From positions 1 to 64,000 of the forward strand of contig CACZFM010000013.1 in assembly GCA_902780495.1 (NCBI GenBank): a stretch of 64,000 bases of DNA, read 5' to 3'. Source of the DNA: an uncultured Bacteroidales bacterium. Lineage in GTDB: Bacteria; Bacteroidota; Bacteroidia; Bacteroidales; Paludibacteraceae. Numbering within the stretch: position 1 is the stretch's first letter; the number at the start of each line of letters is the position of its first letter. Below are positions 1 through 64,000 of this stretch, one piece after another. Below the pieces are notes generated by a model. The model did no database searches. It was not told the origin of the DNA and was given only the letters and a program-made list of their open reading frames with translations. The position numbers were made by a program, and so were the translations under genes.

Positions 1-1
1 A

Positions 2-1072
2 GAACCCGAAGAGCCGGAGACGGATAAACTCTCCGTCACCCTCAACGAAGTCATCTTTGTCTATGGCGAAGTACCCAATCAGCAGGTCATCGAAACGGCG
101 GTTATGAGTGTCACCGATGGCACCAATACATACACCTACGATGAGAATGAAGAAGACAATACCTTCGAATTCCCTGTTGGCACAGAACTGACCTTCTCGT
201 TGGCTCCGACCGATCCTCTCTACACTTACGGAGAATGGCAGGACGAAGACGAGAATATTCTCTCTACGGGTCTTGAATGGAACATCATCCTCACCGAGGA
301 TATGGACGTGTACGCATGGTGCGGTATCGACAACCTCGTTTGGGAAGACAAAGCACCTGCCGGCTATGCCGACTACGATGCGTATTACACGTACATGATG
401 ACCACTTATGCGGGCAAACCTATCCATCGCCTCTCGCTCAACCGCACCTTCAAAGCCAATGCATGGGGCACTATCTGTCTGCCTGTGGTGAAGATGAATA
501 TTGAGCAGTCTGCTATCGGCGATATGCTCTATAGTCTGCACAAGGCTTATACGCAGAACAACCGCTCGGTAGTGGTCATCGACTTCGCTGTCTCGCCGGT
601 TGTTGAGCCGGGTATGCCGTACTTGATAATTAGCCCGTCTGAAGTCAAGAATCCGTATTTCGAATATGTGATGCTGGATCCCTCTGCAGAGGCGCAGAGT
701 GTGCACGATGATCTGGGTGGCGATGTGGATTTCATCGGCGTATTGAAGACACCGGTACACCTTGAACCCGGTGACCGTGGTGTGCGCTATCTGTCATCCA
801 ACAAACTCTACTATCCTAACAGCAAGGGTTCTGGAGCCACCATCACGGCAGACCGTGCATACTTCGAAATCAGGAACTTCTCGCCGGCTGCTGCACCGCG
901 CGTAATAGTTACCGTGGATGGTGAGACAGTCCTTGAGGATGCGGAGGAATTGCAGGCGGATACTTCTGCGGGGATAAGCAAGTACATCGAGAATGGTATC
1001 CTCATCATCGAGCGTGCTGGACAGCGCTACGACGGCACCGGACGCCGGATTGCTACTGCCCCTGCGGAATAA
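2..1072 (+). CDS. Secreted surface protein, C-terminal part (start lies before the window)
   Basis: The frame is open from the first full codon at base 2, so the start is upstream and at least 356 residues remain. The N-terminal piece is acidic and beta-rich. Around residues 145-165 is the stretch NRTFKANAWGTICLPV followed by a PYLI segment, a module common at the C-terminal side of secreted Bacteroidales proteins. The last 30 residues (ENGILIIERAGQRYDGTGRR) resemble the short tails of the two proteins ending at 2297 and 34680. I infer that it is exported and probably surface-attached. No enzymatic motif is visible. It heads a cluster of like-oriented surface-protein genes. Confidence 0.75.
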   Translation, partial: EPEEPETDKLSVTLNEVIFVYGEVPNQQVIETAVMSVTDGTNTYTYDENEEDNTFEFPVGTELTFSLAPTDPLYTYGEWQDEDENILSTGLEWNIILTEDMDVYAWCGIDNLVWEDKAPAGYADYDAYYTYMMTTYAGKPIHRLSLNRTFKANAWGTICLPVVKMNIEQSAIGDMLYSLHKAYTQNNRSVVVIDFAVSPVVEPGMPYLIISPSEVKNPYFEYVMLDPSAEAQSVHDDLGGDVDFIGVLKTPVHLEPGDRGVRYLSSNKLYYPNSKGSGATITADRAYFEIRNFSPAAAPRVIVTVDGETVLEDAEELQADTSAGISKYIENGILIIERAGQRYDGTGRRIATAPAE

Positions 1073-1106
1073 TAAACCACATGATTTGTAAAACACAGAC
1101 AATATT

Positions 1107-1238
1107 ATGACAACCATGAAAAAATATCTGATTCCTGCCACTGAGGCACTGGAGGTTCTCTCTCCGATGGCCATCTGCGCACCGAGTATGCCGGAGGACA
1201 ACGGGGAAGACCCCAATGCGGAACCCCTTATTGACTGA
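1107..1238 (+). CDS. Small 43-residue protein
   Basis: A short frame starts at ATG 1107 (alternative ATG 1116, MKKYLIPATEALEVL) and ends at TGA 1236-1238, in the gap between two surface-protein genes. The sequence has a basic start, a mildly hydrophobic middle (LEVLSPMAICAPSM) and an acidic, Pro/Asn-rich end (EDNGEDPNAEP). Short proteins of this MKKYxxP type are often seen beside surface proteins in Bacteroidales, but I know no assigned function. It has no separate visible promoter and probably shares the transcript of the upstream gene. Confidence 0.45.
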   Translation: MTTMKKYLIPATEALEVLSPMAICAPSMPEDNGEDPNAEPLID

Positions 1239-1380
1239 CGGCACCTGCCGTATTATCCCCTCCTGCGCTGCAAATGTGTGGCGCAGGAGTTTTGTCGCGA
1301 AAAAGGTACAGTTTTTCAAAAAAAGCACACCTTTGGTGCATTTTTCTTGAAAAAAATTTGGAAAATCAAAAAAAATGTTG

Positions 1381-1389
1381 TATATTTGC
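1381..1389 (+). promoter_or_regulatory. Bacteroidetes-type promoter for the BspA-like gene
   Basis: A -7 element TATATTTGC is preceded 20 bases upstream by the -33 element TTTG at 1357-1360. It lies 18 bases before the ATG at 1407, which rules out the longer in-frame starts upstream. Confidence 0.8.
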
Positions 1390-1406
1390 ATGTTATTTTA
1401 ATAGTG

Positions 1407-2297
1407 ATGCAAATGAAACATTTTTTACCCATTTTGCTGCTCGCAGTAGCAGGTATAGCGCTCCCCGCTAGGGCGCAACAGTCTGAATCCCACGCTGCTT
1501 ATGCGCCCGAAGCTGTGCAGGCCTATAGCAAGGATGCTGTTACGGGGCTCTATTTCGAGTCTGTTAACGGCAACGCAGTCATAGTAATCAATCAGGACAA
1601 GAAAAAGAATGGCCAGCCCAAGCCGTATGCCACTTCTCCGATGGTGATCCCTGCCACCTTCACCATCGCTATCACAGGTATGGGGGACCAAGGGGAATCC
1701 TCTGGTTCAGAAACCCTTCCGGTTACCGAATTGGGTGCTTACGCGCTTATGGATGCTACGTTCACCTCTCTTTCCTTTGCAGAACCGTCCAACCTTCGTG
1801 TCTTCCGCACAGGGGCATTGATGAATGTGAACAAGATTTCGGGCACCCTTGCCCTCCCCTCATCCTTGGAGGAGATTGAGACGCAGGGTATCATCGGTGC
1901 TTCCATGCAGATTACCAAACTTGTTATCCCTGCCGGTTTGCAGAACTTGGCGATTTCCTCCATCTTGCTTCCTAACCTGCAGGAGATTGAGTTCCTTGGC
2001 AGTGTGCCGCCTTCTTGTGCGGTCGACGTGTCCGACCCGTCTGCTTGCAATCCTTGGGTGTCGGCATCGCTCTCCACTCCTGCTTCCGTCAGTGTTGTGG
2101 TGCCGGATGGAGCATACAACACCTATAAAGATGCCGCGGGCATAGGTGATTATTTCACTTGCTTTGCTTCTTCCGGACCAACCGCTCTCTCGGAAAACGG
2201 ACAAACGCCGGTCGCAGCAGACAAGTTCTTCCGCAACGGGCGACTGTATATCCTCCGCAACGGCCGTATCTACAATGCCGTCGGCGAAGAACAATAA
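1407..2297 (+). CDS. BspA-like secreted protein with a short C-terminal tail
   Basis: The 296-residue product begins MQMKHF, or MKHF at 1413, followed by a hydrophobic signal peptide ending near PARAQQ. The frame is open further upstream, but the promoter at 1381-1389 places the start here. The middle has irregular leucine-rich, BspA-like (LRR type 5) features: a TLALPSSLEEIE strand, an IEFLGSVPPSC segment and a VVVPDGAYNTYKDAAG segment. The tail reads RNGRLYILRNGRIYNAVG, nearly matching the tail of the protein ending at 34680, and may be a sorting or anchoring signal. Role: probably an adhesion or binding protein at the cell surface, inferred from the family only. Confidence 0.75.
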   Translation: MQMKHFLPILLLAVAGIALPARAQQSESHAAYAPEAVQAYSKDAVTGLYFESVNGNAVIVINQDKKKNGQPKPYATSPMVIPATFTIAITGMGDQGESSGSETLPVTELGAYALMDATFTSLSFAEPSNLRVFRTGALMNVNKISGTLALPSSLEEIETQGIIGASMQITKLVIPAGLQNLAISSILLPNLQEIEFLGSVPPSCAVDVSDPSACNPWVSASLSTPASVSVVVPDGAYNTYKDAAGIGDYFTCFASSGPTALSENGQTPVAADKFFRNGRLYILRNGRIYNAVGEEQ

Positions 2298-2321
2298 ACA
2301 TATCCTTTCATATTCATGCTT

Positions 2322-4910
2322 ATGAAAAGAACCTTCTTATTCCTGCTTGTCGGGATACTTTGTGGTATATCTGTTTCTGCGGCCGAGCCCGATTATCTCA
2401 CGCTTACCAATACAGGCACTTCCTCCGCTACGGTCTATTTTCGCAGACAAAGCGGAAACAACTCTAATACGCTCAATATCGAGTGGAGTGTCAATGGTGG
2501 TGCATGGTCAGACCCGCGTGAATACAAATACACCAACTCCTATTCCATCACCGTACCTGCCGGTCAGAATGTGCGCTTTCGGGGAAACAATACCGTCACC
2601 GAAGGAGGCGTAACCAAATGTCGGTTCAGCACAAGTCTGTCTGTTTACTGGAATATTACGTCCACTACAGGCAAATTTACAGCCACGGGTGATGTCATGT
2701 CGCTTGCTGCATACGATGAAGTTGCTGACGTTATTCATGATGAGTATCCTCTGGCTGATTACTGTTTCAATAGTCTGTTCTGCTCTGGGTCTAACAACAA
2801 GTTTACCACGCTGGAGGACGCATCTGACCTTCGCCTGCCAGCTACACAACTTGGCGCGTATTGCTACCGCTACATGTTCAACCAGTGTACTGCCCTGCGG
2901 AATGCGCCCGCTCTGCCGGCTACATCTCTGGCGAATAACTGCTACAACGGTATGTTCCACACCTGTCGTGCGCTCACTCAGGCACCTGCATTGCCGGCCA
3001 CTGAATTGGCGAACTATTGCTATGCGTATATGTTCAATACCTGCGTCGCATTGACTACGGCACCCGCGCTCCCTGCCACTACGCTCACAGAGGGATGTTA
3101 TCAGCACATGTTTGATGGCTGTACGGCACTGACCTCGGTGCCGGACACACTTCCCGGAACCAATATGCCGAAATTCTGCTATGAGTATATGTTCAATGAA
3201 TGTACCTCTCTCACCGCTGCTCCCGAAATTATGGCTACTGCCGATGCAGTTCCTGGGCAAGGGGCGTGCAACAATATGTTTGGTGCATGCAGCAGTCTGG
3301 TTAAGGCACCGTCTGTATTACGGCCTCTGACGCTGAATGTGAACATGGTGTATTATAATATGTTCCTCAACTGCACTTCTTTGGAGCGCGGCCCCGACAT
3401 GCAGGCAACGGCTATCTCAAGCAGTAACCCCCTCTATGGAATGTATCAGCGTGCTTCTAAAGTGAACCATATACGGGTGCATTTCACAAAATGGGGCACG
3501 ATGTCTTTCTGCAATTCGTGGACATACGGGGTAAGTACCATGGGAGCTTTTTACTGCCCGCCCGAACTTCCGAGGGAGTATAGTAGTACATCCTATTGGA
3601 ACAAAGTACCCCTTTCTACCGACAACCCTTGGACAATCTTCTCCTACAATCTTACCTATGTCCCTGTCGGAGGAGAATGGCCGCGTGGAGGAACGGATCC
3701 GAGACAATACACATGGGAGACTGACACTTCCGAAGTGCAGGGATGGATGCGTCTGCTGGATTCTAGAGGAGCAGAGTATTTCCACGATGCGGAATGTACA
3801 CAGCCGTTCGCGGAGGAGGATATAATTGCTTTTCTGGCTACGCAGCAGGAGAGCTCGTCCGATATAACGAAGAATATCTACGTCCGTCTTGGCGCAGCGC
3901 AGAATCCGGATGGAGAACGCTATCAATATATCGCTTATGCGCTGGCGGATGAAGATAGTCAGCCCGACTTTGAGTGTACACCTGCATCGCGTCCTGTAGT
4001 GCTGACCAACGATGCTACTTCCGTCACTGTGGATGGAGCTGTGCTGAATGGAAAGGTCACTTCCGATGGAGGGAAGACAGTTACCGAGCGCGGCTTCTGT
4101 TGGGGAACGGATGCGGCTACTCCGGAGTGTATAGCGGTGGGCAATGGAATGGGGTCGTTCTCTTATACGCTTTCCGGCCTTACACCTTCCACCACCTATT
4201 ACGTGCAGGCTTATGCCACCAACAGTGTGGGGACGGCGACAGGAGAGATACTTACTTTCACAACGCCTGATCCGCCCGCACCCGAAGAACCGACAGGCAC
4301 TACCTGCAACCATGAGTGGGTGCAGCTTTGGGAGGGTGGACCCAAGTGGGCGACCGTCAACCTCGGAGCCTCTGCTCCGGAAGATGCGGGAGACTACTAT
4401 ATGTACGCTGACACCAGAGCCAACCCATCATCTTGCACCTGGGCAAACTATCCCTATAAAGGTTCCAATCAGAATACTGCCCCTTACACCAAATATGGTG
4501 TAGCGGGAGACGGAAAGTTGGTGCTGGACGAGGGGGATGATGCAGCAGCACAGGCCTGGGGATGCGAATGGCGTATTCCGACGAAGGAGGAATTTGATGA
4601 TTTGTTGACAAACTGCACGGTTACCTACAATATGTCGAAGCGGGGCTATACCTTCACGTCCAAGGAAAACACGTCGCTCTCCATCTTTATGCCCACTGCG
4701 GGATATAAAAACGGTGGTTCGATATTCAATGTCGGGAGGTATGCACGTTATCTGACAGCCACCTCGGTGGCATCACCCACTACGAAAGATAGAGACTGCC
4801 TTATCCTCTACTGGTACACCAATTCCTCATATCAGGAAGACCACAAACCGGAAACAAGAACCCAGTCTGTGCGCTATTGGGGAATGTCTGTGCGGGCTGT
4901 CTGCAGGTAA
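2322..4910 (+). CDS. Surface protein with BspA/DUF285-like repeats, Fn3-like and FISUMP domains
   Basis: The 862-residue product has a signal peptide (MKRTFLFLLVG...SVSAAEP). ATG 2316 two codons upstream is a possible start. Residues about 160-330 form a run of roughly 30-residue repeats with the pattern LPATxLxxxCYxxMFxxCxAL. Residues about 555-645 look like a fibronectin type III fold (TERGFCWGT, LTPSTTYYVQAYATN). The last 210 residues are a FISUMP-like domain (WATVNLGAS, GCEWRIPTKEEFDDL, ending MSVRAVCR). Unlike its neighbours it has no obvious sorting tail. It lies between two other surface-protein genes on the same strand and probably belongs to the same surface-display locus. Confidence 0.8.
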   Translation: MKRTFLFLLVGILCGISVSAAEPDYLTLTNTGTSSATVYFRRQSGNNSNTLNIEWSVNGGAWSDPREYKYTNSYSITVPAGQNVRFRGNNTVTEGGVTKCRFSTSLSVYWNITSTTGKFTATGDVMSLAAYDEVADVIHDEYPLADYCFNSLFCSGSNNKFTTLEDASDLRLPATQLGAYCYRYMFNQCTALRNAPALPATSLANNCYNGMFHTCRALTQAPALPATELANYCYAYMFNTCVALTTAPALPATTLTEGCYQHMFDGCTALTSVPDTLPGTNMPKFCYEYMFNECTSLTAAPEIMATADAVPGQGACNNMFGACSSLVKAPSVLRPLTLNVNMVYYNMFLNCTSLERGPDMQATAISSSNPLYGMYQRASKVNHIRVHFTKWGTMSFCNSWTYGVSTMGAFYCPPELPREYSSTSYWNKVPLSTDNPWTIFSYNLTYVPVGGEWPRGGTDPRQYTWETDTSEVQGWMRLLDSRGAEYFHDAECTQPFAEEDIIAFLATQQESSSDITKNIYVRLGAAQNPDGERYQYIAYALADEDSQPDFECTPASRPVVLTNDATSVTVDGAVLNGKVTSDGGKTVTERGFCWGTDAATPECIAVGNGMGSFSYTLSGLTPSTTYYVQAYATNSVGTATGEILTFTTPDPPAPEEPTGTTCNHEWVQLWEGGPKWATVNLGASAPEDAGDYYMYADTRANPSSCTWANYPYKGSNQNTAPYTKYGVAGDGKLVLDEGDDAAAQAWGCEWRIPTKEEFDDLLTNCTVTYNMSKRGYTFTSKENTSLSIFMPTAGYKNGGSIFNVGRYARYLTATSVASPTTKDRDCLILYWYTNSSYQEDHKPETRTQSVRYWGMSVRAVCR

Positions 4911-4943
4911 TGAACGCTTAACATGAAAAAAGGAAAAGGCTCT

Positions 4944-7900
4944 ATGAAAAAAAGACTATACATATCGGTTTTGTTCTTGCTCTTGGGAATGACACTTAGC
5001 GCTCAATACGAATCGCGTTGCCGTATCGCAGCGGACCCGCGCCCGCTGCAGAGTATGGGAGTTTCGGTGGAAGAAACTGTTCTTCCGCTTACTGTGTCAC
5101 ATCCGAACCGTGCTCCGCAGGATGGCGAGGGGTTCAATACCGAAGGCACTGACTTCTGGCTCACCTTCATGCAGAATTACGAGTACAATGTCAATTCCCG
5201 TGCGTTGAAAATGCAGATAGTATTCTCTTCCCGCTACGCGGCAAACATTACCGTCAGCAATCCCAATACGGGGTGGAGCACACAGACCAGCGTCAAGGCG
5301 AACGGCGTTACCATTATCGCTGTACCTACTGCCCAATGCTATAACTATGGTTCCGACCAAACACAGAACACGGGTCTCTATATCCAGGCTTCTGCCCCTA
5401 TATCCGTGTATGGTGCCAACTTTGGAGACTATACGTTTGATGCCACCAATGTAGTGCCGACACCCTCGCTCGGTACGGATTACGTGGTACAGGCTTACCG
5501 TACGCAACGCGAAGGCTCTACCGAGTTCGCCATTGTGGCTACGGAGGACGATACGCATATCACGATGGTGCTTGCCGGACCTACACTCACGCGTAAGCAG
5601 GGTACATACACCCTCACCCTCAATCGTGGACAAGTCTATCAGGCTACCTCCGAAGCAGAAAAGGGAACATTGGCGGGAACAGTCATTAAGGCGGATAAGA
5701 AAATAGCCGTCTTCAACGGCGATATTGACCTCTATATACCGGACTATAATGGTTATTCCGACCATATTGTCGAGCAAGCAATGCCTGTGCAGACTTGGGG
5801 GAAGAAATTCGTATTGACCAAGAGTTACGGACAGACTTCTGACTATGTCATGTTTACTGCCGTAAAGGATGGTACACAAATTCGGAAAGACGGAACAGTC
5901 CTTGCCACCATCAACACCTGTCAGAGTTATATGTACCGTCTCACCGATGCAGCGGTGTATATCGAGACTTCTGAACCGGCCGCTTGTTATCTCTATCAGA
6001 GTAGCCGCACCGCTAACTCCAGTCGGCAGGGAGACCCCTCCATGGTGTGGATCACGCCGCAGGAGCAGGGTATAAAACAGATTACCTTTGCCACCTTCAA
6101 GACGCAGGTCACCCATTACCACTATATGAATGTGGTCGTCCCTACCTCGGCCGTAGGCTCCATGACGTATGACGGAAGCAAACTGACCGGCTTTAAGACA
6201 GTGCCGGGGAATGCGGAGTATTCGTACCTGACCAAGAAGATTGACCATGGCACGCATACGCTCTATAACGCGGATGCCGAGTTTGTGGCGCATGTCTATG
6301 GTATGGGTGTGGATGAGTCCTATGCCTATTGTGTGGGTGGTTACTTGCGGGAAATCAATCAGACCGATATAGATGACATCATCGAGCAGGTCACAATCGA
6401 ACAAACCTACCATATCTGCGAAGGACAGAGTGTTACCATTGCGGGCAAGCAGTATAGTGAACCGGTGATGTTTTTGGATACCGTAGGTAATCAGATTAAG
6501 AAATACACGGTCGTGCTCCATACCTCTTTCTTGGATGTAGATACCATAGCTTTCCGGCAAGGAACAACGCTCAATTGGCATGGGCAGGCTATTACGAAGC
6601 CGGGTACCTACCGTGACGAAAAAGTGTCCAAGTTCGGTTGTGATAGTGTCTATAAGGTGTTTGCCAAGTACGACAACGTCACCGTTACCTACGACACCGT
6701 CTGTGCTTCGGCATTCTATAAGTTCCGTGGTGAGTCGTTTTCCCTTCCTGCATACGATACCTATCCCCAAGACTATACCGTCAAAAAGATAGAGGGCGAT
6801 TGGGAGTATCACATGCAACTCCGTATTCTTCCGCAGGTGGAGTATTTCACCGACACCTATCAACTGGAGCCGGAGGAAGTCTATGACTACCATGGGATGT
6901 CCATTTCCCGTGCCGGTACGTATCAGGTCAATCTGGAGAACCGTTTTGGTTGTGATAGTATTGTTACCCTCACCGTCACTCAACCGGTTAATAGCCGTAT
7001 CTATTACACGATCTGTGAGGGGGAGAAGTATAATTTCTTCGGCGATATACTCACGCAAGGTAATACGTACACCAAAACCGTTGTGGGCACCGATGGTATA
7101 GAGAAGGTGCATCAACTCATCCTTACGGTAGAGCAGGCATATACGCCTGTTATCTATGCCACCATCTGTGAGGGGGAAAGCTATGACCTTAACGGCTTCC
7201 ATGAGTCCCAAGCTGGAACCTACCGCCAATACTTACGTAGTGTCAATGGTTGTGATAGCACTGTTACGCTCAAGTTGGATATATGCCAACCGCAGAGTCG
7301 CACCATAGAGGATGTTATCTGTTCCGGTACGACATACGACAAATATGGCTTTTCGGAAACACGCGCGGGAACCTATGTCCGTGCATTGCGCAATCAGTAT
7401 GGTTGTGATAGCACAGTCACGCTTGTTCTCCGCGAAGCGCAGTCTTACCGTTTTGAGGAGAATATCAAATTGGTGGATGAAGAAACGCGTTTGTGGCATG
7501 GTCAGACGCTGGACAAGAAGGGTACTTATACGGCTCCTTACAGCACTGTAGATGGCTGTGATAGTATCTATATAGCTCATGTTAGAAAAGTGGTAGGTTT
7601 GGAGGAGGAAGTCTATGACACGCTTTGCTATGCCACCACCTATGAGTACAGGGGCCACACCTACGACATACCCGTCCCCGTATCTTATCCCTACGATTTC
7701 GTCATGGAGGTGCGTGACTTGCAGGAGTGTAAGCGTTATCGTATGATTCTTACTCTTATGGGTGCCGACACTACGCGTCTCTCATACACGCTCTCTCCTA
7801 ATGAAAGTATTACGCTGGGCGAACAGACTATATCGGAGGAAGGTATCTATACCGAGAAATTCACTTCTCGCTTTAATTGCGATAGTGTAGTTGTCCTTAC

Positions 7901-10460
7901 TGTCTCCCAACCCGTTATTGAGTGGCAGGAATTGACGGCGGATATCTGTTCGGGCGAGGTATATCTCTTTGCAGGACAGGAACTTACTCGTCCTGCCACC
8001 TATATTGACTCCGTCAAGGTGGAAGGGAAGAATGGGTGGCGTATCACTAAACTCACGCTGAATGTGCATCAGAACTATACCTTTGTCACCGACACTGTCA
8101 TTCAGCAGGGGCAAACGTATCAAGATGAGCATTTCACGGAATCCCAATCGGGTGATTATACTGTTGAAGGTTATTCTGTTTGGGGATGCGATAGTACCTA
8201 CATCCTAAACCTAAGCGTGTGCGCACCTAAGAAAGTGGAGTTATTTGAGACGATTAACGAGGGCGAAGTGTATAACCGCAATGGTTTCTTGGCATATACT
8301 AAGGATGATTATTCTCGCACTGATTTGACGATAGACGGCTGCGATAGTATCACCATCTTGCACCTCAATGTTTTACCGGCTCTGGAACCTATTTATACAG
8401 ACTCTACGTTCTGTGCGGGAAGTACTTGTCTGTGGCGAGGTGGAGAGTATTTCGAACGAGGTACTTATACTGCGGAAACTACATTGCCGGATGGACGGAA
8501 ACAGTTGTATGTACTGCGCTTGAAAGAGCAGTCTGTTTATCATGATACGGTCTATGCCTCTATTTGTAAGGGTGAGACCTATATGCAGTACAACTTCAAT
8601 CATTCGCTTCCTAACACCTATACGCAGCATCTCGTTACTCAAGCGGGTTGTGATAGTACCATGACCCTTGTGTTAACAGTGAACGACACCTCTAGCACGG
8701 ATATCTATGAATCTATATGTGAAGGGGAGACTTATTCCAAATATGGTATCACTACCACCACAGGCGGGGATTATGTTCGCCGCTACGAAACGATTAACGG
8801 GTGCGATAGCATTCTCAATATCCACATCTCGGTCAACGAGCCGACATCGTTTGTCAAGAAAGTGACCATCAATCAGGGGCAGACCTATCCTTGGAAAGGT
8901 GTTGACTATCGAGAAACTACCTATCTTGTGGATACATTGCTCAATGCCGCAGGTTGTGACTCGGTGGTCATTTTTGACCTGTTCGTCAATCCGCTCATTA
9001 CGGAGAATCACTATATTGAGTTTTGTGAGGGTGATAGCGTTACGCTGTGGGGTGATACCATTGTCAAGACAGAAGGTTTCTATATGCGCAGTTTCCGCAC
9101 GGAAGCGGAAGCCGATAGCCTTGTAACCTATGTAATTACAGTGCTGGAGCACACCGATAGTGTTACTACGGCAGTGATACAGGATGGCGAGATTTTCCCG
9201 TGGCATGGCAAAGAGTATACACAATCCGTACACCTTACGGATACAATTCCGAATGCAGTTGGGTGCGATAGTATCTGTACTCTTGACCTTACTGTTGTGG
9301 GTTATATCTATCAGGATAGTGCTCGCGTTTGCGAAAATGACCTTGCGGACTTTGAATGGCAGGGCGAACACTTTACAAAGGATAGATTGGAGACCACCAA
9401 GGAAATCCGTCCCGACTCGGTAGTGCATTTCCGTGTCATCCTTTTGCCTCTCACCTATGGCAGGGAGGAGAAAACGATTCCATCCACGCAATTGCCTTAT
9501 ACTTGGTATGGATTGACGTTTGATAAGGCGGATGAAAAGCCGCTCACATTGCAGGGTGCAAACTCTTGCGATAGTATCGTAACGTTGCATTTGAATGTAG
9601 AGCCACAGGGCGAAGAGCATGAGTGCGAACCCCTTGTGGCGGAAGCATCGGTAAGTGCGGTTTGTGCCAACGACAGGCAGATACGCATTGCGCTAAACAT
9701 TCAGCAGGGCCAGGCTCGGAACTATAGCGTTCATTTCGATGTGGTGGCGCAAGCGGAAGGTTTGACCGATGGTGCGGCTGTCTTGTCGCAGGATGGAAGT
9801 TATCTTACTGTGTCTTTGCCTCCATTGGTTGACACTACTAACTATCCTAAACCAAATACCTATGCAATGACCTTGTCGGCACAGGATACTTGTGACAATA
9901 CTTGGACGCAGTCGCTCACATTGGACGTGCTCTATCCTTCGTGGATAATGGTACAGCGGTGGAATGATGTCATTGCACTGTATAATGACCGTTACAATGG
10001 CGGTTACCGCTTCTCTTCCATTCGTTGGTACAACGAAGGAACACCCGTCTCTGGTAAAGGGGTAAACAATAGTTATATCTACACGGGAGATGTGGCTGGT
10101 CGTATGTTGAACTTTGGTACACGCTATTGGGCGGCTCTGGTGCGCGAAGGCGAGACCACGGAGATTTGTACGTGTCCTTTCATTCCGCAGCACACCGACA
10201 ATGTGTCAACGCGTTTCGAACCTCTGGTACAGATTAGCGCCCGTAACCGTGGACGTGAACTTACTATTGAAAGTGAGACCTGTGGAACATACCATATTTA
10301 CGATGTATGCGGCCGTCACCTTGGTATGGGGCGCTTTGGAGATAGTGGTAGTGGAGATAACCGTATTACACTCCCTGGGTACTATGCAGCAGGCACCTAT
10401 ATTCTGCTTTTCATGGCAGATGATGGAACCTCTGAAATCCATAAGAATGTGGTCTGGTAA
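4944..10460 (+). CDS. Giant T9SS-secreted repeat protein (1838 residues) with IgGFc-binding-like N-terminal region
   Basis: The start at 4944 is chosen because MKKRLYISVLFLLLG...LSAQ is a clean signal peptide with an AGGAAAAGG stretch about 10 bases upstream. ATG 4923 in the same frame adds seven residues. Residues about 60-470 (GTDFWLTFMQN, FVAHVYGMG) resemble the IgGFc-binding N-terminal domain of Bacteroidetes surface proteins. Residues about 485-1550 hold about 15 repeats of 65-75 residues, each with an ICEGETY-like opening and a GCDSxVTLxL end. One Cys in each half suggests a disulfide per repeat. The last 80 residues (YHIYDVCGRHLG, AAGTYILLF, KNVVW) match a type A T9SS sorting domain. 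Predicted to be exported through the outer membrane and attached to the surface. Ligand unknown. Confidence 0.85.
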   Translation: MKKRLYISVLFLLLGMTLSAQYESRCRIAADPRPLQSMGVSVEETVLPLTVSHPNRAPQDGEGFNTEGTDFWLTFMQNYEYNVNSRALKMQIVFSSRYAANITVSNPNTGWSTQTSVKANGVTIIAVPTAQCYNYGSDQTQNTGLYIQASAPISVYGANFGDYTFDATNVVPTPSLGTDYVVQAYRTQREGSTEFAIVATEDDTHITMVLAGPTLTRKQGTYTLTLNRGQVYQATSEAEKGTLAGTVIKADKKIAVFNGDIDLYIPDYNGYSDHIVEQAMPVQTWGKKFVLTKSYGQTSDYVMFTAVKDGTQIRKDGTVLATINTCQSYMYRLTDAAVYIETSEPAACYLYQSSRTANSSRQGDPSMVWITPQEQGIKQITFATFKTQVTHYHYMNVVVPTSAVGSMTYDGSKLTGFKTVPGNAEYSYLTKKIDHGTHTLYNADAEFVAHVYGMGVDESYAYCVGGYLREINQTDIDDIIEQVTIEQTYHICEGQSVTIAGKQYSEPVMFLDTVGNQIKKYTVVLHTSFLDVDTIAFRQGTTLNWHGQAITKPGTYRDEKVSKFGCDSVYKVFAKYDNVTVTYDTVCASAFYKFRGESFSLPAYDTYPQDYTVKKIEGDWEYHMQLRILPQVEYFTDTYQLEPEEVYDYHGMSISRAGTYQVNLENRFGCDSIVTLTVTQPVNSRIYYTICEGEKYNFFGDILTQGNTYTKTVVGTDGIEKVHQLILTVEQAYTPVIYATICEGESYDLNGFHESQAGTYRQYLRSVNGCDSTVTLKLDICQPQSRTIEDVICSGTTYDKYGFSETRAGTYVRALRNQYGCDSTVTLVLREAQSYRFEENIKLVDEETRLWHGQTLDKKGTYTAPYSTVDGCDSIYIAHVRKVVGLEEEVYDTLCYATTYEYRGHTYDIPVPVSYPYDFVMEVRDLQECKRYRMILTLMGADTTRLSYTLSPNESITLGEQTISEEGIYTEKFTSRFNCDSVVVLTVSQPVIEWQELTADICSGEVYLFAGQELTRPATYIDSVKVEGKNGWRITKLTLNVHQNYTFVTDTVIQQGQTYQDEHFTESQSGDYTVEGYSVWGCDSTYILNLSVCAPKKVELFETINEGEVYNRNGFLAYTKDDYSRTDLTIDGCDSITILHLNVLPALEPIYTDSTFCAGSTCLWRGGEYFERGTYTAETTLPDGRKQLYVLRLKEQSVYHDTVYASICKGETYMQYNFNHSLPNTYTQHLVTQAGCDSTMTLVLTVNDTSSTDIYESICEGETYSKYGITTTTGGDYVRRYETINGCDSILNIHISVNEPTSFVKKVTINQGQTYPWKGVDYRETTYLVDTLLNAAGCDSVVIFDLFVNPLITENHYIEFCEGDSVTLWGDTIVKTEGFYMRSFRTEAEADSLVTYVITVLEHTDSVTTAVIQDGEIFPWHGKEYTQSVHLTDTIPNAVGCDSICTLDLTVVGYIYQDSARVCENDLADFEWQGEHFTKDRLETTKEIRPDSVVHFRVILLPLTYGREEKTIPSTQLPYTWYGLTFDKADEKPLTLQGANSCDSIVTLHLNVEPQGEEHECEPLVAEASVSAVCANDRQIRIALNIQQGQARNYSVHFDVVAQAEGLTDGAAVLSQDGSYLTVSLPPLVDTTNYPKPNTYAMTLSAQDTCDNTWTQSLTLDVLYPSWIMVQRWNDVIALYNDRYNGGYRFSSIRWYNEGTPVSGKGVNNSYIYTGDVAGRMLNFGTRYWAALVREGETTEICTCPFIPQHTDNVSTRFEPLVQISARNRGRELTIESETCGTYHIYDVCGRHLGMGRFGDSGSGDNRITLPGYYAAGTYILLFMADDGTSEIHKNVVW

Positions 10461-10493
10461 TCTGCCGATAGGATCAAAGTGGGAGAGTGGATT

Positions 10494-11783
10494 CTAAATC
10501 TCAGATGAAGCGGAATCCGCCAAAAGGAAAAGACGATCGCCGCGATGGATGGTTTTTGTGGTTTTAAGTGCAAACAAATGCCCTTGCTGCACCGAATTGA
10601 CAGGCAGTCCTGTCTCGTTGTGCAAGTCATGTGCGGTTAGTTCGTAAGCACCGGTGGTTTCTCCTGTAATAAGCAGTTCGTCACCTTCCTGCAGAGTAGG
10701 AATGGCCTCCAAATAAAACTCTGCGACAGAGATGTTCTTGAAGAAATTGGTACACTTGCCTGCAAACACTTTCTTCTTGGTGGCACGACTGCCGTATTCC
10801 GTAGTCCATTCGCCCAAGCGTTGTCCCTGATAGTAACCGTCCCAAAAACCTCGGTTGAAAACACGTGTCAAACGCATATTCCATGCCTCTATTTTGCCTT
10901 GTAGAGTGGGCGTTGTCTGCGGCCGTTCGGGCGTGGGAAACTCGCCGCGCTGCCAGCATTCCACAGCCTCTTTGTAACATTCCACCACAGTCTTCACATA
11001 TTCAGGGCCCCGTGCGCGGCCCTCTATCTTCAGTACGCGCACGCCTGCATCCAACATCTTGCCCAAAAAAGCAATGGTCTTAAGATCTTTGGGAGACATG
11101 ATATATTGGTTGTCCACCTCTAACTCAAGGTCAGATGACTTGTCTTTCACAATATAACCTCTCCGGCATATTTGCATGCATGCACCACGGTTGGCACTGG
11201 CTCCAAGATTGTTCAGACTGAGGTAACATTTTCCGCTTACTGCCATACAGAGTGCTCCATGACAAAACATCTCGATGCGTATCGGTTCGCCCCTCTTCCC
11301 ACGGATATCTTGCTCTATAATATCACGGTGAATGGATGCTACTTGTTCCAGATTGAGTTCGCGTGCTAATACCACCACATCGGCAAATTGCGCATAAAAT
11401 CGTAACGCCTCGGTGTTGGCAATGTTCAATTGGGTGGATAAATGCACCTCTACATCGATGCTATTGGCATACTGCATAACGGCAATATCACTGGCAATGA
11501 TGGCACTGACCCCCGCCTGCTTGGCATTGTCAACAATCTCACGCATCAGCGGCAAGTCTTCTGGATACATCACCGTATTTAATGTAAGGTAGGTCTTGAC
11601 TCCTGCCTCCCGACAAATACCGACAATCTTGTGTAAATCCTGCGTTGTGAAATTGGCGGACGAACGGGCACGCATATTCAAATGCTCGATGCCAAAATAG
11701 ACACTTGTTGCACCCGCCCCAATGGCAGCAGCCAAACTTTCCCAACACCCGACAGGAGCCATTATTTCAACATCCTCTTTCAT
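10494..11783 (-). CDS. Peptidase U32 family protein (TrhP/RlhA-like)
   Basis: The 429-residue product has the U32 barrel start ([26 protein letters not shown]) and the signature [16 protein letters not shown] near residues 170-186. Further Cys residues follow ([10 protein letters not shown]), consistent with the iron-sulfur or metal site proposed for the family. Characterised relatives of this class in E. coli take part in tRNA (TrhP) or 23S rRNA (RlhA) hydroxylation, so RNA modification is more likely than proteolysis. Its ATG overlaps the asd stop (ATGA at 11780-11783), showing translational coupling in the acpP-fabF-asd operon. The exact RNA target cannot be told from sequence. Confidence 0.85.
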
Positions 11784-12808
11784 CGTGGCATGTGTGGGAT
11801 AAGGCCTTCGGCTATTTGTACGGCATTCAGTGCAGCTCCCTTGCGGATTTGGTCACCCACCAGCCAGAATGCCAATCCGTTGGAATTACTGATGTCTGCA
11901 CGGATACGCCCGATATAGACATCATCGGTTCCGCTTAAAAACAAGGGCATGGGATATTGCTTTTCTCGTGGATTGTCCATCACTGTGCATCCTGGAAATG
12001 CAGTAAAAATTTCACGTGCCTCATTTGCTGTGATGGGACGTTCTGTTTCCACCCATACGCTTTCGGAATGAGCACGGAGTGACGGTACTCGTACACATGT
12101 GGCGGAGACGGAAAGGTCACTGTGCATAATCTTGCGGGTCTCGTGGTGCATTTTCATCTCTTCTTTGGTGTAATCGTTGTCCTGAAACACGTCAATCTGC
12201 GGAATGAGATTGTAAGCTAACGGGTAAGCAAACTGTTGCACTGTAACGGGCTGACCGGCCAATACTTGTCGGTATTGTTCTTCCAGTTCCTGCATGGCTT
12301 GTGCTCCTGCTCCGCTTGCTGCCTGATAGGTGGCAACATGTACGCGGCGCACAGGGCTCAACCTGTTAAGGGCTTCTAATGGAAGTGCCATTAGGATAGT
12401 GGAGCAATTGGGATTGGCAATGACACGGCGGGAGCAATTGGGCTGTAATACAGACAAGGCATCTGCAATATTGATTTCAGGCACCACCAAAGGCGTATCT
12501 GCATCCAGACGGAAAGCACTTGAGTTATCAATCATCACAGCTCCGAAACGGGTCATGTCATCCACATATTCGCGACTGACACCGGCTCCTGCACAAGCGA
12601 AAACAAAGTCCGTCTGGCGGAAACAATCGCCGTGTTGCAAACGTTCCACTCGAAGCGTCTGCCCCAAGTACCGATAGGATTGTCCTTCGCTTCGCTCTGA
12701 ACCGAACAAACGCAATTCTGTAATGGGGAAACAGTGCTCCGCAAGAACTTTCAATAGTTCTTGGCCAACGGCGCCGGAAGCACCCACTATGGAAACGCGG
12801 TAAGGCAT
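11780..12808 (-). CDS. asd: Aspartate-semialdehyde dehydrogenase
   Basis: Reduces aspartyl phosphate to aspartate semialdehyde, the branch point to lysine/diaminopimelate, threonine and methionine. The 342-residue length fits the family. The N-terminal NADP-binding stretch [15 protein letters not shown], the catalytic cysteine in [15 protein letters not shown] and the substrate-binding region around [14 protein letters not shown] are visible. The next lysine-pathway gene, dapA, is in this window at 35-36 kb, not in this operon. The gene follows fabF with an 8-base gap and overlaps the U32 gene by four bases. Confidence 0.95.
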
Positions 12809-12816
12809 GTCTTTGT

Positions 12817-14076
12817 TTATTCGCTTTTACGGAATAACAGACATGTGTTATGTCCGCCGAAGCCGAAAGTATTGCTCATCGCATAGCGTATGTCTCGTTT
12901 CTGGGCCTTGTTGAAGGTTAGATTGAGGCGATAATCAATATTCTCGTCCTCATCACCATCTTCATGGTTGATCGTTGGCGGCACAATGCCGTTATGGATT
13001 GCCAAAACAGTGGTAATAGCTTCTACCGCCCCTGCTGCACCTACCATGTGTCCTGTCATCGATTTGGTAGAAGAGATATTTAGGCGATAAGCATCTTCTC
13101 CCCATAGGCTTTGGATAGCCTTTAGCTCGGCGATGTCGCCTAATGGCGTGGATGTGCCGTGGGCGTTGATGTAGTCCACATCCTTTGTCCCGATGCCTGC
13201 ATCTTCCATTGCCATTTGCATGACTTTTGCAGCACCTTTTCCTTCTGGATTGGGTGCAGTCATGTGGTATGCGTCAGCGTTTAAGCCGGCACCCACCATC
13301 TCGGCATAGATGTGTGCACCACGTGCCTTGGCATGTTCGTATTCTTCAAGGATTAGACAACCGGCTCCTTCACTTAATACAAACCCGTCCCGAGACTTTG
13401 AGAACGGACGGCTTGCTGTTTCCGGACTTTCGTTGCGGGTGGAGATTGCATGTAAGGCGTTGAAACCTCCGATACCGCTATAGGTGATATCCGCATCGCT
13501 TCCGCCGGTGAAAATAGCATCGGCTTTTCCTAAACGGATATAATTGAAAGCATCTGCGATGGCATGTGATGAAGATGCACATGCTGAAGCTGTGGCAAAA
13601 TTGGGGCCACGCAAATCGAACAGAATGGAAATCTGTCCTGCCGCCATATTGAGAATGGACTTGGGAATATAGAAGGGATTGAAATGAGGAACACCATCGG
13701 TGCTACGACCGTATTCCATTAGTTCAGCTTCCATTGTTGTAATGCCTCCCATGCCGCTACCCCAGATTACACCTATGCGATCGCGGTCTTCCTTGTCCAA
13801 ATCCAAACCCGAATTATCCAATGCTTGCTTGGCGCTCACCAGAGCGAATTGGGTATAACGGTCATGCTTGCGAGCTTCTTTGCGGTCAAGAAAAGTTAAT
13901 ATATCAAAGTTGCGGACTTCTCCGCCGAAATGTGTTCTGTATTTGGTGTGGTCGAAAGATTCTATCTCCCGTATTCCGCTTTTTCCTTCAACCATAGCAT
14001 CCCACATCGTGGGAACATCGTTGCCAAGAGGGGTCAAAACTCCCATCCCGGTCACAACAACTCGTTTTAGTTCCAT
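12817..14076 (-). CDS. fabF: 3-oxoacyl-[acyl-carrier-protein] synthase II
   Basis: Condenses malonyl-ACP with acyl-ACP in fatty acid elongation in the cytosol. The 419-residue protein shows the N-terminal [14 protein letters not shown], the catalytic Cys in [17 protein letters not shown], and the two active-site His residues in [11 protein letters not shown] and [15 protein letters not shown]. It ends in [13 protein letters not shown], typical for FabF. It lies 80 bases downstream of acpP, its substrate carrier, on the same strand. This is the classical acpP-fabF pair and is probably expressed from the promoter at 14467-14475. Confidence 0.97.
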
Positions 14077-14156
14077 GATAATCTTTAATATAGGTGCAAT
14101 ACGAGCCTACAGAACTTCCGCAGACTCGTATAAATACGCATTGATAAGGTATGCTA

Positions 14157-14393
14157 TTACTTGATGGCGTTTTCTACATAGGCCACCGCATCTCCTACAG
14201 TTGCAATCTTGGAAGTATCTTCTTCAGGAATAGAAATGCTGAATTCCTTCTCCAACTCCATGATTAATTCTACGGTGTCCAGCGAGTCTGCATTTAGGTC
14301 AGCGGAGAAATTCGCATCCATAGTTACCTTACTTTCGTCAACTCCCAATTTGTCAACGATAATAGCCTTTACTTTTGCTTCAATTTCTGACAT
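14157..14393 (-). CDS. acpP: Acyl carrier protein
   Basis: A 78-residue acidic protein carrying the phosphopantetheine attachment motif in [16 protein letters not shown], where the Ser of DSL is modified. It carries growing acyl chains for FabF, whose gene follows. Size, charge and motif are all canonical. It is the first gene of the operon and lies about 75 bases downstream of a clear Bacteroidetes promoter, leaving an untranslated leader of about 65-70 bases. Confidence 0.97.
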
Positions 14394-14466
14394 AGTCTTA
14401 TTCTTTTATAAATAAACATTATTTATTCTTATCCCCTGATAAATGTTCCACAGCACAAAATCGGGT

Positions 14467-14475
14467 GCAAAGATA
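14467..14475 (-). promoter_or_regulatory. Promoter of the acpP-fabF-asd-U32 operon
   Basis: On the minus strand the -7 element reads TATCTTTGC, with a -33 TTTG (plus-strand CAAA at 14496-14499) spaced by 20 bases. Confidence 0.8.
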
Positions 14476-14547
14476 CAACTTTTATTTCAAGTATGCAAAT
14501 TTTTTTAGGATAAAATATCAATTTTCATATAAAAATGGGTGTATTGT

Positions 14548-16332
14548 CTAGAAAAATCGTCCAATCTGCTCTTGAGAGAGCAATGCCGCCACGTTTTTTC
14601 CATCGGGTGTATAACGATATCTTGGAAGGGTGAAAAGTTCTTCCAATAGATGCTGCATTTCTTTCTGTGTTAGAACTTTTCCGTAAGGAATGGCGGTACT
14701 TTGGGCCATTGACAAAGCAATCTTCTCATGCCATTGTTGTTGTGCGGAAAGTCCTAAATCTCGGATGGTATCCAGTATGTTTTGCAACACAGGGATTGTA
14801 CTGCTCCCTGCCAGCATGGCGGGGACGCCGTTGATACTGTAACTCACGGGCGTGAGTGCTGTCAAATCAAAACCGATAGAGCGAAGGTCGGTTACCAATA
14901 CTTCAACCAAAGGAAGATCTGCTCGATCCACGTCCCATACATCGGGGAAAAGAAGCTGCTGCACTTGCCCGTCATGGTCTTGCAGACGGCGAAGATATTG
15001 ATCATAAAGGATATTGATATGTGCGCGGTGCTGATTGACAAGCAACAACCCCTCGTCTGTGGGTAACAAGATATATTTGCCGTTCAGTTGTACAAGCGGC
15101 ATGTCTACAAAGGAAACAGGAATAGGTAAGGCGGGTTCGGATGGACGAATCGGTGCAGAAGGGCGATCATACAACTGTTGCCAATCGTGCGGAGTGGTAA
15201 TTCGTTGTGATGAGTGGAAAGGGTTATAAGTTGGCTGACGAGTGATTACAGGCTGTTCGAAGGATGTATGTTCCGGGTGGGCAATCACGGGTATCTCTAT
15301 GTGCCCATCCGTATTGAAGTCCAATGAAGGAGCCACATTGAATTTACCCAGCGCCTCTCGGATGGTAGCTGTCAGGATGGGGAAAATCATCTGTTCGTCG
15401 GCAAACTTTATTTCCGTTTTTGTAGGATGGATATTGACATCAATGGTTTCTGGATTAATTTCAAAATAGATGAAATAAGCAGGTGCCATATCTTGTCCGA
15501 GCATACCGGTATAGGCATTCAGTACGGCTTTGTGAAAATAGGGATGGCGCATATAGCGACCGTTCACAAAGAAGTATTGCTTGGCATTTTTTGTCGCTGC
15601 CTCTGGCTTGCCGATGAACCCGTAGATACTGACCAAGTCGTTATCCGTCCGTATCTCCACCAATTGGCTGGTGAATGGTTGTTTTCCACCGGTTCCGAAT
15701 AGGGTTTCTATACGTTGTTTTATGTTGGTGACCGGCAGGTCTATAAGGATTTCGTCATCCTCAATATAGGTGAATTGTACCTCTGGATACACCAAAACGA
15801 TGCGGTAAAATTCGTTGAGTAAGTTGCGTCGTTCTGTCTGGTCTCCTTTTAGAAATTTGCGTCTTGCTGGAACATTGTAGAACAGGTTTTTCACCTTCAA
15901 GTTTGTCCCTTTGGGACATTGAACGGGTTCTTGACGTACAATGGTTGAACCATGTATTTCCAGCAATGTCCCCAATTCGTCCTCTTCTTGTCGGGTGAGG
16001 ATTTCCACTTGCGCCACGGCACAGATACTTGCCAAGGCTTCGCCTCGAAAACCCATGGTTCGAAGTTCAAAGAGGTCTGCTGCTTCGTGGATTTTGGAGG
16101 TCGCGTGCCGTTCGAATGCCATGCGTGCATCTGTTTCACTCATTCCCTTGCCATCGTCAACCACTTGTAGCAAGGTTTTCCCTGCATCGCGCACCAGCAC
16201 TTGTATATGTGTTGCACCTGCATCCAATGAATTCTCAACCAGTTCTTTTAGACAACTGGCAGGACGCTGAATCACTTCGCCAGCCGCAATTTGGTTGGCA
16301 ACACTGTCTGGAAGCAGGTGAATGATATCCAT
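14548..16332 (-). CDS. mutL: DNA mismatch repair protein MutL
   Basis: A 594-residue GHKL ATPase that links mismatch recognition to strand removal. ATPase motifs are clear: LVENSLDAGATHI, VDDGKGM, TMGFRGEALASI and LFYNVPARRKFLK. In the C-terminal domain the usual endonuclease motif DQHAxxExxxxE reads NQHRAHINILYD near residues 433-444. The metal-binding Cys/His motifs near the end are also not evident (YTPDGKNV in place of CPHGRP). It may therefore lack the latent nuclease, although many Bacteroidetes MutL proteins differ here. It is the last gene of a three-gene unit and starts one base after the stop of the small membrane protein gene. Confidence 0.95.
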   Translation of the reverse strand: MDIIHLLPDSVANQIAAGEVIQRPASCLKELVENSLDAGATHIQVLVRDAGKTLLQVVDDGKGMSETDARMAFERHATSKIHEAADLFELRTMGFRGEALASICAVAQVEILTRQEEDELGTLLEIHGSTIVRQEPVQCPKGTNLKVKNLFYNVPARRKFLKGDQTERRNLLNEFYRIVLVYPEVQFTYIEDDEILIDLPVTNIKQRIETLFGTGGKQPFTSQLVEIRTDNDLVSIYGFIGKPEAATKNAKQYFFVNGRYMRHPYFHKAVLNAYTGMLGQDMAPAYFIYFEINPETIDVNIHPTKTEIKFADEQMIFPILTATIREALGKFNVAPSLDFNTDGHIEIPVIAHPEHTSFEQPVITRQPTYNPFHSSQRITTPHDWQQLYDRPSAPIRPSEPALPIPVSFVDMPLVQLNGKYILLPTDEGLLLVNQHRAHINILYDQYLRRLQDHDGQVQQLLFPDVWDVDRADLPLVEVLVTDLRSIGFDLTALTPVSYSINGVPAMLAGSSTIPVLQNILDTIRDLGLSAQQQWHEKIALSMAQSTAIPYGKVLTQKEMQHLLEELFTLPRYRYTPDGKNVAALLSQEQIGRFF

Positions 16333-16333
16333 G

Positions 16334-16567
16334 TTAGCGTAATAAATAGTAAACGATTGCCACAGCCGCCAATACGCCTATCCACAACCATAGATTGCGG
16401 CGTTGTTTGCGCTGTTGTTCTGTGCGATGTCGTTCAAACTCTTCCCGCAAGTCCCCGTGTTGAAGGCGCGCAAGTTTTTCCTTGCGCGCCTCCTTGTCTT
16501 TGTCGTAGTAAATGGGGCGATAGTCCCATTCACGGGGTTTGTTTACTTTTGGAAACAGAACCGACAT
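16334..16567 (-). CDS. Small single-pass membrane protein, conserved hypothetical
   Basis: 77 residues. It has a charged N-terminal two thirds (WDYRPIYYDKDKEARKEKLARL) and one C-terminal transmembrane segment (NLWLWIGVLAAVAIVYYLL). The Arg/Lys-rich stretch before the helix predicts the N-terminus in the cytosol. The start overlaps the stop of the lipoprotein gene by one base (TAATG), and mutL follows after one base, so the three are translationally coupled. I know of no function. Similar small proteins with a PREWDYRP-like motif occur upstream of mutL in other Bacteroidales, as far as I recall. Confidence 0.8.
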   Translation of the reverse strand: MSVLFPKVNKPREWDYRPIYYDKDKEARKEKLARLQHGDLREEFERHRTEQQRKQRRNLWLWIGVLAAVAIVYYLLR

Positions 16568-18249
16568 TACTTCACGATAGCCAAGAATTGGCTGTCTTCC
16601 ATGTATTTTGCGAACTCAATATCCTTTTGAGCACGTGCTTTCAGGGAAGCGTCTTGGGCAACAGCATTCTTGAGGTTGCTGTAAACAGCCTCACGGTCGT
16701 TGGTGCGTGCGCCGACGATAGCACTCAAATAGGCCGTAGTCGCATTCGGGTTTTGAACAGCAGCCAAGGTCTTGCGTGCACCGGCATAGTCCTCGTTCAG
16801 AATCTGTTGAACAGCAGCGTTATTGGTAGCACTTTCACCATAAGTGGTCTTGGCTTTTTTGTAGTCACCGGTCATGGTGTAATAGGTACCCATAGCGGTG
16901 TTCAAGTCACCCTTGGTGCCGGCAGCTTTACCAAGACATGTCTCGGCTTTCTGCATATCACCGTCCATCATGGCGGCAACACCGGCGTTGTAGTTTACGT
17001 CTGCATCGTTAGGAGCGATAGCCAGTGCCTTGGTGTAGCAGCGGCGTGCTTCTGCGATATTGCCTTGGTTGAAGTAGCACATACCCAGATTGTTCCATCC
17101 GCGGAAATCGTCCTTGTAGAGTTCGGTAGCCTTGGTGTAGATAGCCATCTTCTCGTTCATGTCGTTGGTCAGAGTAGCCGAGTACAGCAGCTCTTCTACG
17201 TTCAGTTGAGCGGGATCTTTCTTCCAGAGGGCAACGATTTCTTCGTCCGACTTACCGATAATGTCAGTGGTCAGAATCAAACGGCTGCGGCGAAGAGCCG
17301 GCAGAATGTCACTTGCGATGTTCTGATATACGACAGACAGGTTTTTGATCTGAGCTTCACGCTCTTCGGGATCGCTGTACATGGAAAGCACGCGCAATAC
17401 CAGTTCCTTGTCTTGGATGTTACTCTCTTCCATGGCTTTCTGGAAACCTTCCCAGTCTTCCGAAGTGGTTTTTGCATCAATGCTTGCTTTCACTTTGTTC
17501 TTGCGAAGCTCTCTCTCCAGATAACGCTGTGCGTTGGCCTGACGGTTGTTGGCCAAACGGGTGTTCAAATCCATACCGCCTTCGGGGCTTGCATAACCGG
17601 AAACCTCAAGGTTGTTGATGGCTTTCTTCTCATTTCTGTCAGCCTCTTTGATAGCAGCGTGCAAGTCTTTCATCTCTTGGGTGTTCAATTGACCGTTGCG
17701 GAGATTGGCTTGCTGGATAAGGAACATAATGTCAGCTTCTTGCATCTCTTGGATGATGCGTTGGAACTTGTCAGCTGTGATTTGTGCTTTCGCATCTTTG
17801 GGGTCAATCAAAGTAGAAGTTTGGTTCACACCGTCAGCTACCTTCATGTCAGGAATTTCAACGGTCTTTTTGCCCTTCTTTGCCTCAAAGCGGAGGTACA
17901 ACTCTGAAATGGCCATTTCGGGAACGAAATCAAACACTGCGGTTTGGCTATAGGTGCCACCATTGCGGTAGTTCACCACTTTCCCGTTCTCTTTCACTTT
18001 TTCGCCCACATAGGTCATCGGCTCGCCGAGAACCTCTTTGCCTGCGAATTTCAGTACGGGAGTAACCACTACGGTTGCGTTCTTCGCAAACTTCTTTGCA
18101 GGGAACTTACCGGTGATTTCTGCGCTCACTTTGCCGCCTACTACGGTCAGAGGACTCGGATTAACTGTGATCTGATCGGGAGGAACAGGAGCACCACATG
18201 ACGTCAGTATCAAAGCGATAAGCGTCATCATCAGGAAACCTTTTTTCAT
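16567..18249 (-). CDS. Outer-membrane lipoprotein with OmpA-like and TPR domains
   Basis: The start at 18249 is chosen because MKKGFLMMTLIALILTSCG is a lipoprotein signal peptide (lipobox LTSC). A longer in-frame start at 18318 would lie almost on the promoter at 18326-18334. The 560-residue protein has a beta-rich N-terminal domain (residues about 25-170), an OmpA-like peptidoglycan-associated segment (LEVSGYASPEGGMDLNTRLANNR near residue 225), and C-terminal tetratricopeptide repeats (WNNLGMCYFNQGNIAEARRCY, NYNAGVAAMMDGDMQKAE). Role: probably envelope integrity or scaffolding at the periplasmic face of the outer membrane. It is the first gene of the unit ending with mutL. Confidence 0.85.
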   Translation of the reverse strand: MKKGFLMMTLIALILTSCGAPVPPDQITVNPSPLTVVGGKVSAEITGKFPAKKFAKNATVVVTPVLKFAGKEVLGEPMTYVGEKVKENGKVVNYRNGGTYSQTAVFDFVPEMAISELYLRFEAKKGKKTVEIPDMKVADGVNQTSTLIDPKDAKAQITADKFQRIIQEMQEADIMFLIQQANLRNGQLNTQEMKDLHAAIKEADRNEKKAINNLEVSGYASPEGGMDLNTRLANNRQANAQRYLERELRKNKVKASIDAKTTSEDWEGFQKAMEESNIQDKELVLRVLSMYSDPEEREAQIKNLSVVYQNIASDILPALRRSRLILTTDIIGKSDEEIVALWKKDPAQLNVEELLYSATLTNDMNEKMAIYTKATELYKDDFRGWNNLGMCYFNQGNIAEARRCYTKALAIAPNDADVNYNAGVAAMMDGDMQKAETCLGKAAGTKGDLNTAMGTYYTMTGDYKKAKTTYGESATNNAAVQQILNEDYAGARKTLAAVQNPNATTAYLSAIVGARTNDREAVYSNLKNAVAQDASLKARAQKDIEFAKYMEDSQFLAIVK

Positions 18250-18325
18250 GATAGTAAAAATAGATTGTTTATTTGTTTGTATTTTGTTTTTGTTGATTTG
18301 TATGCGATACCACACCAATTCGGCT

Positions 18326-18334
18326 GCAAAGGTA
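18326..18334 (-). promoter_or_regulatory. Promoter of the lipoprotein-mutL unit
   Basis: The minus strand reads TACCTTTGC, a consensus Bacteroidetes -7 element, 77 bases before the lipoprotein ATG. Confidence 0.8.
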
Positions 18335-18449
18335 CTACATTTTTTTTATGTGTGCAAGAGAAAATGATTTTTTTTTGAAAAAAAAGCAAGAACAGGCTGA
18401 TTGGCATATTGTTTTCCCCTTGCATTTTGCATAAATGAAGAAAAAATAC

Positions 18450-18458
18450 TACCTTTGC
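18450..18458 (+). promoter_or_regulatory. Promoter of the THUMP methyltransferase gene
   Basis: The -7 element TACCTTTGC has a -33 TTTG at 18426-18429, spaced by 20 bases, and lies 28 bases before the ATG at 18486. Confidence 0.85.
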
Positions 18459-18485
18459 AGGTGAATTTTAACAAGGAACGGACTC

Positions 18486-19712
18486 ATGGCACAAAAGACG
18501 AATGAATTTGAGATGCTTGCCAAAACCTTCAAAGGTTTGGAGGATGTCTTGGCGGAGGAATTGATAGACCTGGGGGCAGGCAATGTGGTGAAGCAGCGGC
18601 GTGCCGTGTCCTTCACAGGGGGCATGGAGATGTTGTATCGTGCCAACTTTTGTCTGCGTACCGCCATCCGTATTCTGGTGCCGGTCGCTGCCTTCCGTGC
18701 CAAGGATGCCGACGGTGTGTATGAGCAAGTAAAGACTATCGATTGGAGTCTGTTTATGACCGAAACCACATCATTCAGCATCGATTCAACGGTATATAGC
18801 GACGATTTTCGTCATTCCCGATATGTCACCTATCGTGTCAAAGATGCTATTGCCGATTATTGGACGGAACGCACGGGGCGCCGGCCGAATGTGCAGATTG
18901 TCAACCCTGACTTGTATATCAACGTACACATAGCGGGTGCGGATGTTACGGTCAGTTTGGATAGCAGCGGCGAGTCGTTGCACAAACGTGGTTATCGGGT
19001 GGCTACTACCGAAGCTCCTATCAATGAAGTTTTGGCGGCGGGTATGCTGCGCCTGGCGGGATGGAAAGGCGACAGCGATTTCTATGACCCTATGTGCGGG
19101 TCGGGAACCTTGCTGATTGAGGCCGCCTTAATGGCGCAGAATATTGCTCCGGGCATCTTTCGAAAAGGTTTTGCCTTTGAGAAATGGCGCGATTTTGATG
19201 GCGATTTGTTTGCCTCCGTCAGCGGTGACGACTCTCGTGAACGCCCGTTTATGCACCATATCTATGGCAGTGATGCCGGATATTATGCGGTGCAGATGGC
19301 GTTAAAGAATGTCGCCAATGCCGGTCTGAACCGCCATATATCTGTCCGTCAGGTGCGGATAGAGGAACTTCGGGATGTTCATGCGGACGGCGCGTTGGTC
19401 ATGATGAATCCGCCATATGGCGAACGGTTGGCGCAGAACAAAGATGTGCTTCGTCTCTATCAGGCCATGGGCTCTACGCTCAAGCATCAGTTCACGGGGG
19501 CTACCGCATGGGTCATTTCCTCCAACGAAGAGGCCTTGAAATGCATCGGCCTCAAACCTGCCAAACGCATTCGCTTGCTGAACGGCGATTTGGATTGCCT
19601 CTTCAATAAATACGACCTCTTTGCGGGAGGTCGTAAAGAGCAGTTCAGACAGCCTGCTGCAGACGGAAAAGTTCATCCTTCTGCAGTTTCTGCTCGGCAT
19701 ACTCGCGGGTGA
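18486..19712 (+). CDS. THUMP-domain class I RNA methyltransferase (RlmL-like)
   Basis: The 408-residue protein has an N-terminal THUMP/ferredoxin-like RNA-binding part (residues 1-160). A Rossmann methyltransferase follows, with [17 protein letters not shown] as the SAM-binding loop and the catalytic NPPYGERL motif, which points to N2-guanine methylation. It resembles the N-terminal half of E. coli RlmL, which methylates 23S rRNA, but other tRNA or rRNA guanines are possible. The 3' end overlaps the end of clpX by 68 bases in convergent orientation. The last 25 residues ([17 protein letters not shown]) look like a read-through extension beyond the usual GGRKEQF-type ending. Confidence 0.88.
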
Positions 19713-20886
19713 CCGTATATTGAGTCAGCTTCTTCTCAGGTATCTCATACATCAGGTCTATCATAATGGTCTCTGTTAGACCTCTCAACCCTCGTGCGCC
19801 CAGTTTGTATTCAACGGCTTTGTCCACGATGTAATCCAATGCCGCATCCTCGAACCGTAGTGTCACACCGTCCATTTCCAGCAGTTTCTGATATTGTTTG
19901 GTAATGGCGTTCTTTGGCTCGGTCAATATCTTGCGAAGTGCCTCTTTCCCAAGGGGTTGCAGGTAGGTCAGGATGGGCAGACGACCGATGATTTCCGGTA
20001 TCAACCCGAACGATTTCAGGTCTTGCGGAGCGATGTAGCGCAACAAGTCGTTCTTATCTACTTTTTGGCTCTTTTGCGAGGCCTCAAAGCCCACCACTTG
20101 GGTGTTCAGACGTTGTGCAATCTTCCGTTCTATTCCGTCAAATGCACCGCCGCAGATGAACAGGATGTTTTGGGTGTTTATTTTCACGAATTCCTGTTCC
20201 GGATGTTTGCGGCCGCCTTGGGGTGGAACGTTCACCACCGCACCTTCCAGCAGTTTCAGCAGTCCTTGTTGCACGCCTTCACCGCTCACATCGCGCGTGA
20301 TGCTGGGGTTGTCGCTTTTGCGTGCTATCTTGTCGATTTCGTCAATGAAGACAATGCCTCTTTCGGCTTGTTGCACATTGTAGTTTGTCTCTTGCAACAG
20401 TCTCACCAGCAGGCTTTCCACGTCTTCACCCACATAGCCGGCTTCTGTGAGAACGGTCGCATCTACCATAGCAAACGGCACTTTCAGCATCTTGGCGATG
20501 GTGCGGGCCATCAAGGTCTTGCCTGTACCGGTCGGCCCCACAAGGATGATGTTCGATTTCTCTATCTCCACGTCATCGTTGCGGGTCACTTGCAGCAAGC
20601 GTTTGTAGTGGTTGTAAACGGCAACGCTCAAGTAGCGTTTAGCCTCGTCCTGACCGATGATATATTGGTCAAGAAACGCTTTTATCTGGCTGGGATGGGG
20701 CATGTCTTGCACGCTGGAACGCCATTGTTTTTCTTCATCGCGCGCCATTTGGGCTTCCTGCTCCATCAGCAGTTTATGCCCTTGCTCGATGCAGTCGTAA
20801 CAAATCAGCGACCCGTCTAAACCGGAAAACAGTTGGTCGCTTTCGTTGCCGCAGAACGAACACAGGTTGTTCTTTTTTGTCGCCAT
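19645..20886 (-). CDS. clpX: ATP-dependent Clp protease ATP-binding subunit ClpX
   Basis: AAA+ unfoldase that feeds substrates to ClpP. The 413-residue protein has the N-terminal zinc finger ([10 protein letters not shown] ... ICYDC), Walker A GPTGTGKT, Walker B FIDEIDKI and the pore loop AGYVGEDVE. It also has the [11 protein letters not shown]-type segment, here [14 protein letters not shown], and the IGF-like loop region. It starts five bases after the clpP stop, forming a clpP-clpX operon. Its 3' end overlaps the opposing methyltransferase gene. Confidence 0.97.
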
Positions 20887-20891
20887 TGTTT

Positions 20892-21554
20892 TTATTTCTT
20901 TGTATAGATTTTGTCTATCATTCCGTACGCCAGCGCTTCTTGCGCGTTCATCCAGTAGTCGCGGTCCGCATCTTGGCGTATTTTGTCCACGTTTTGTCCG
21001 GAGTGGTCGGCGATGATATGATAGAGTTCGTCTTTCAGTTTCAGTATTTCGCGTGCGGTTATTTCGATGTCGGAGGCTTGTCCTTGGATGCCGCCGAGGG
21101 GTTGGTGTATCATCACGCGGCTATGGGGTAGGGCTGCGCGCATACCGTTCTCACCTGCCACCAGCAGGATAGCACCCATAGAGGCCGCCATACCTGTACA
21201 GATGGTGCCGATGCGGCTTTTCACAAATTGCATCGTGTCATAGATGCCGAGTCCCGCGTACACACTGCCGCCGGGGGTGTTCAGATATAGATTGATGTCT
21301 CTGTCCGAGTCGGTCGAATCCAGATATAGCAACTGGGCTTGTATCACGTTCGCGGTGTAGTCTGTCACTTCTGTTCCCATGAAGATGATGCGGTCCATCA
21401 TCAGGCGCGAGAACACATCCATTTGGGATACGTTCAGTTGTCGTTCCTCCAGAATAGTGGGGGAGATGTATGACGCGGACGTTTGCATCACGTTCTCTAC
21501 GTGCATGGTGTTCAGTCCTTGACTCTTGGCGAATTTCAGAAAATCGTTGTTCAT
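20892..21554 (-). CDS. clpP: ATP-dependent Clp protease proteolytic subunit ClpP
   Basis: Serine peptidase that forms the degradation barrel docked by ClpX. The start at 21554 ([13 protein letters not shown]) gives 220 residues. An upstream in-frame ATG at 21581 lies next to the hairpin of the secDF terminator and is less likely. The catalytic triad is visible as Ser in [11 protein letters not shown], His in [11 protein letters not shown] and Asp in [10 protein letters not shown]. The HMENVMQTS-like N-terminal propeptide region precedes a conserved RIIFMGTEV. No separate consensus promoter is evident just upstream, so transcription may start inside the end of the secDF gene. Confidence 0.95.
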
Positions 21555-21584
21555 GGTCTTGTTTGGGTTTATGTTTGGCATAAA

Positions 21585-21616
21585 TAAGGAGTCACGCGTG
21601 TGCGCATGACTCCTTA
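21585..21616 (-). terminator. Stem-loop terminator after secDF
   Basis: A perfect 10-bp inverted repeat (TAAGGAGTCA / TGACTCCTTA) with a 12-base loop lies 20 bases beyond the secDF stop on the minus strand. The T-tract that follows is weak, so termination may be partial and clpP could be reached by read-through. Confidence 0.65.
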
Positions 21617-21636
21617 ATTGGTTTCCATGCGGCTGG

Positions 21637-24600
21637 TTATTTAGCCTGGGCTTTTTTCTCGCGACGGCGTTGTTGTGCCATTTGGATATCGTATGCCAGC
21701 GGTGTGGCGATGCACAAGCTGGAGTAGGTTCCTACGATTACGCCCAACAGCAACGCGAATACGAAGCCGCGGATGGTCTCACCGCCGAAGATGAATATTG
21801 CGAACAGCACTACCAGCGTGGACATCGAGGTCGAGAACGTACGGCTCATCGTTGCGTTCAGGGCGGTGTTGATGTTCTCTGCACGGTCGCGTTTGCTGTA
21901 CAATGTGTTGTATTCGCGTACGCGGTCGAAGATAACCACCGTATCGTTGATTGAGTAACCGATCACGGTCAATATGGCTGCGATAAACGATTGGTCAATC
22001 TCCATGCTGAACGGCATCACTTTCCACAGCAGAGCGTATGCACCCAGGATGATGATGGAGTCGTGTGCCAGTGCGGCAACGGCGCCTGTCGAGAACGCAA
22101 GGTTGCGGAAGCGGATCAGGATGTACAGGAAGATACCTACCAATGCGGCCAGCACTGCCCATACGGCACTCGTCGTGATGTCATCGGCAATGGCGGGACC
22201 TACTTTCTGCGACTGCATGATACCTACGGTCGGGTTAATCTCTGTCGACTTGAATTGTTCGGCAGTGATGTTCTCGGACAGGAACGGTTTGCAGCCTTGG
22301 TACAACAGTTCTTCTATCTCATCGTCCAGAGTCTCAGAGTTCTCATGGATGCGGTAGTTCGTGGATACGCGCACTTGGTTGGCATCACCGATGGTGATAA
22401 CGGTCAGCGAGAAGTTCTCGTCGTCGTTCAGTTTGGCTTTTTCGGCCATGAACACGCCCTCTAACGATTTGTCAACATCCAGTGTGTTCACCGGCTGTTC
22501 GAAGCGTACGATATAGTTGCGACCACCGGAGAAATCGATACCCAGGTTCAGTTTGCCGAACAAATGCGGCTCCAGACCGATGATACCGATTGCCACGATG
22601 ATGGCGGAGATAACGTATGTCACTTTGCGGATACCGATGAAGTTAATCTTCGTGTTCTGCAGGAAGTTCTTCATCAGGTTCGTGGTGAAGCTCAGCTCTT
22701 TGGCGTTCTCACGGCGTGCGTATGAATCCAACCACAGGTGGGTCAGGAATACGGCCGTCATGAACGACGAGATGATACCGATCATGAACGTCACTGCGAA
22801 GCCCTTGATCGGACCGCTACCGAAGATAGCCAGGATAGCACCGGTCAGGAACGAGGTCACGTTCGCATCCACAATCGCGGAGATAGCGCCTCTGAAACCG
22901 TCTTCGATGGCTTTGCGCATGGCTTTGCCGCTACGCATCTCCTCACGGATACGCTCGTAAATCAGCACGTTCGCATCCACGGCCATACCCATCGTCAGCA
23001 CGATACCGGCGATACCGGGCAAGGTCAGTACGGCGGAGAACGATGACAGGATACCCAGCAGCAGAACGATGTTGCACAGCAACGCTGCATCGGCTATCAA
23101 TCCGGCGGTCAGACCATAGTAGAACACCATGTAAATCAGAATCAGCAGGAAGCCCAGAGCAAAGCTCCACAAACCGTTTTGGATGGCTTCTTTACCCAGC
23201 GACGGACCAACCACATCTTCTTGGATGATGCGGGCGGGGGCGGGCATCTTACCGGATTTCAGCGTGTTGGCAAGGTCTTTTGCCTCATCCACGGTGAAGT
23301 TACCGGTTATCTGGCTGTTACCGCCGGCAATCTCGTTCTGCACCGTCGGGAAGCTATATACATAGCCGTCCAGAACGATAGCGATGGATTTGCCGATATT
23401 GTCTTTCGTGATACGCTGCCAGGTCTTTGCGCCTTCAGCATTCATCGACATGCTTACATTGGCGTATGCGCTCAGTTGGCTGAAGTCGGCACGGGCGTCG
23501 GTTATCACGTCACCTTCCAGACTTGCACGGCCGTCACGCTGCGCTTTCAGTGCCACCAGCTGATACATCGTACCGGCCTCGTCAATGGCTTTCACCGTCC
23601 ATTTCAGACGAAGGTCACGCGGCAGCACTTGGCGGGCTATCGTCGAACTCAGCATCGCGTTCACTTTGGCGGTGTCTGTGTACAGAACCGTTCCTACCAC
23701 CGGACCGCCCATGGCCTGACCGGCTTGGTTGATGCTCGGGTTCAGCACGTAGAACAGCGGATTTTGCTCCTTGTAGTTCTCCACGGCTTTGGCCTGCTCT
23801 TCAGCGGCTTGGGCGGCACTGTCGGCGTTCAAGCCTTCCATCAGTGCGGCCATGTCGTCGGTCTGCTCCGAACTGTTCTCTGCATCAACGGCCTTCTCTT
23901 CCACCACTTCTTCGGCTTTTTCCTCGGTCGCTGTCTCGGCGGTGTTCAGACGGGCGTATTCGCTGTTGATTTGAGCCAACTGGGGCAGCAACTCCTGCAG
24001 GTCATAGGTCTCCCAGAACTCCAGGTTGGCGGAACCTTGCAGCAGTTTGCGGACGCGTTCGGGCTCTTTGATACCCGGCAGCTCAATCAGGATGCGGCCG
24101 GCTTGGCTCAAACGCTGGATGTTCGGTTGTACCACGCCGAAACGGTCGATACGGGTGCGCAGCACGTTGAACGAGTTGTTGATGGCGCCGTCCACTTCTT
24201 CGCGGATCACTTTCTCAACCTCGTCATTGGTGGAGGTCAGCGTCACTTTGTCCTTCAACTCGAAGGTCGAGAACACGCTGGCCAACTGTGCATTGGCATC
24301 CAGTTCTTTATAACTCTCGATGAACAGTGTTACGAAGTCTTCGCCGCTGCTCTTCTGTTTCTGGATGGCCATATCCATGGCTTTGTTGAAGCCTTCCGAC
24401 GTGTTGTTGCCGCTCAGCGCGCGCAGAATGTCCGGAACGCTCACTTCCATCGTTACGTTCATACCGCCCTTCAGGTCCAGACCCAGGTTCAACTGTTTCT
24501 CACGGCACTCTTTTAGGGTGTGACCGAACCACACTTTCTGGGTGGCGATGGAATCTAAATAGAAATACTCTTTGGCGGCATCGCCTTCTCCATAGGCTTT

Positions 24601-24705
24601 TGCCTTTTTGTCATAGTGGGAAACCACTATGCTGAACGACAGGTAGAATGCGCATACCAAGGCAAGGCACACGGCCATCGTTCTAATCAATCCTTTGTTT
24701 TGCAT
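21637..24705 (-). CDS. secDF: Fused protein translocase subunit SecDF
   Basis: The 1022-residue inner-membrane protein joins SecD and SecF, as is usual in Bacteroidetes. It uses the proton gradient to help preproteins leave SecYEG. SecD has the [14 protein letters not shown] motif near residue 75, a long periplasmic region with an Ala/Glu-rich insert (about residues 255-310), and a six-helix block after residue 520 ([30 protein letters not shown]). SecF starts near residue 690 with [17 protein letters not shown] and ends with six further helices ([15 protein letters not shown]). A basic cytosolic tail ([12 protein letters not shown]) closes it. A single gene with a consensus promoter at 24784-24792. 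Confidence 0.96.
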
Positions 24706-24783
24706 AATTGTTTGGTTATTGTTTTTATGTTGTTTTTTCGGTCGTTTTGTACTATCCGCGCGCCTTTTCGCACGAAATAGCCC

Positions 24784-24792
24784 GCAAAGGTA
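24784..24792 (-). promoter_or_regulatory. Promoter of secDF
   Basis: The minus strand reads TACCTTTGC, 79 bases before the secDF ATG. The distance leaves a leader of about 70 bases. Confidence 0.75.
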
Positions 24793-24880
24793 CTGCTTTT
24801 TTTTTAATTACGCAAATATTTTTCAATAAAAATGTATTTTTTTGTGTTTTTTTCGGCAAGAACTCACTTGGGTTTCCGTT

Positions 24881-24946
24881 TGACTATTAGGCTATTATTA
24901 GGTTATTATTGGGTGATTATTGAGTTATTATTAGGCTATTTAGCCA
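24881..24946. repeat. Six degenerate 11-bp tandem units
   Basis: Between the divergent secDF and kinase promoters the sequence runs in 11-base steps: TGACTATTAGG, CTATTATTAGG, TTATTATTGGG, TGATTATTGAG, TTATTATTAGG, CTATTTAGCCA. No reading frame or known element explains it. The reverse complement is very similar to the block at 61123-61199. Confidence 0.85.
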
Positions 24947-25037
24947 AGGAAAAGCAGAGGGAACGCCAATTCTCCATATATTTCTACAAAAAATGCAGAT
25001 TTTTTCACAAATATTTGTACATATCAAAAAAAAGTAG

Positions 25038-25046
25038 TACCTTTGC
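25038..25046 (+). promoter_or_regulatory. Promoter of the deoxynucleoside kinase pair
   Basis: The -7 element TACCTTTGC has a -33 TTTG at 25014-25017, spaced by 20 bases. It shows that the in-frame ATG at 25043 cannot be the real start and supports ATG 25091. Confidence 0.85.
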
Positions 25047-25090
25047 AGGTTGTTTCGGGTGAACGCCTGAAAATCATACCAAAAGCATCA

Positions 25091-25735
25091 ATGTACGTCG
25101 CTATCGCAGGAAATATCGGAGCCGGAAAAACAACGCTGACTAGGATGTTGGCGAAGTACTATGGCTGGGAACCGCGCTTTGAAAGTGTCGGCTTCAATCC
25201 CTATCTGGAGGACTATTATAAGGATATCGCCCGTTGGTCCTTCTGCCTCGAAACCTATTTCCTCAAAGAGCGCTTCAAGGATATGTTGGCGGTCCAAAAG
25301 GCGGAGCATACCATCGTGCAGGACCGCAGTATCTTCGAGGGTGTTCATGTCTTCGTCCGTAATAACTACCTGCGCGGTGACCTCTCCGAACGCGATTACA
25401 CCACCTATATGGAGCTTTTTTCGCACATGAAAAAACTCATGCGATTGCCCGACCTGATGATTTATCTCCGAAAATCCGTACCTTGCCTCATCGCACAGAT
25501 TCAGAAGCGCGGACGTGAGTACGAGCAAACCATGCAGATTGACTACCTCAAAGGCCTCAACGAGCATTATGAAGACTTCATTTTCCATCAGTATGAAGGG
25601 CGGGTGCTGGTCATTGAGTCCGACAATCTCGACTTCGAAAACCGGCCGGAAGATTTCCGCATGGTGGTCAATAAGATAGATGCCGAACTCTTCGGACTCT
25701 TCTCGCAGGAAAATGCCAACTGGAATGGAAAGTAA
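25091..25735 (+). CDS. Deoxynucleoside kinase, first of two tandem copies
   Basis: Phosphorylates deoxynucleosides in the salvage pathway. The 214-residue protein starts MYVAIAGNIGAGKTTL (P-loop GNIGAGKT), with the catalytic/substrate motif QDRSIFEG near residue 78 and the LID Arg-rich segment QIQKRGREYE near residue 137. The second copy begins 119 bases downstream and shares long identical stretches, such as the LAKYYGWEPRFESV and RIDAELFGLF regions. The two subunits may form a heterodimer as in lactobacilli, or have different base preferences. Which nucleosides are used is not readable from the sequence. Confidence 0.9.
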   Translation: MYVAIAGNIGAGKTTLTRMLAKYYGWEPRFESVGFNPYLEDYYKDIARWSFCLETYFLKERFKDMLAVQKAEHTIVQDRSIFEGVHVFVRNNYLRGDLSERDYTTYMELFSHMKKLMRLPDLMIYLRKSVPCLIAQIQKRGREYEQTMQIDYLKGLNEHYEDFIFHQYEGRVLVIESDNLDFENRPEDFRMVVNKIDAELFGLFSQENANWNGK

Positions 25736-25854
25736 CTGGAAATTTAATAGACTGTAATATAAATACTTAAAACCCTCTCAATCGGCATAGAGGAACCTCT
25801 TGCGAGGTGTCGGAAAGCGCAATAAACTGACCGCCGACCGATTGCCGAAAGCGA

Positions 25855-26505
25855 ATGCATATTGCCGTTGCCGGAAATATCGGATGTGGTAAAACAACCC
25901 TTACCAACATGCTCGCCAAGCATTATGGCTGGGAACCCCGTTTTGAATCGGTCGAATTCAATCCCTATCTGGAAGATTTCTACCGCGACATGAAACGTTG
26001 GTCGTTCAATCTCCAAATCTATTTCCTGAACAAGCGTTTTCAGGATGTTGTCGAGATTGCCAATACCGACGAGTATATCATCCAGGACAGAACCATCTAT
26101 GAGGATGCACGTATTTTCGCACCCAATCTGCATGAGCAGGGATTCATGGAAGACCGCGATTTTGACAACTACTGTGACCTCTTCAACCTCATGATGTCAC
26201 TCGTCAAAATGCCCGACCTCATGATTTACATCCGTTCTTCTATCCCTAATCTGGTCGCACAGATTCAGAAGCGCGGACGTGAGTATGAGAACTCCATGCG
26301 TATCGACTACCTGCAGGGTCTGAACGATAAGTACGAGGCTTGGATTCGTGACTACAAAGGCAAACTGCTCGTTGTCGATGGCGACCATATCAAGTTCGCG
26401 CAGAATCCCGAAGACTTCCAGTATATTACCGATCGCATAGATGCCGAACTCTTCGGTCTCTTCCCCTTCGAAGCGTCCGACGAAGTAGGCAAAGAGATTA
26501 ACTGA
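25855..26505 (+). CDS. Deoxynucleoside kinase, second of two tandem copies
   Basis: The 216-residue paralogue of the preceding gene has P-loop GNIGCGKTTL, the substrate motif QDRTIYED (the first copy has DRS), and the LID QIQKRGREYEN. No promoter is evident in the 119-base gap, so the two genes are probably one transcript. The DRS-to-DRT change and the region around residues 80-100 (ARIFAPNLHEQGFMEDRDF) are where the two differ most and could set substrate choice. The gene is followed closely by a GTG-started recombinase gene. Confidence 0.9.
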   Translation: MHIAVAGNIGCGKTTLTNMLAKHYGWEPRFESVEFNPYLEDFYRDMKRWSFNLQIYFLNKRFQDVVEIANTDEYIIQDRTIYEDARIFAPNLHEQGFMEDRDFDNYCDLFNLMMSLVKMPDLMIYIRSSIPNLVAQIQKRGREYENSMRIDYLQGLNDKYEAWIRDYKGKLLVVDGDHIKFAQNPEDFQYITDRIDAELFGLFPFEASDEVGKEIN

Positions 26506-26524
26506 ACCCACTAACCGGCGCACT

Positions 26525-27424
26525 GTGATTCAGAAGTTCCTCGATTATATTGCCATCGAGAGGAAGTATTCACCTCGCACGGTGCAGACCTATCGCGATG
26601 ACTTATACGAGTTTTGCCGTCATCTGGGATGGGAACCGGAGGAGTATGATGTCTCCGCTGTCACCGAGGGGGATGTCAAAGAGTGGATTATTTCACTCAT
26701 GGAGGAAAATCACAATGCGCCCCGTAGCGTCAAGCAGAAACTGGCAGCCCTGCATTCGTTCTATCGCTTTCTCTTGCGCCTGGGGATAGTGGAGAAAGAC
26801 ATCACCCGCAGGGTCATTGCGCCCAAAGTGGACAAACCCTTGCCCGTGTTCTTCAAAACAGGTGAGATGGAGGAAGCCACCGCGTGGGATGAGGCAGCCG
26901 ATGATTTCCTATCCATCCGCAATGCCCTTATCATCGAAATGCTCTACCAGACCGGTATGCGGCAGGCGGAGATGTTGGGGCTCAAAGATAGCGATGTCGA
27001 TACACGCCAACAGCAAATCCGTGTCTTCGGTAAAAGGAGCAAGGAACGCATTATCCCTATCGGCGAAAGGCTCTGCGCGCAGATTGAGACCTATCGGCAG
27101 GCAAGGGACGGACAGTACGGCACGTTTTTTGTAACACAGAAAAGTAACGGACAGGTCGTACCCCTTACCAAAGGTGTTCTGTATAATGTCGTTCGCGAAA
27201 GGATGGGCGAGGTCTCAACCCTCAAAAAGCATTCGCCGCATGTGCTGCGACATACTTTTGCAACAACCATGCTCAACAACGGCGCCGACATTCGTACCAT
27301 ACAGCAACTCCTGGGCCATGCTTCGCTCGCTGCCACGCAGGTTTATACCCATACCACCTTCGAGCAGATACGCCAAACCTACCAAAACGCCCATCCAAGG
27401 GCACAAAAAGATAATAAAGACTGA
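26525..27424 (+). CDS. Tyrosine recombinase, XerC/XerD type
   Basis: The start is GTG at 26525, since no in-frame ATG precedes the conserved N-terminal SAM-like domain (FLDYIAIERKYSPRTVQTYRDDL). The 299-residue length and arrangement fit chromosomal Xer proteins. Catalytic residues are visible as Arg in QTGMRQAEMLGL, His-x-x-Arg in SPHVLRHTFAT, His in LLGHASLAATQ and Tyr in VYTHTTFEQ. Role: resolves chromosome dimers at dif with its partner. Its position next to nucleotide salvage and hibernation-factor genes is ordinary for the group. I see no integration signs around it, so I do not consider it a mobile-element integrase. Confidence 0.88.
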   Translation: MIQKFLDYIAIERKYSPRTVQTYRDDLYEFCRHLGWEPEEYDVSAVTEGDVKEWIISLMEENHNAPRSVKQKLAALHSFYRFLLRLGIVEKDITRRVIAPKVDKPLPVFFKTGEMEEATAWDEAADDFLSIRNALIIEMLYQTGMRQAEMLGLKDSDVDTRQQQIRVFGKRSKERIIPIGERLCAQIETYRQARDGQYGTFFVTQKSNGQVVPLTKGVLYNVVRERMGEVSTLKKHSPHVLRHTFATTMLNNGADIRTIQQLLGHASLAATQVYTHTTFEQIRQTYQNAHPRAQKDNKD

Positions 27425-27438
27425 AAAACATACATACC

Positions 27439-27867
27439 ATGAAACGCCTATTTTTTACCCTCTTTCTCTCCGTCTGCGCATTGGCTTGGACCAATGCTGA
27501 AGTCATATACCTCACGCAGGCTGATTTTAAGAAAAAGATAATGGACTATTCCTCCGAAAAGGAATGGACCTACTATGGCAAGAAACCTGCTGTTATCGAT
27601 TTCTATACCACTTGGTGCGGACCCTGCAAACGCCTCGCACCTATCATGGAAGAACTCTCTGAAACCTACAAAAAGAAAGTCATCTTCTATAAAGCGGATA
27701 CCGAACAGGAACGCGAACTCGCGCGGGTTTTCCAGATTAGCAGCATACCGCAGGTGCTTTATATCCCTGTGGATGGACAACCCATCCTCCTCAAAGGCCT
27801 CTATCCCAAAGAGGAAATCATCCGTCTCATCGACGAACATTTGTTGAACAAAAAGCCTGAGAAATAA
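27439..27867 (+). CDS. Exported thioredoxin-like protein
   Basis: 142 residues with a signal peptide (MKRLFFTLFLSVCALAWTNA) and a thioredoxin fold holding the redox motif TTWCGPCKRLAPIMEEL near residue 56. The cis-Pro loop is SSIPQVLYIP. It probably reduces or oxidises disulfides of periplasmic proteins. This could be relevant to the Cys-rich repeat protein in the first 10 kb, but no direct link is visible. It lies 14 bases after the recombinase gene and six bases before the antiporter gene, so it is likely co-transcribed with them. Confidence 0.88.
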   Translation: MKRLFFTLFLSVCALAWTNAEVIYLTQADFKKKIMDYSSEKEWTYYGKKPAVIDFYTTWCGPCKRLAPIMEELSETYKKKVIFYKADTEQERELARVFQISSIPQVLYIPVDGQPILLKGLYPKEEIIRLIDEHLLNKKPEK

Positions 27868-27873
27868 GCTGCC

Positions 27874-29544
27874 ATGCAAGTCGAACTCCTGCTCCTGGTC
27901 CTTAGTCTGCTTTTCTTTGCCAGCATCTTTTCCGACCGTATCGGAAAACGCTACGGCGTGCCTGCACTCCTCCTTTTTATGGCGGTGGGTATCATCTTTG
28001 GACCCGAAGGACTGGGAAAATGGATTAGCGAAGACGGAGTAGGTTACATATCATCCATCTCCACCTCTTCTGCACAGGCAATGGGCACTATCTCGCTTTG
28101 TGTCATCCTCTTCTCCGGAGGTATGGATACCCGTATCTCCGACATACGCCCTGTTTTCGGACCGGGCGGCACATTGGCAACGGTCGGTGTCATGCTTACA
28201 TGCCTTATTTCGGGAACCATTATCTATCTCGTACTGGGCTGGGTTAATGCCATTGCCTCTGTCGGATTTGCTTCGGCGCTTCTCATTGCCGCCACCATGT
28301 CTTCCACCGACTCGGCAAGTGTCTTCTCCATCCTTCGTACCAATCGGATGGGACTCAAGCACAACCTTCGTCCCTTGCTGGAGCTGGAGTCAGGTGCCAA
28401 CGATCCCATGGCGTATGTACTCACCATCACCCTCATCGGCATTGTCACATCCCATCCTTCCTCTGTCAGTGCCTTGGAGATTGCACAGGAAATCGTTATC
28501 CAGATTATTGTCGGTGCGGTCATGGGCTTTGCTCTTGGCAAGATGGCGATTGCCCTTATGCGTAAGGTGCAACTGACCAACGAGAGTCTCTATCCTATCA
28601 TGATTCTCACCTTCTGTATCTTCATCTTTGCCGTCACCTATTACATGAAAGGCAATAGTTTTCTGGCTGTCTATATGGGAGGTTTGATGATTGGTAACAG
28701 CAAGTTTGCCCGCAAACGCCAGACCCTTTCTTTCTTCGACGGACTCTCTTGGCTCTGCCAATTGGTCATGTTCCTTATGTTGGGACTTATGGTCAAGCCG
28801 CATGAACTCGTGCGGATGGAAGTGTGGTTGCCTTGCTTGGTAATTAGTTTCGTAATGATATTCATTTCGCGTCCTTTGTCAGTCTTTCTCTGTCTCTGGC
28901 CGTTCAAGAACTATAAGAACAGCGATAAACTCTTTGTCAGTTGGGTGGGGCTGAAAGGTGCCGTGCCGGTCATCTTCGCCATACTCTGTATGGCAAGTGG
29001 CGTTCCTCATGCTACCTTGCTCTTCCACATCGTTTTCCTGTGTACCATCGTTTCCCTTGTCATCCAGGGAACATCCGTCAGTTCGGCGGCACGGGCGCTT
29101 AACCTTGCCGAACCCGCACAGGAACGCAATCGCATCACCCATTTTGACATCGAACTGCCCGAAGATATCGAAGCCTATGCCCGCGAAATGGTGGTCACCG
29201 AACAGATGCTGGAGCGAGGAACACAACTCAAGGATATGAATATCCCGGATACCGTACGGGTTATTATGGTTCGGCGGGGCGAGAACTTTGCCGTCCCAAG
29301 CGGAAAAAGTGAACTCCAGAAAGGGGATATCATGCTCGTTATCAGCGAAGAAGATATTGCCCATGTCGCACAAGTGCAGGAAGAGGAAGAAGACTATGCC
29401 CTCAACGAATGGGGACTCCGTTTCATCAATCATACGGGCGCTTTCTTGCGCGAACGGTGGCATAACCTGGCGGAAGGCGCTTCGGCTCCGTTCCGCAAAA
29501 CGAAGACTACGGACGAACAAAAAACCGACCACCCAAACGGGTAG
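27874..29544 (+). CDS. Potassium/proton antiporter (NhaP2/CvrA type)
   Basis: The 556-residue protein has about 12 membrane segments (residues 1-395) of the CPA1 family, with the conserved ESGANDPMAY motif in the fifth to sixth helix region (near residue 171). The cytosolic TrkA-C-like regulatory part (residues about 400-495) contains VIMVRRGENFAVPSG and LQKGDIMLVISEEDI. It exports K+ in exchange for protons in the inner membrane. The C-terminal 60 residues are charged and of low complexity. The coding end carries, on the opposite strand, the terminator hairpin of the convergent hibernation-factor gene. Confidence 0.9.
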   Translation: MQVELLLLVLSLLFFASIFSDRIGKRYGVPALLLFMAVGIIFGPEGLGKWISEDGVGYISSISTSSAQAMGTISLCVILFSGGMDTRISDIRPVFGPGGTLATVGVMLTCLISGTIIYLVLGWVNAIASVGFASALLIAATMSSTDSASVFSILRTNRMGLKHNLRPLLELESGANDPMAYVLTITLIGIVTSHPSSVSALEIAQEIVIQIIVGAVMGFALGKMAIALMRKVQLTNESLYPIMILTFCIFIFAVTYYMKGNSFLAVYMGGLMIGNSKFARKRQTLSFFDGLSWLCQLVMFLMLGLMVKPHELVRMEVWLPCLVISFVMIFISRPLSVFLCLWPFKNYKNSDKLFVSWVGLKGAVPVIFAILCMASGVPHATLLFHIVFLCTIVSLVIQGTSVSSAARALNLAEPAQERNRITHFDIELPEDIEAYAREMVVTEQMLERGTQLKDMNIPDTVRVIMVRRGENFAVPSGKSELQKGDIMLVISEEDIAHVAQVQEEEEDYALNEWGLRFINHTGAFLRERWHNLAEGASAPFRKTKTTDEQKTDHPNG

Positions 29545-29548
29545 TCGG
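29525..29548 (-). terminator. Terminator of the hibernation-factor gene, inside the antiporter 3' end
   Basis: A 10-bp stem (CCGACYACCC / GGGTRGTCGG, one weak pair) with a 4-base loop is followed on the minus strand by six Ts. It overlaps the last codons and stop of the antiporter gene. Confidence 0.75.
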
Positions 29549-29569
29549 CTGGTGACAAGAATAAGTTAC

Positions 29570-29860
29570 TCATTTGTTGGTTTTTATCCGCTCCAGTTGT
29601 CTCTCTATGGCTTCTAATGTGTCATCCACACTCTGTTCGAACGTATCGCATACTTTCTTGGCAAATAGCTCTGACCCTACGCCACGAACGCTTATCTGCG
29701 CTTCTTTGTTCAGGTTAGTCTCGGGTTTGACGAGAGTCATCTTTACTTCCATCTCTGCGCTTTCGGGCAGAAGTTTGGAGAAACGTTTGGTCTTCTTCTC
29801 AATGTGTTCGCTCAAACGGTTAGCGATGTCAAAATTCACGGCTTGAATACTCAGTTTCAT
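29570..29860 (-). CDS. hpf: Ribosome hibernation-promoting factor (HPF/YfiA family)
   Basis: 96 residues. It begins MKLSIQAVNFDIANRLSEHIEKK and continues with beta strands and a basic helix (IEKKTKRFSKLLP), the fold that binds in the 30S channel and silences ribosomes in stationary phase. The length is that of the short form without the dimerising C-terminal domain. A possible -7 element on the minus strand (TATTTTTG at 29919-29926) lies about 60 bases upstream. A terminator follows at 29525-29548, so this looks like a single-gene unit. Confidence 0.9.
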   Translation of the reverse strand: MKLSIQAVNFDIANRLSEHIEKKTKRFSKLLPESAEMEVKMTLVKPETNLNKEAQISVRGVGSELFAKKVCDTFEQSVDDTLEAIERQLERIKTNK

Positions 29861-30064
29861 ACTTTTTCCTCCTTTGATGGTTAGTTTGTGTTATCGTTTA
29901 AGAGGCATTTGTCCTCCTCAAAAATAAGGGTACAAAAATCGTGCCAATCAAAAGGGTTTCGTGGGGTTTTATCTAAAAGTATCGTATTCTTGGCATTCGA
30001 AGAGCATAAAATAAGAAAAATGAAAAAAAGAGTAAAAAAATTTGCATATATAAAATATTTTTTG

Positions 30065-30073
30065 TACCTTTGC
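30065..30073 (+). promoter_or_regulatory. Promoter of the 30.1-kb small gene
   Basis: The -7 element TACCTTTGC has a -33 TTTG at 30041-30044, spaced by 20 bases. Confidence 0.8.
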
Positions 30074-30102
30074 CGCCGATTTCAAAAAATGATAATTAGG
30101 AG

Positions 30103-30381
30103 ATGCCGACCAACTATCAAATGACAAATAAAATGAGTACACCGCAAGCTGTGGCAAGCAGTCGTTTCTTGACGGCAATGGGGCCGATGATTAATGATGA
30201 GTCGAAGATGGCTGTTGTTATTAATTACATCAACGCGATGCGTCACAATGAGGCACCTTGCCGCTTTACGGAAACGGAGATCCGTTCTCTCGCAGATAAG
30301 GCGGAGCATGAATATGCAACGGGAAGCGGTATGGTGTGCCATGAGGATTGGCTTAACGAAATAGCGACATGGCAAGGATAA
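30103..30381 (+). CDS. Small helical protein, antitoxin-like (function unknown)
   Basis: 92 residues from the first ATG, or 82 from ATG 30133 (MSTPQAVASSR). It has its own consensus promoter, so it is very probably real. The C-terminal part (AEHEYATGSGMVCHEDWLNEIATWQ) has the shape of the short helical antitoxins or accessory proteins in which a G-x-x-x-x-HEDW/HEEV motif precedes a final helix. No partner toxin gene lies next to it: the next gene is a large surface protein 261 bases downstream. I therefore leave the function open. Confidence 0.7.
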   Translation: MPTNYQMTNKMSTPQAVASSRFLTAMGPMINDESKMAVVINYINAMRHNEAPCRFTETEIRSLADKAEHEYATGSGMVCHEDWLNEIATWQG

Positions 30382-30642
30382 TTTGGCACTCCCTCCAAAA
30401 CCCATCTACAGTGGTAACTAAAATATAAATAATATCACAAACAAACCAAATACATTGTAAATTGAAAACTGCTATGACAACGAAACAACCGAAAGAACAA
30501 CAGGTTAATCCGGCATGGAGATAAGTGAGATGCGATACTCGTTTTGCTTTTTACAGGAAACAAGGTTTGGATTTGATATATAATGCAAAATAGTCCTACA
30601 TAGAATTAAAATACAAATCATTAATAAAAAACTAAATACATT
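30382..30642. other. Intergenic stretch before the InlB-repeat gene
   Basis: AT-rich. It holds one tiny frame (ATG 30474 to TAA 30524, 16 codons, MTTKQPKEQQ) with nothing to support expression. I see no consensus TAnnTTTGC promoter and no hairpin of note, although the downstream gene must be transcribed from somewhere in this gap. Confidence 0.4.
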
Positions 30643-33600
30643 ATGAAACATTTAAAACTAAAATCATTTTTTCTTGCCCTCCTCCTCACCTGCGGCGTAG
30701 GACAGATGTGGGCGAATGAAACCAAGGTGGTGGGTGTTACGATGCCGACCGATAACACGTATACACCTTTTATAAATGTGAACCGAGATAACTGGGCCAT
30801 TGGATCGTGGTATTGCCACAAGATGACAAGAGCTGGTCTCACATTCGAGGGTAAGCAATTATATATTGATTCTTACGACACATCAAATGGGTGGATTTGG
30901 AATTTTCAGTTCCAAACATATAATAATGACAATACCAATGATGGCCAACACTATTCCAAAGAAATGTGGAAAGATGCAAGGGCTAATCACTTTAATAAAT
31001 GGATATATGATTGGGATGGGGATGCTACCTGTACCCAATATCAAACGGGAAGCGACAATTCAAGTTATAGCTTTTCTACATCGAAGTTATATTTTGATGC
31101 TTCTGATTGGGAAGAAACAAATATCCGTGTTGTGATAGGTCATGCTAGTTGCCAAAAATATCGTGACATGTCTCCTGTGACAGGAACAAAACTTTACTAC
31201 AACAATTACCTCGATACATGGAATGATGCAATGGGATTTGGTATAGTAGGTGGAGAAACAGGTACCGGAGACAAGGCTCGTGTCGGAAACGGCACGGCAT
31301 ACAATCAATGGCTAACTGATGTGTCGGATAAAGCAGTAGAATATACAGGATTGAGGCATTATGGTTTAAATAACAATGGAGATGCTGTTTGTTATTTAGT
31401 TGTAAATAATGGTAAGGAAGGTGAAAAACCGGATGTATACTATGATAGCAATTATCGGACTTACTTAAATGCCACTCAAACCTACAATAGTGTTGTTAAG
31501 ACGATAGGTGGTTCCTATACTTCGGGCAATTCAAAATCGACCATTAATATATCTTCTTATGAGTTGACAAGCCAAGGTGGTACGACAAAACGTACACCGT
31601 CTATCTCTACCTCTGCAAGCAGCACTACCGTTTCTGCTTGTCGTACGGCAACAACGCAATTACAAGTAGGTACTCCTGCAACGGGTTATCGATTCGATGG
31701 TTGGTGGACAGGAGCAACTTCGGGAACTCAGATATCTTCAAAGGAGAAGTACACGTATTATCCGACGAGTGCAAATACCTATTATGCACGTTTCTCGGAG
31801 ATAGCACGTACTGTGACGGTAGCATATGAATGTGGAGGTACTTCAATTAAATCAAATGGCTCTGTAGAAAATGTTGGTGTTACTACCGCAAACACTACTA
31901 CAGCGCCGGATATCACGGGCTATACATTTAGTACGTGGTCGGCTGTGCCGACTGGTGTAACAACGGGAAGTTCGTTAACCGGCAAGACGATTTCTATCAA
32001 TGCATCTGATGACGGCAAAACGATTGTTGCTAATTATACACTCAATAGTCACACGTTGACATGGGATTTAGATGGCGGTACGGTTACAACGGCCGGAACC
32101 TGTGCGGATGCTGCGGCTACGGGGACTCCCAATGGGTCTGTTAATTATGGAGCATCCATTACGGCTCCTGTGGTAACAAAGGCAGGATATACTTTTGCAG
32201 GATGGGATGTTACTCCGGCAAGTACGATGCCCGATGATGATGTTACTTACACGGCTCAATGGACCGAGATTACTAAAACCGTATCGTTTGCAAATGATGG
32301 AAATGGAACAACGAGTCCTAATACAAACCAAACCGTTGGAGTAGTGACGGGTGTTTCTATTAACGCAACAGGGAATACGGGATATGACTTTGACCATTGG
32401 GCAAGTTCGAATGGTGGTACATTCTCTGTTGGTACGACTACGGCAAGTCAGACCTTTACTCCGACGGCTAATACAACTCTGACCGCATATTTTAGTGCTA
32501 AGACTTATACAAGAGGTACCCTTGATAAAAAAGGTGGAAGTTCAGATGGTGAGTATTCGGTTACATACAACGCAACGAGTATTACTATTGATGATGAACC
32601 GGAGTATGCCGGATATCAAGTTGCAGGATACTATCTTGACCAGGGTTATAATTATATTGTGGCAGATGCGGAAGGTAATTTGACTCAAACAGTTACGGAC
32701 TATGTAACAGAGCACCATTGGATATATGATGGTACTGTCACGCTTTATACAAAATGGGAGGCGAAGTCTTATCAAATCACTCTTTCGCCGGAATTGTCTC
32801 CGACAACGGGAACCAATGGTTCTCCGTACTTCACAGTGACCTCTGGTCAGAATAACTATAGATTTGGATCAGGCAAAGATATTGCAATGACCCGACCGAC
32901 CAAAGAAGGCTATACCTTTAATGGGTATTGGACCGATTCAAGTGGTGGTAATCAGATATTTAATGCTTCCGGCGGTATCGTTGGTAACGTGTCGGGTTAT
33001 ACAGCCGCAAATTCAAACTGGGAAAACACCGATGATGACCTCACCCTTTATGCCCACTGGACCAATAACGGTACGTATGTGTTCAAAGGTGGAGCAATCG
33101 GTAATGAGACCAGTTGGAGTACTGCTGCTAACTGGACGAAGGGCGTGGCTCCGAGTGTGAATAACGGAAGTGAGGATATCATCATTCTTGCTCCTGTGGA
33201 GATTCCTGCCAGCGCAACAACTAATGTCAATAGCGTCCGTATCGGTACTGTAGGTAGTTATACCCCAACCGGTGGTAGCGCGATTGATGCAGCCGGTAAA
33301 CTGACTATCCCCGCTACGGCTATGTTGAAAGTAACTACCAATGTGCAGAACTACAACTTCAGTAATTCCTCTGCAACCCCCACCACAGAATCTACGCTGC
33401 ATATAGAGTCGGCTTCTACAGGTAACGGTGCATTGGTATGGGGAGCCTCCGGTACTCCGGGTAGAGCACAAGTGGATTTCTATACCAAGTCTTCCGCTGC
33501 CGGAAATTGGGAGGGTGCTCCCACCGATGTAAACCAATATATCGGAACACCGTTTAGCGATGCAAATGTGCTGTACAACTACTACAACGCTTGGACATTC

Positions 33601-34680
33601 AAGGTAAACGCTGCCGGTACGGATTGGGAACGCCTGAAAGGCGATGAAACAATGTATCCGTTCGTGGGTTATGATGTGATTTATGACGGTGCTGCCGGCC
33701 ATATCTTCCAGATGGATGGTACACTGGTAACCAACGAAAACAAGACTTGTACGCTGTCTCACACTACGGCTGGAGACGAGAACTTGCTTGCTAACTCTTG
33801 GACTGCCCCAATCTGGATTAAAGGATTTGAAGCAACTGACTTTTCCAAAGCTTCTGATGCATCCATCTATATCTTTAATTCGACCAGTGAGAATCTGTCT
33901 GCAGGCGATAAATCTGTTACCGGCGGTAACTATACCGCTTACACACCCGGAACATCCGGTACTGATGATTACATCCAGTCTATGCAGTCCTTCTCGGTAC
34001 TCTCCTCCGGTGGTGCCGGTTCGGTTACACTCAATTATACCAATTTGGTGCTGAATCCTGCTTCACACAGCCATATTGCCCCAATGCACGCTCCGCGTCG
34101 TTTCGCAGACGGTGAGACAGAACCGGAAGAAAACCTTGAACCCAAGATGGACTTCTTGCGCCTGCGCGTAGCTGACACGAACGGCTGGGCAGATGAACTG
34201 AAGATTTATATCCGCGAGGACTTTGTGGAAGAGTTCGAGAACGGCTTCGATGCCCGCAAGATGTACGGCGATCCCGCAGCACCTACCTTGTACGGTATCT
34301 CGCCCGATGGACGGATGGCTATCAACTGTATTCCGACTGCCGACAATCATGTTGTTGGTTTCCATGGCGGTTCGGCAAGCAATGAATATACCTTCCGCTT
34401 CACTTACGATGGAGAAGACGAACTCTATCTGCGTGACAACAAGACCGGAATAGAAACCCCCATCACCGCAGAGGATACCTACAGCTTCACCACTGAATCC
34501 GGTGACAACGACCTGCGCTTCAGCATCATCCGCAAAACACCGGCCGTTCCTACGGACATTGAGACGGTGACGGGTGAAGGCTTGCAGACTACGGGCGTAC
34601 AGAAGATAATGTACAACGGCATGCTTTACATCCTCCGCAGCGGACGTATCTATGACGCTACCGGCGCGCTGGTAAAATAA
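30643..34680 (+). CDS. Large secreted protein with InlB-like (Flg_new) repeats
   Basis: 1345 residues with a signal peptide (MKHLKLKSFFLALLLTCGVGQMWA). The first 330 residues are a beta-rich domain with many aromatic residues. Residues about 340-810 hold about seven InlB-type B-repeats (GYRFDGWWTG, GYTFAGWDVT, GYDFDHWASS, GYTFNGYWTD, each ending in a YxAxF or YxAxW strand). The last 450 residues include an Asn/Ser/Thr-rich beta region. A tail MYNGMLYILRSGRIYDATG nearly repeats the ending of the protein at 1407-2297. The Lys/Asn-richer codon use of the first part contrasts with the more GC-rich last quarter. Probable surface adhesin or glycan binder; ligand unknown. Confidence 0.8.
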   Translation: MKHLKLKSFFLALLLTCGVGQMWANETKVVGVTMPTDNTYTPFINVNRDNWAIGSWYCHKMTRAGLTFEGKQLYIDSYDTSNGWIWNFQFQTYNNDNTNDGQHYSKEMWKDARANHFNKWIYDWDGDATCTQYQTGSDNSSYSFSTSKLYFDASDWEETNIRVVIGHASCQKYRDMSPVTGTKLYYNNYLDTWNDAMGFGIVGGETGTGDKARVGNGTAYNQWLTDVSDKAVEYTGLRHYGLNNNGDAVCYLVVNNGKEGEKPDVYYDSNYRTYLNATQTYNSVVKTIGGSYTSGNSKSTINISSYELTSQGGTTKRTPSISTSASSTTVSACRTATTQLQVGTPATGYRFDGWWTGATSGTQISSKEKYTYYPTSANTYYARFSEIARTVTVAYECGGTSIKSNGSVENVGVTTANTTTAPDITGYTFSTWSAVPTGVTTGSSLTGKTISINASDDGKTIVANYTLNSHTLTWDLDGGTVTTAGTCADAAATGTPNGSVNYGASITAPVVTKAGYTFAGWDVTPASTMPDDDVTYTAQWTEITKTVSFANDGNGTTSPNTNQTVGVVTGVSINATGNTGYDFDHWASSNGGTFSVGTTTASQTFTPTANTTLTAYFSAKTYTRGTLDKKGGSSDGEYSVTYNATSITIDDEPEYAGYQVAGYYLDQGYNYIVADAEGNLTQTVTDYVTEHHWIYDGTVTLYTKWEAKSYQITLSPELSPTTGTNGSPYFTVTSGQNNYRFGSGKDIAMTRPTKEGYTFNGYWTDSSGGNQIFNASGGIVGNVSGYTAANSNWENTDDDLTLYAHWTNNGTYVFKGGAIGNETSWSTAANWTKGVAPSVNNGSEDIIILAPVEIPASATTNVNSVRIGTVGSYTPTGGSAIDAAGKLTIPATAMLKVTTNVQNYNFSNSSATPTTESTLHIESASTGNGALVWGASGTPGRAQVDFYTKSSAAGNWEGAPTDVNQYIGTPFSDANVLYNYYNAWTFKVNAAGTDWERLKGDETMYPFVGYDVIYDGAAGHIFQMDGTLVTNENKTCTLSHTTAGDENLLANSWTAPIWIKGFEATDFSKASDASIYIFNSTSENLSAGDKSVTGGNYTAYTPGTSGTDDYIQSMQSFSVLSSGGAGSVTLNYTNLVLNPASHSHIAPMHAPRRFADGETEPEENLEPKMDFLRLRVADTNGWADELKIYIREDFVEEFENGFDARKMYGDPAAPTLYGISPDGRMAINCIPTADNHVVGFHGGSASNEYTFRFTYDGEDELYLRDNKTGIETPITAEDTYSFTTESGDNDLRFSIIRKTPAVPTDIETVTGEGLQTTGVQKIMYNGMLYILRSGRIYDATGALVK

Positions 34681-34723
34681 TGGTTACTATCTGAATGTTG
34701 AATATTAAAAGTTTCATACAACG

Positions 34724-35065
34724 ATGAAAAAGTTAATGATATTAGTTGTTATGGCGGCAGCCCTCGCGCTGCCTGCCATGGCACAGAGTTCTCAGGACTG
34801 GCAGTCCACCTCCACAATGCGAGGCGCCGGTAGTTCTCTCTCCTCCCAAGTAACCGCCGTTGGCGCTACTTCCGTAGAGGATATGTCAAGCACCACGATG
34901 TCTGCCGGCCAACCCGGAGGCCCGCGCAGGATTGGTCCGACACACGGTGAGGATAACCCGAACCCTGTCGGAGAACCTGTTCTGCCCCTGTTGCTGATGG
35001 CTGCGGCTGCTGCAGGCGTAATCTATCTGCGTAAGCGCAACGCGCACAACAAAGCGCAAGCATAA
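34724..35065 (+). CDS. Small exported protein with a C-terminal membrane anchor and basic tail
   Basis: 113 residues. It has a signal peptide (MKKLMILVVMAAALALPAMAQ), a Ser/Thr/Gly-rich middle, then PVGEPVLPLLLMAAAAAGVIYLRKRN. This is a Pro/Gly motif, one hydrophobic helix and a short basic end. The tripartite ending is like sorting signals of the LPXTG or PEP-CTERM kind, although no sortase-like gene is in the window. It follows the InlB-repeat protein by 43 bases and is followed by a clear terminator, so the two form a unit. It may anchor or process its large neighbour; this is inference. Confidence 0.7.
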   Translation: MKKLMILVVMAAALALPAMAQSSQDWQSTSTMRGAGSSLSSQVTAVGATSVEDMSSTTMSAGQPGGPRRIGPTHGEDNPNPVGEPVLPLLLMAAAAAGVIYLRKRNAHNKAQA

Positions 35066-35094
35066 TCATCTTTAGCCTATCTCGCGCCACTTAA

Positions 35095-35127
35095 GATATG
35101 CTAAGGGTATGCTAAGGGTATGCTATT
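35095..35127. repeat. Three 11-bp tandem units
   Basis: GATATGCTAAG, GGTATGCTAAG, GGTATGCTATT. The same 11-base period occurs at four other intergenic loci in the window, with unrelated unit sequences. Confidence 0.85.
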
Positions 35128-35134
35128 GTTATGG

Positions 35135-35165
35135 TCAGACTGTACCGATGGTACGGTCTGATTTT
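35135..35165 (+). terminator. Rho-independent terminator after the small anchored protein
   Basis: A 12-bp stem (TCAGACTGTACC / GGTACGGTCTGA, one G-T pair) with a 3-base loop, followed by TTTT. It separates the surface-protein unit from the opposing dapA gene. Confidence 0.85.
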
Positions 35166-35189
35166 ACCAAATATATGTCAGTCCGGGAA

Positions 35190-36084
35190 TTATAAAAGGG
35201 ACAGTTCACGGGCGATATCGCTCTCTAATTCTGCAGTGGCAGGAACCAACGGCAAACGCAGCGCGTTGCTTGCCAGCCCCATCTGCGACAGCACGGCTTT
35301 AATGCCGGTGGGATTGCCTTCGCGGAACAACAATTGCACCATCGGAGCAAAACGTTCCTGCATCTCCGTATTCCGCTCGCGGAGCATTCGTCCCACTTCC
35401 GCAGGCCAGGCGTTTGATGCCACCGAGATAAGCCCCGCGGCACCCATACGCATCATCTCAACGGCTATGCCGTCATCGCCCGATATAACCAGAAACGGCT
35501 GTTGCACTAAAGCAAACAAACCCAGTCCGTCCTGCACCAACGAAATAAGATGCTGTATCTGCTCCAAATTGCCACTGGCTTCCTTAATGCCCAAAACTTT
35601 TTCGGGATTTTGGTTCCAGATGCGCACAACGGTTTCAGGCAGCATATTCACGCCCGTGCGCCCGGGTACATTATATAATATAACCGGCACCGGCGAAGCT
35701 TCCGCCACCGCCGTGAAATGTTGGAACAAACCTTCCTGGTTGGGCTTGTTGTAATAAGGGCACACACTCAGTATGGCGGCAAAAGACTCTTTCAGTTCTT
35801 CGCGAAGTGCCTGCAGTTGTGCCACTACCGCCGCCGTGCAGTTACCCCCTACGCCTAACACCAACGGCACACGCCCCGCCACATGGCGCACGATAAAACG
35901 CCGCACCTGCCGCCGTTCTTCGTCGGTCAATGTAACGGCTTCGCCCGTAGTGCCAAGCACAACCAGATAATCCACGCCTGCCGTCAACTGGCGGTCCACC
36001 AAGCGCGAAAGGGCATTGAAGTCAACTTCGCCCGAAGGCAGAAAAGGCGTAACAAGGGCGGTGCCGAGACCGCGTAACGAAGGA

Positions 36085-36092
<8 letters not shown>
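35190..36092 (-). CDS. dapA: 4-hydroxy-tetrahydrodipicolinate synthase
   Basis: Condenses pyruvate with aspartate semialdehyde in lysine and diaminopimelate synthesis, using the product of asd (11.8-12.8 kb). The start at 36092 (MTNPSLRGLGTALVTPF) gives 300 residues. The longer in-frame start at 36167 lies deep inside the upstream gene. Signature parts are VLGTTGEAVTLTDEER, the catalytic Tyr in YNVPGRTGVNM and the Schiff-base Lys in VLGIKEASG. The first codons overlap the end of the preceding gene by eight bases, so it is the last gene of a translationally coupled run that includes ligA. Confidence 0.95.
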
Positions 36093-40219
<4,127 letters not shown>

Positions 40220-40238
40220 CGTAAATGTTTGTTTTTTG

Positions 40239-40312
40239 TGACCCTGCTGGGGCTCAAACCCAGAACCTTCAGAACCGGAATCTGACACTCTATTCAATTG
40301 AGCTACAGGGCC
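40239..40312 (-). tRNA. tRNA-Arg (anticodon CCG)
   Basis: A 74-base cloverleaf on the minus strand. The acceptor stem is GGCCCTG / CAGGGTC with discriminator A, the D arm is GCTC...GAGT, the anticodon arm is TCAGA-TTCCGGT-TCTGA with anticodon CCG, and the T arm is CTGGG-TTTGAGC-CCCAG. CCA is not encoded. It lies between the Zn-peptidase and nuclease genes. Confidence 0.95.
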
Positions 40313-40322
40313 GTATGTTGTT

Positions 40323-40988
40323 TTATCTTCTGTTTGATGCAAGCAGAATGTAGTACACCAGCGTGGCAAGTGCCGACAGGGCTGCCACCACGTAGGTATA
40401 AGCGGCGCTTTTGAGGGCGGCTTTTGCCATCGGCGTGGTCTCTACATTGGTGATGCCGGCTGTTTCCAACCATGCCACTGCGCGGCGGCTGGCATCCACT
40501 TCCACGGGCAGTGTGATAAGCGAGAACACGGTGATGACAGCGTACATACCGATACCTATCCACAGCAGCTGCGGGAAAGTGTGGAAGAACAACAAGCCCG
40601 CAAGAATAACCCAACTCACCCATTGTCCGGCAAAACTGGTCACAGGCACCAGCATCGAACGGATGCTGAGCGGTGCATATTCCGTGGCATGTTGGACGGC
40701 ATGTCCGCATTCGTGTGCGGCAATGGCTGCGGCTGCTACGGAAGCGGATGAATAGACCGACTCCGACAGATTGACCGTTTTGTCGCCGGGATTGTAGTGG
40801 TCGGTCAGGTGACCTTGGATGCAGGTCACACGCACATCGTCCAAGCCATTGTCACGAAGCATTTTCTCCGCAACCTCTTTGCCTGTGAGAGGCAGCGACA
40901 CGCGTGAGTACTTCTTGAACTTGGCTTCCACCGATTTGGACACGGCGAAACTCGCAACAGCGATGACTATGAATAATATCCAGTACAT
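40323..40988 (-). CDS. Membrane zinc metallopeptidase (YugP-like)
   Basis: 221 residues. An N-terminal membrane helix (MYWILFIVIAVASFAVSKSVEAKFKKYS) is followed by a cytosolic-type domain with the zinc motif AAHECGHAVQHATEY near residue 112 and three further membrane helices. This pattern is the YugP/Zn_peptidase_2 family of uncharacterised integral-membrane peptidases. Substrate unknown. It follows the Fur-family gene by 19 bases in a run GNAT-Fur-peptidase. Confidence 0.88.
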   Translation of the reverse strand: MYWILFIVIAVASFAVSKSVEAKFKKYSRVSLPLTGKEVAEKMLRDNGLDDVRVTCIQGHLTDHYNPGDKTVNLSESVYSSASVAAAAIAAHECGHAVQHATEYAPLSIRSMLVPVTSFAGQWVSWVILAGLLFFHTFPQLLWIGIGMYAVITVFSLITLPVEVDASRRAVAWLETAGITNVETTPMAKAALKSAAYTYVVAALSALATLVYYILLASNRR

Positions 40989-41007
40989 GTTTCTCTTCGT
41001 TTATAGG

Positions 41008-41487
41008 TTAATCAACAGGTTTTGTTTGTGGTTTCTTACGCAACCGGTGGCACGATTTGCACTCTCCATATATATATAGTGCATAGTGCTTGGGGTTGAA
41101 GTTGTTGTATTTTCGGTTCCTGACCATTTGTGCCAGCACGGTGTCATGAACCAGTGTTTTTCGTCCGCAACGGGTGCAGACTATTTGTATCTGTTCCTGC
41201 TGTGCGGTGTAGAGTTGGTACTCTTTGGCGCGGACGGAGCCTTGCATGTAGTGTTCATAGAGCACTTCGGCTTGTGTCAGCACGCGCAGGCTGTTGTACA
41301 CGGTGGCCCGGCATATATGGTCTTTCGCGAGCAGTTCCACTATTTCCGCCGTGGTGACAGGCCGCTGGAAACGACATAGGCGCTTTAATACGGTTTCCCG
41401 TTCGGGGGAACGGTTCATCTTATGCGCGTCGATGTATGCGTTCAGTTTCTGCAGCGCCTGTTCATATACGGTGTCTTTGCCGGTCAT
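41008..41487 (-). CDS. Fur-family metal-responsive transcriptional regulator
   Basis: 159 residues. The winged-helix DNA-binding half contains NRSPERETVLKRLCRFQRPVTTAEIVELLAKDHICRATVYNSLRVL, with the Fur-type ATVYNSL recognition helix. The dimerisation half carries a CTRCGRK and a CKSC pair that would bind structural zinc. The usual HHHDH-type metal residues are not obvious, so the sensed signal (iron, zinc, peroxide or haem) is uncertain. It lies four bases after the acetyltransferase gene and probably shares its promoter. Confidence 0.88.
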   Translation of the reverse strand: MTGKDTVYEQALQKLNAYIDAHKMNRSPERETVLKRLCRFQRPVTTAEIVELLAKDHICRATVYNSLRVLTQAEVLYEHYMQGSVRAKEYQLYTAQQEQIQIVCTRCGRKTLVHDTVLAQMVRNRKYNNFNPKHYALYIYGECKSCHRLRKKPQTKPVD

Positions 41488-41491
41488 GTGG

Positions 41492-42622
41492 TCAGATGCT
41501 CATGATGTATGCCCGACGGCGTTTGTGTTGTATCTTGTCATACGGGTCGAAGTTGCTCAGCACTTTGTTGTTGGTTTCCAGCATGGAGGTCGTCTCGATA
41601 TGTTTGACCCCGTAGCGCGGGAAATAGGGTATCATGTCGGCAAAGATAAGGCTTGTGATGCCTTTGTCCTGATAGTCGGGCCGAACACCGATGAGCAGCA
41701 GGTCGAACACCTCCATTTTCTTCGCTTTCAGTGCGCGCAACAGGTGGAACCAACCGAAAGGAAGCAGCTTACCTCCGCAACGGCGGACGGCCTGCGATAT
41801 ATCGGGCATCCCCAGTCCTACACCTACCACTTCGTTCTGTTCGTTCACCACGAGGGAGACAAAGTCGAAATTGAGTATCGGGAAATAGATGTCCCTGTAA
41901 TACTCTTTCTGCCGTTGCGTCATGGGCTGGAAGTTGTACAGTTGCTGATAGGCTTCGTCTAGCATATCCATGTATGTGGTGTCGTATTTGCGTTGCAGTT
42001 CGCGTGCGGAACGGACTTTGTCGATACGCACGTGAAAACGCTCGGACACGATACGGCTGAAACGTTGCACGCGTTCCGGCACTTCGGCAGGCGGTGTGAT
42101 GCGGTATTCTATCCAGTCGGCCTCTTTGTTCAACCCGTAGGCTTCCATGTGGCGCGCGTAGTAAGGATAGTTGTAGAGCGATGCCAGCGGTGCCACATAT
42201 TCGAAACCTTCCAGCAGCAACCCCTGATGGTCCCAATCGGTGAAACCGACAGGGCCGTTCATCTCGGTCATCCCCTTGGTTTTGCCCCAAGTGCGGACGG
42301 CATCCAGCAATGCGCGGCTTACATCGGTATCGTCCACAAAGTCCATCCAGCCGAACCGTACGCGGCGGTAGTGCCAGTGTTCGTTGGCTTTGTGGTTGAT
42401 GAGGGCGGCTATGCGCCCCACGGCTTTACCGTCGCGATAGGCCATGAACAATTGGTATTCGCAATGCTCCAACGCCGGGTTTTTCGTTGCATCAAATATA
42501 TTCAGTTCGTCAAAGAACAAAGGCGGACAGTAGAACGGGCAGTCTTTATAGAGACTATTGGCGAACTCGATGAATTGGCTGAGTTGCTTTTTACCTGATA
42601 TAGTGCGGATTTCTACTTCCAT
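41492..42622 (-). CDS. GNAT-fold acetyltransferase-like protein
   Basis: The start at 42622 (MEVEIRTISGKKQLSQFIEFANSLY) lies just after the promoter at 42637-42645, which excludes the in-frame ATG at 42640. 376 residues. The N-terminal part has QLFMAYRDGKAVGRIAALINHKAN and FGWMDFVDD, typical of GNAT beta strands. The C-terminal half carries a second domain with DLLLIGVRPDYQDKGITSLIFADMI, resembling the acetyl-CoA loop. Widespread in Bacteroidetes as an uncharacterised N-acetyltransferase. Substrate unknown. First gene of the GNAT-Fur-peptidase run. Confidence 0.82.
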   Translation of the reverse strand: MEVEIRTISGKKQLSQFIEFANSLYKDCPFYCPPLFFDELNIFDATKNPALEHCEYQLFMAYRDGKAVGRIAALINHKANEHWHYRRVRFGWMDFVDDTDVSRALLDAVRTWGKTKGMTEMNGPVGFTDWDHQGLLLEGFEYVAPLASLYNYPYYARHMEAYGLNKEADWIEYRITPPAEVPERVQRFSRIVSERFHVRIDKVRSARELQRKYDTTYMDMLDEAYQQLYNFQPMTQRQKEYYRDIYFPILNFDFVSLVVNEQNEVVGVGLGMPDISQAVRRCGGKLLPFGWFHLLRALKAKKMEVFDLLLIGVRPDYQDKGITSLIFADMIPYFPRYGVKHIETTSMLETNNKVLSNFDPYDKIQHKRRRAYIMSI

Positions 42623-42636
42623 TTCCCAAAAATCGC

Positions 42637-42645
42637 GCAAAGGTA
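42637..42645 (-). promoter_or_regulatory. Promoter of the GNAT-Fur-peptidase unit
   Basis: The minus strand reads TACCTTTGC, 15 bases before the ATG at 42622, leaving a very short leader. Confidence 0.8.
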
Positions 42646-42707
42646 CTACTTTTTTTTCAATTGTGCAAATTTTTTGCTCAAAACTCCGCCATTTTTTGTA
42701 GATTGGT

Positions 42708-42762
42708 GTATTCTCGGTCCAATCCAGGTCCGTTTTCGGTCCATCATCGGTCCATCTTCGGT
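42708..42762. repeat. Five 11-bp tandem units (CCnnnnnCGGT type)
   Basis: GTATTCTCGGT, CCAATCCAGGT, CCGTTTTCGGT, CCATCATCGGT, CCATCTTCGGT. They lie in the gap between the GNAT gene and tRNA-Met, with the same 11-base period as other intergenic blocks here. Confidence 0.85.
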
Positions 42763-42805
42763 ATCATATTTTTATATTCTCGTGCCACTCTCATGCTTTG
42801 CCATC

Positions 42806-42904
42806 GTCCCGTATCTGTCCCGTAGGTCGCTCGTGGGTCGCAGGTAGGCCTCAAGTCGGGCGTTTGTCGGTAGATGGTCCCGTGATAATCCCGTTAGTTG
42901 TCCG
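42806..42904. repeat. Nine degenerate 11-bp tandem units (GTCCCGT type)
   Basis: GTCCCGTATCT, GTCCCGTAGGT, CGCTCGTGGGT, CGCAGGTAGGC, CTCAAGTCGGG, CGTTTGTCGGT, AGATGGTCCCG, TGATAATCCCG, TTAGTTGTCCG. Each unit has a GT/CG-rich half. The units drift but keep register up to the tRNA terminator. Confidence 0.7.
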
Positions 42905-42911
42905 AAAAGCG

Positions 42912-42948
42912 AACAAAAAAAGAAGATGCCTGTTTCGGCATCTTCTTT
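42912..42948 (-). terminator. Terminator of tRNA-Met
   Basis: A 12-bp stem (AAAGAAGATGCC / GGCATCTTCTTT) with a 6-base loop sits immediately beyond the tRNA 3' end. It is followed on the minus strand by a seven-T run. Confidence 0.9.
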
Positions 42949-42949
42949 G

Positions 42950-43023
42950 TAGCGGGACCCAGGATTGAACTGGGGACCTCATGATTATGAATCATGCGCT
43001 CTAACCAGCTGAGCTATCCCGCC
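42950..43023 (-). tRNA. tRNA-Met (anticodon CAT)
   Basis: A 74-base cloverleaf on the minus strand. The acceptor is GGCGGGA / TCCCGCT with discriminator A, the D arm is GCTC...GAGC, the anticodon arm is CATGA-TTCATAA-TCATG, and the T arm is CCCAG-TTCAATC-CTGGG. It looks like the elongator type. The tRNA-Ile2 that also has a CAT gene anticodon cannot be excluded from sequence alone. Promoter at 43065-43073, terminator at 42912-42948. Confidence 0.93.
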
Positions 43024-43064
43024 AAACTTTCATATGAAAAAGCACCTTTTCAACGAAAGCGGCT

Positions 43065-43073
43065 GCAAAAGTA
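43065..43073 (-). promoter_or_regulatory. Promoter of tRNA-Met
   Basis: The minus strand reads TACTTTTGC, 42 bases before the tRNA 5' end. Confidence 0.75.
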
Positions 43074-43209
43074 CTGCTTTTTTTTAATATGACCAAATAT
43101 TTTGAGAAAAAAGTGATAAATAAACTGTTTTTTATGCGTTTTTTTGCCCGACAGCACAGGATTGGTGCGCTTATTTGTTGAAAAAGTTGCACAATTGAAA
43201 AAAAAGCAG

Positions 43210-43218
43210 TATCTTTGC
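43210..43218 (+). promoter_or_regulatory. Promoter of ribD
   Basis: The -7 element TATCTTTGC has a GTTG -33-like element at 43186-43189, spaced by 20 bases. It excludes the in-frame ATG at 43215 as start. Confidence 0.8.
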
Positions 43219-43241
43219 ACGCTCTAAAAAAGAACCGAACT

Positions 43242-44255
43242 ATGGATTATGCCAAATATATGCGTCGCTGCCTGCAATTGGCCCGCTTGGGTTGCTACTA
43301 TGTGGCTCCCAATCCGATGGTTGGTGCCGTATTGGTGCGCGATACACCGGAAAACGGCGAAGAAGTGCTGGCGGAAGGATGGCACGAGCGTTTCGGGGAA
43401 GGTCATGCGGAAGTGAACTGTTTCCGCCATGCGGCAGAGACCGGCATCACCGATTTTACCGGCTGTACACTTTTTGTCTCGCTGGAACCTTGCAGCCATT
43501 ACGGCAAAACACCGCCTTGCGCCAAACTGATTATCGAGAAAGGTGTCCGAAAAGTGGTGGTTGGCACGCTTGACCCCAATCCCCAAGTGGCGGGTAATGG
43601 CGTGCGTATGCTCCGCGAAGCCGGAATAGAGGTGGTGACGGGTGTGGAAGAGGCCGCTTGCCGCGAACTGAACAAGCGTTTTCTGTGTCTGCATGAGAAA
43701 AACCGTCCGTATGTGGTGCTGAAATGGGCGCAGACGGCAGACGGATATATGGATGGGTTGCGTGATGTCAATGACCTTTCCTTGCGCGGCAAACCGTTGG
43801 TTATCAGTAATTCAGTAACCAAACAACTGGTGCATCAGATGCGTGCGGAGAACATGGCAATCATGGTAGGTACGCGCACGGCGTTGTTGGATAATCCGCG
43901 CCTGTGTACTACGCGTTGGTCGGGCCGCAATCCCGTGCGGGTGGTGTTGGACAGGCATGGCGTTATCCCGCGCGACAGCAAGCTGTTTTCGGCAGATGCG
44001 GAAACATTGGTTTATACCGACACCGACTATCGGCATATCCTTTCCGACCTTGCGGCACGGGGAATACACTCGCTGATGGTAGAAGGTGGCGCGCAGTTGC
44101 TGACCACAATTCTGGAGTCCGGTATATGGGATGAAATACACCTGGAGGTTTCCCCGCAACAGGTGGGGCAGGGCGTGAAAGCACCCGTTCTTTCTTGCCC
44201 GATGGAAGAGATAATGTGCATAGAGAATCATAAAATATACAAAAATGTACGCTAA
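43242..44255 (+). CDS. ribD: Bifunctional riboflavin biosynthesis protein RibD (deaminase/reductase)
   Basis: 337 residues from MDYAKYMRRCLQLARLG. The N-terminal deaminase domain has the zinc ligands in GHAEVNCFRHA and EPCSHYGKTPPCAKLI and removes the pyrimidine amino group. The C-terminal reductase domain (after residue 150: RPYVVLKWAQTADGYMDG, VEGGAQLLTTILESG) reduces the ribosyl side chain with NADPH. It catalyses the second and third steps of riboflavin synthesis. No other rib genes are next to it. It is followed by a gene with its own promoter. Confidence 0.95.
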   Translation: MDYAKYMRRCLQLARLGCYYVAPNPMVGAVLVRDTPENGEEVLAEGWHERFGEGHAEVNCFRHAAETGITDFTGCTLFVSLEPCSHYGKTPPCAKLIIEKGVRKVVVGTLDPNPQVAGNGVRMLREAGIEVVTGVEEAACRELNKRFLCLHEKNRPYVVLKWAQTADGYMDGLRDVNDLSLRGKPLVISNSVTKQLVHQMRAENMAIMVGTRTALLDNPRLCTTRWSGRNPVRVVLDRHGVIPRDSKLFSADAETLVYTDTDYRHILSDLAARGIHSLMVEGGAQLLTTILESGIWDEIHLEVSPQQVGQGVKAPVLSCPMEEIMCIENHKIYKNVR

Positions 44256-44281
44256 TATTTGGTAATTCGGCATTTTTTTCG

Positions 44282-44290
44282 TATCTTTGC
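44282..44290 (+). promoter_or_regulatory. Promoter of the envelope-biogenesis run
   Basis: The -7 element TATCTTTGC has a -33 TTTG at 44258-44261, spaced by 20 bases. The leader before ATG 44299 is only a few bases. Confidence 0.85.
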
Positions 44291-44298
44291 AGCCGCTT

Positions 44299-45216
44299 AT
44301 GAAATACCTGTCTAAAATATATGTATTGTTGTTCCTGTCCGTTGCTTTTTCGGGCTGCGATTTATTCCGTCAGCATAGTCATGAAGGGGTGGTGGCGGAG
44401 TTGAACGGTCACACGCTTACCGAACAGGATTTGCGCCCTTTAATCGTCGGTCTTTCGTCGGAAGACAGCCTGCAAGTGGTGTCGGATTATATCCGCCAGT
44501 GGGCCATCAACATCCTGCAATACGATAAAGCGATGGGGCGTGTGGATGACCGCATAGAAGCCATGGTCAACGATTACCGCCGTTCGCTTTATATCTATGC
44601 CTATGAGCAGGCTCTGATTGCGCGCCGGATGCCCAAAGAGGTGGAAGACTCTGTGTTGCTCCAATTCTACAAAGAGCATCAGAATCAGTTTGTCTTGCGT
44701 GAGAGTATCCTTCGCGGCATATTGCTGGTGATTCCTGAAAAAAGTCCAAAACAAGCCAATCTGCGCAAACTGCTGGCCAATCCCACGGAAGATAATCTGG
44801 AAAAGATAGAGAAATACGCCTATCAGTATTCGGCGGGATATGAACTATTCACTTCGCAATGGCGTACCACGAACGAGATTCTGCTCCGCCTGCCTGTGGA
44901 ACGGGATATTCTGCAAAAAGACTTGCGCAGCCGTTCCTTGATAGAGGTGAAAGACTCGTCCATGATTTATCTGCTGCAAGTGACGGACAAACATCTGGCA
45001 GGCGATTATATGCCCTTTGATTATGCTGCAGACGAAATCAAACAGATTGTTCTGACCGAACGCCAAACCGATTTCCTCCGTGCGCAGAGGGAGAAACTAT
45101 ATGGAGATGCCATTCGGCATAAAAAACTGAAACTCTACAATGTACAAGATGAAAAGAAAAATGGTGCTTCTGCTGTTGCTGACAAGTTGTTTGGCAATGG
45201 CGGACAACGTGATTGA
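44299..45216 (+). CDS. Lipoprotein related to the SurA/PpiC chaperone family
   Basis: 305 residues from MKYLSKIYVLLFLSVAFSGC (lipobox FSGC). The in-frame ATG at 44287 lies inside the promoter and is excluded. After the lipobox come VVAELNGHTLTEQDL, a SurA-like N-terminal helix region, and a degenerate parvulin-like segment (ESILRGILLVIPEKSPKQANLRKLL). Complete prolyl-isomerase motifs are not visible. Probably a periplasmic chaperone for outer-membrane proteins. Its last 68 bases overlap the start of the next gene in another frame, which is unusually long for a same-strand overlap. The C-terminal 20 residues (KKNGASAVADKLFGNGGQRD) are likely a product of that overlap. Confidence 0.8.
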   Translation: MKYLSKIYVLLFLSVAFSGCDLFRQHSHEGVVAELNGHTLTEQDLRPLIVGLSSEDSLQVVSDYIRQWAINILQYDKAMGRVDDRIEAMVNDYRRSLYIYAYEQALIARRMPKEVEDSVLLQFYKEHQNQFVLRESILRGILLVIPEKSPKQANLRKLLANPTEDNLEKIEKYAYQYSAGYELFTSQWRTTNEILLRLPVERDILQKDLRSRSLIEVKDSSMIYLLQVTDKHLAGDYMPFDYAADEIKQIVLTERQTDFLRAQREKLYGDAIRHKKLKLYNVQDEKKNGASAVADKLFGNGGQRD

Positions 45217-46492
45217 TGAAGTGATATGGATAGTGGGCGATGAAGCTATTCTCCGCAGCGAAGTGGAGGAAGAGCGTCTGCGTTCGCAGTATGAGGGACA
45301 AGAGATACAAGGCGACCCGTATTGCGTTATCCCCGAACAAATAGCCATACAGAAACTTTTTCTTCATCAGGCGGAATTGGATTCAGTAGTTGCCAACGAA
45401 TCAACGGTAAGTCATCAGGTGGATATCCGCTTGAACTACTATATCAATCAGATTGGTTCGAAGGAAAAAATGGAGGAGTATTTCCGTAAGACCACTTCCG
45501 AAATACGTGAGGAGATGATGACAACCGTCCGTAACCAGATGATTATCCAGCAGTTGCAACAGAAACTGACGGAGAACATCAATCCCACACCGGCTGAGAT
45601 ACACCGCTATTTCAATTCCCTTCCGCAAGACTCCATCCCTGTGGTGACTGCGCAAGTGGAGGTGCAGATACTGAGTTTTGCGCCGCAAGTGCCGATAGAA
45701 GAAACCGAGCGAATCAAATCGCGTCTGCGTGAGTTTGCCGAGCGTGTGAACAAAGGCGAAGCCGATTTTGCCATGCTTGCCCGTTTGTATTCAGAGGACA
45801 CGGAAAGTGCCAAACATGGTGGCGAATTGGGCTTTCTGGGAAGAGGACAACTGGTGCAGGCATTTGCCGATGTGGCCTTCAACCTGACCGACCCGAAGAA
45901 GATTTCCCGTATTGTGGAAACAGAATACGGTTATCATATCATCCAGTTGCTGGAGAAGAAAGGTGACCGAATCAATTGCCGTCATATCCTAATGCGTCCG
46001 CGTGTGTCCGCTTCGGACAAAGTACGTGCGTTGGAGCGCCTGGATTCGATTGCCGGCAAAGTGCGTGCAGACAGCCTTTCGTTTGAAAAAGCGGTCATCT
46101 ATTTCTCGGAAGACAAACAGACTGCCCTTAATGCCGGTCTGATGATGAACCCGCAGACGGGTGCTTCGCGCTTTGAATATCAGGATCTTCCTCCGGAGAT
46201 TGCCAAACTGGTATATACGATGAAAGAAGGCGATGTGTCCGATCCGTTTGTAATGATGGACCAGACCAGCAATAAAGAGATATGTGCCATTGTGCGGCTC
46301 AAGTCTAAAAAGGATGTCCACAAAGCCAATCTGGTGGATGATTTCCAATTGGTGAAATCGATGCTGAAGAACAAACTCAGCGGAGAACTGCTAGACAATT
46401 GGATTAAGAAGAAACAACAGGAAACCTATACGCATGTGTCTCCCGAATGGCAGGGCTGCGACTGGCAGTATCCGGGATGGGTGAAAGAATAA
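45149..46492 (+). CDS. Periplasmic peptidyl-prolyl isomerase, SurA family
   Basis: 447 residues from MKRKMVLLLLLTSCLAMADN, with ATG 45140 as an alternative. The chaperone N-terminal part is DEVIWIVGDEAILRSEVEEERL, IPEQIAIQKLFLHQAELDSV. Two parvulin domains follow: the first (residues about 175-280) has FAMLARLYSEDTESAKHGGELGFLGRGQLVQAFADVAF. The second (about 285-390) has CRHILMRPRVS and is more divergent. It escorts outer-membrane beta-barrel proteins through the periplasm. It sits in an envelope-biogenesis cluster (OstA next, then a beta-barrel protein). Confidence 0.9.
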   Translation: MKRKMVLLLLLTSCLAMADNVIDEVIWIVGDEAILRSEVEEERLRSQYEGQEIQGDPYCVIPEQIAIQKLFLHQAELDSVVANESTVSHQVDIRLNYYINQIGSKEKMEEYFRKTTSEIREEMMTTVRNQMIIQQLQQKLTENINPTPAEIHRYFNSLPQDSIPVVTAQVEVQILSFAPQVPIEETERIKSRLREFAERVNKGEADFAMLARLYSEDTESAKHGGELGFLGRGQLVQAFADVAFNLTDPKKISRIVETEYGYHIIQLLEKKGDRINCRHILMRPRVSASDKVRALERLDSIAGKVRADSLSFEKAVIYFSEDKQTALNAGLMMNPQTGASRFEYQDLPPEIAKLVYTMKEGDVSDPFVMMDQTSNKEICAIVRLKSKKDVHKANLVDDFQLVKSMLKNKLSGELLDNWIKKKQQETYTHVSPEWQGCDWQYPGWVKE

Positions 46493-46501
46493 GTAAACGC
46501 T

Positions 46502-48130
46502 GTGAAAAGAAGAATCGTCATATATGCTCTTTCTTTCCTGTGTCTCGCTTTGTCGGCACAGGAAAATCGTGTGTATCTGGAGAATTCACGAACCCTCTCT
46601 TTTGACGAGAACCGCTTACCCGATGCACAGATATTGAAGGGCGATGTGCGTTTCCGACATGATGATGCACTGATGTTCTGTGATTCGGCGTATTTCTTCG
46701 AGCGCACCAACTCGGTCACTGCTTTCGGACATGTCCGTTTTGAACAGGGCGATACCTTGCATGGCTTTGGTGATATACTTTACTATGAAGGTGACCGGAA
46801 GTTAGCGCGGCTATGCCGGAATGTGCGTCTGGAACACAAAACCACCATCCTGACAACCGACTCGCTGAATTACGACCGTATCACCAATACCGCCTACTAT
46901 TTCACCGGCGGTAAGATTCAGGACAGCCTGAATGTGCTTACGTCCCGTTGGGGAGAATATTGCCCCTCTACCAACGATGCCATTTTTAAGTACGATGTCT
47001 TTTTGGGCAACAACTCGTTCACGCTCAATGCTGACCGTCTGAAATACAATACAGCCACCAATACTGCTCAACTGATTGCACCTACCACTATCGTATATGA
47101 CGGCGAAACAACTATCTATTCCTCCAACGGATGGTACAATACCTCCACCGAACAATCGATGTTGCTGGATCGTAGTGTGATAGAACATGTGGATGGCAAG
47201 TTCCTGACAGGTGACACCATCTATTATGACAAGAAACAGGGTTTCGGACAGTTGCTGTATAACATTGAGACGAAAGATACCGTCCAGAAAATGACACTTA
47301 CCGGCCATTATGCCGAGTTGTGGGAAAAAGACCGTCGGGGTTTTGTCACCGATAGTGCCATGTTGGAAGACTGGTCGCAACCTAAATCCACTTACATGCA
47401 TGCCGATACGTTGTTTACGGAGCAGTTCCCTTGTTTGGATTCCACCTGCCGTGACACTATTTGGCGGCAAGTGCGCGCTTATCACCATGTGCGGCTGTAT
47501 AACGAAGATTATCAGATTGTTACCGATTCGCTGACCTATGACGGGCGTGACAGTATCATCGTGTTGCATCATGAACCTATTTTGTGGAGCGAAACCAATC
47601 AAGTGGCGGCTGATAGCATTACCATGTACTTGGTGAACGGTACGCTTGACCATATTTATGGTGTGGGTGCCGCTATCGGTATCCAGAAAGAAACGGATGA
47701 GTATTTCAACCAGATTGTAGGAAAGGAGATGTATGCCTATATCCGCAATGGCGCGTTGGACAGGGTGGATGTGATAGGTAATGCAGAGACCATTTTCTAT
47801 CCGAAAGATGACAGTGTGACGTATGTGGGGGTGAACAAGACGCGAAGTTCGCATGTGCAGACTTTTATGCAAGAGGGCAAGATTCATCATGTCCTTTTCA
47901 CCACCGAGACATCCGGTACGCTTTATCCGCTTGACCAGATTGACCGCAAAGAGACATTCTTCCCTTCTTTCTTCTGGGCAGAGAGCGAACGGCCTGCATC
48001 AAAGTCGGATATATTCCTGACACCACCCTCTACCTTGCGCCCGAAAACCACATCGATATCTGCTACCGATGAGGAAGATGAGGTGAAGACACCCAAACAG
48101 AAAAAACAACGAAACAAAAAACGCAAATAA
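46502..48130 (+). CDS. OstA/LptA-like protein
   Basis: The start is GTG at 46502, directly before a signal peptide (KRRIVIYALSFLCLALSAQ). 542 residues. It has a run of short beta-strand repeats of the OstA/LptA jelly-roll type (RLPDAQILKGDVRFRHDDALMFCDSAYFF, TLHGFGDILYYEGDRKLARL, SFTLNADRLKYNTATNTA). It ends in a Lys-rich tail (KTPKQKKQRNKKRK). Related proteins bridge the periplasm and carry lipopolysaccharide to the outer membrane. In Bacteroidetes this version is longer than proteobacterial LptA. Neighbours fit an outer-membrane assembly role. Confidence 0.85.
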   Translation: MKRRIVIYALSFLCLALSAQENRVYLENSRTLSFDENRLPDAQILKGDVRFRHDDALMFCDSAYFFERTNSVTAFGHVRFEQGDTLHGFGDILYYEGDRKLARLCRNVRLEHKTTILTTDSLNYDRITNTAYYFTGGKIQDSLNVLTSRWGEYCPSTNDAIFKYDVFLGNNSFTLNADRLKYNTATNTAQLIAPTTIVYDGETTIYSSNGWYNTSTEQSMLLDRSVIEHVDGKFLTGDTIYYDKKQGFGQLLYNIETKDTVQKMTLTGHYAELWEKDRRGFVTDSAMLEDWSQPKSTYMHADTLFTEQFPCLDSTCRDTIWRQVRAYHHVRLYNEDYQIVTDSLTYDGRDSIIVLHHEPILWSETNQVAADSITMYLVNGTLDHIYGVGAAIGIQKETDEYFNQIVGKEMYAYIRNGALDRVDVIGNAETIFYPKDDSVTYVGVNKTRSSHVQTFMQEGKIHHVLFTTETSGTLYPLDQIDRKETFFPSFFWAESERPASKSDIFLTPPSTLRPKTTSISATDEEDEVKTPKQKKQRNKKRK

Positions 48131-48139
48131 CATTGTAAT

Positions 48140-48919
48140 ATGTACAAGAAAGGATTGATTTTAACTATTTTGATGCTTGGTTCGCTTGCCGCTATGGCAG
48201 AGCATTCTCTGGGTTTGCAGATTGGTTTTGCAGAACCCATATACCGACTGAACAGTCCCTTGCAATCGCTCAGTCGTACCCGTTTGGATGCCACTCCGAT
48301 GGACGGACTGAAAGTGGGTGTGGTATATGATGCTTCGCTCATCAAGGGTTTCGGTTTCTCCATGGGACTGAACTACACCTTCGCCTACCACAAAACGAAG
48401 TGGAAAGATTATGAATATGCTTCCGACGGAACATCCGCCATATTGCCTTTTTATGAATACAAAACAGAATATTACTACCATCAGGGAGAAATCTTTGTAG
48501 ATTGGCAATACAAGTTTGAGATAGCCAAGAAGACCTATATCATTCTTTATACAGGTCCGACTATCCAATGTCTGTTCGACCTGAAAGCCACCGATGACCA
48601 CCGCTATACAGGTCCCGCTGCGGCTTCCGGACAAATATCGGATTTCAAACCCTCGGAGGAATCGTATCTGAGAACAGGGAAAGACGGTCATGTACAGCGT
48701 TTGAATGTAACTTGGGGCATAGGAGCCGGTTTCCAGTACAAACGTTATTTCTTGCGCGGTGGGTACGATTTCGGTTTGATTAACCCTTACGGCAAACAGG
48801 CATTCTCTGACTTTGGTTATACCGATGAAACGCGTTATGACGGCAACCGCCTTACGCGCGGTCGTCTCGACCAATGGCAGATAAAACTTGGTGTGTATCT
48901 CTGGCAATCGGATAAATAA
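48140..48919 (+). CDS. Outer-membrane beta-barrel protein
   Basis: 259 residues with a signal peptide (MYKKGLILTILMLGSLAAMA). Alternating aromatic/polar strands follow (HSLGLQIGFAEPIY, GFGFSMGLNYTFAY, EIFVDWQYKFEIAKKTYIILYTGP, YFLRGGYDFGLINPYG), ending in the aromatic strand WQIKLGVYLWQ typical of a barrel end. It could be a PorT-like or small porin-like barrel; the ligand is not readable. It follows the OstA-like gene by nine bases and precedes dnaG by three, so all are probably one transcript. Confidence 0.82.
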   Translation: MYKKGLILTILMLGSLAAMAEHSLGLQIGFAEPIYRLNSPLQSLSRTRLDATPMDGLKVGVVYDASLIKGFGFSMGLNYTFAYHKTKWKDYEYASDGTSAILPFYEYKTEYYYHQGEIFVDWQYKFEIAKKTYIILYTGPTIQCLFDLKATDDHRYTGPAAASGQISDFKPSEESYLRTGKDGHVQRLNVTWGIGAGFQYKRYFLRGGYDFGLINPYGKQAFSDFGYTDETRYDGNRLTRGRLDQWQIKLGVYLWQSDK

Positions 48920-48922
48920 ACA

Positions 48923-50896
48923 ATGATTCCACGCGACACAGTCGAACGTATTTTTTCCACCGCACGGATTGAGGAGGTGGTAAGCGATTTCATCACGCTG
49001 AAAAAGCGCGGTGCCAATCTCATTGGCTTGTGTCCGTTCCATCAGGAGAAAACAGGTTCGTTTACGGTCAGTCCCGCCAAAGGTATTTACAAGTGCTTTG
49101 GTTGCGGCAAGTCCGGGCATGTGGCCGGTTTTGTGATGGAGATAGAGCAATGCTCGTATGTGGAGGCATTGCGATGGCTGGCAAAGAAATATCATATCGA
49201 GATTGAAGAACGCGAACTCACTGCCGAAGAACAGCAGAAGCAGGATGACCGCGAATCGATGTTCGTGGTGAACGATTTTGCACTTCATTGGTTTGAAGAC
49301 CAATTGTGGAATACACCCGAAGGGACGGCAATAGGATTGGCATATTTCCGCCAGCGTGGTTTGACCGATGATATGATACGCCGCTTTCACCTTGGTTATT
49401 CGCCGGACAAGTCTCTTTTTTATACGGCAGCCAAAGAGAAAGGGTTTGATGACAAGTATCTGCTGAACGATGCAGAGCATGCTCCTTTTGTGGGAACGGG
49501 GCTTTGCTGTGCCTCATCGCAGGACGGCAGGTTCTTCGACCGCTTCCATTCGCGTGTCATGTTTCCTTTCTTTTCCCGTTCGGGCAAAGTGGTAGGATTT
49601 GCCGGACGAATCATGAAGCAGAACGACAAAGTGGGAAAGTATGTCAATTCGCCTACTTCGCCCATCTTTGAAAAGCATGACCAGCTATATGGTCTCTTTC
49701 AGGCCAAGCAGGCTATATCGCGGCTCAACTACTGCTACTTGGTAGAAGGGCAGATGGATGTTATTTCCCTCCATCAGGCGGGCATTGAGAATGTGGTAGC
49801 AAGCGGCGGTACATCCCTTACAGCCGAGCAGATTCGCCTGATGCACCATTTTACGGATAATATAACGATCCTTTACGATGGTGATAAGGCAGGTATCAAG
49901 GCCACATTGCGGGGTATTGATATGGTGTTGTCGGAAGGAATCAATGTACGTGTCGTGTCTTTGCCGGACGGAGAAGACCCTGATTCGTTTGCACGCTCGC
50001 ACAATGCTTCGGATGTGATAGACTTTCTGGAGAACAATAAGGTTGATTTCATTCGTTTCAAGACGCAACTCCTGCTTTCCGAGGCGGCACAGGATCCAGC
50101 CCAACGCAGCGAGGTGATTCATTCGATTGTGCAGTCTATTTCGGTTATTCCGGATGCTATCACGCGGCAGGTTTATATCAAAGATACGGCACAACGGCTA
50201 TCCATGACAGAGGCCATTCTTTCTCGTGAAGTGGCAGGCGCTCGCCGCAAGGATGCGGATAAGGAGACGCAACAGATAAAGTCCAATCCGGCACCCATCG
50301 TTCAGCAGCCGATAGCCAAGAACAACGATACGTTCACCCGCAATATGCTGAATATATTGCGCCTTATCGTGCGTTATGGGGAACGGACGCTGTATGAGGA
50401 TGACCAACAGCAGCCTGTCAGGGTGGGGGAATATATCATTTCCAATCTTCGTGAGGATGAGATTGCTCCGCGCCACCCGCTCCATCAGCGTATACTGGAC
50501 GAATATATGGCACATTATCAGGAACCGGACTTTGTGGCAGAGAAGTTCTTTTCGTTTCACGAGGATCCTGAGATTAGCCAGTTAGCGATTGCCTTGATCG
50601 CCAATCGCTACCAATTGAGCCGTATTTTTCAGAGACAGTCAATCTCAGAAAATGTGGTGCAGGAAGTGCAGCAAAAGACGGATGCCGACATATTGCCGGA
50701 ACTTACCGGTAAACTGCTGTTGGAAATCAAATTCACCGTAGTGGAAGAACGTATAGAGGCACTGTCGAACGAACTGAAGATAGCGGAGGAAAATCATGAT
50801 GATGCCTTGATGATTACTCTCCTTTCCACACAGAAACAACTTATTTCTATCCGTGCCCAGTTGTGCAAAGCTCTTGGCAACCGAATTATTGTCTGA
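48923..50896 (+). CDS. dnaG: DNA primase
   Basis: Makes RNA primers at the replication fork. The 657-residue protein has the N-terminal zinc-binding domain (CPFHQEKTGSF ... YKCFGCGKSGH). The catalytic core includes the Toprim fold (YLVEGQMDVISLHQAGIENVVASGGTSLT, ILYDGDKAGIKA) and a C-terminal helicase-interaction region. It starts three bases after the preceding stop, from an ordinary ATG in MIPRDTVERIFSTARIEEVVSDFI. Its position at the end of an envelope-gene run is not functionally informative. Confidence 0.96.
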   Translation: MIPRDTVERIFSTARIEEVVSDFITLKKRGANLIGLCPFHQEKTGSFTVSPAKGIYKCFGCGKSGHVAGFVMEIEQCSYVEALRWLAKKYHIEIEERELTAEEQQKQDDRESMFVVNDFALHWFEDQLWNTPEGTAIGLAYFRQRGLTDDMIRRFHLGYSPDKSLFYTAAKEKGFDDKYLLNDAEHAPFVGTGLCCASSQDGRFFDRFHSRVMFPFFSRSGKVVGFAGRIMKQNDKVGKYVNSPTSPIFEKHDQLYGLFQAKQAISRLNYCYLVEGQMDVISLHQAGIENVVASGGTSLTAEQIRLMHHFTDNITILYDGDKAGIKATLRGIDMVLSEGINVRVVSLPDGEDPDSFARSHNASDVIDFLENNKVDFIRFKTQLLLSEAAQDPAQRSEVIHSIVQSISVIPDAITRQVYIKDTAQRLSMTEAILSREVAGARRKDADKETQQIKSNPAPIVQQPIAKNNDTFTRNMLNILRLIVRYGERTLYEDDQQQPVRVGEYIISNLREDEIAPRHPLHQRILDEYMAHYQEPDFVAEKFFSFHEDPEISQLAIALIANRYQLSRIFQRQSISENVVQEVQQKTDADILPELTGKLLLEIKFTVVEERIEALSNELKIAEENHDDALMITLLSTQKQLISIRAQLCKALGNRIIV

Positions 50897-50922
50897 CAAA
50901 ATGTGTTAAATCTTTCAAGCGT

Positions 50923-51693
50923 ATGCTTTTTGATTCTATAGTATATGGTCCCATCCATTCCCGCCGTTTGGGGGTGTCATTGGGAATGAACCTGATGCCC
51001 ACCACAGCCAAACTTTGTTCGTTCGACTGTGTCTATTGCGAGTGCGGTTTCAATCAGCCGGTTTCGCATCCCCAACTTCCTTCGCGCGAGGAGGTTCGTT
51101 TGCAATTGGAAACCAAACTGAAAGCCATGGTTGACGGCGCGTCTCCCTTGCCTGATGTGATTACTTTCTCCGGCAATGGTGAACCTACGCTGCATCCCGA
51201 TTTCAAGGGAATTATTCAGGATACTTGTGCTTTGCGCGACCGGTATTGCCCTTCCGCCAAAGTGTCGGTGCTGACCAATTCCACCCAACTATTCCGCTCC
51301 GATGTGGTGGAAGCGCTTATGCAGGTGGATAACCGTATCTTGAAACTGGATTCGGCGCTGGATGCCACTATGCGCTTGATTGACCAGCCTGTGAACTCTG
51401 ATTTGACAGTGGACAAGATAGTATCTTATCTCCGCCGTTTCAATGGAGACTTTATTTTACAGACTTGCTTCCTGCGTGGTGAACATTTGGGGCAGACCAT
51501 TGATAACACGACACCCGAAGAACTGGCTGCCTGGTATAAGGTGGTGGAGATGCTGCAACCAAAGGAACTGATGATTTATGTCATCGACCGTGCCACACCT
51601 GTTAAAACGCTTGCCAAAGTCAGTCGTGACGAGATGGAGGCCATTGCCGCACCGCTGCGGGAAAAGGGATATAACGTGATTGTTTCTGCCTGA
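50923..51693 (+). CDS. Radical SAM protein
   Basis: The start at 50923 (MLFDSIVYGPIHSRRLGVSLGMNLMP) gives 256 residues. The longer frame begins inside dnaG. The iron-sulfur binding motif is CSFDCVYCECGFN (CxxxCxxC) near residue 33, with GNGEPTLHPDF as the SAM-binding GGE-like motif. Similar small radical SAM proteins with the same N-terminal YGPIxSRRLGxSLG block are common but lack a known substrate. They may act in a peptide or cofactor modification. It is followed 38 bases later by a helicase gene. Confidence 0.85.
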   Translation: MLFDSIVYGPIHSRRLGVSLGMNLMPTTAKLCSFDCVYCECGFNQPVSHPQLPSREEVRLQLETKLKAMVDGASPLPDVITFSGNGEPTLHPDFKGIIQDTCALRDRYCPSAKVSVLTNSTQLFRSDVVEALMQVDNRILKLDSALDATMRLIDQPVNSDLTVDKIVSYLRRFNGDFILQTCFLRGEHLGQTIDNTTPEELAAWYKVVEMLQPKELMIYVIDRATPVKTLAKVSRDEMEAIAAPLREKGYNVIVSA

Positions 51694-51731
51694 CGTGAAT
51701 AAGAACTTTGTAATTTGCGACGAACAATAAG

Positions 51732-52979
51732 ATGTATTTTGACGAACTCGCTCTTTCCGATGAAGTATTAGATGCCTTGTGGGATATGCATTTTGACGAG
51801 TGTACACCTGTACAGGCAGAGACCATACCCGTTATTCTTGACCATCGTGACGTTATCTCTTGTGCCCAAACCGGTACGGGGAAGACAGCGGCGTATGTGT
51901 TGCCCTTGCTTACCAATCTGGCTTACGACGACCACGATCCGAATAAACTGAATGCCATCATTATGGCCCCTACGCGTGAACTGGCGCAGCAGATTGACCA
52001 GCAGGTACAAGGCTTTGGCTTTTATGTGCCCTTCTCGGCAGTGGCTGTCTATGGCGGCAACGATGGCGGAGCATGGAGTACACAAAGCACAGGTTTGACA
52101 CAAGGTGCGGACATCGCTATTGCTACGCCCGGAAGACTTCTCTCACTGATGAATATCTACGACATTGATTTCTCCGGTGTCAAGTATTTCATCCTCGATG
52201 AGGCGGACCGTATGCTGGATATGGGCTTTTATGATGATATTATGACCATTGTCGCCAAACTGCCCAAGGACCGTCAGACCATTATGTTTTCTGCCACTAT
52301 GCCGGAGAATATCCGCCGCATGGCTAAAGCCATTATGAACAATCCCGTAGAGGTGCAGATTGCTGTGTCACGTCCGCCGGAGACCATTCACCAAATGGCT
52401 GTTGACCTCTATGAGGGACAGAAAACGCCATTCCTTCTGCATTATCTGAAAGACAAAAACCTCAAGAAGGTGATTCTTTTTGCCGGCAAGAAGCAGCGTG
52501 TGAAAGATCTTACCCACATGTTGCACCTCAAGCATGTGGATGCACGGGCGATGCACTCCGACCTTGAGCAGAAAGAGCGTGATGAGGTCATGCTGGATTT
52601 CCGCAACGGAAAGGTAGATGTCCTGGTGGCCACTGATATTGTCTCGCGCGGCATTGATGTGGACGACATTCCGTTGGTTATCAACTACGATGTTCCTCGT
52701 GATGCGGAGGACTATGTGCATCGTATCGGCCGTACTGCGCGGGCTGAGAATTCGGGTGAGGCTATTACGCTTGTTTCTAAGGAAGACCAGTTCTTTTTTC
52801 ATAAGATTGAGACCTTCCTCCATCGCGATATAGAACGATTGTCTGTCCCTTCCGAATTGGGAGAGGTGCCGGCGCGTTATGTTCCTTCTTCCAAAGGGAA
52901 AGAGCGTAAAAGAAAGCCGTTCTTCCGCAAGAAGAACGGCCGTTCGGGGCATCGTCACAATGGCGTTAGTAAGCGATAG
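51732..52979 (+). CDS. DEAD-box RNA helicase
   Basis: 415 residues. All family motifs are present: Q motif ([14 protein letters not shown]), [51 protein letters not shown], and the second domain with [24 protein letters not shown] and [13 protein letters not shown]. It ends in a basic tail ([24 protein letters not shown]) that would bind RNA. It likely acts in ribosome assembly or RNA turnover. The 3' end overlaps the convergent proS gene by 14 bases. Confidence 0.93.
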
Positions 52980-54456
52980 CGAATACTACGCGCCCTTTTG
53001 ACGGTTTGCTGGTCACCATACATTTGCCTTCTTCTTGTTTGAAGCCCGGCAGTGCATCCAGAGGGATGCAACGGATGGTTGCCTTGGTTTCTTCTTTGAT
53101 GCGTTCTTCTGTTTCTGCAGTGCCGTCCCAGTGGCAGAGCAGGAATCCGCCTTTCTTGATTTCTTCTTTGAACTCCTCGTACGAATTGCACTCGCGGGTA
53201 TTGGCGGTGCGGTAGGCCATGGCTTTCGTGTAGCAGTTCTTTTGTATCTCTTCCAGCAGAGCGACTATTTTTTCTTCTATGCCTTCCATACTGATGGTCT
53301 CTTTGCTCAGTGTGTCACGGCGGGCTATTTCTATTGTGCCGTTCTCCAGATCCCGACCGCCCATTGCCAGACGTACAGGGATTCCCTTCAACTCATAGTC
53401 GGCAAACTTATAGCCGGGAGTTGACTTGTCGGATGTATCCACCTTCACACGGATGCCGCGTGCTTTCAGTGAGGCAGCGAGAGGAGAGAGTTTCTCCATC
53501 AGTTTCTGCAAGTCTTCTTCTTTCTTGAAGATAGGAACAATCACCACCTGTATCGGAGCAAGGTGTGGGGGAAGAACCAAACCATTATCGTCCGAGTGGG
53601 TCATTATCAAGGCACCCATCAGGCGGGTCGATACGCCCCAACTGGTGGCCCATACGTATTCATATTTGTTCTCTTTTGAGAGGAACTGAACATCAAACGA
53701 CTTGGCGAAGTTCTGTCCGAGGAAGTGGCTTGTGCCGGCTTGGAGGGCTTTCCCGTCCTGCATCATAGCTTCGATGCAGTAGGTGTTAAGCGCTCCGGCA
53801 AAGCGTTCGTTGGGTGATTTCACGCCTTTCACAACGGGTATGGCCATGATATTCTCTGCAAAGTCGGCATATACGTCCAACATTGTGCGTGCGTAGTCCT
53901 CGGCTTCTTCCTTGGTGGCGTGTGCGGTATGCCCTTCCTGCCACAGGAATTCGGCAGTACGAAGGAACAGACGGGTGCGCATCTCCCAACGCATCACGTT
54001 GCACCATTGGTTGCACAATATGGGCAGGTCCCGATACGAGGATATCCAGTTTTTATAGGTGGACCAGATGATGGTTTCCGAAGTGGGACGGATTATCAGT
54101 TCTTCATCCAGTCGTGCATCGGGGTCTACCACTACTCCTTTGCCATTTGGATCGTTCTTCAGACGATGGTGGGTTACCACAGCACATTCTTTGGCGAATC
54201 CCTCCACGTGTTCCGCCTCACGGCTGAGGAATGATTTGGGAATCAATAAGGGGAAATAGGCGTTTTGTACACCTTTTTCTTTGAAGCGGCGGTCCAGTTC
54301 GCTTTGGATGGTTTCCCAGATGGCGTATCCGTAGGGTTTGATTACCATGCAGCCGCGGACGGCGCTTTGTTCTGCCAGGTCGGCTTTCACGACCAGTTCG
54401 TTATACCATTTCGAGTAGTCTTCAGCTCTTGGTGTCAGTTTTTGATAGTTTGCCAT
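52966..54456 (-). CDS. proS: Proline--tRNA ligase (short, archaeal/eukaryotic type)
   Basis: 496 residues, class II. The motif-1 region [21 protein letters not shown], motif 2 ([26 protein letters not shown]) and motif 3 ([13 protein letters not shown]-type, here [17 protein letters not shown]) are visible. The anticodon-binding domain follows. It ends in GRVVFAIAY with a terminal Tyr, as in the type that lacks the bacterial editing insertion. This form is usual in Bacteroidetes. A single gene with its own promoter at 54487-54495. Confidence 0.95.
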
Positions 54457-54486
54457 TATAATTTTGATATCAACTTTTTTCCGGCG

Positions 54487-54495
54487 ACAAAAGTA
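54487..54495 (-). promoter_or_regulatory. Promoter of proS
   Basis: The minus strand reads TACTTTTGT, a near-consensus -7 element, about 30 bases before the proS ATG. Confidence 0.7.
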
Positions 54496-54728
54496 CTACA
54501 AATATTTGGAATATGCAAGAAAAATCAGAGATTTTTGGTTGAAAGTTTAAAGTTTAAGGTTGAACGACACAAAAGAAGGCGAAATAGGATGACACTCGGG
54601 CCATTATCGGTCATCACCTAAAATGCAACTTTTTTACATTTTTATTGCATTTTCTTTGTAATGCAATGATTATCAAAGTGGTGACAAATGGGCACATAGA
54701 ATTTAGGACCATCTTCCAATAGTCCTGT

Positions 54729-54798
54729 GACAGTAAAGAGTGGTAACGGAGTGGTAAGGTAGGCAGTCTAAAAATACCTTATTTCGTTTCAGGAGGGG
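54729..54798. repeat. Direct repeat, left copy, bordering the AT-rich segment
   Basis: A stretch containing GTAAAGAGTGGTAA, GGCAGTCTAAAAATACC and TTATTTCGTTTCAGGAGGGG. It matches 61294-61353 base for base except for about five substitutions and one 11-base insertion (CGGAGTGGTAA). It includes an inverted repeat TAAGGTA...TACCTTA. Read on the minus strand, part of it encodes the ending PPPETK-stop, like the PPKTK-stop of the hydrolase gene at the right copy. Confidence 0.85.
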
Positions 54799-54902
54799 GT
54801 GGTCTTTTGACGATGTTCGTGCTCTTTCTGTATGCGGTCAATAATCTCCTGCGCACTTTGTCCGACCGATGGGAAAGGGTCTTCAAATACTGTTACTGAC
54901 AT
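54789..54902 (-). CDS. Small protein of 37 residues at the end of the GTPase operon
   Basis: ATG at 54902, stop at 54789-54791. The product reads MSVTVFEDPFPSVGQSAQEI then IDRIQKEHEHRQKTTPS: acidic and Pro-containing, then an amphipathic basic helix. It has no membrane segment. It lies 62 bases after the preceding small gene on the same strand. Coding is supported by its position and sensible composition only, so confidence is modest. Its last codons overlap the left direct repeat. Confidence 0.45.
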   Translation of the reverse strand: MSVTVFEDPFPSVGQSAQEIIDRIQKEHEHRQKTTPS

Positions 54903-54964
54903 AATAACATGTTTTTTCTCATTCCATCCAATCAATATGTATTGAATGGGGGTTACGATTATAG

Positions 54965-55081
54965 TTATGAATATGAGGTTTTGTCTTCTTTACCCCACAA
55001 CCAACCATACCCTAAAATGAATAGAGGGATAAGTAGGATGCTCATTATTCCACATCCCATATTTCCGTTAGAATTTTCCAT
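54965..55081 (-). CDS. Small membrane protein of 38 residues in the GTPase operon
   Basis: ATG at 55081, stop at 54965-54967. It has a short polar start (MENSNGNMGCG), one transmembrane segment (IMSILLIPLFILGYGWLWG) and a charged end (KEDKTSYS). It begins seven bases after the stop of the other small membrane-protein gene. The two look like a pair of single-span peptides made with the dynamin-like GTPases. Function unknown; it may recruit the GTPases to the inner membrane (inference). Confidence 0.55.
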   Translation of the reverse strand: MENSNGNMGCGIMSILLIPLFILGYGWLWGKEDKTSYS

Positions 55082-55088
55082 AATGATT

Positions 55089-55202
55089 TTATGCTTTATT
55101 GTTAGTATTTTGACCCTTTATTATTTTTGCAATTAGTACTGCTATCCCACAGACTGCAGCCCCAATGCCGATTGCTTTGTTGCCATTTTCTTTTGTAACC
55201 AT
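55089..55202 (-). CDS. Small membrane protein of 37 residues in the GTPase operon
   Basis: ATG at 55202, stop at 55089-55091. It reads MVTKENGNKAIGIGAAVCGI then AVLIAKIIKGQNTNNKA: a basic/polar start, one Gly/Ala/Ile-rich hydrophobic segment and a polar end. It starts 24 bases after the stop of the 555-residue GTPase gene on the same strand. Its composition resembles small membrane-active peptides or holin-like effectors, but equally a simple anchor. Confidence 0.55.
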   Translation of the reverse strand: MVTKENGNKAIGIGAAVCGIAVLIAKIIKGQNTNNKA

Positions 55203-55226
55203 AGTTGGAAATATTTAATGTTTGTA

Positions 55227-56894
55227 TTATTTTATTTCTTCGTAATCAACATCTTCTGCATTATTTTGCATCCAATCTCTAATTCGCTGATCAAAATTAT
55301 GCAGTTGAGTTGACAGGTTTTTCATGTCTTGAAATTCTTCGGTTTTTTCTTTTACTTGTTTCTTCAATTGTAAAAAAGACGGAGCAAAATATTTGTAGTA
55401 GTCTTCATCATTATCGAAACAATCAAAAATCTTTTTGATTTTATCACTTACTGCATTTTTAATCTTTTCCTGTATTGCTTTAAACTCAGCCAATGCTTTG
55501 TCCTGTTTCTTTTTTTGCCAAATGGCTAGACAAACCTCCAATCCAGCTCCTATCCAAGGCATTGCTTTTGTTAATTTTGCGCCCAAATTAATAGCCCCCC
55601 ATGGCTTGAATTTATACCCTTGTGCAACAACATTTCTCACCGCTTTAACTGTTTCTCCTGAGATTTTTACTCCTTTTATTGCAGTAGCTCCTTTTTGCAG
55701 TCCTTCTGTTAGCAATTTTTCTGCAAACGTAACATGGTTCTCAATGTTGGCTACTCTTGTTTTTATGGCGACATTGTTTCCTTCTGAACAATCCTGCACA
55801 ATTTGATTAATTGCCCGATCAAGTACGTAAAATGATATCTGACCATTATTAACACCTATCTTTTGTTCTATAATCAACTCAAAGCTATCCATTGATGCAC
55901 TATGTATGTCGGCAAGGATACCATCTTTTAGAGCATTCAATCGATCTTGCATTTCTTGTTTTGAATTGCTTAAATCTTTGCTCAAAAGAGATAAATCCTG
56001 CTCCATCTCATGATTTGTCTCTTGGACTTTCATCATCGTGGATTCTACAGATTGACACACCGCCTGAATCGTATCAGATGTTTGACATACTATATCCATT
56101 ATTGAGGCTTCCTCTGTGGCTTTTCTCAATGCTTTGACATCACTATTCGCGACTATTTCATCTATACATTTTCGCAAATCTTCAATATGGGAACGTTGTT
56201 TGTAATTGTCCATTTTTGAGAACCAATGTCCAAGGCCTTTCCCTTTTGGATCAGCAGCAATACAAACAATATGCACTTGTTGTTCTTCTTCCGGCGTCAG
56301 ACCGATAGTATCCTTCAAACGTTGTTTTAAATTATTCGTTTTGATGGAAACACCTCTTGTAAAATCATCCTCATCCATTAAATCATAACCAGCTTCGTCC
56401 ATTTTATTGATTACAAAAATAGTTGAGTTGAGTTTGTTAAATTTCCGCATTACTTTCTCAATGAATTTGGCATGACTGTCTTTGAGTGGAGTGACAGCAT
56501 CGCAAATATACAAAATAATGTGTGCTTCACTGATATATTTTTCTGTAATAGCAGACAAACGGATGGATTCTCCGTCAATTTCTTTTTCTTTGGAGCCAAA
56601 GAGCCCTGGAGTATCCATAATCTCAAAACCACTGGCTAATCCTCTCGGATGATATACAATTATCTCATCCGAAGACTCGTCTACATCAATCTTCATATTG
56701 GGTTCAATTTTTCCATTGAGCCCGGCAATTGTTGATGTTTTGCCATCAGAGAAACTGCTGAGAAGAACTATTTTTATCTTTTGATCCTCCATTGTTTCTC
56801 TGACATGGTCGATCTTTTTATAGACTTCTCCAAAATTCAATCCCAATTTTTCGCCATCCTTAAGAATTGTTACAAGACTTGATAAATTTTTCAT
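55227..56894 (-). CDS. Dynamin-like GTPase, LeoA-like (555 residues)
   Basis: The GTPase domain fills residues 40-255. The P-loop is SSFSDGKTST (46-55), in which the first Gly of GxxxxGKS is Ser. G3 is DTPG (94-97) and G4 is NKMD (163-166). A long coiled-coil-rich helical region follows (about 260-400), then a Gly/Ala-rich hydrophobic stretch (about 430-460: PWGAINLGAKLTKAMPWIGA) able to touch membrane, and a charged helical end. Dynamin-like proteins remodel or tether membranes. In enterotoxigenic E. coli, LeoA works with a second dynamin-like protein (LeoB/LeoC) encoded just upstream, as seen here. It starts three bases after the stop of the 775-residue GTPase gene. The exact family assignment was not verified by a search. 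Confidence 0.8.
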   Translation of the reverse strand: MKNLSSLVTILKDGEKLGLNFGEVYKKIDHVRETMEDQKIKIVLLSSFSDGKTSTIAGLNGKIEPNMKIDVDESSDEIIVYHPRGLASGFEIMDTPGLFGSKEKEIDGESIRLSAITEKYISEAHIILYICDAVTPLKDSHAKFIEKVMRKFNKLNSTIFVINKMDEAGYDLMDEDDFTRGVSIKTNNLKQRLKDTIGLTPEEEQQVHIVCIAADPKGKGLGHWFSKMDNYKQRSHIEDLRKCIDEIVANSDVKALRKATEEASIMDIVCQTSDTIQAVCQSVESTMMKVQETNHEMEQDLSLLSKDLSNSKQEMQDRLNALKDGILADIHSASMDSFELIIEQKIGVNNGQISFYVLDRAINQIVQDCSEGNNVAIKTRVANIENHVTFAEKLLTEGLQKGATAIKGVKISGETVKAVRNVVAQGYKFKPWGAINLGAKLTKAMPWIGAGLEVCLAIWQKKKQDKALAEFKAIQEKIKNAVSDKIKKIFDCFDNDEDYYKYFAPSFLQLKKQVKEKTEEFQDMKNLSTQLHNFDQRIRDWMQNNAEDVDYEEIK

Positions 56895-56897
56895 ATT

Positions 56898-59225
56898 TTA
56901 CATGTTTTGAATGTTAACGGAATAATCGTTGATTTTCTTAGAAACTAGATTTAGCGTATCTTTAATCCTCTTCACATGCCCCATATCACCATTAATGGTA
57001 TCCATTAAGTCTGTTATCTTCCTGTCAATCATATTCTTGCAATCTTCTATTTCTCTGAACAACAGATTTTGCGCTTGCTGTTTATTAGAGTTTAATTGCT
57101 TTCGTAATTCGTCCTTTGCTTTTTGTTTGTTTTTCTCTTTAGCCGTCTTACTTCCATCCAAAAATATTTTTTTAAAACCACACACGCATGCTCCAGCTAT
57201 CATACCGAATGGCCCGCCCAAAGCTCCTAATCCAACATAGACTCCTAATTCCAAAGCATTTTTAAGAAAATCTCCAAATGTAAATTCAAGATTGTCCATG
57301 ATATTTTCCATCTCTATTCCTTGAATGGATATGGCATCAATTTCTATATCCGGAACACGCTTAAAACAATCTAAATACTGTTTTTGTTTAGCCTGCAAAC
57401 TTTCATTCATTTTTGATATATCTTTTAATACCAACTGCTGCATTGCATAACTATACTCATATTTGAAGGTGGCTACCTGACCTTTTAGTTGTTGTTCAAG
57501 ATTATCCAAATCTGTATTATCTATTGTGGCACACATCTTGTTTTGCAAAGCTGCAAATAAGCGATTATTTTCTGATGTTGCATTTGCCGACAAATGGTGT
57601 TTCGTGTCTTGTACAACTTGTTTTATTGCATTCTGATATTGCTTTAAGTTTTCCATCAATTTTTGCATACTCATTGTTTTAGAATCTACAAGTTGAGAAA
57701 TACCATCAATGATATGATTACACAAAGCAACCAGTTTTTGTTTGTTGGCAGAAATCAATTCTTCATCAAAATATTCCGTTTTGTTTTGTATCAGATTCAC
57801 AACCTCTTGGAAATTACTAAACTTAAATACCTCATCTGAAGAACCAAAATAGGATACTAATTTCTCTTGCGTTTTTGTTAAATCACAACGTGCCGCCGCG
57901 AAATGGGCTTTTGCACACATTGCAAGTAGGGCTTGAATGGCAATATTCCCTTTATAAACATCTCCAAGGATTTCTCTAAAAGTATCTTCTATCAGACTAT
58001 ATGTTTTATCTACATCACTTGTGAAAAGGTTTTCTCTTTCTTCACATTCATCATAGTTAGATGCTCCTCCGCGGACATTATATATAGAGTATACATTCAC
58101 CCAATCATTCAGATATTTTTTTATTTTCTCTGCCGTTGCAGAATCAGGTTTTTTGTTGTGTCCTTGCACATAAAAGACAACGTGAGCCTGTTGAAGGGCC
58201 CGTTTGATATCCTCTTTGAAATCTTCTTCTTTACCCTCAATACCTGGAACATCAATCAAAGTAAAGGGCTTACCAAAGATATTTAGGTTGTATTCATCAT
58301 ACGTTTTCGTAAAGTCCGAACGCCCGTCACCAACAATCAAACCATCATTTTTGCTTTCTTGCTTTTTGGGATCAAATAAAATACGTAATGTTTCTATGGT
58401 AGTACTTTTTCCTGCATTTGTTTCTCCGAAAAAAGCAATTACCAAATTATCCCAAACCATACCATTAATAGTTTGTTCCATCATATTGGAAACGCTATCA
58501 ATTTGTTTGGTGATTCCTTTGACAAAATCCGATTTAAGTTCGACAAGTTTGTTATTCTCCGCATCCAATTTCTCAATTTTTGACTTCGTTTGTGCTAAAC
58601 TCGCAATGAGACCTTTATATTTATCTTCAATAATTTGCTTTGCAGATTGCGTATCCGGTATCCCACATTCAACTACTTTGTTTTCCTTTTTTTCTTGGCC
58701 TTGAGATTGAGAATTGTTTGTCATGGAGAGTTGTTGTTTCCCTATGATAGTATTGAATAAAGCCAACCATTTCTTTTTATGTAGTTGATTTTTGCCACCG
58801 ACTAACAAACTATAGTGGAAACGATACTTATTACCTCCTTTACTAATAATGTCAAATTCAATTCCCTCATCTTGAAAGTGCTTGATATCATCCCAGTTAT
58901 AGACGTCTTTTGTGAAGATGGACTTATCACTTTTCCAGGTATAGTGAATTCCGATGTCTGATAATAAAATAGCTTCTACTTGTATGTGTTTTGCTTTGTA
59001 ATGATCATCAAGTACCTCATATCCATCTTCATTTAAATACGTGGTTTCTTTAGCTGCATAATAAAGCGTCTTTTTCGTTTTGTCAAACATCTTCAGGATA
59101 CTAAAATCTGAAGATAACAAATGTTCTTCATCAAGATAGTCAAAGCAATTTTCATGATCTGCAATTGATGAAATAAAAGAGGAGAAATGCTTGAAAACAT
59201 CACCTGTGTTGTTGTTCATCGTCAT
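56898..59225 (-). CDS. Dynamin-like GTPase with PH-like N-terminal domain, LeoBC-like (775 residues)
   Basis: Residues about 50-165 form a beta-rich, PH-like domain (VEAILLSDIGIHYTW, EFDIISKGGNKYRFHYSLL), often a membrane or partner-binding fold. After a linker and coiled coil (205-255) comes the GTPase domain: P-loop GETNAGKST (267-275) and G3 DVPG (325-328). The G4 region is YNVRGG (382-387) where NKxD is expected. Long helices follow, with a Gly-rich hydrophobic segment at 656-688 (LGVYVGLGALGGPFGMIAGA) that could insert into membrane. In the LeoABC system a two-gene second dynamin lies upstream of LeoA; here the comparable protein would be a single chain. Codon use is distinctly AT-rich. 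The neighbours are the LeoA-like gene and small membrane proteins. Confidence 0.8.
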   Translation of the reverse strand: MTMNNNTGDVFKHFSSFISSIADHENCFDYLDEEHLLSSDFSILKMFDKTKKTLYYAAKETTYLNEDGYEVLDDHYKAKHIQVEAILLSDIGIHYTWKSDKSIFTKDVYNWDDIKHFQDEGIEFDIISKGGNKYRFHYSLLVGGKNQLHKKKWLALFNTIIGKQQLSMTNNSQSQGQEKKENKVVECGIPDTQSAKQIIEDKYKGLIASLAQTKSKIEKLDAENNKLVELKSDFVKGITKQIDSVSNMMEQTINGMVWDNLVIAFFGETNAGKSTTIETLRILFDPKKQESKNDGLIVGDGRSDFTKTYDEYNLNIFGKPFTLIDVPGIEGKEEDFKEDIKRALQQAHVVFYVQGHNKKPDSATAEKIKKYLNDWVNVYSIYNVRGGASNYDECEERENLFTSDVDKTYSLIEDTFREILGDVYKGNIAIQALLAMCAKAHFAAARCDLTKTQEKLVSYFGSSDEVFKFSNFQEVVNLIQNKTEYFDEELISANKQKLVALCNHIIDGISQLVDSKTMSMQKLMENLKQYQNAIKQVVQDTKHHLSANATSENNRLFAALQNKMCATIDNTDLDNLEQQLKGQVATFKYEYSYAMQQLVLKDISKMNESLQAKQKQYLDCFKRVPDIEIDAISIQGIEMENIMDNLEFTFGDFLKNALELGVYVGLGALGGPFGMIAGACVCGFKKIFLDGSKTAKEKNKQKAKDELRKQLNSNKQQAQNLLFREIEDCKNMIDRKITDLMDTINGDMGHVKRIKDTLNLVSKKINDYSVNIQNM

Positions 59226-59253
59226 AATAATTCCCTTAATTTTTGTTTTTTTT

Positions 59254-59565
59254 TTATCTTCGTTTTATCCAGCTTCTACCTTCGTTTGTTGATTCAAAAA
59301 AACCATTAGTCGTTTGGGCAACCACATTTGTTCCGTTTAGTGCTAACGTTTGAAAGGTTCCACAATACGTCCCAATATACCGAACCTCCCAACTTCTTCC
59401 CTCATTTGTGGATACATAATCAGGAGTGGATACAACTCCTTTCCCCTCCATTGATTTTGTCACATCTACAAGATAGATTCGCTTTTCCTGCAAACTTCTT
59501 TGAGAATATGTACCAAGAGAAATCAGGGTACATAAAAGCAATAACAATAATTTTCGTTTAGCCAT
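59254..59565 (-). CDS. Short exported chimera: truncated vWA start joined to BNR-type repeats
   Basis: 103 residues from MAKRKLLLLLLCTLISLGTYSQ (signal peptide; ATG 59571 gives two more). EKRIYLVDVTKSMEGKGVV looks like the first strand and metal-site loop (DxTxS) of a von Willebrand A domain. It stops after about 20 residues and runs straight into YVSTNEGRSWEVRYIG and ESTNEGRSWIKRR, two BNR/sialidase-type repeat units. A complete vWA or propeller domain is impossible at this length. It may be a recombination remnant or a small export-tagged protein. It is the first frame after the promoter at 59612-59620 and ends 28 bases before the 775-residue GTPase gene. Confidence 0.6.
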   Translation of the reverse strand: MAKRKLLLLLLCTLISLGTYSQRSLQEKRIYLVDVTKSMEGKGVVSTPDYVSTNEGRSWEVRYIGTYCGTFQTLALNGTNVVAQTTNGFFESTNEGRSWIKRR

Positions 59566-59611
59566 GAGCATTGTTTTTTATAATTAGTTTTGTTTTTTCA
59601 CTTTTCCGTTC

Positions 59612-59620
59612 GCAAAAGTA
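59612..59620 (-). promoter_or_regulatory. Promoter of the dynamin-like GTPase operon
   Basis: The minus strand reads TACTTTTGC, 47 bases before the ATG at 59565. The place where a -33 element should be (about 59640) is occupied by a perfect palindrome. A second weaker -7-like element, TATCTTTGT, is at 59683-59691. Confidence 0.7.
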
Positions 59621-59634
59621 CTACTTTTTTATTT

Positions 59635-59660
59635 AAAATTTGTAGACGTCTACAAATTTT
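59635..59660. promoter_or_regulatory. Perfect 26-bp palindrome, candidate operator
   Basis: The 13-base half-site AAAATTTGTAGAC is followed directly by its exact reverse complement with no loop (centre GAC|GTC). A loopless palindrome is better suited to a dimeric repressor than to an RNA hairpin. It lies 14 to 40 bases upstream of the -7 element at 59612-59620, covering the -33 position. Confidence 0.75.
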
Positions 59661-59773
59661 GTTGCATTTCTTTAGATTCTGTACAAAGATAGTCTATTAT
59701 TCCGTCCTATTACACATATTTTATTGTCCTTAATATCTATGCACAAAAAAACGTGAGGCTTGTTGGCTTCAAT

Positions 59774-59906
59774 TTGGATTGTTGAGGATTCTGGACTACC
59801 TTTCATTACCAAACATCTACGAAACAAGGCTCACGCACAACGTGAGCAAAAAGCCTTGTCCTTGATAATGAAATTGTTTGAAAGTGTCCAGTTTTCAACA
59901 ATCCAA
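59774..59906. repeat. Long imperfect inverted repeat (133 bp)
   Basis: The outer 12 bases TTGGATTGTTGA (59774-59785) recur inverted at 59895-59906. Further matched blocks inside are CTGGAC, TTTCATTA, ACAAGGCT and CACG, folding to a central loop near 59838. A third, inverted copy of the ACAAGGCTCACG block lies just outside at 59751-59764. It is either a decayed small mobile element (MITE-like) or a structured RNA. The gap from 59566 to 59998 holds no gene I can support. Confidence 0.7.
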
Positions 59907-59998
59907 GTTCTTAGCCGTATGCTTATATATGGCGCACGCTTGCGCTCTGTTCTCCTATTTAACGTCAGGGGGTGACGTATATTGTTTGATAGTCACGA

Positions 59999-60913
59999 TT
60001 AGTGACAGCAAGTTCCCTTAACCTGATTCAGTATTACATCCGGACTCAAGTCCATGCGCATGATAGCAGATAATTTCTTACCCAAATCTTTTACCGAATG
60101 CCCACAGTGGTACAACGTATCATCAGCAATAACCCAACGGTCATGCGAGGAGCCTGACCACTTATGCGTATTAACGGGCTGTTTACCTTTGGATGCGTTA
60201 TGCGCGTCACGGAGAGTTTTGTTCTCACTTTCGGAATAAATATCCGCAGTTACGCCTTTCGCGCGCACATCCAACATCTCAAACGTTGCAGCATCTACAT
60301 ACGGGTCAATAATGATGATGCGTTTGGTGGCTGTCTTGACAATCCGTTCAAGCAACACGCGTGCTTCAAAGAACTGTCCATCAAAGAATACCTGCTCCAC
60401 AGGCGGCAATGCAGTCCGGACAAAGAAATCGATTTTATTCTGTAATTCGTGAATCTGCATTGTATGCTCCTCCAACTTACGATCTATACGTTCTTCCACA
60501 TATAAAAGCTGTTGATTATATGCATATCCACGCAATAAATATTCCTTGATAATTCTCAGTGCCCATTGGCGGAATTGTGTGCCGCGCTGAGACTTCACCC
60601 TGTAACCTACGGAGATAATGACATCCAAATTATAGTATGAAACGTGACGCGTTACGTGACGCCCTCCTTCATTTTGAACTATTAAAAAATCTTTAACAGT
60701 TGCCCCTTTATCCAATTCCCCTTCCTTATAAATATTGCGGATGTGAATACTTATATTGGGAATCGTCGAATTAAACAACGAGGCCATTTGCTGTTGACTG
60801 AGCCATACAGTCTCATTAGCCAATTGCACATCCAATTGCAGCGTATTATCTTCCGTACGGTAGATTACCACGCTTTCATCTGTTGGATTATATGGTTCGA
60901 TACTTTCCGCCAT
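59999..60913 (-). CDS. RhuM-family protein with C-terminal phospholipase D-like domain
   Basis: 304 residues. The N-terminal RhuM part has VWLSQQQMASLFNSTIPNISIHIRNIYKEGEL (helix-turn-helix-like), NLDVIISVGYRVKSQRGTQFRQWA and IIKEYLLRGYAYN. A coiled linker follows (residues 135-165). The C-terminal part has RIIIIDPYVDAATFEML and SHDRWVIADDTLYHCGHSVKDLG, the H-x-R/K pattern of PLD-fold nucleases. RhuM proteins occur in pathogenicity and defence islands; their biochemical role is not settled. It has its own promoter at 60980-60988 and sits inside the segment bordered by direct repeats. Base composition is less AT-rich than the GTPase genes. Confidence 0.85.
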   Translation of the reverse strand: MAESIEPYNPTDESVVIYRTEDNTLQLDVQLANETVWLSQQQMASLFNSTIPNISIHIRNIYKEGELDKGATVKDFLIVQNEGGRHVTRHVSYYNLDVIISVGYRVKSQRGTQFRQWALRIIKEYLLRGYAYNQQLLYVEERIDRKLEEHTMQIHELQNKIDFFVRTALPPVEQVFFDGQFFEARVLLERIVKTATKRIIIIDPYVDAATFEMLDVRAKGVTADIYSESENKTLRDAHNASKGKQPVNTHKWSGSSHDRWVIADDTLYHCGHSVKDLGKKLSAIMRMDLSPDVILNQVKGTCCH

Positions 60914-60979
60914 TTATTCACTCCGTTTTATTGACGCGACAATTTGCAGGAGTATAACACTCTTCTTTTCAAATCCGGT

Positions 60980-60988
60980 GCAAAGGTA
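60980..60988 (-). promoter_or_regulatory. Promoter of the RhuM-PLD gene
   Basis: The minus strand reads TTACCTTTGC around a consensus TAnnTTTGC element, 67 bases before the RhuM ATG. Confidence 0.75.
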
Positions 60989-61010
60989 ATGCTTTTTTTT
61001 GACTTGTGCA

Positions 61011-61040
61011 AATAAATCCGCATTTTTTTGCGGATTTATT
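61011..61040. promoter_or_regulatory. Strong hairpin upstream of the RhuM promoter
   Basis: A perfect 12-bp stem AATAAATCCGCA / TGCGGATTTATT with a six-T loop. It is placed about 22 to 52 bases upstream of the RhuM -7 element, covering the -33 position. It may be an operator or a boundary hairpin. Confidence 0.6.
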
Positions 61041-61122
61041 GTCAGACTAGCAGAACTAGTGTTCTAGTTAAACTAGTTGGACTATTGTTTCCGGCCTTTG
61101 GCAGGCTTTCCTCTGCTTTTCG

Positions 61123-61199
61123 TTGGCTTAATAACCTACTAATAACCCAATAATAACCCAATAATCACCCAATAATCACCTAATAATAGCCTAATGGTT
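61123..61199. repeat. Seven 11-bp tandem units (ACCCAATAATn type)
   Basis: TTGGCTTAATA, ACCTACTAATA, ACCCAATAATA, ACCCAATAATC, ACCCAATAATC, ACCTAATAATA, GCCTAATGGTT. The reverse complement closely resembles the block at 24881-24946, although the loci are 36 kb apart. Confidence 0.88.
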
Positions 61200-61210
61200 A
61201 TACGGGAAGC

Positions 61211-61278
61211 GCGGTGTATTGCTCGCGTTCGCGAGCGGTGTATAGGCGCAAGGCGCCGTTTATTGCAAGGCGGTGTAT
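61211..61278. repeat. Three GCGGTGTAT copies with short GC-rich hairpins
   Basis: GCGGTGTAT occurs at 61211-61219, 61235-61243 and 61270-61278. Between them are two hairpins, GCTCGCG-TT-CGCGAGC (61221-61236) and GGCGC-AAG-GCGCC (61245-61257). The stretch is locally GC-rich within an AT-rich gap. Confidence 0.6.
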
Positions 61279-61293
61279 ATAAAACGGGACAGG

Positions 61294-61353
61294 GACGGTA
61301 AAGAGTGGTAAGGTTGGCAGTCTAAAAATACCTTATTTTGTTTTAGGAGGGGT
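61294..61353. repeat. Direct repeat, right copy, over the hydrolase 3' end
   Basis: Same orientation as 54729-54798 and nearly identical to it, lacking one 11-base unit. It covers the last codons and stop of the metallo-beta-lactamase-fold gene and the 39 bases beyond it. Confidence 0.85.
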
Positions 61354-62379
61354 GTAATGGAAACACTCGCCCCAACTCATCAAGACATTGCCAATGCCCA
61401 TGCGGCGGGTCTTCTCCATCGTCATCCAATAAGCTTCTCTGTGGTCGATGGAATGTTCCATCTCGTTCTCATGCCCCGTGATGAGCTGTTTGGGTGCAAA
61501 GCCGGCGATGGTGCGCGGCATGGCATTAACCCAGCAGTTGAGCAACAAGACATCCACCCGATGTGTATCATGGACACGGTCAATCCAAGCAAGGTCCTCC
61601 TCGTTGTATTGGTCACCGGTATGCGCAACAGTTATACCATTGGCGAAAGTCATCAGGTAGATATTGTTGTACATGTCGTCCTGGTGGCCGGGAAGAATAG
61701 TAAGTTTGAGGTTGAGTTCGTCAAAAGGCACCACTACCGCCGTATCAGCAACAAGGAGTTGCTCGATATTCGGGTCAATACCCGTCCAAAGCCCTTTGGG
61801 AACGATGACCCTTTTTCCCCGTGCGGCAAAGGTTTTGGCGATACGCAGATTGGCATGGTCGCCGTGTGCGTGGCTGATAAACATAGCATCACACTGCCCC
61901 GCGATGGCATAGATGAGCGAGTCGGAAATGAAAGGATGTGTTTCGGGGCCGCCCGGAACAAGGTCAATAGCAACGGTGGTTTTCGGGGATTGGATGATGA
62001 ATCCGTCGTTGTAGAGCTTATAGATTTTCACGCCCTTTTTGCAGCCTTTCTGCATGTCGGCGAGCATATTCGCCATGCGTGCGTTGATGAAATCATAGAA
62101 CGCCGGCGTTTTGTCGTTACGCGTATCGTGCAACAAGAGGTCGAGTGCGGTGAGCGCCATCCGCCGTGCCTGACAATCCTTGTTCTTTGGCGGATAAGCA
62201 CGGAGGGTGCGGTCAATCTCCTGAAACGCCATGCGCGTCTGATTGTCCAGATAATTATCGGGATAGCCCCAGAAAATGAGGTACTTCTCATAGGGATTGT
62301 CCTTCGGGCGTTCTGCAGAAACAGGCAAGGCCAGTGCGAAAGCCGACAAAAAAGCGAGCAATAAAGATGTGTGTTTCAT
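61333..62379 (-). CDS. Exported metallo-beta-lactamase-fold hydrolase
   Basis: 348 residues with a signal peptide (MKHTSLLLAFLSAFALALPVSA). Residues about 30-120 are a helical region without a clear family. The lactamase fold then follows, with the metal motif FISHAHGDHANLRIA near residue 195, ILPGHQDD, AHTGDQYNEEDLAW and a late LITGHENEMEHSIDHREAYW. The UlaG-like order suggests a lactonase or phosphoesterase type reaction in the periplasm, but the substrate is unknown. It lies 19 bases after the sugar transporter gene, and a hexosaminidase gene is further upstream, so an amino-sugar or glycan link is plausible. Confidence 0.82.
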   Translation of the reverse strand: MKHTSLLLAFLSAFALALPVSAERPKDNPYEKYLIFWGYPDNYLDNQTRMAFQEIDRTLRAYPPKNKDCQARRMALTALDLLLHDTRNDKTPAFYDFINARMANMLADMQKGCKKGVKIYKLYNDGFIIQSPKTTVAIDLVPGGPETHPFISDSLIYAIAGQCDAMFISHAHGDHANLRIAKTFAARGKRVIVPKGLWTGIDPNIEQLLVADTAVVVPFDELNLKLTILPGHQDDMYNNIYLMTFANGITVAHTGDQYNEEDLAWIDRVHDTHRVDVLLLNCWVNAMPRTIAGFAPKQLITGHENEMEHSIDHREAYWMTMEKTRRMGIGNVLMSWGECFHYTPPKTK

Positions 62380-62398
62380 GGCAAAGCAGATAAGGGGT

Positions 62399-63643
62399 TT
62401 ATGCGCGTTGTGTGACTTTTGAACCCATGAGCGCGTAGAAAAGGATATATGCCAGTCCGAGGACAGGGACGGCGTAACTCATGAGATAGCCGGAATAATC
62501 TGCCATGAGATTCTGGAAGAACGGCAGGATACCACCTCCGCAGACGAGTGCCATAAAGATACCGCTGGCAGCAGGCGTATATTTGCCCAGTCCCTCCGCC
62601 GAGAGGTTGAAGATAGCGCCCCACATGACACTGGTGCAGAGTCCGCAAAGTACCATGCAAATCATGCCTACGGGAAGAATAACTCCGCGGAAGATAATCG
62701 TCAAGTCTTCCGGCAAGAACATGACTCCCAATAAGAGCCAGATACCGAGCAGACTGACCGTTGCCAACATGGTGCGGCTGCTGACCTTGCCGCCAATAAG
62801 TCCGCCAACGATACGTCCAATCATCATCAAGAACCAATAGAAGCCGATGATGGTGCCCGCTACCTGCGGTCCGACACCTTCCATGTTGGACATATAGAGA
62901 TTGGCGGTGTTGGGGATACCCACTTCGATGCCGACATAGAAGAAGATGGCAATGGCTCCCAAGACGAAATGCCGGAAGGAGAAAGGACTGCGCGTGTCTT
63001 TCTCCGCAGCCGTCTCTGCCCGCTGTTCGGGTGTTTCGATATGGGGTTCAGGGATGGACGAGAAGAAAACGATGATGAACGAAACGGCAAAAATAATCAT
63101 TGCCGCCAACATAGCCGGTGCCACGCCTATGACGGAAGCCTCCGAGACATTGCCTCCGATGAGGTAGCCCAGAAGGATGGGTGCGATGGTTGCACCAATG
63201 GAGTTGCAACTGCCGCCGAACTGCACGAGTTGGTTACCCCGATTGCCTCCTCCGCCGAGAGTGTTGAGCATAGGATTGACAACAGTATTGAGCATACACA
63301 TGGAGAAGCCTGCAATGAAAGCGCCAAGGATATAGATACCGAAACTCTCGGCGTAACCGCTGCACCACTGTACCGCCACTCCTATCAAGCCAATGGCAAT
63401 AGCCAGCAAGGATGTGAATTTATAGCCTTTGCGTTTAAGGATAAGTCCGGCCGGAAGGCCCATAACGGCATACGCGATAAAATTGGCCAAGGTGCCGAGC
63501 TGCGAAAGGGCGTTGGATGCACCAAACTGATTTCGGACAATGACGCCCATAGAACCTGCGAAGTTGGTGACAAAGGCAATCATGAAAAAGAGCAAAAACA
63601 TCACGATGATTGCCGGAAGATTAGAGGATTTGGAGTTGTTCAT
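62399..63643 (-). CDS. MFS sugar transporter, FucP/NagP-like
   Basis: 414 residues with 12 predicted membrane helices. The first helices (VMFLLFFMIAFVTNFAGSMGVIVRNQFGASNALSQLG) and the loop after helix 2 (GLPAGLILKRKGYKFTSLLAI) have the FucP/GluP subfamily look. The central cytosolic loop (PEPHIETPEQRAETAAEKDTRSPFSF) separates the two halves. It lies 42 bases downstream of a GH20 beta-hexosaminidase gene, so N-acetylglucosamine or a related sugar released by that enzyme is a reasonable substrate. This is inference from context. It takes up sugar with protons across the inner membrane. Confidence 0.85.
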   Translation of the reverse strand: MNNSKSSNLPAIIVMFLLFFMIAFVTNFAGSMGVIVRNQFGASNALSQLGTLANFIAYAVMGLPAGLILKRKGYKFTSLLAIAIGLIGVAVQWCSGYAESFGIYILGAFIAGFSMCMLNTVVNPMLNTLGGGGNRGNQLVQFGGSCNSIGATIAPILLGYLIGGNVSEASVIGVAPAMLAAMIIFAVSFIIVFFSSIPEPHIETPEQRAETAAEKDTRSPFSFRHFVLGAIAIFFYVGIEVGIPNTANLYMSNMEGVGPQVAGTIIGFYWFLMMIGRIVGGLIGGKVSSRTMLATVSLLGIWLLLGVMFLPEDLTIIFRGVILPVGMICMVLCGLCTSVMWGAIFNLSAEGLGKYTPAASGIFMALVCGGGILPFFQNLMADYSGYLMSYAVPVLGLAYILFYALMGSKVTQRA

Positions 63644-63685
63644 ATCAAATGTTGTTTAAGTCGTTTGTCAAGCGATATTGTTCGG

Positions 63686-64000
63686 TCAGTCCAGCCAACG
63701 CCAAGTGGTGTTGGAGCGATGGTGGAGATATTCCACCCGCGCCTTGATGATTGCGGGTCGTTCGGCAGGCAAGACAAAGGGCGCAGTGTAGCGTTGCCAG
63801 GTGTGGTCGTCGAGGGTGTAGTAGATGTCACCGCCATCCATGACACAATTCATATAGACGGTGTCATTGTCAAGATGGATACCCGGCTGCTGGATGTGGA
63901 AATTGCGTCCCGTGGCCGCCAGATGCGGCATCTCCACCTGATAGACAAGACGGGTATAATCTGCCAGCGTAAGCGCAGAATGATTATTCCAAGCACGCTC
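63686..64000 (-). CDS. Beta-N-acetylhexosaminidase (GH20), C-terminal end only
   Basis: The frame is open to the window edge and the start lies beyond it; about 104 residues are visible. They read ERAWNNHSALTLADYTRLVY, then a VEMPHLAATGRNFHIQQPGI stretch and a YYTLDDHTWQRYTAPFVLPA stretch. This matches the end of the GH20 barrel followed by the small chitobiase/hexosaminidase C-terminal domain. It would release terminal N-acetylhexosamine from host or microbial glycans. The catalytic Asp-Glu pair is outside the window, so activity cannot be judged. It is the first visible gene of the minus-strand unit with the transporter and exported hydrolase. Confidence 0.75.
   Translation of the reverse strand, partial: ERAWNNHSALTLADYTRLVYQVEMPHLAATGRNFHIQQPGIHLDNDTVYMNCVMDGGDIYYTLDDHTWQRYTAPFVLPAERPAIIKARVEYLHHRSNTTWRWLD

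Follow-up and report, generated by a model that had tools for sequence, protein, structure and literature searches.

Ahead of an operon of two Leo-type dynamin-like GTPases, in a stretch of 64,000 nucleotides (hereafter the window), we find a real and conserved, promoter-embedded putative operator, at which a repressor seems less likely than an activator. It is a perfect palindrome and the strongest example of an element that recurs, always at one position, in promoters of mobile defence and conflict genes of a few related bacteria. To our knowledge, little has been learnt, beyond a few Proteobacterial regulators, of how accessory defence genes are silenced and turned on. In the present case a short module defined by its sequence predicts which operons share a regulon, among them two Leo dynamin operons of different arrangement, so that the trans-acting factor should be findable and the sign of control testable.

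A palindrome at the promoter of a Leo dynamin operon

The sequence AAAATTTGTAGACGTCTACAAATTTT is a perfect 26-bp palindrome (Table 1), exactly as a preliminary description of this DNA had reported. That description held a chance origin to be very unlikely, and our estimates agree: it is the sole palindrome with arms of at least 8 nt in the 64-kb window (48% GC), palindromes with arms of at least 13 nt are expected about 0.0008 times per window (extrapolated from first-order Markov shuffles), and in 60 windows shuffled in this way the longest arm did not exceed 10 nt. On the minus strand the palindrome is followed by the −7 box TACTTTTG, by the ATG of the first ORF at 59571, and then by the LeoBC and LeoA genes. 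The dyad centre lies at about −39 from the start site, 27 nt before a −7 box of the sigma-ABfr type, so that the palindrome does sit over the promoter of the dynamin operon, and it does cover the site of a missing −33 TTTG, both as first proposed. Between the RhuM-family gene and this promoter there is also a 15-nt inverted repeat with a 109-nt loop (59771-59785 and 59895-59909).

Table 1. Coordinates of the palindrome, its promoter and the neighbouring genes in the window
Feature	Position	Strand	Remarks
LeoA/HP0731-family dynamin-like GTPase, 555 aa	55227..56894	-	NF041922 (NCBIfam), 446 bits; PADLOC
LeoBC-type dynamin-like GTPase, 775 aa	56898..59225	-	PADLOC LeoBC, E 4e-96
First ORF of operon, 105 aa	59254..59571	-	Signal peptide and vWA start as in genome G001, then unrelated BNR-like sequence
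−7 box TACTTTTG	59613..59620	-	Palindrome centre exactly 27 nt upstream, the same at 16/16 related sites
57-bp promoter module	59613..59669	-	98% identical to the copy at C13:83.8 kb (L014 5792-5848) of the same genome
Proposed operator	59635..59660	.	Halves AAAATTTGTAGAC and GTCTACAAATTTT; conserved core TGTAGACGTCTACA at 59641-59654
Expected position of −33 TTTG	59641..59644	-	Reads TACA, from the right half-site; by positional comparison with ordinary promoters of the genus
RhuM-family gene	59999..60913	-	Upstream; own ordinary promoter (−33 TTTG, −7 at 60988), outside the element

The element recurs within one genus

Recurrence of the half-site elsewhere in the genome had been put forward as a check. 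The 2.03-Mb assembly has exactly three copies of the 18-bp core TTTGTAGACGTCTACAAA, against zero matches for its reversed control. Besides the window copy, one core lies at C8:34848, flanked by a 362-aa gene and a 225-aa gene, and one at C13:83804, downstream of an AbiEii-like gene and ahead of two small ORFs. All three cores have TAnnTTTG exactly 27 nt from the palindrome centre, and two of them lie 20-45 nt past a stop codon. Copies of the module that share a genome are near-identical over ~57-60 bp and divergent past the module edge. Genes for tRNA-Val (L014 4594-4669) and tRNA-Asp (L015 10175-10249) adjoin two of the three loci; a tRNA-adjacent position is typical of integrated islands.

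When we searched 358 genomes of the family with the composite pattern TAKACGTMTAC-N21-TANNYTTG, we obtained 14 sites in seven genomes, all belonging to the genus of the window, and one match for the reversed control; the pattern was absent from 180 genomes of 32 other genera. Two further clear sites with one mismatch in the site-bearing genomes bring the total to 16 sites in seven species, with the consensus halves TGTAKAC and GTMTACA meeting 27 nt upstream of the −7 box. Invariant over the 16 sites are A-4, A-2, C-1, G+1, T+2, T+4, A+5 and C+6, as well as A+19 to A+23, T+28, A+29 and the TTG of the −7 box. In four congeners the orthologues of the 225-aa gene have a different dyad at this place, two abutting GTATAC halves or a near variant; its 27-nt spacing and the AAAAAAGCAGTAnnTTTG region are those seen in the genome of the window. 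In three genomes (G007, G048 and G049) the sites are at most 5-11 kb apart, in one island each. With a single genus and descent that is partly shared, as for the 225-aa orthologues, the 16 sites do not represent 16 independent events.

It is the inner ~14 bp only of the 26-mer that are conserved. The outer AAAATTT...AAATTTT symmetry is confined to two copies, both in the genome of the window, and the other family sites pair at 7-11 of 13 positions, being imperfect dyads except for those of the window's type; the 26-bp perfection is therefore an extreme form of a ~14-bp conserved element. The exact 26-mer of the preliminary description is not the conserved unit across the family; it is a related element that is kept upstream of homologous operons, ahead of the Leo genes of G049, the vWA operon of G001 and the 225-aa orthologues. 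Across sites the gene-proximal right half (GTMTAC) is better conserved than the left, and since most sites outside the window are imperfect, binding need not be symmetric.

The analysis as a whole drew on pattern searches, family searches and selected stretches of sequence. The exact 18-mer gave five matches in 85k species genomes, in unrelated phyla and at about chance level, and none in IMG/VR viral contigs, in which the composite pattern had one match, by our estimate also about what chance would give. The promoter module had no match in plasmid and phage records, a search of the genus allowing up to two mismatches returned matches that looked like noise at first, and when we looked for palindromes of whatever sequence at 27 nt from a −7 box, only the known ones came up.

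Palindrome promoters lack the −33 element

All 16 sites are followed by TAnnYTTG, the −7 box of promoters read by sigma-ABfr, the Bacteroidetes housekeeping factor. For comparison we collected 27 candidate ordinary promoters from the window and related loci, selected solely for an intergenic match to TA..TTTG[CT] ahead of an ORF. In 23 of them a TTG stands exactly 20 nt before the −7 box, and in 25 it is within 18-22 nt, compared with none of nine palindrome promoters (25/27 versus 0/9, Fisher p 5.8e-7, for a control set that is small and partly drawn from the same loci). The ordinary promoters have the same layout as the published Bacteroides consensus, −33 TTTG and −7 TAnnTTTG (PMC7366714). 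At none of the 16 listed palindrome sites is there a −33 TTTG about 20 nt before the −7 box; its place is taken every time by the gene-proximal half-site. The palindrome is linked to the promoter, and the view, already expressed in the preliminary description, of an operator for a dimer, probably protein-bound, is supported.

Variable cargo behind the module

The genes behind the modules match defence or toxin families and differ from genome to genome. A Leo pair stands behind a palindrome module both in the window and in G049, with unrelated leaders and in a different arrangement; G049 also has a KilA-N protein. The remaining cargo comprises an SLFN/AlbA_2 protein in G048, a radical-SAM protein in G007, a WCX/WYL-domain protein in G170 with a type I methyltransferase-like gene farther downstream, and in G001 a vWA operon that includes a WHH nuclease and an AbiE pair. 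The homology of the window to G049 (80%) ends at the LeoBC start codon, and that of the window to G001 takes in the module and the beginning of the vWA ORF (G001: L045:5754-6773). The simplest reading of these breakpoints is that cargo was exchanged behind a retained promoter, and the 105-aa ORF that opens the Leo operon of the window is a chimera, probably a remnant or scar of such an exchange.

In the genome of the window and in its congeners, the module also precedes a gene whose product, the 225-aa protein mentioned above, is predicted to have a uracil-DNA-glycosylase (UDG) fold: its top Foldseek matches are UdgX proteins (probability 1.00, best E 1.5e-4, for a model with mean pLDDT 65.5). 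The family (L015 8103-8780 and orthologues; L040 10167-10823, L041 11903-12523) lies in variable islands, has no Pfam match, and shows conserved cysteines (C-x4-C-x5-C-x14-C) and an HPS motif.

Search for the regulator

We profiled six helix-turn-helix (HTH) families in the seven site-bearing genomes, where assembly gaps limit what an absence means, and for none of CRP, XRE, TetR, BlaI, true MarR and well-scoring WYL did we find a clear member in every genome. A CRP/FNR regulon was rejected, HTH_Crp_2 being absent from three of the seven (G000, G001 and G039, the window's own genome included), and so was an XRE-type regulon, since G048, 98% complete, has no HTH_3 protein. TetR and BlaI/CopY, two of the regulator types to which the preliminary description had pointed, fare no better: TetR_N finds nothing in G049, which is 97% complete, and Penicillinase_R nothing in G000, G001, G049 and G170, again including the genome of the window. 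MarR orthologues are present in G000, G007, G049 and G170 and missing from G001 (82% complete); the only MarR match of G048 aligns with a longer, different protein that is not an orthologue of the other MarR genes. For WYL, G048 yields a 25-bit partial match only. No HTH regulator gene adjoining the site in all genomes was identified, in keeping with the earlier proposal that the regulator is not encoded beside the operon.

The products of two core genes of the island were considered as a new kind of regulator, a common activator for any cargo behind the module: the UDG-fold protein, which has the site in the promoter of its own gene, both in the genome of the window and in congeners, and a 350-aa protein with no Pfam match and no fold match (its AlphaFold model is poor, mean pLDDT 65.7). 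We regard this idea as doubtful; if it were true, the module would serve as a promoter into which genes of defence and conflict can be plugged.

An activator-dependent reading and its alternatives

A palindrome in place of the polymerase-contact site suggests that a protein must bind there to turn the genes on. We propose that the palindrome is the operator of a dimeric transcription factor whose regulon is small and consists of mobile operons for defence and conflict in a single Bacteroidales genus. RNA polymerase would recognise the palindrome promoters poorly unless the factor binds, and the factor, placed at the −33/−39 region, would supply the missing contact (class II activation). As polymerase would need the factor for this contact, the Leo dynamin operon would stay silent for as long as the factor is absent or inactive. 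The module would move with swapped cargo or be re-used by it, bringing new genes under the same control. Protein binding, the dimeric state and the sign of control are what we infer from DNA sequence, and we give this account, taken as a whole and the best explanation at hand, an even chance of being right.

The preliminary description had instead a dimeric repressor covering the −33 region and blocking polymerase; in such a reading an inducer, a phage or a DNA-damage signal would release it. The site does overlap the polymerase footprint, toxic cargo would justify tight repression, and repression is the mode of action of known defence-island regulators such as RptR (PMC12255303). A repressor would however be expected to leave a good −33 box in place, and such a box is found in 0/9 promoters tested and 0/16 listed; moreover, of the regulator families first named, TetR, BlaI/CopY and, less clearly, MarR are missing from at least one near-complete site-bearing genome. 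An activator fits better because all 16 promoters are without the −33 element of ordinary ones, and we consider a repressor rather unlikely, though a promoter without this element might also just be weak, with a repressor to silence it further. The same fixed 27-nt spacing, together with the better conservation of the gene-proximal GTMTAC than of the far half, would suit an alternative sigma factor that reads the element as its −33 part and keeps the usual −7 box, the symmetry being incidental; indeed, a second promoter motif of B. thetaiotaomicron has elements at −10 and −30 (PMC7366714). Yet the upstream half is conserved and symmetric too. The TAnnTTTG box is here the ordinary one, while alternative sigma factors normally alter the −10 part as well, and we find this explanation improbable.

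Near-identity of the intragenomic copies up to the module edge, cargo that varies between genomes and the tRNA genes beside two of the three own-genome copies would also be expected of a recombination or homing site for the exchange of accessory cargo, with the promoter carried along. This explains neither the invariant spacing to the −7 box nor the specific loss of the −33 element, we noticed no recombinase common to the loci, and the orthologous UDG-fold loci retain the site without exchange, all of which makes it very improbable. As for a terminator or RNA hairpin of the upstream gene, the position of two own-genome copies shortly past a stop codon would agree with it, and the window copy as RNA folds at about −10 kcal/mol; but that copy lies 340 bp from the upstream gene, the −7 box spacing is conserved, and most of the 14 sites that we folded have no or a negligible hairpin. 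We rejected an intrinsic terminator as the common function on the last of these grounds and find any such role hardly credible. Neither of the outcomes that would have refuted the preliminary description holds: the element is conserved upstream of homologous operons, and it is not a terminator.

Comparison with known regulatory systems

For the activator-dependent reading, the closest parallel in layout is with class II activator promoters (CRP/FNR-type), where the site is centred near −40. At all sites of our family the dyad is centred near −40 (about −39) and overlaps and replaces a degenerate −35/−33 box; the palindrome motif, however, is not TGTGA/TTGAT-like, and HTH_Crp_2 is missing from the genome of the window. 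BlaI/MecI/CopY operators have the form TACA...TGTA, and they share with the palindrome an AT-rich dyad with TGTA and TACA elements. Here the order of the half-sites is opposite, TGTA lying outside on the left and TACA outside on the right, and four of the seven genomes have no Penicillinase_R protein. CapW and BrxR are transcription factors of immune operons, encoded with the operons that they control. The same holds for CapK/CapS, which places an anti-phage operon under transcription-factor control (PMC13373217). The likeness to these systems is that anti-phage operons are governed by transcription factors, and the difference that no shared WYL or other HTH gene was found here.

RptR regulates a phage-defence island through TAGCTA operators (PMC12255303). 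As in our case, one operator type controls a defence-island promoter and is conserved with defence cargo. RptR is, however, the product of the first gene of its own operon and acts as a repressor on a repeated 6-bp palindrome that covers the −10 box (PMC12255303), whereas in our family the −33 box gives way to a palindrome of 14-20 bp, common to several separate operons of a genome, and we see no regulator gene that travels with the site.

Leaders and neighbouring elements

A conserved leader of ~300-600 nt follows the palindrome promoter in G048, G049 and G039 and is itself followed by unrelated cargo (L040 7276-8000, L041 6749-7500, L044 10487-10800); it contains small ORFs, such as a conserved one of 75 aa. 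In G001, G007 and G170 a short Bro-N-type ORF (~100 aa, ending in IQSIPSKKAA; L045 6816, L042 6950, L055 9472) precedes the first palindrome promoter, a place taken by the RhuM gene in the window. Rfam yields nothing on the window. In the same islands as the element we observed a DUF805b cis-regulatory RNA (RF02914; L041 7141-7175 and L042 13599-13633), which is distinct from the palindrome and which in G049 is part of the leader that separates the palindrome promoter from the Leo genes.
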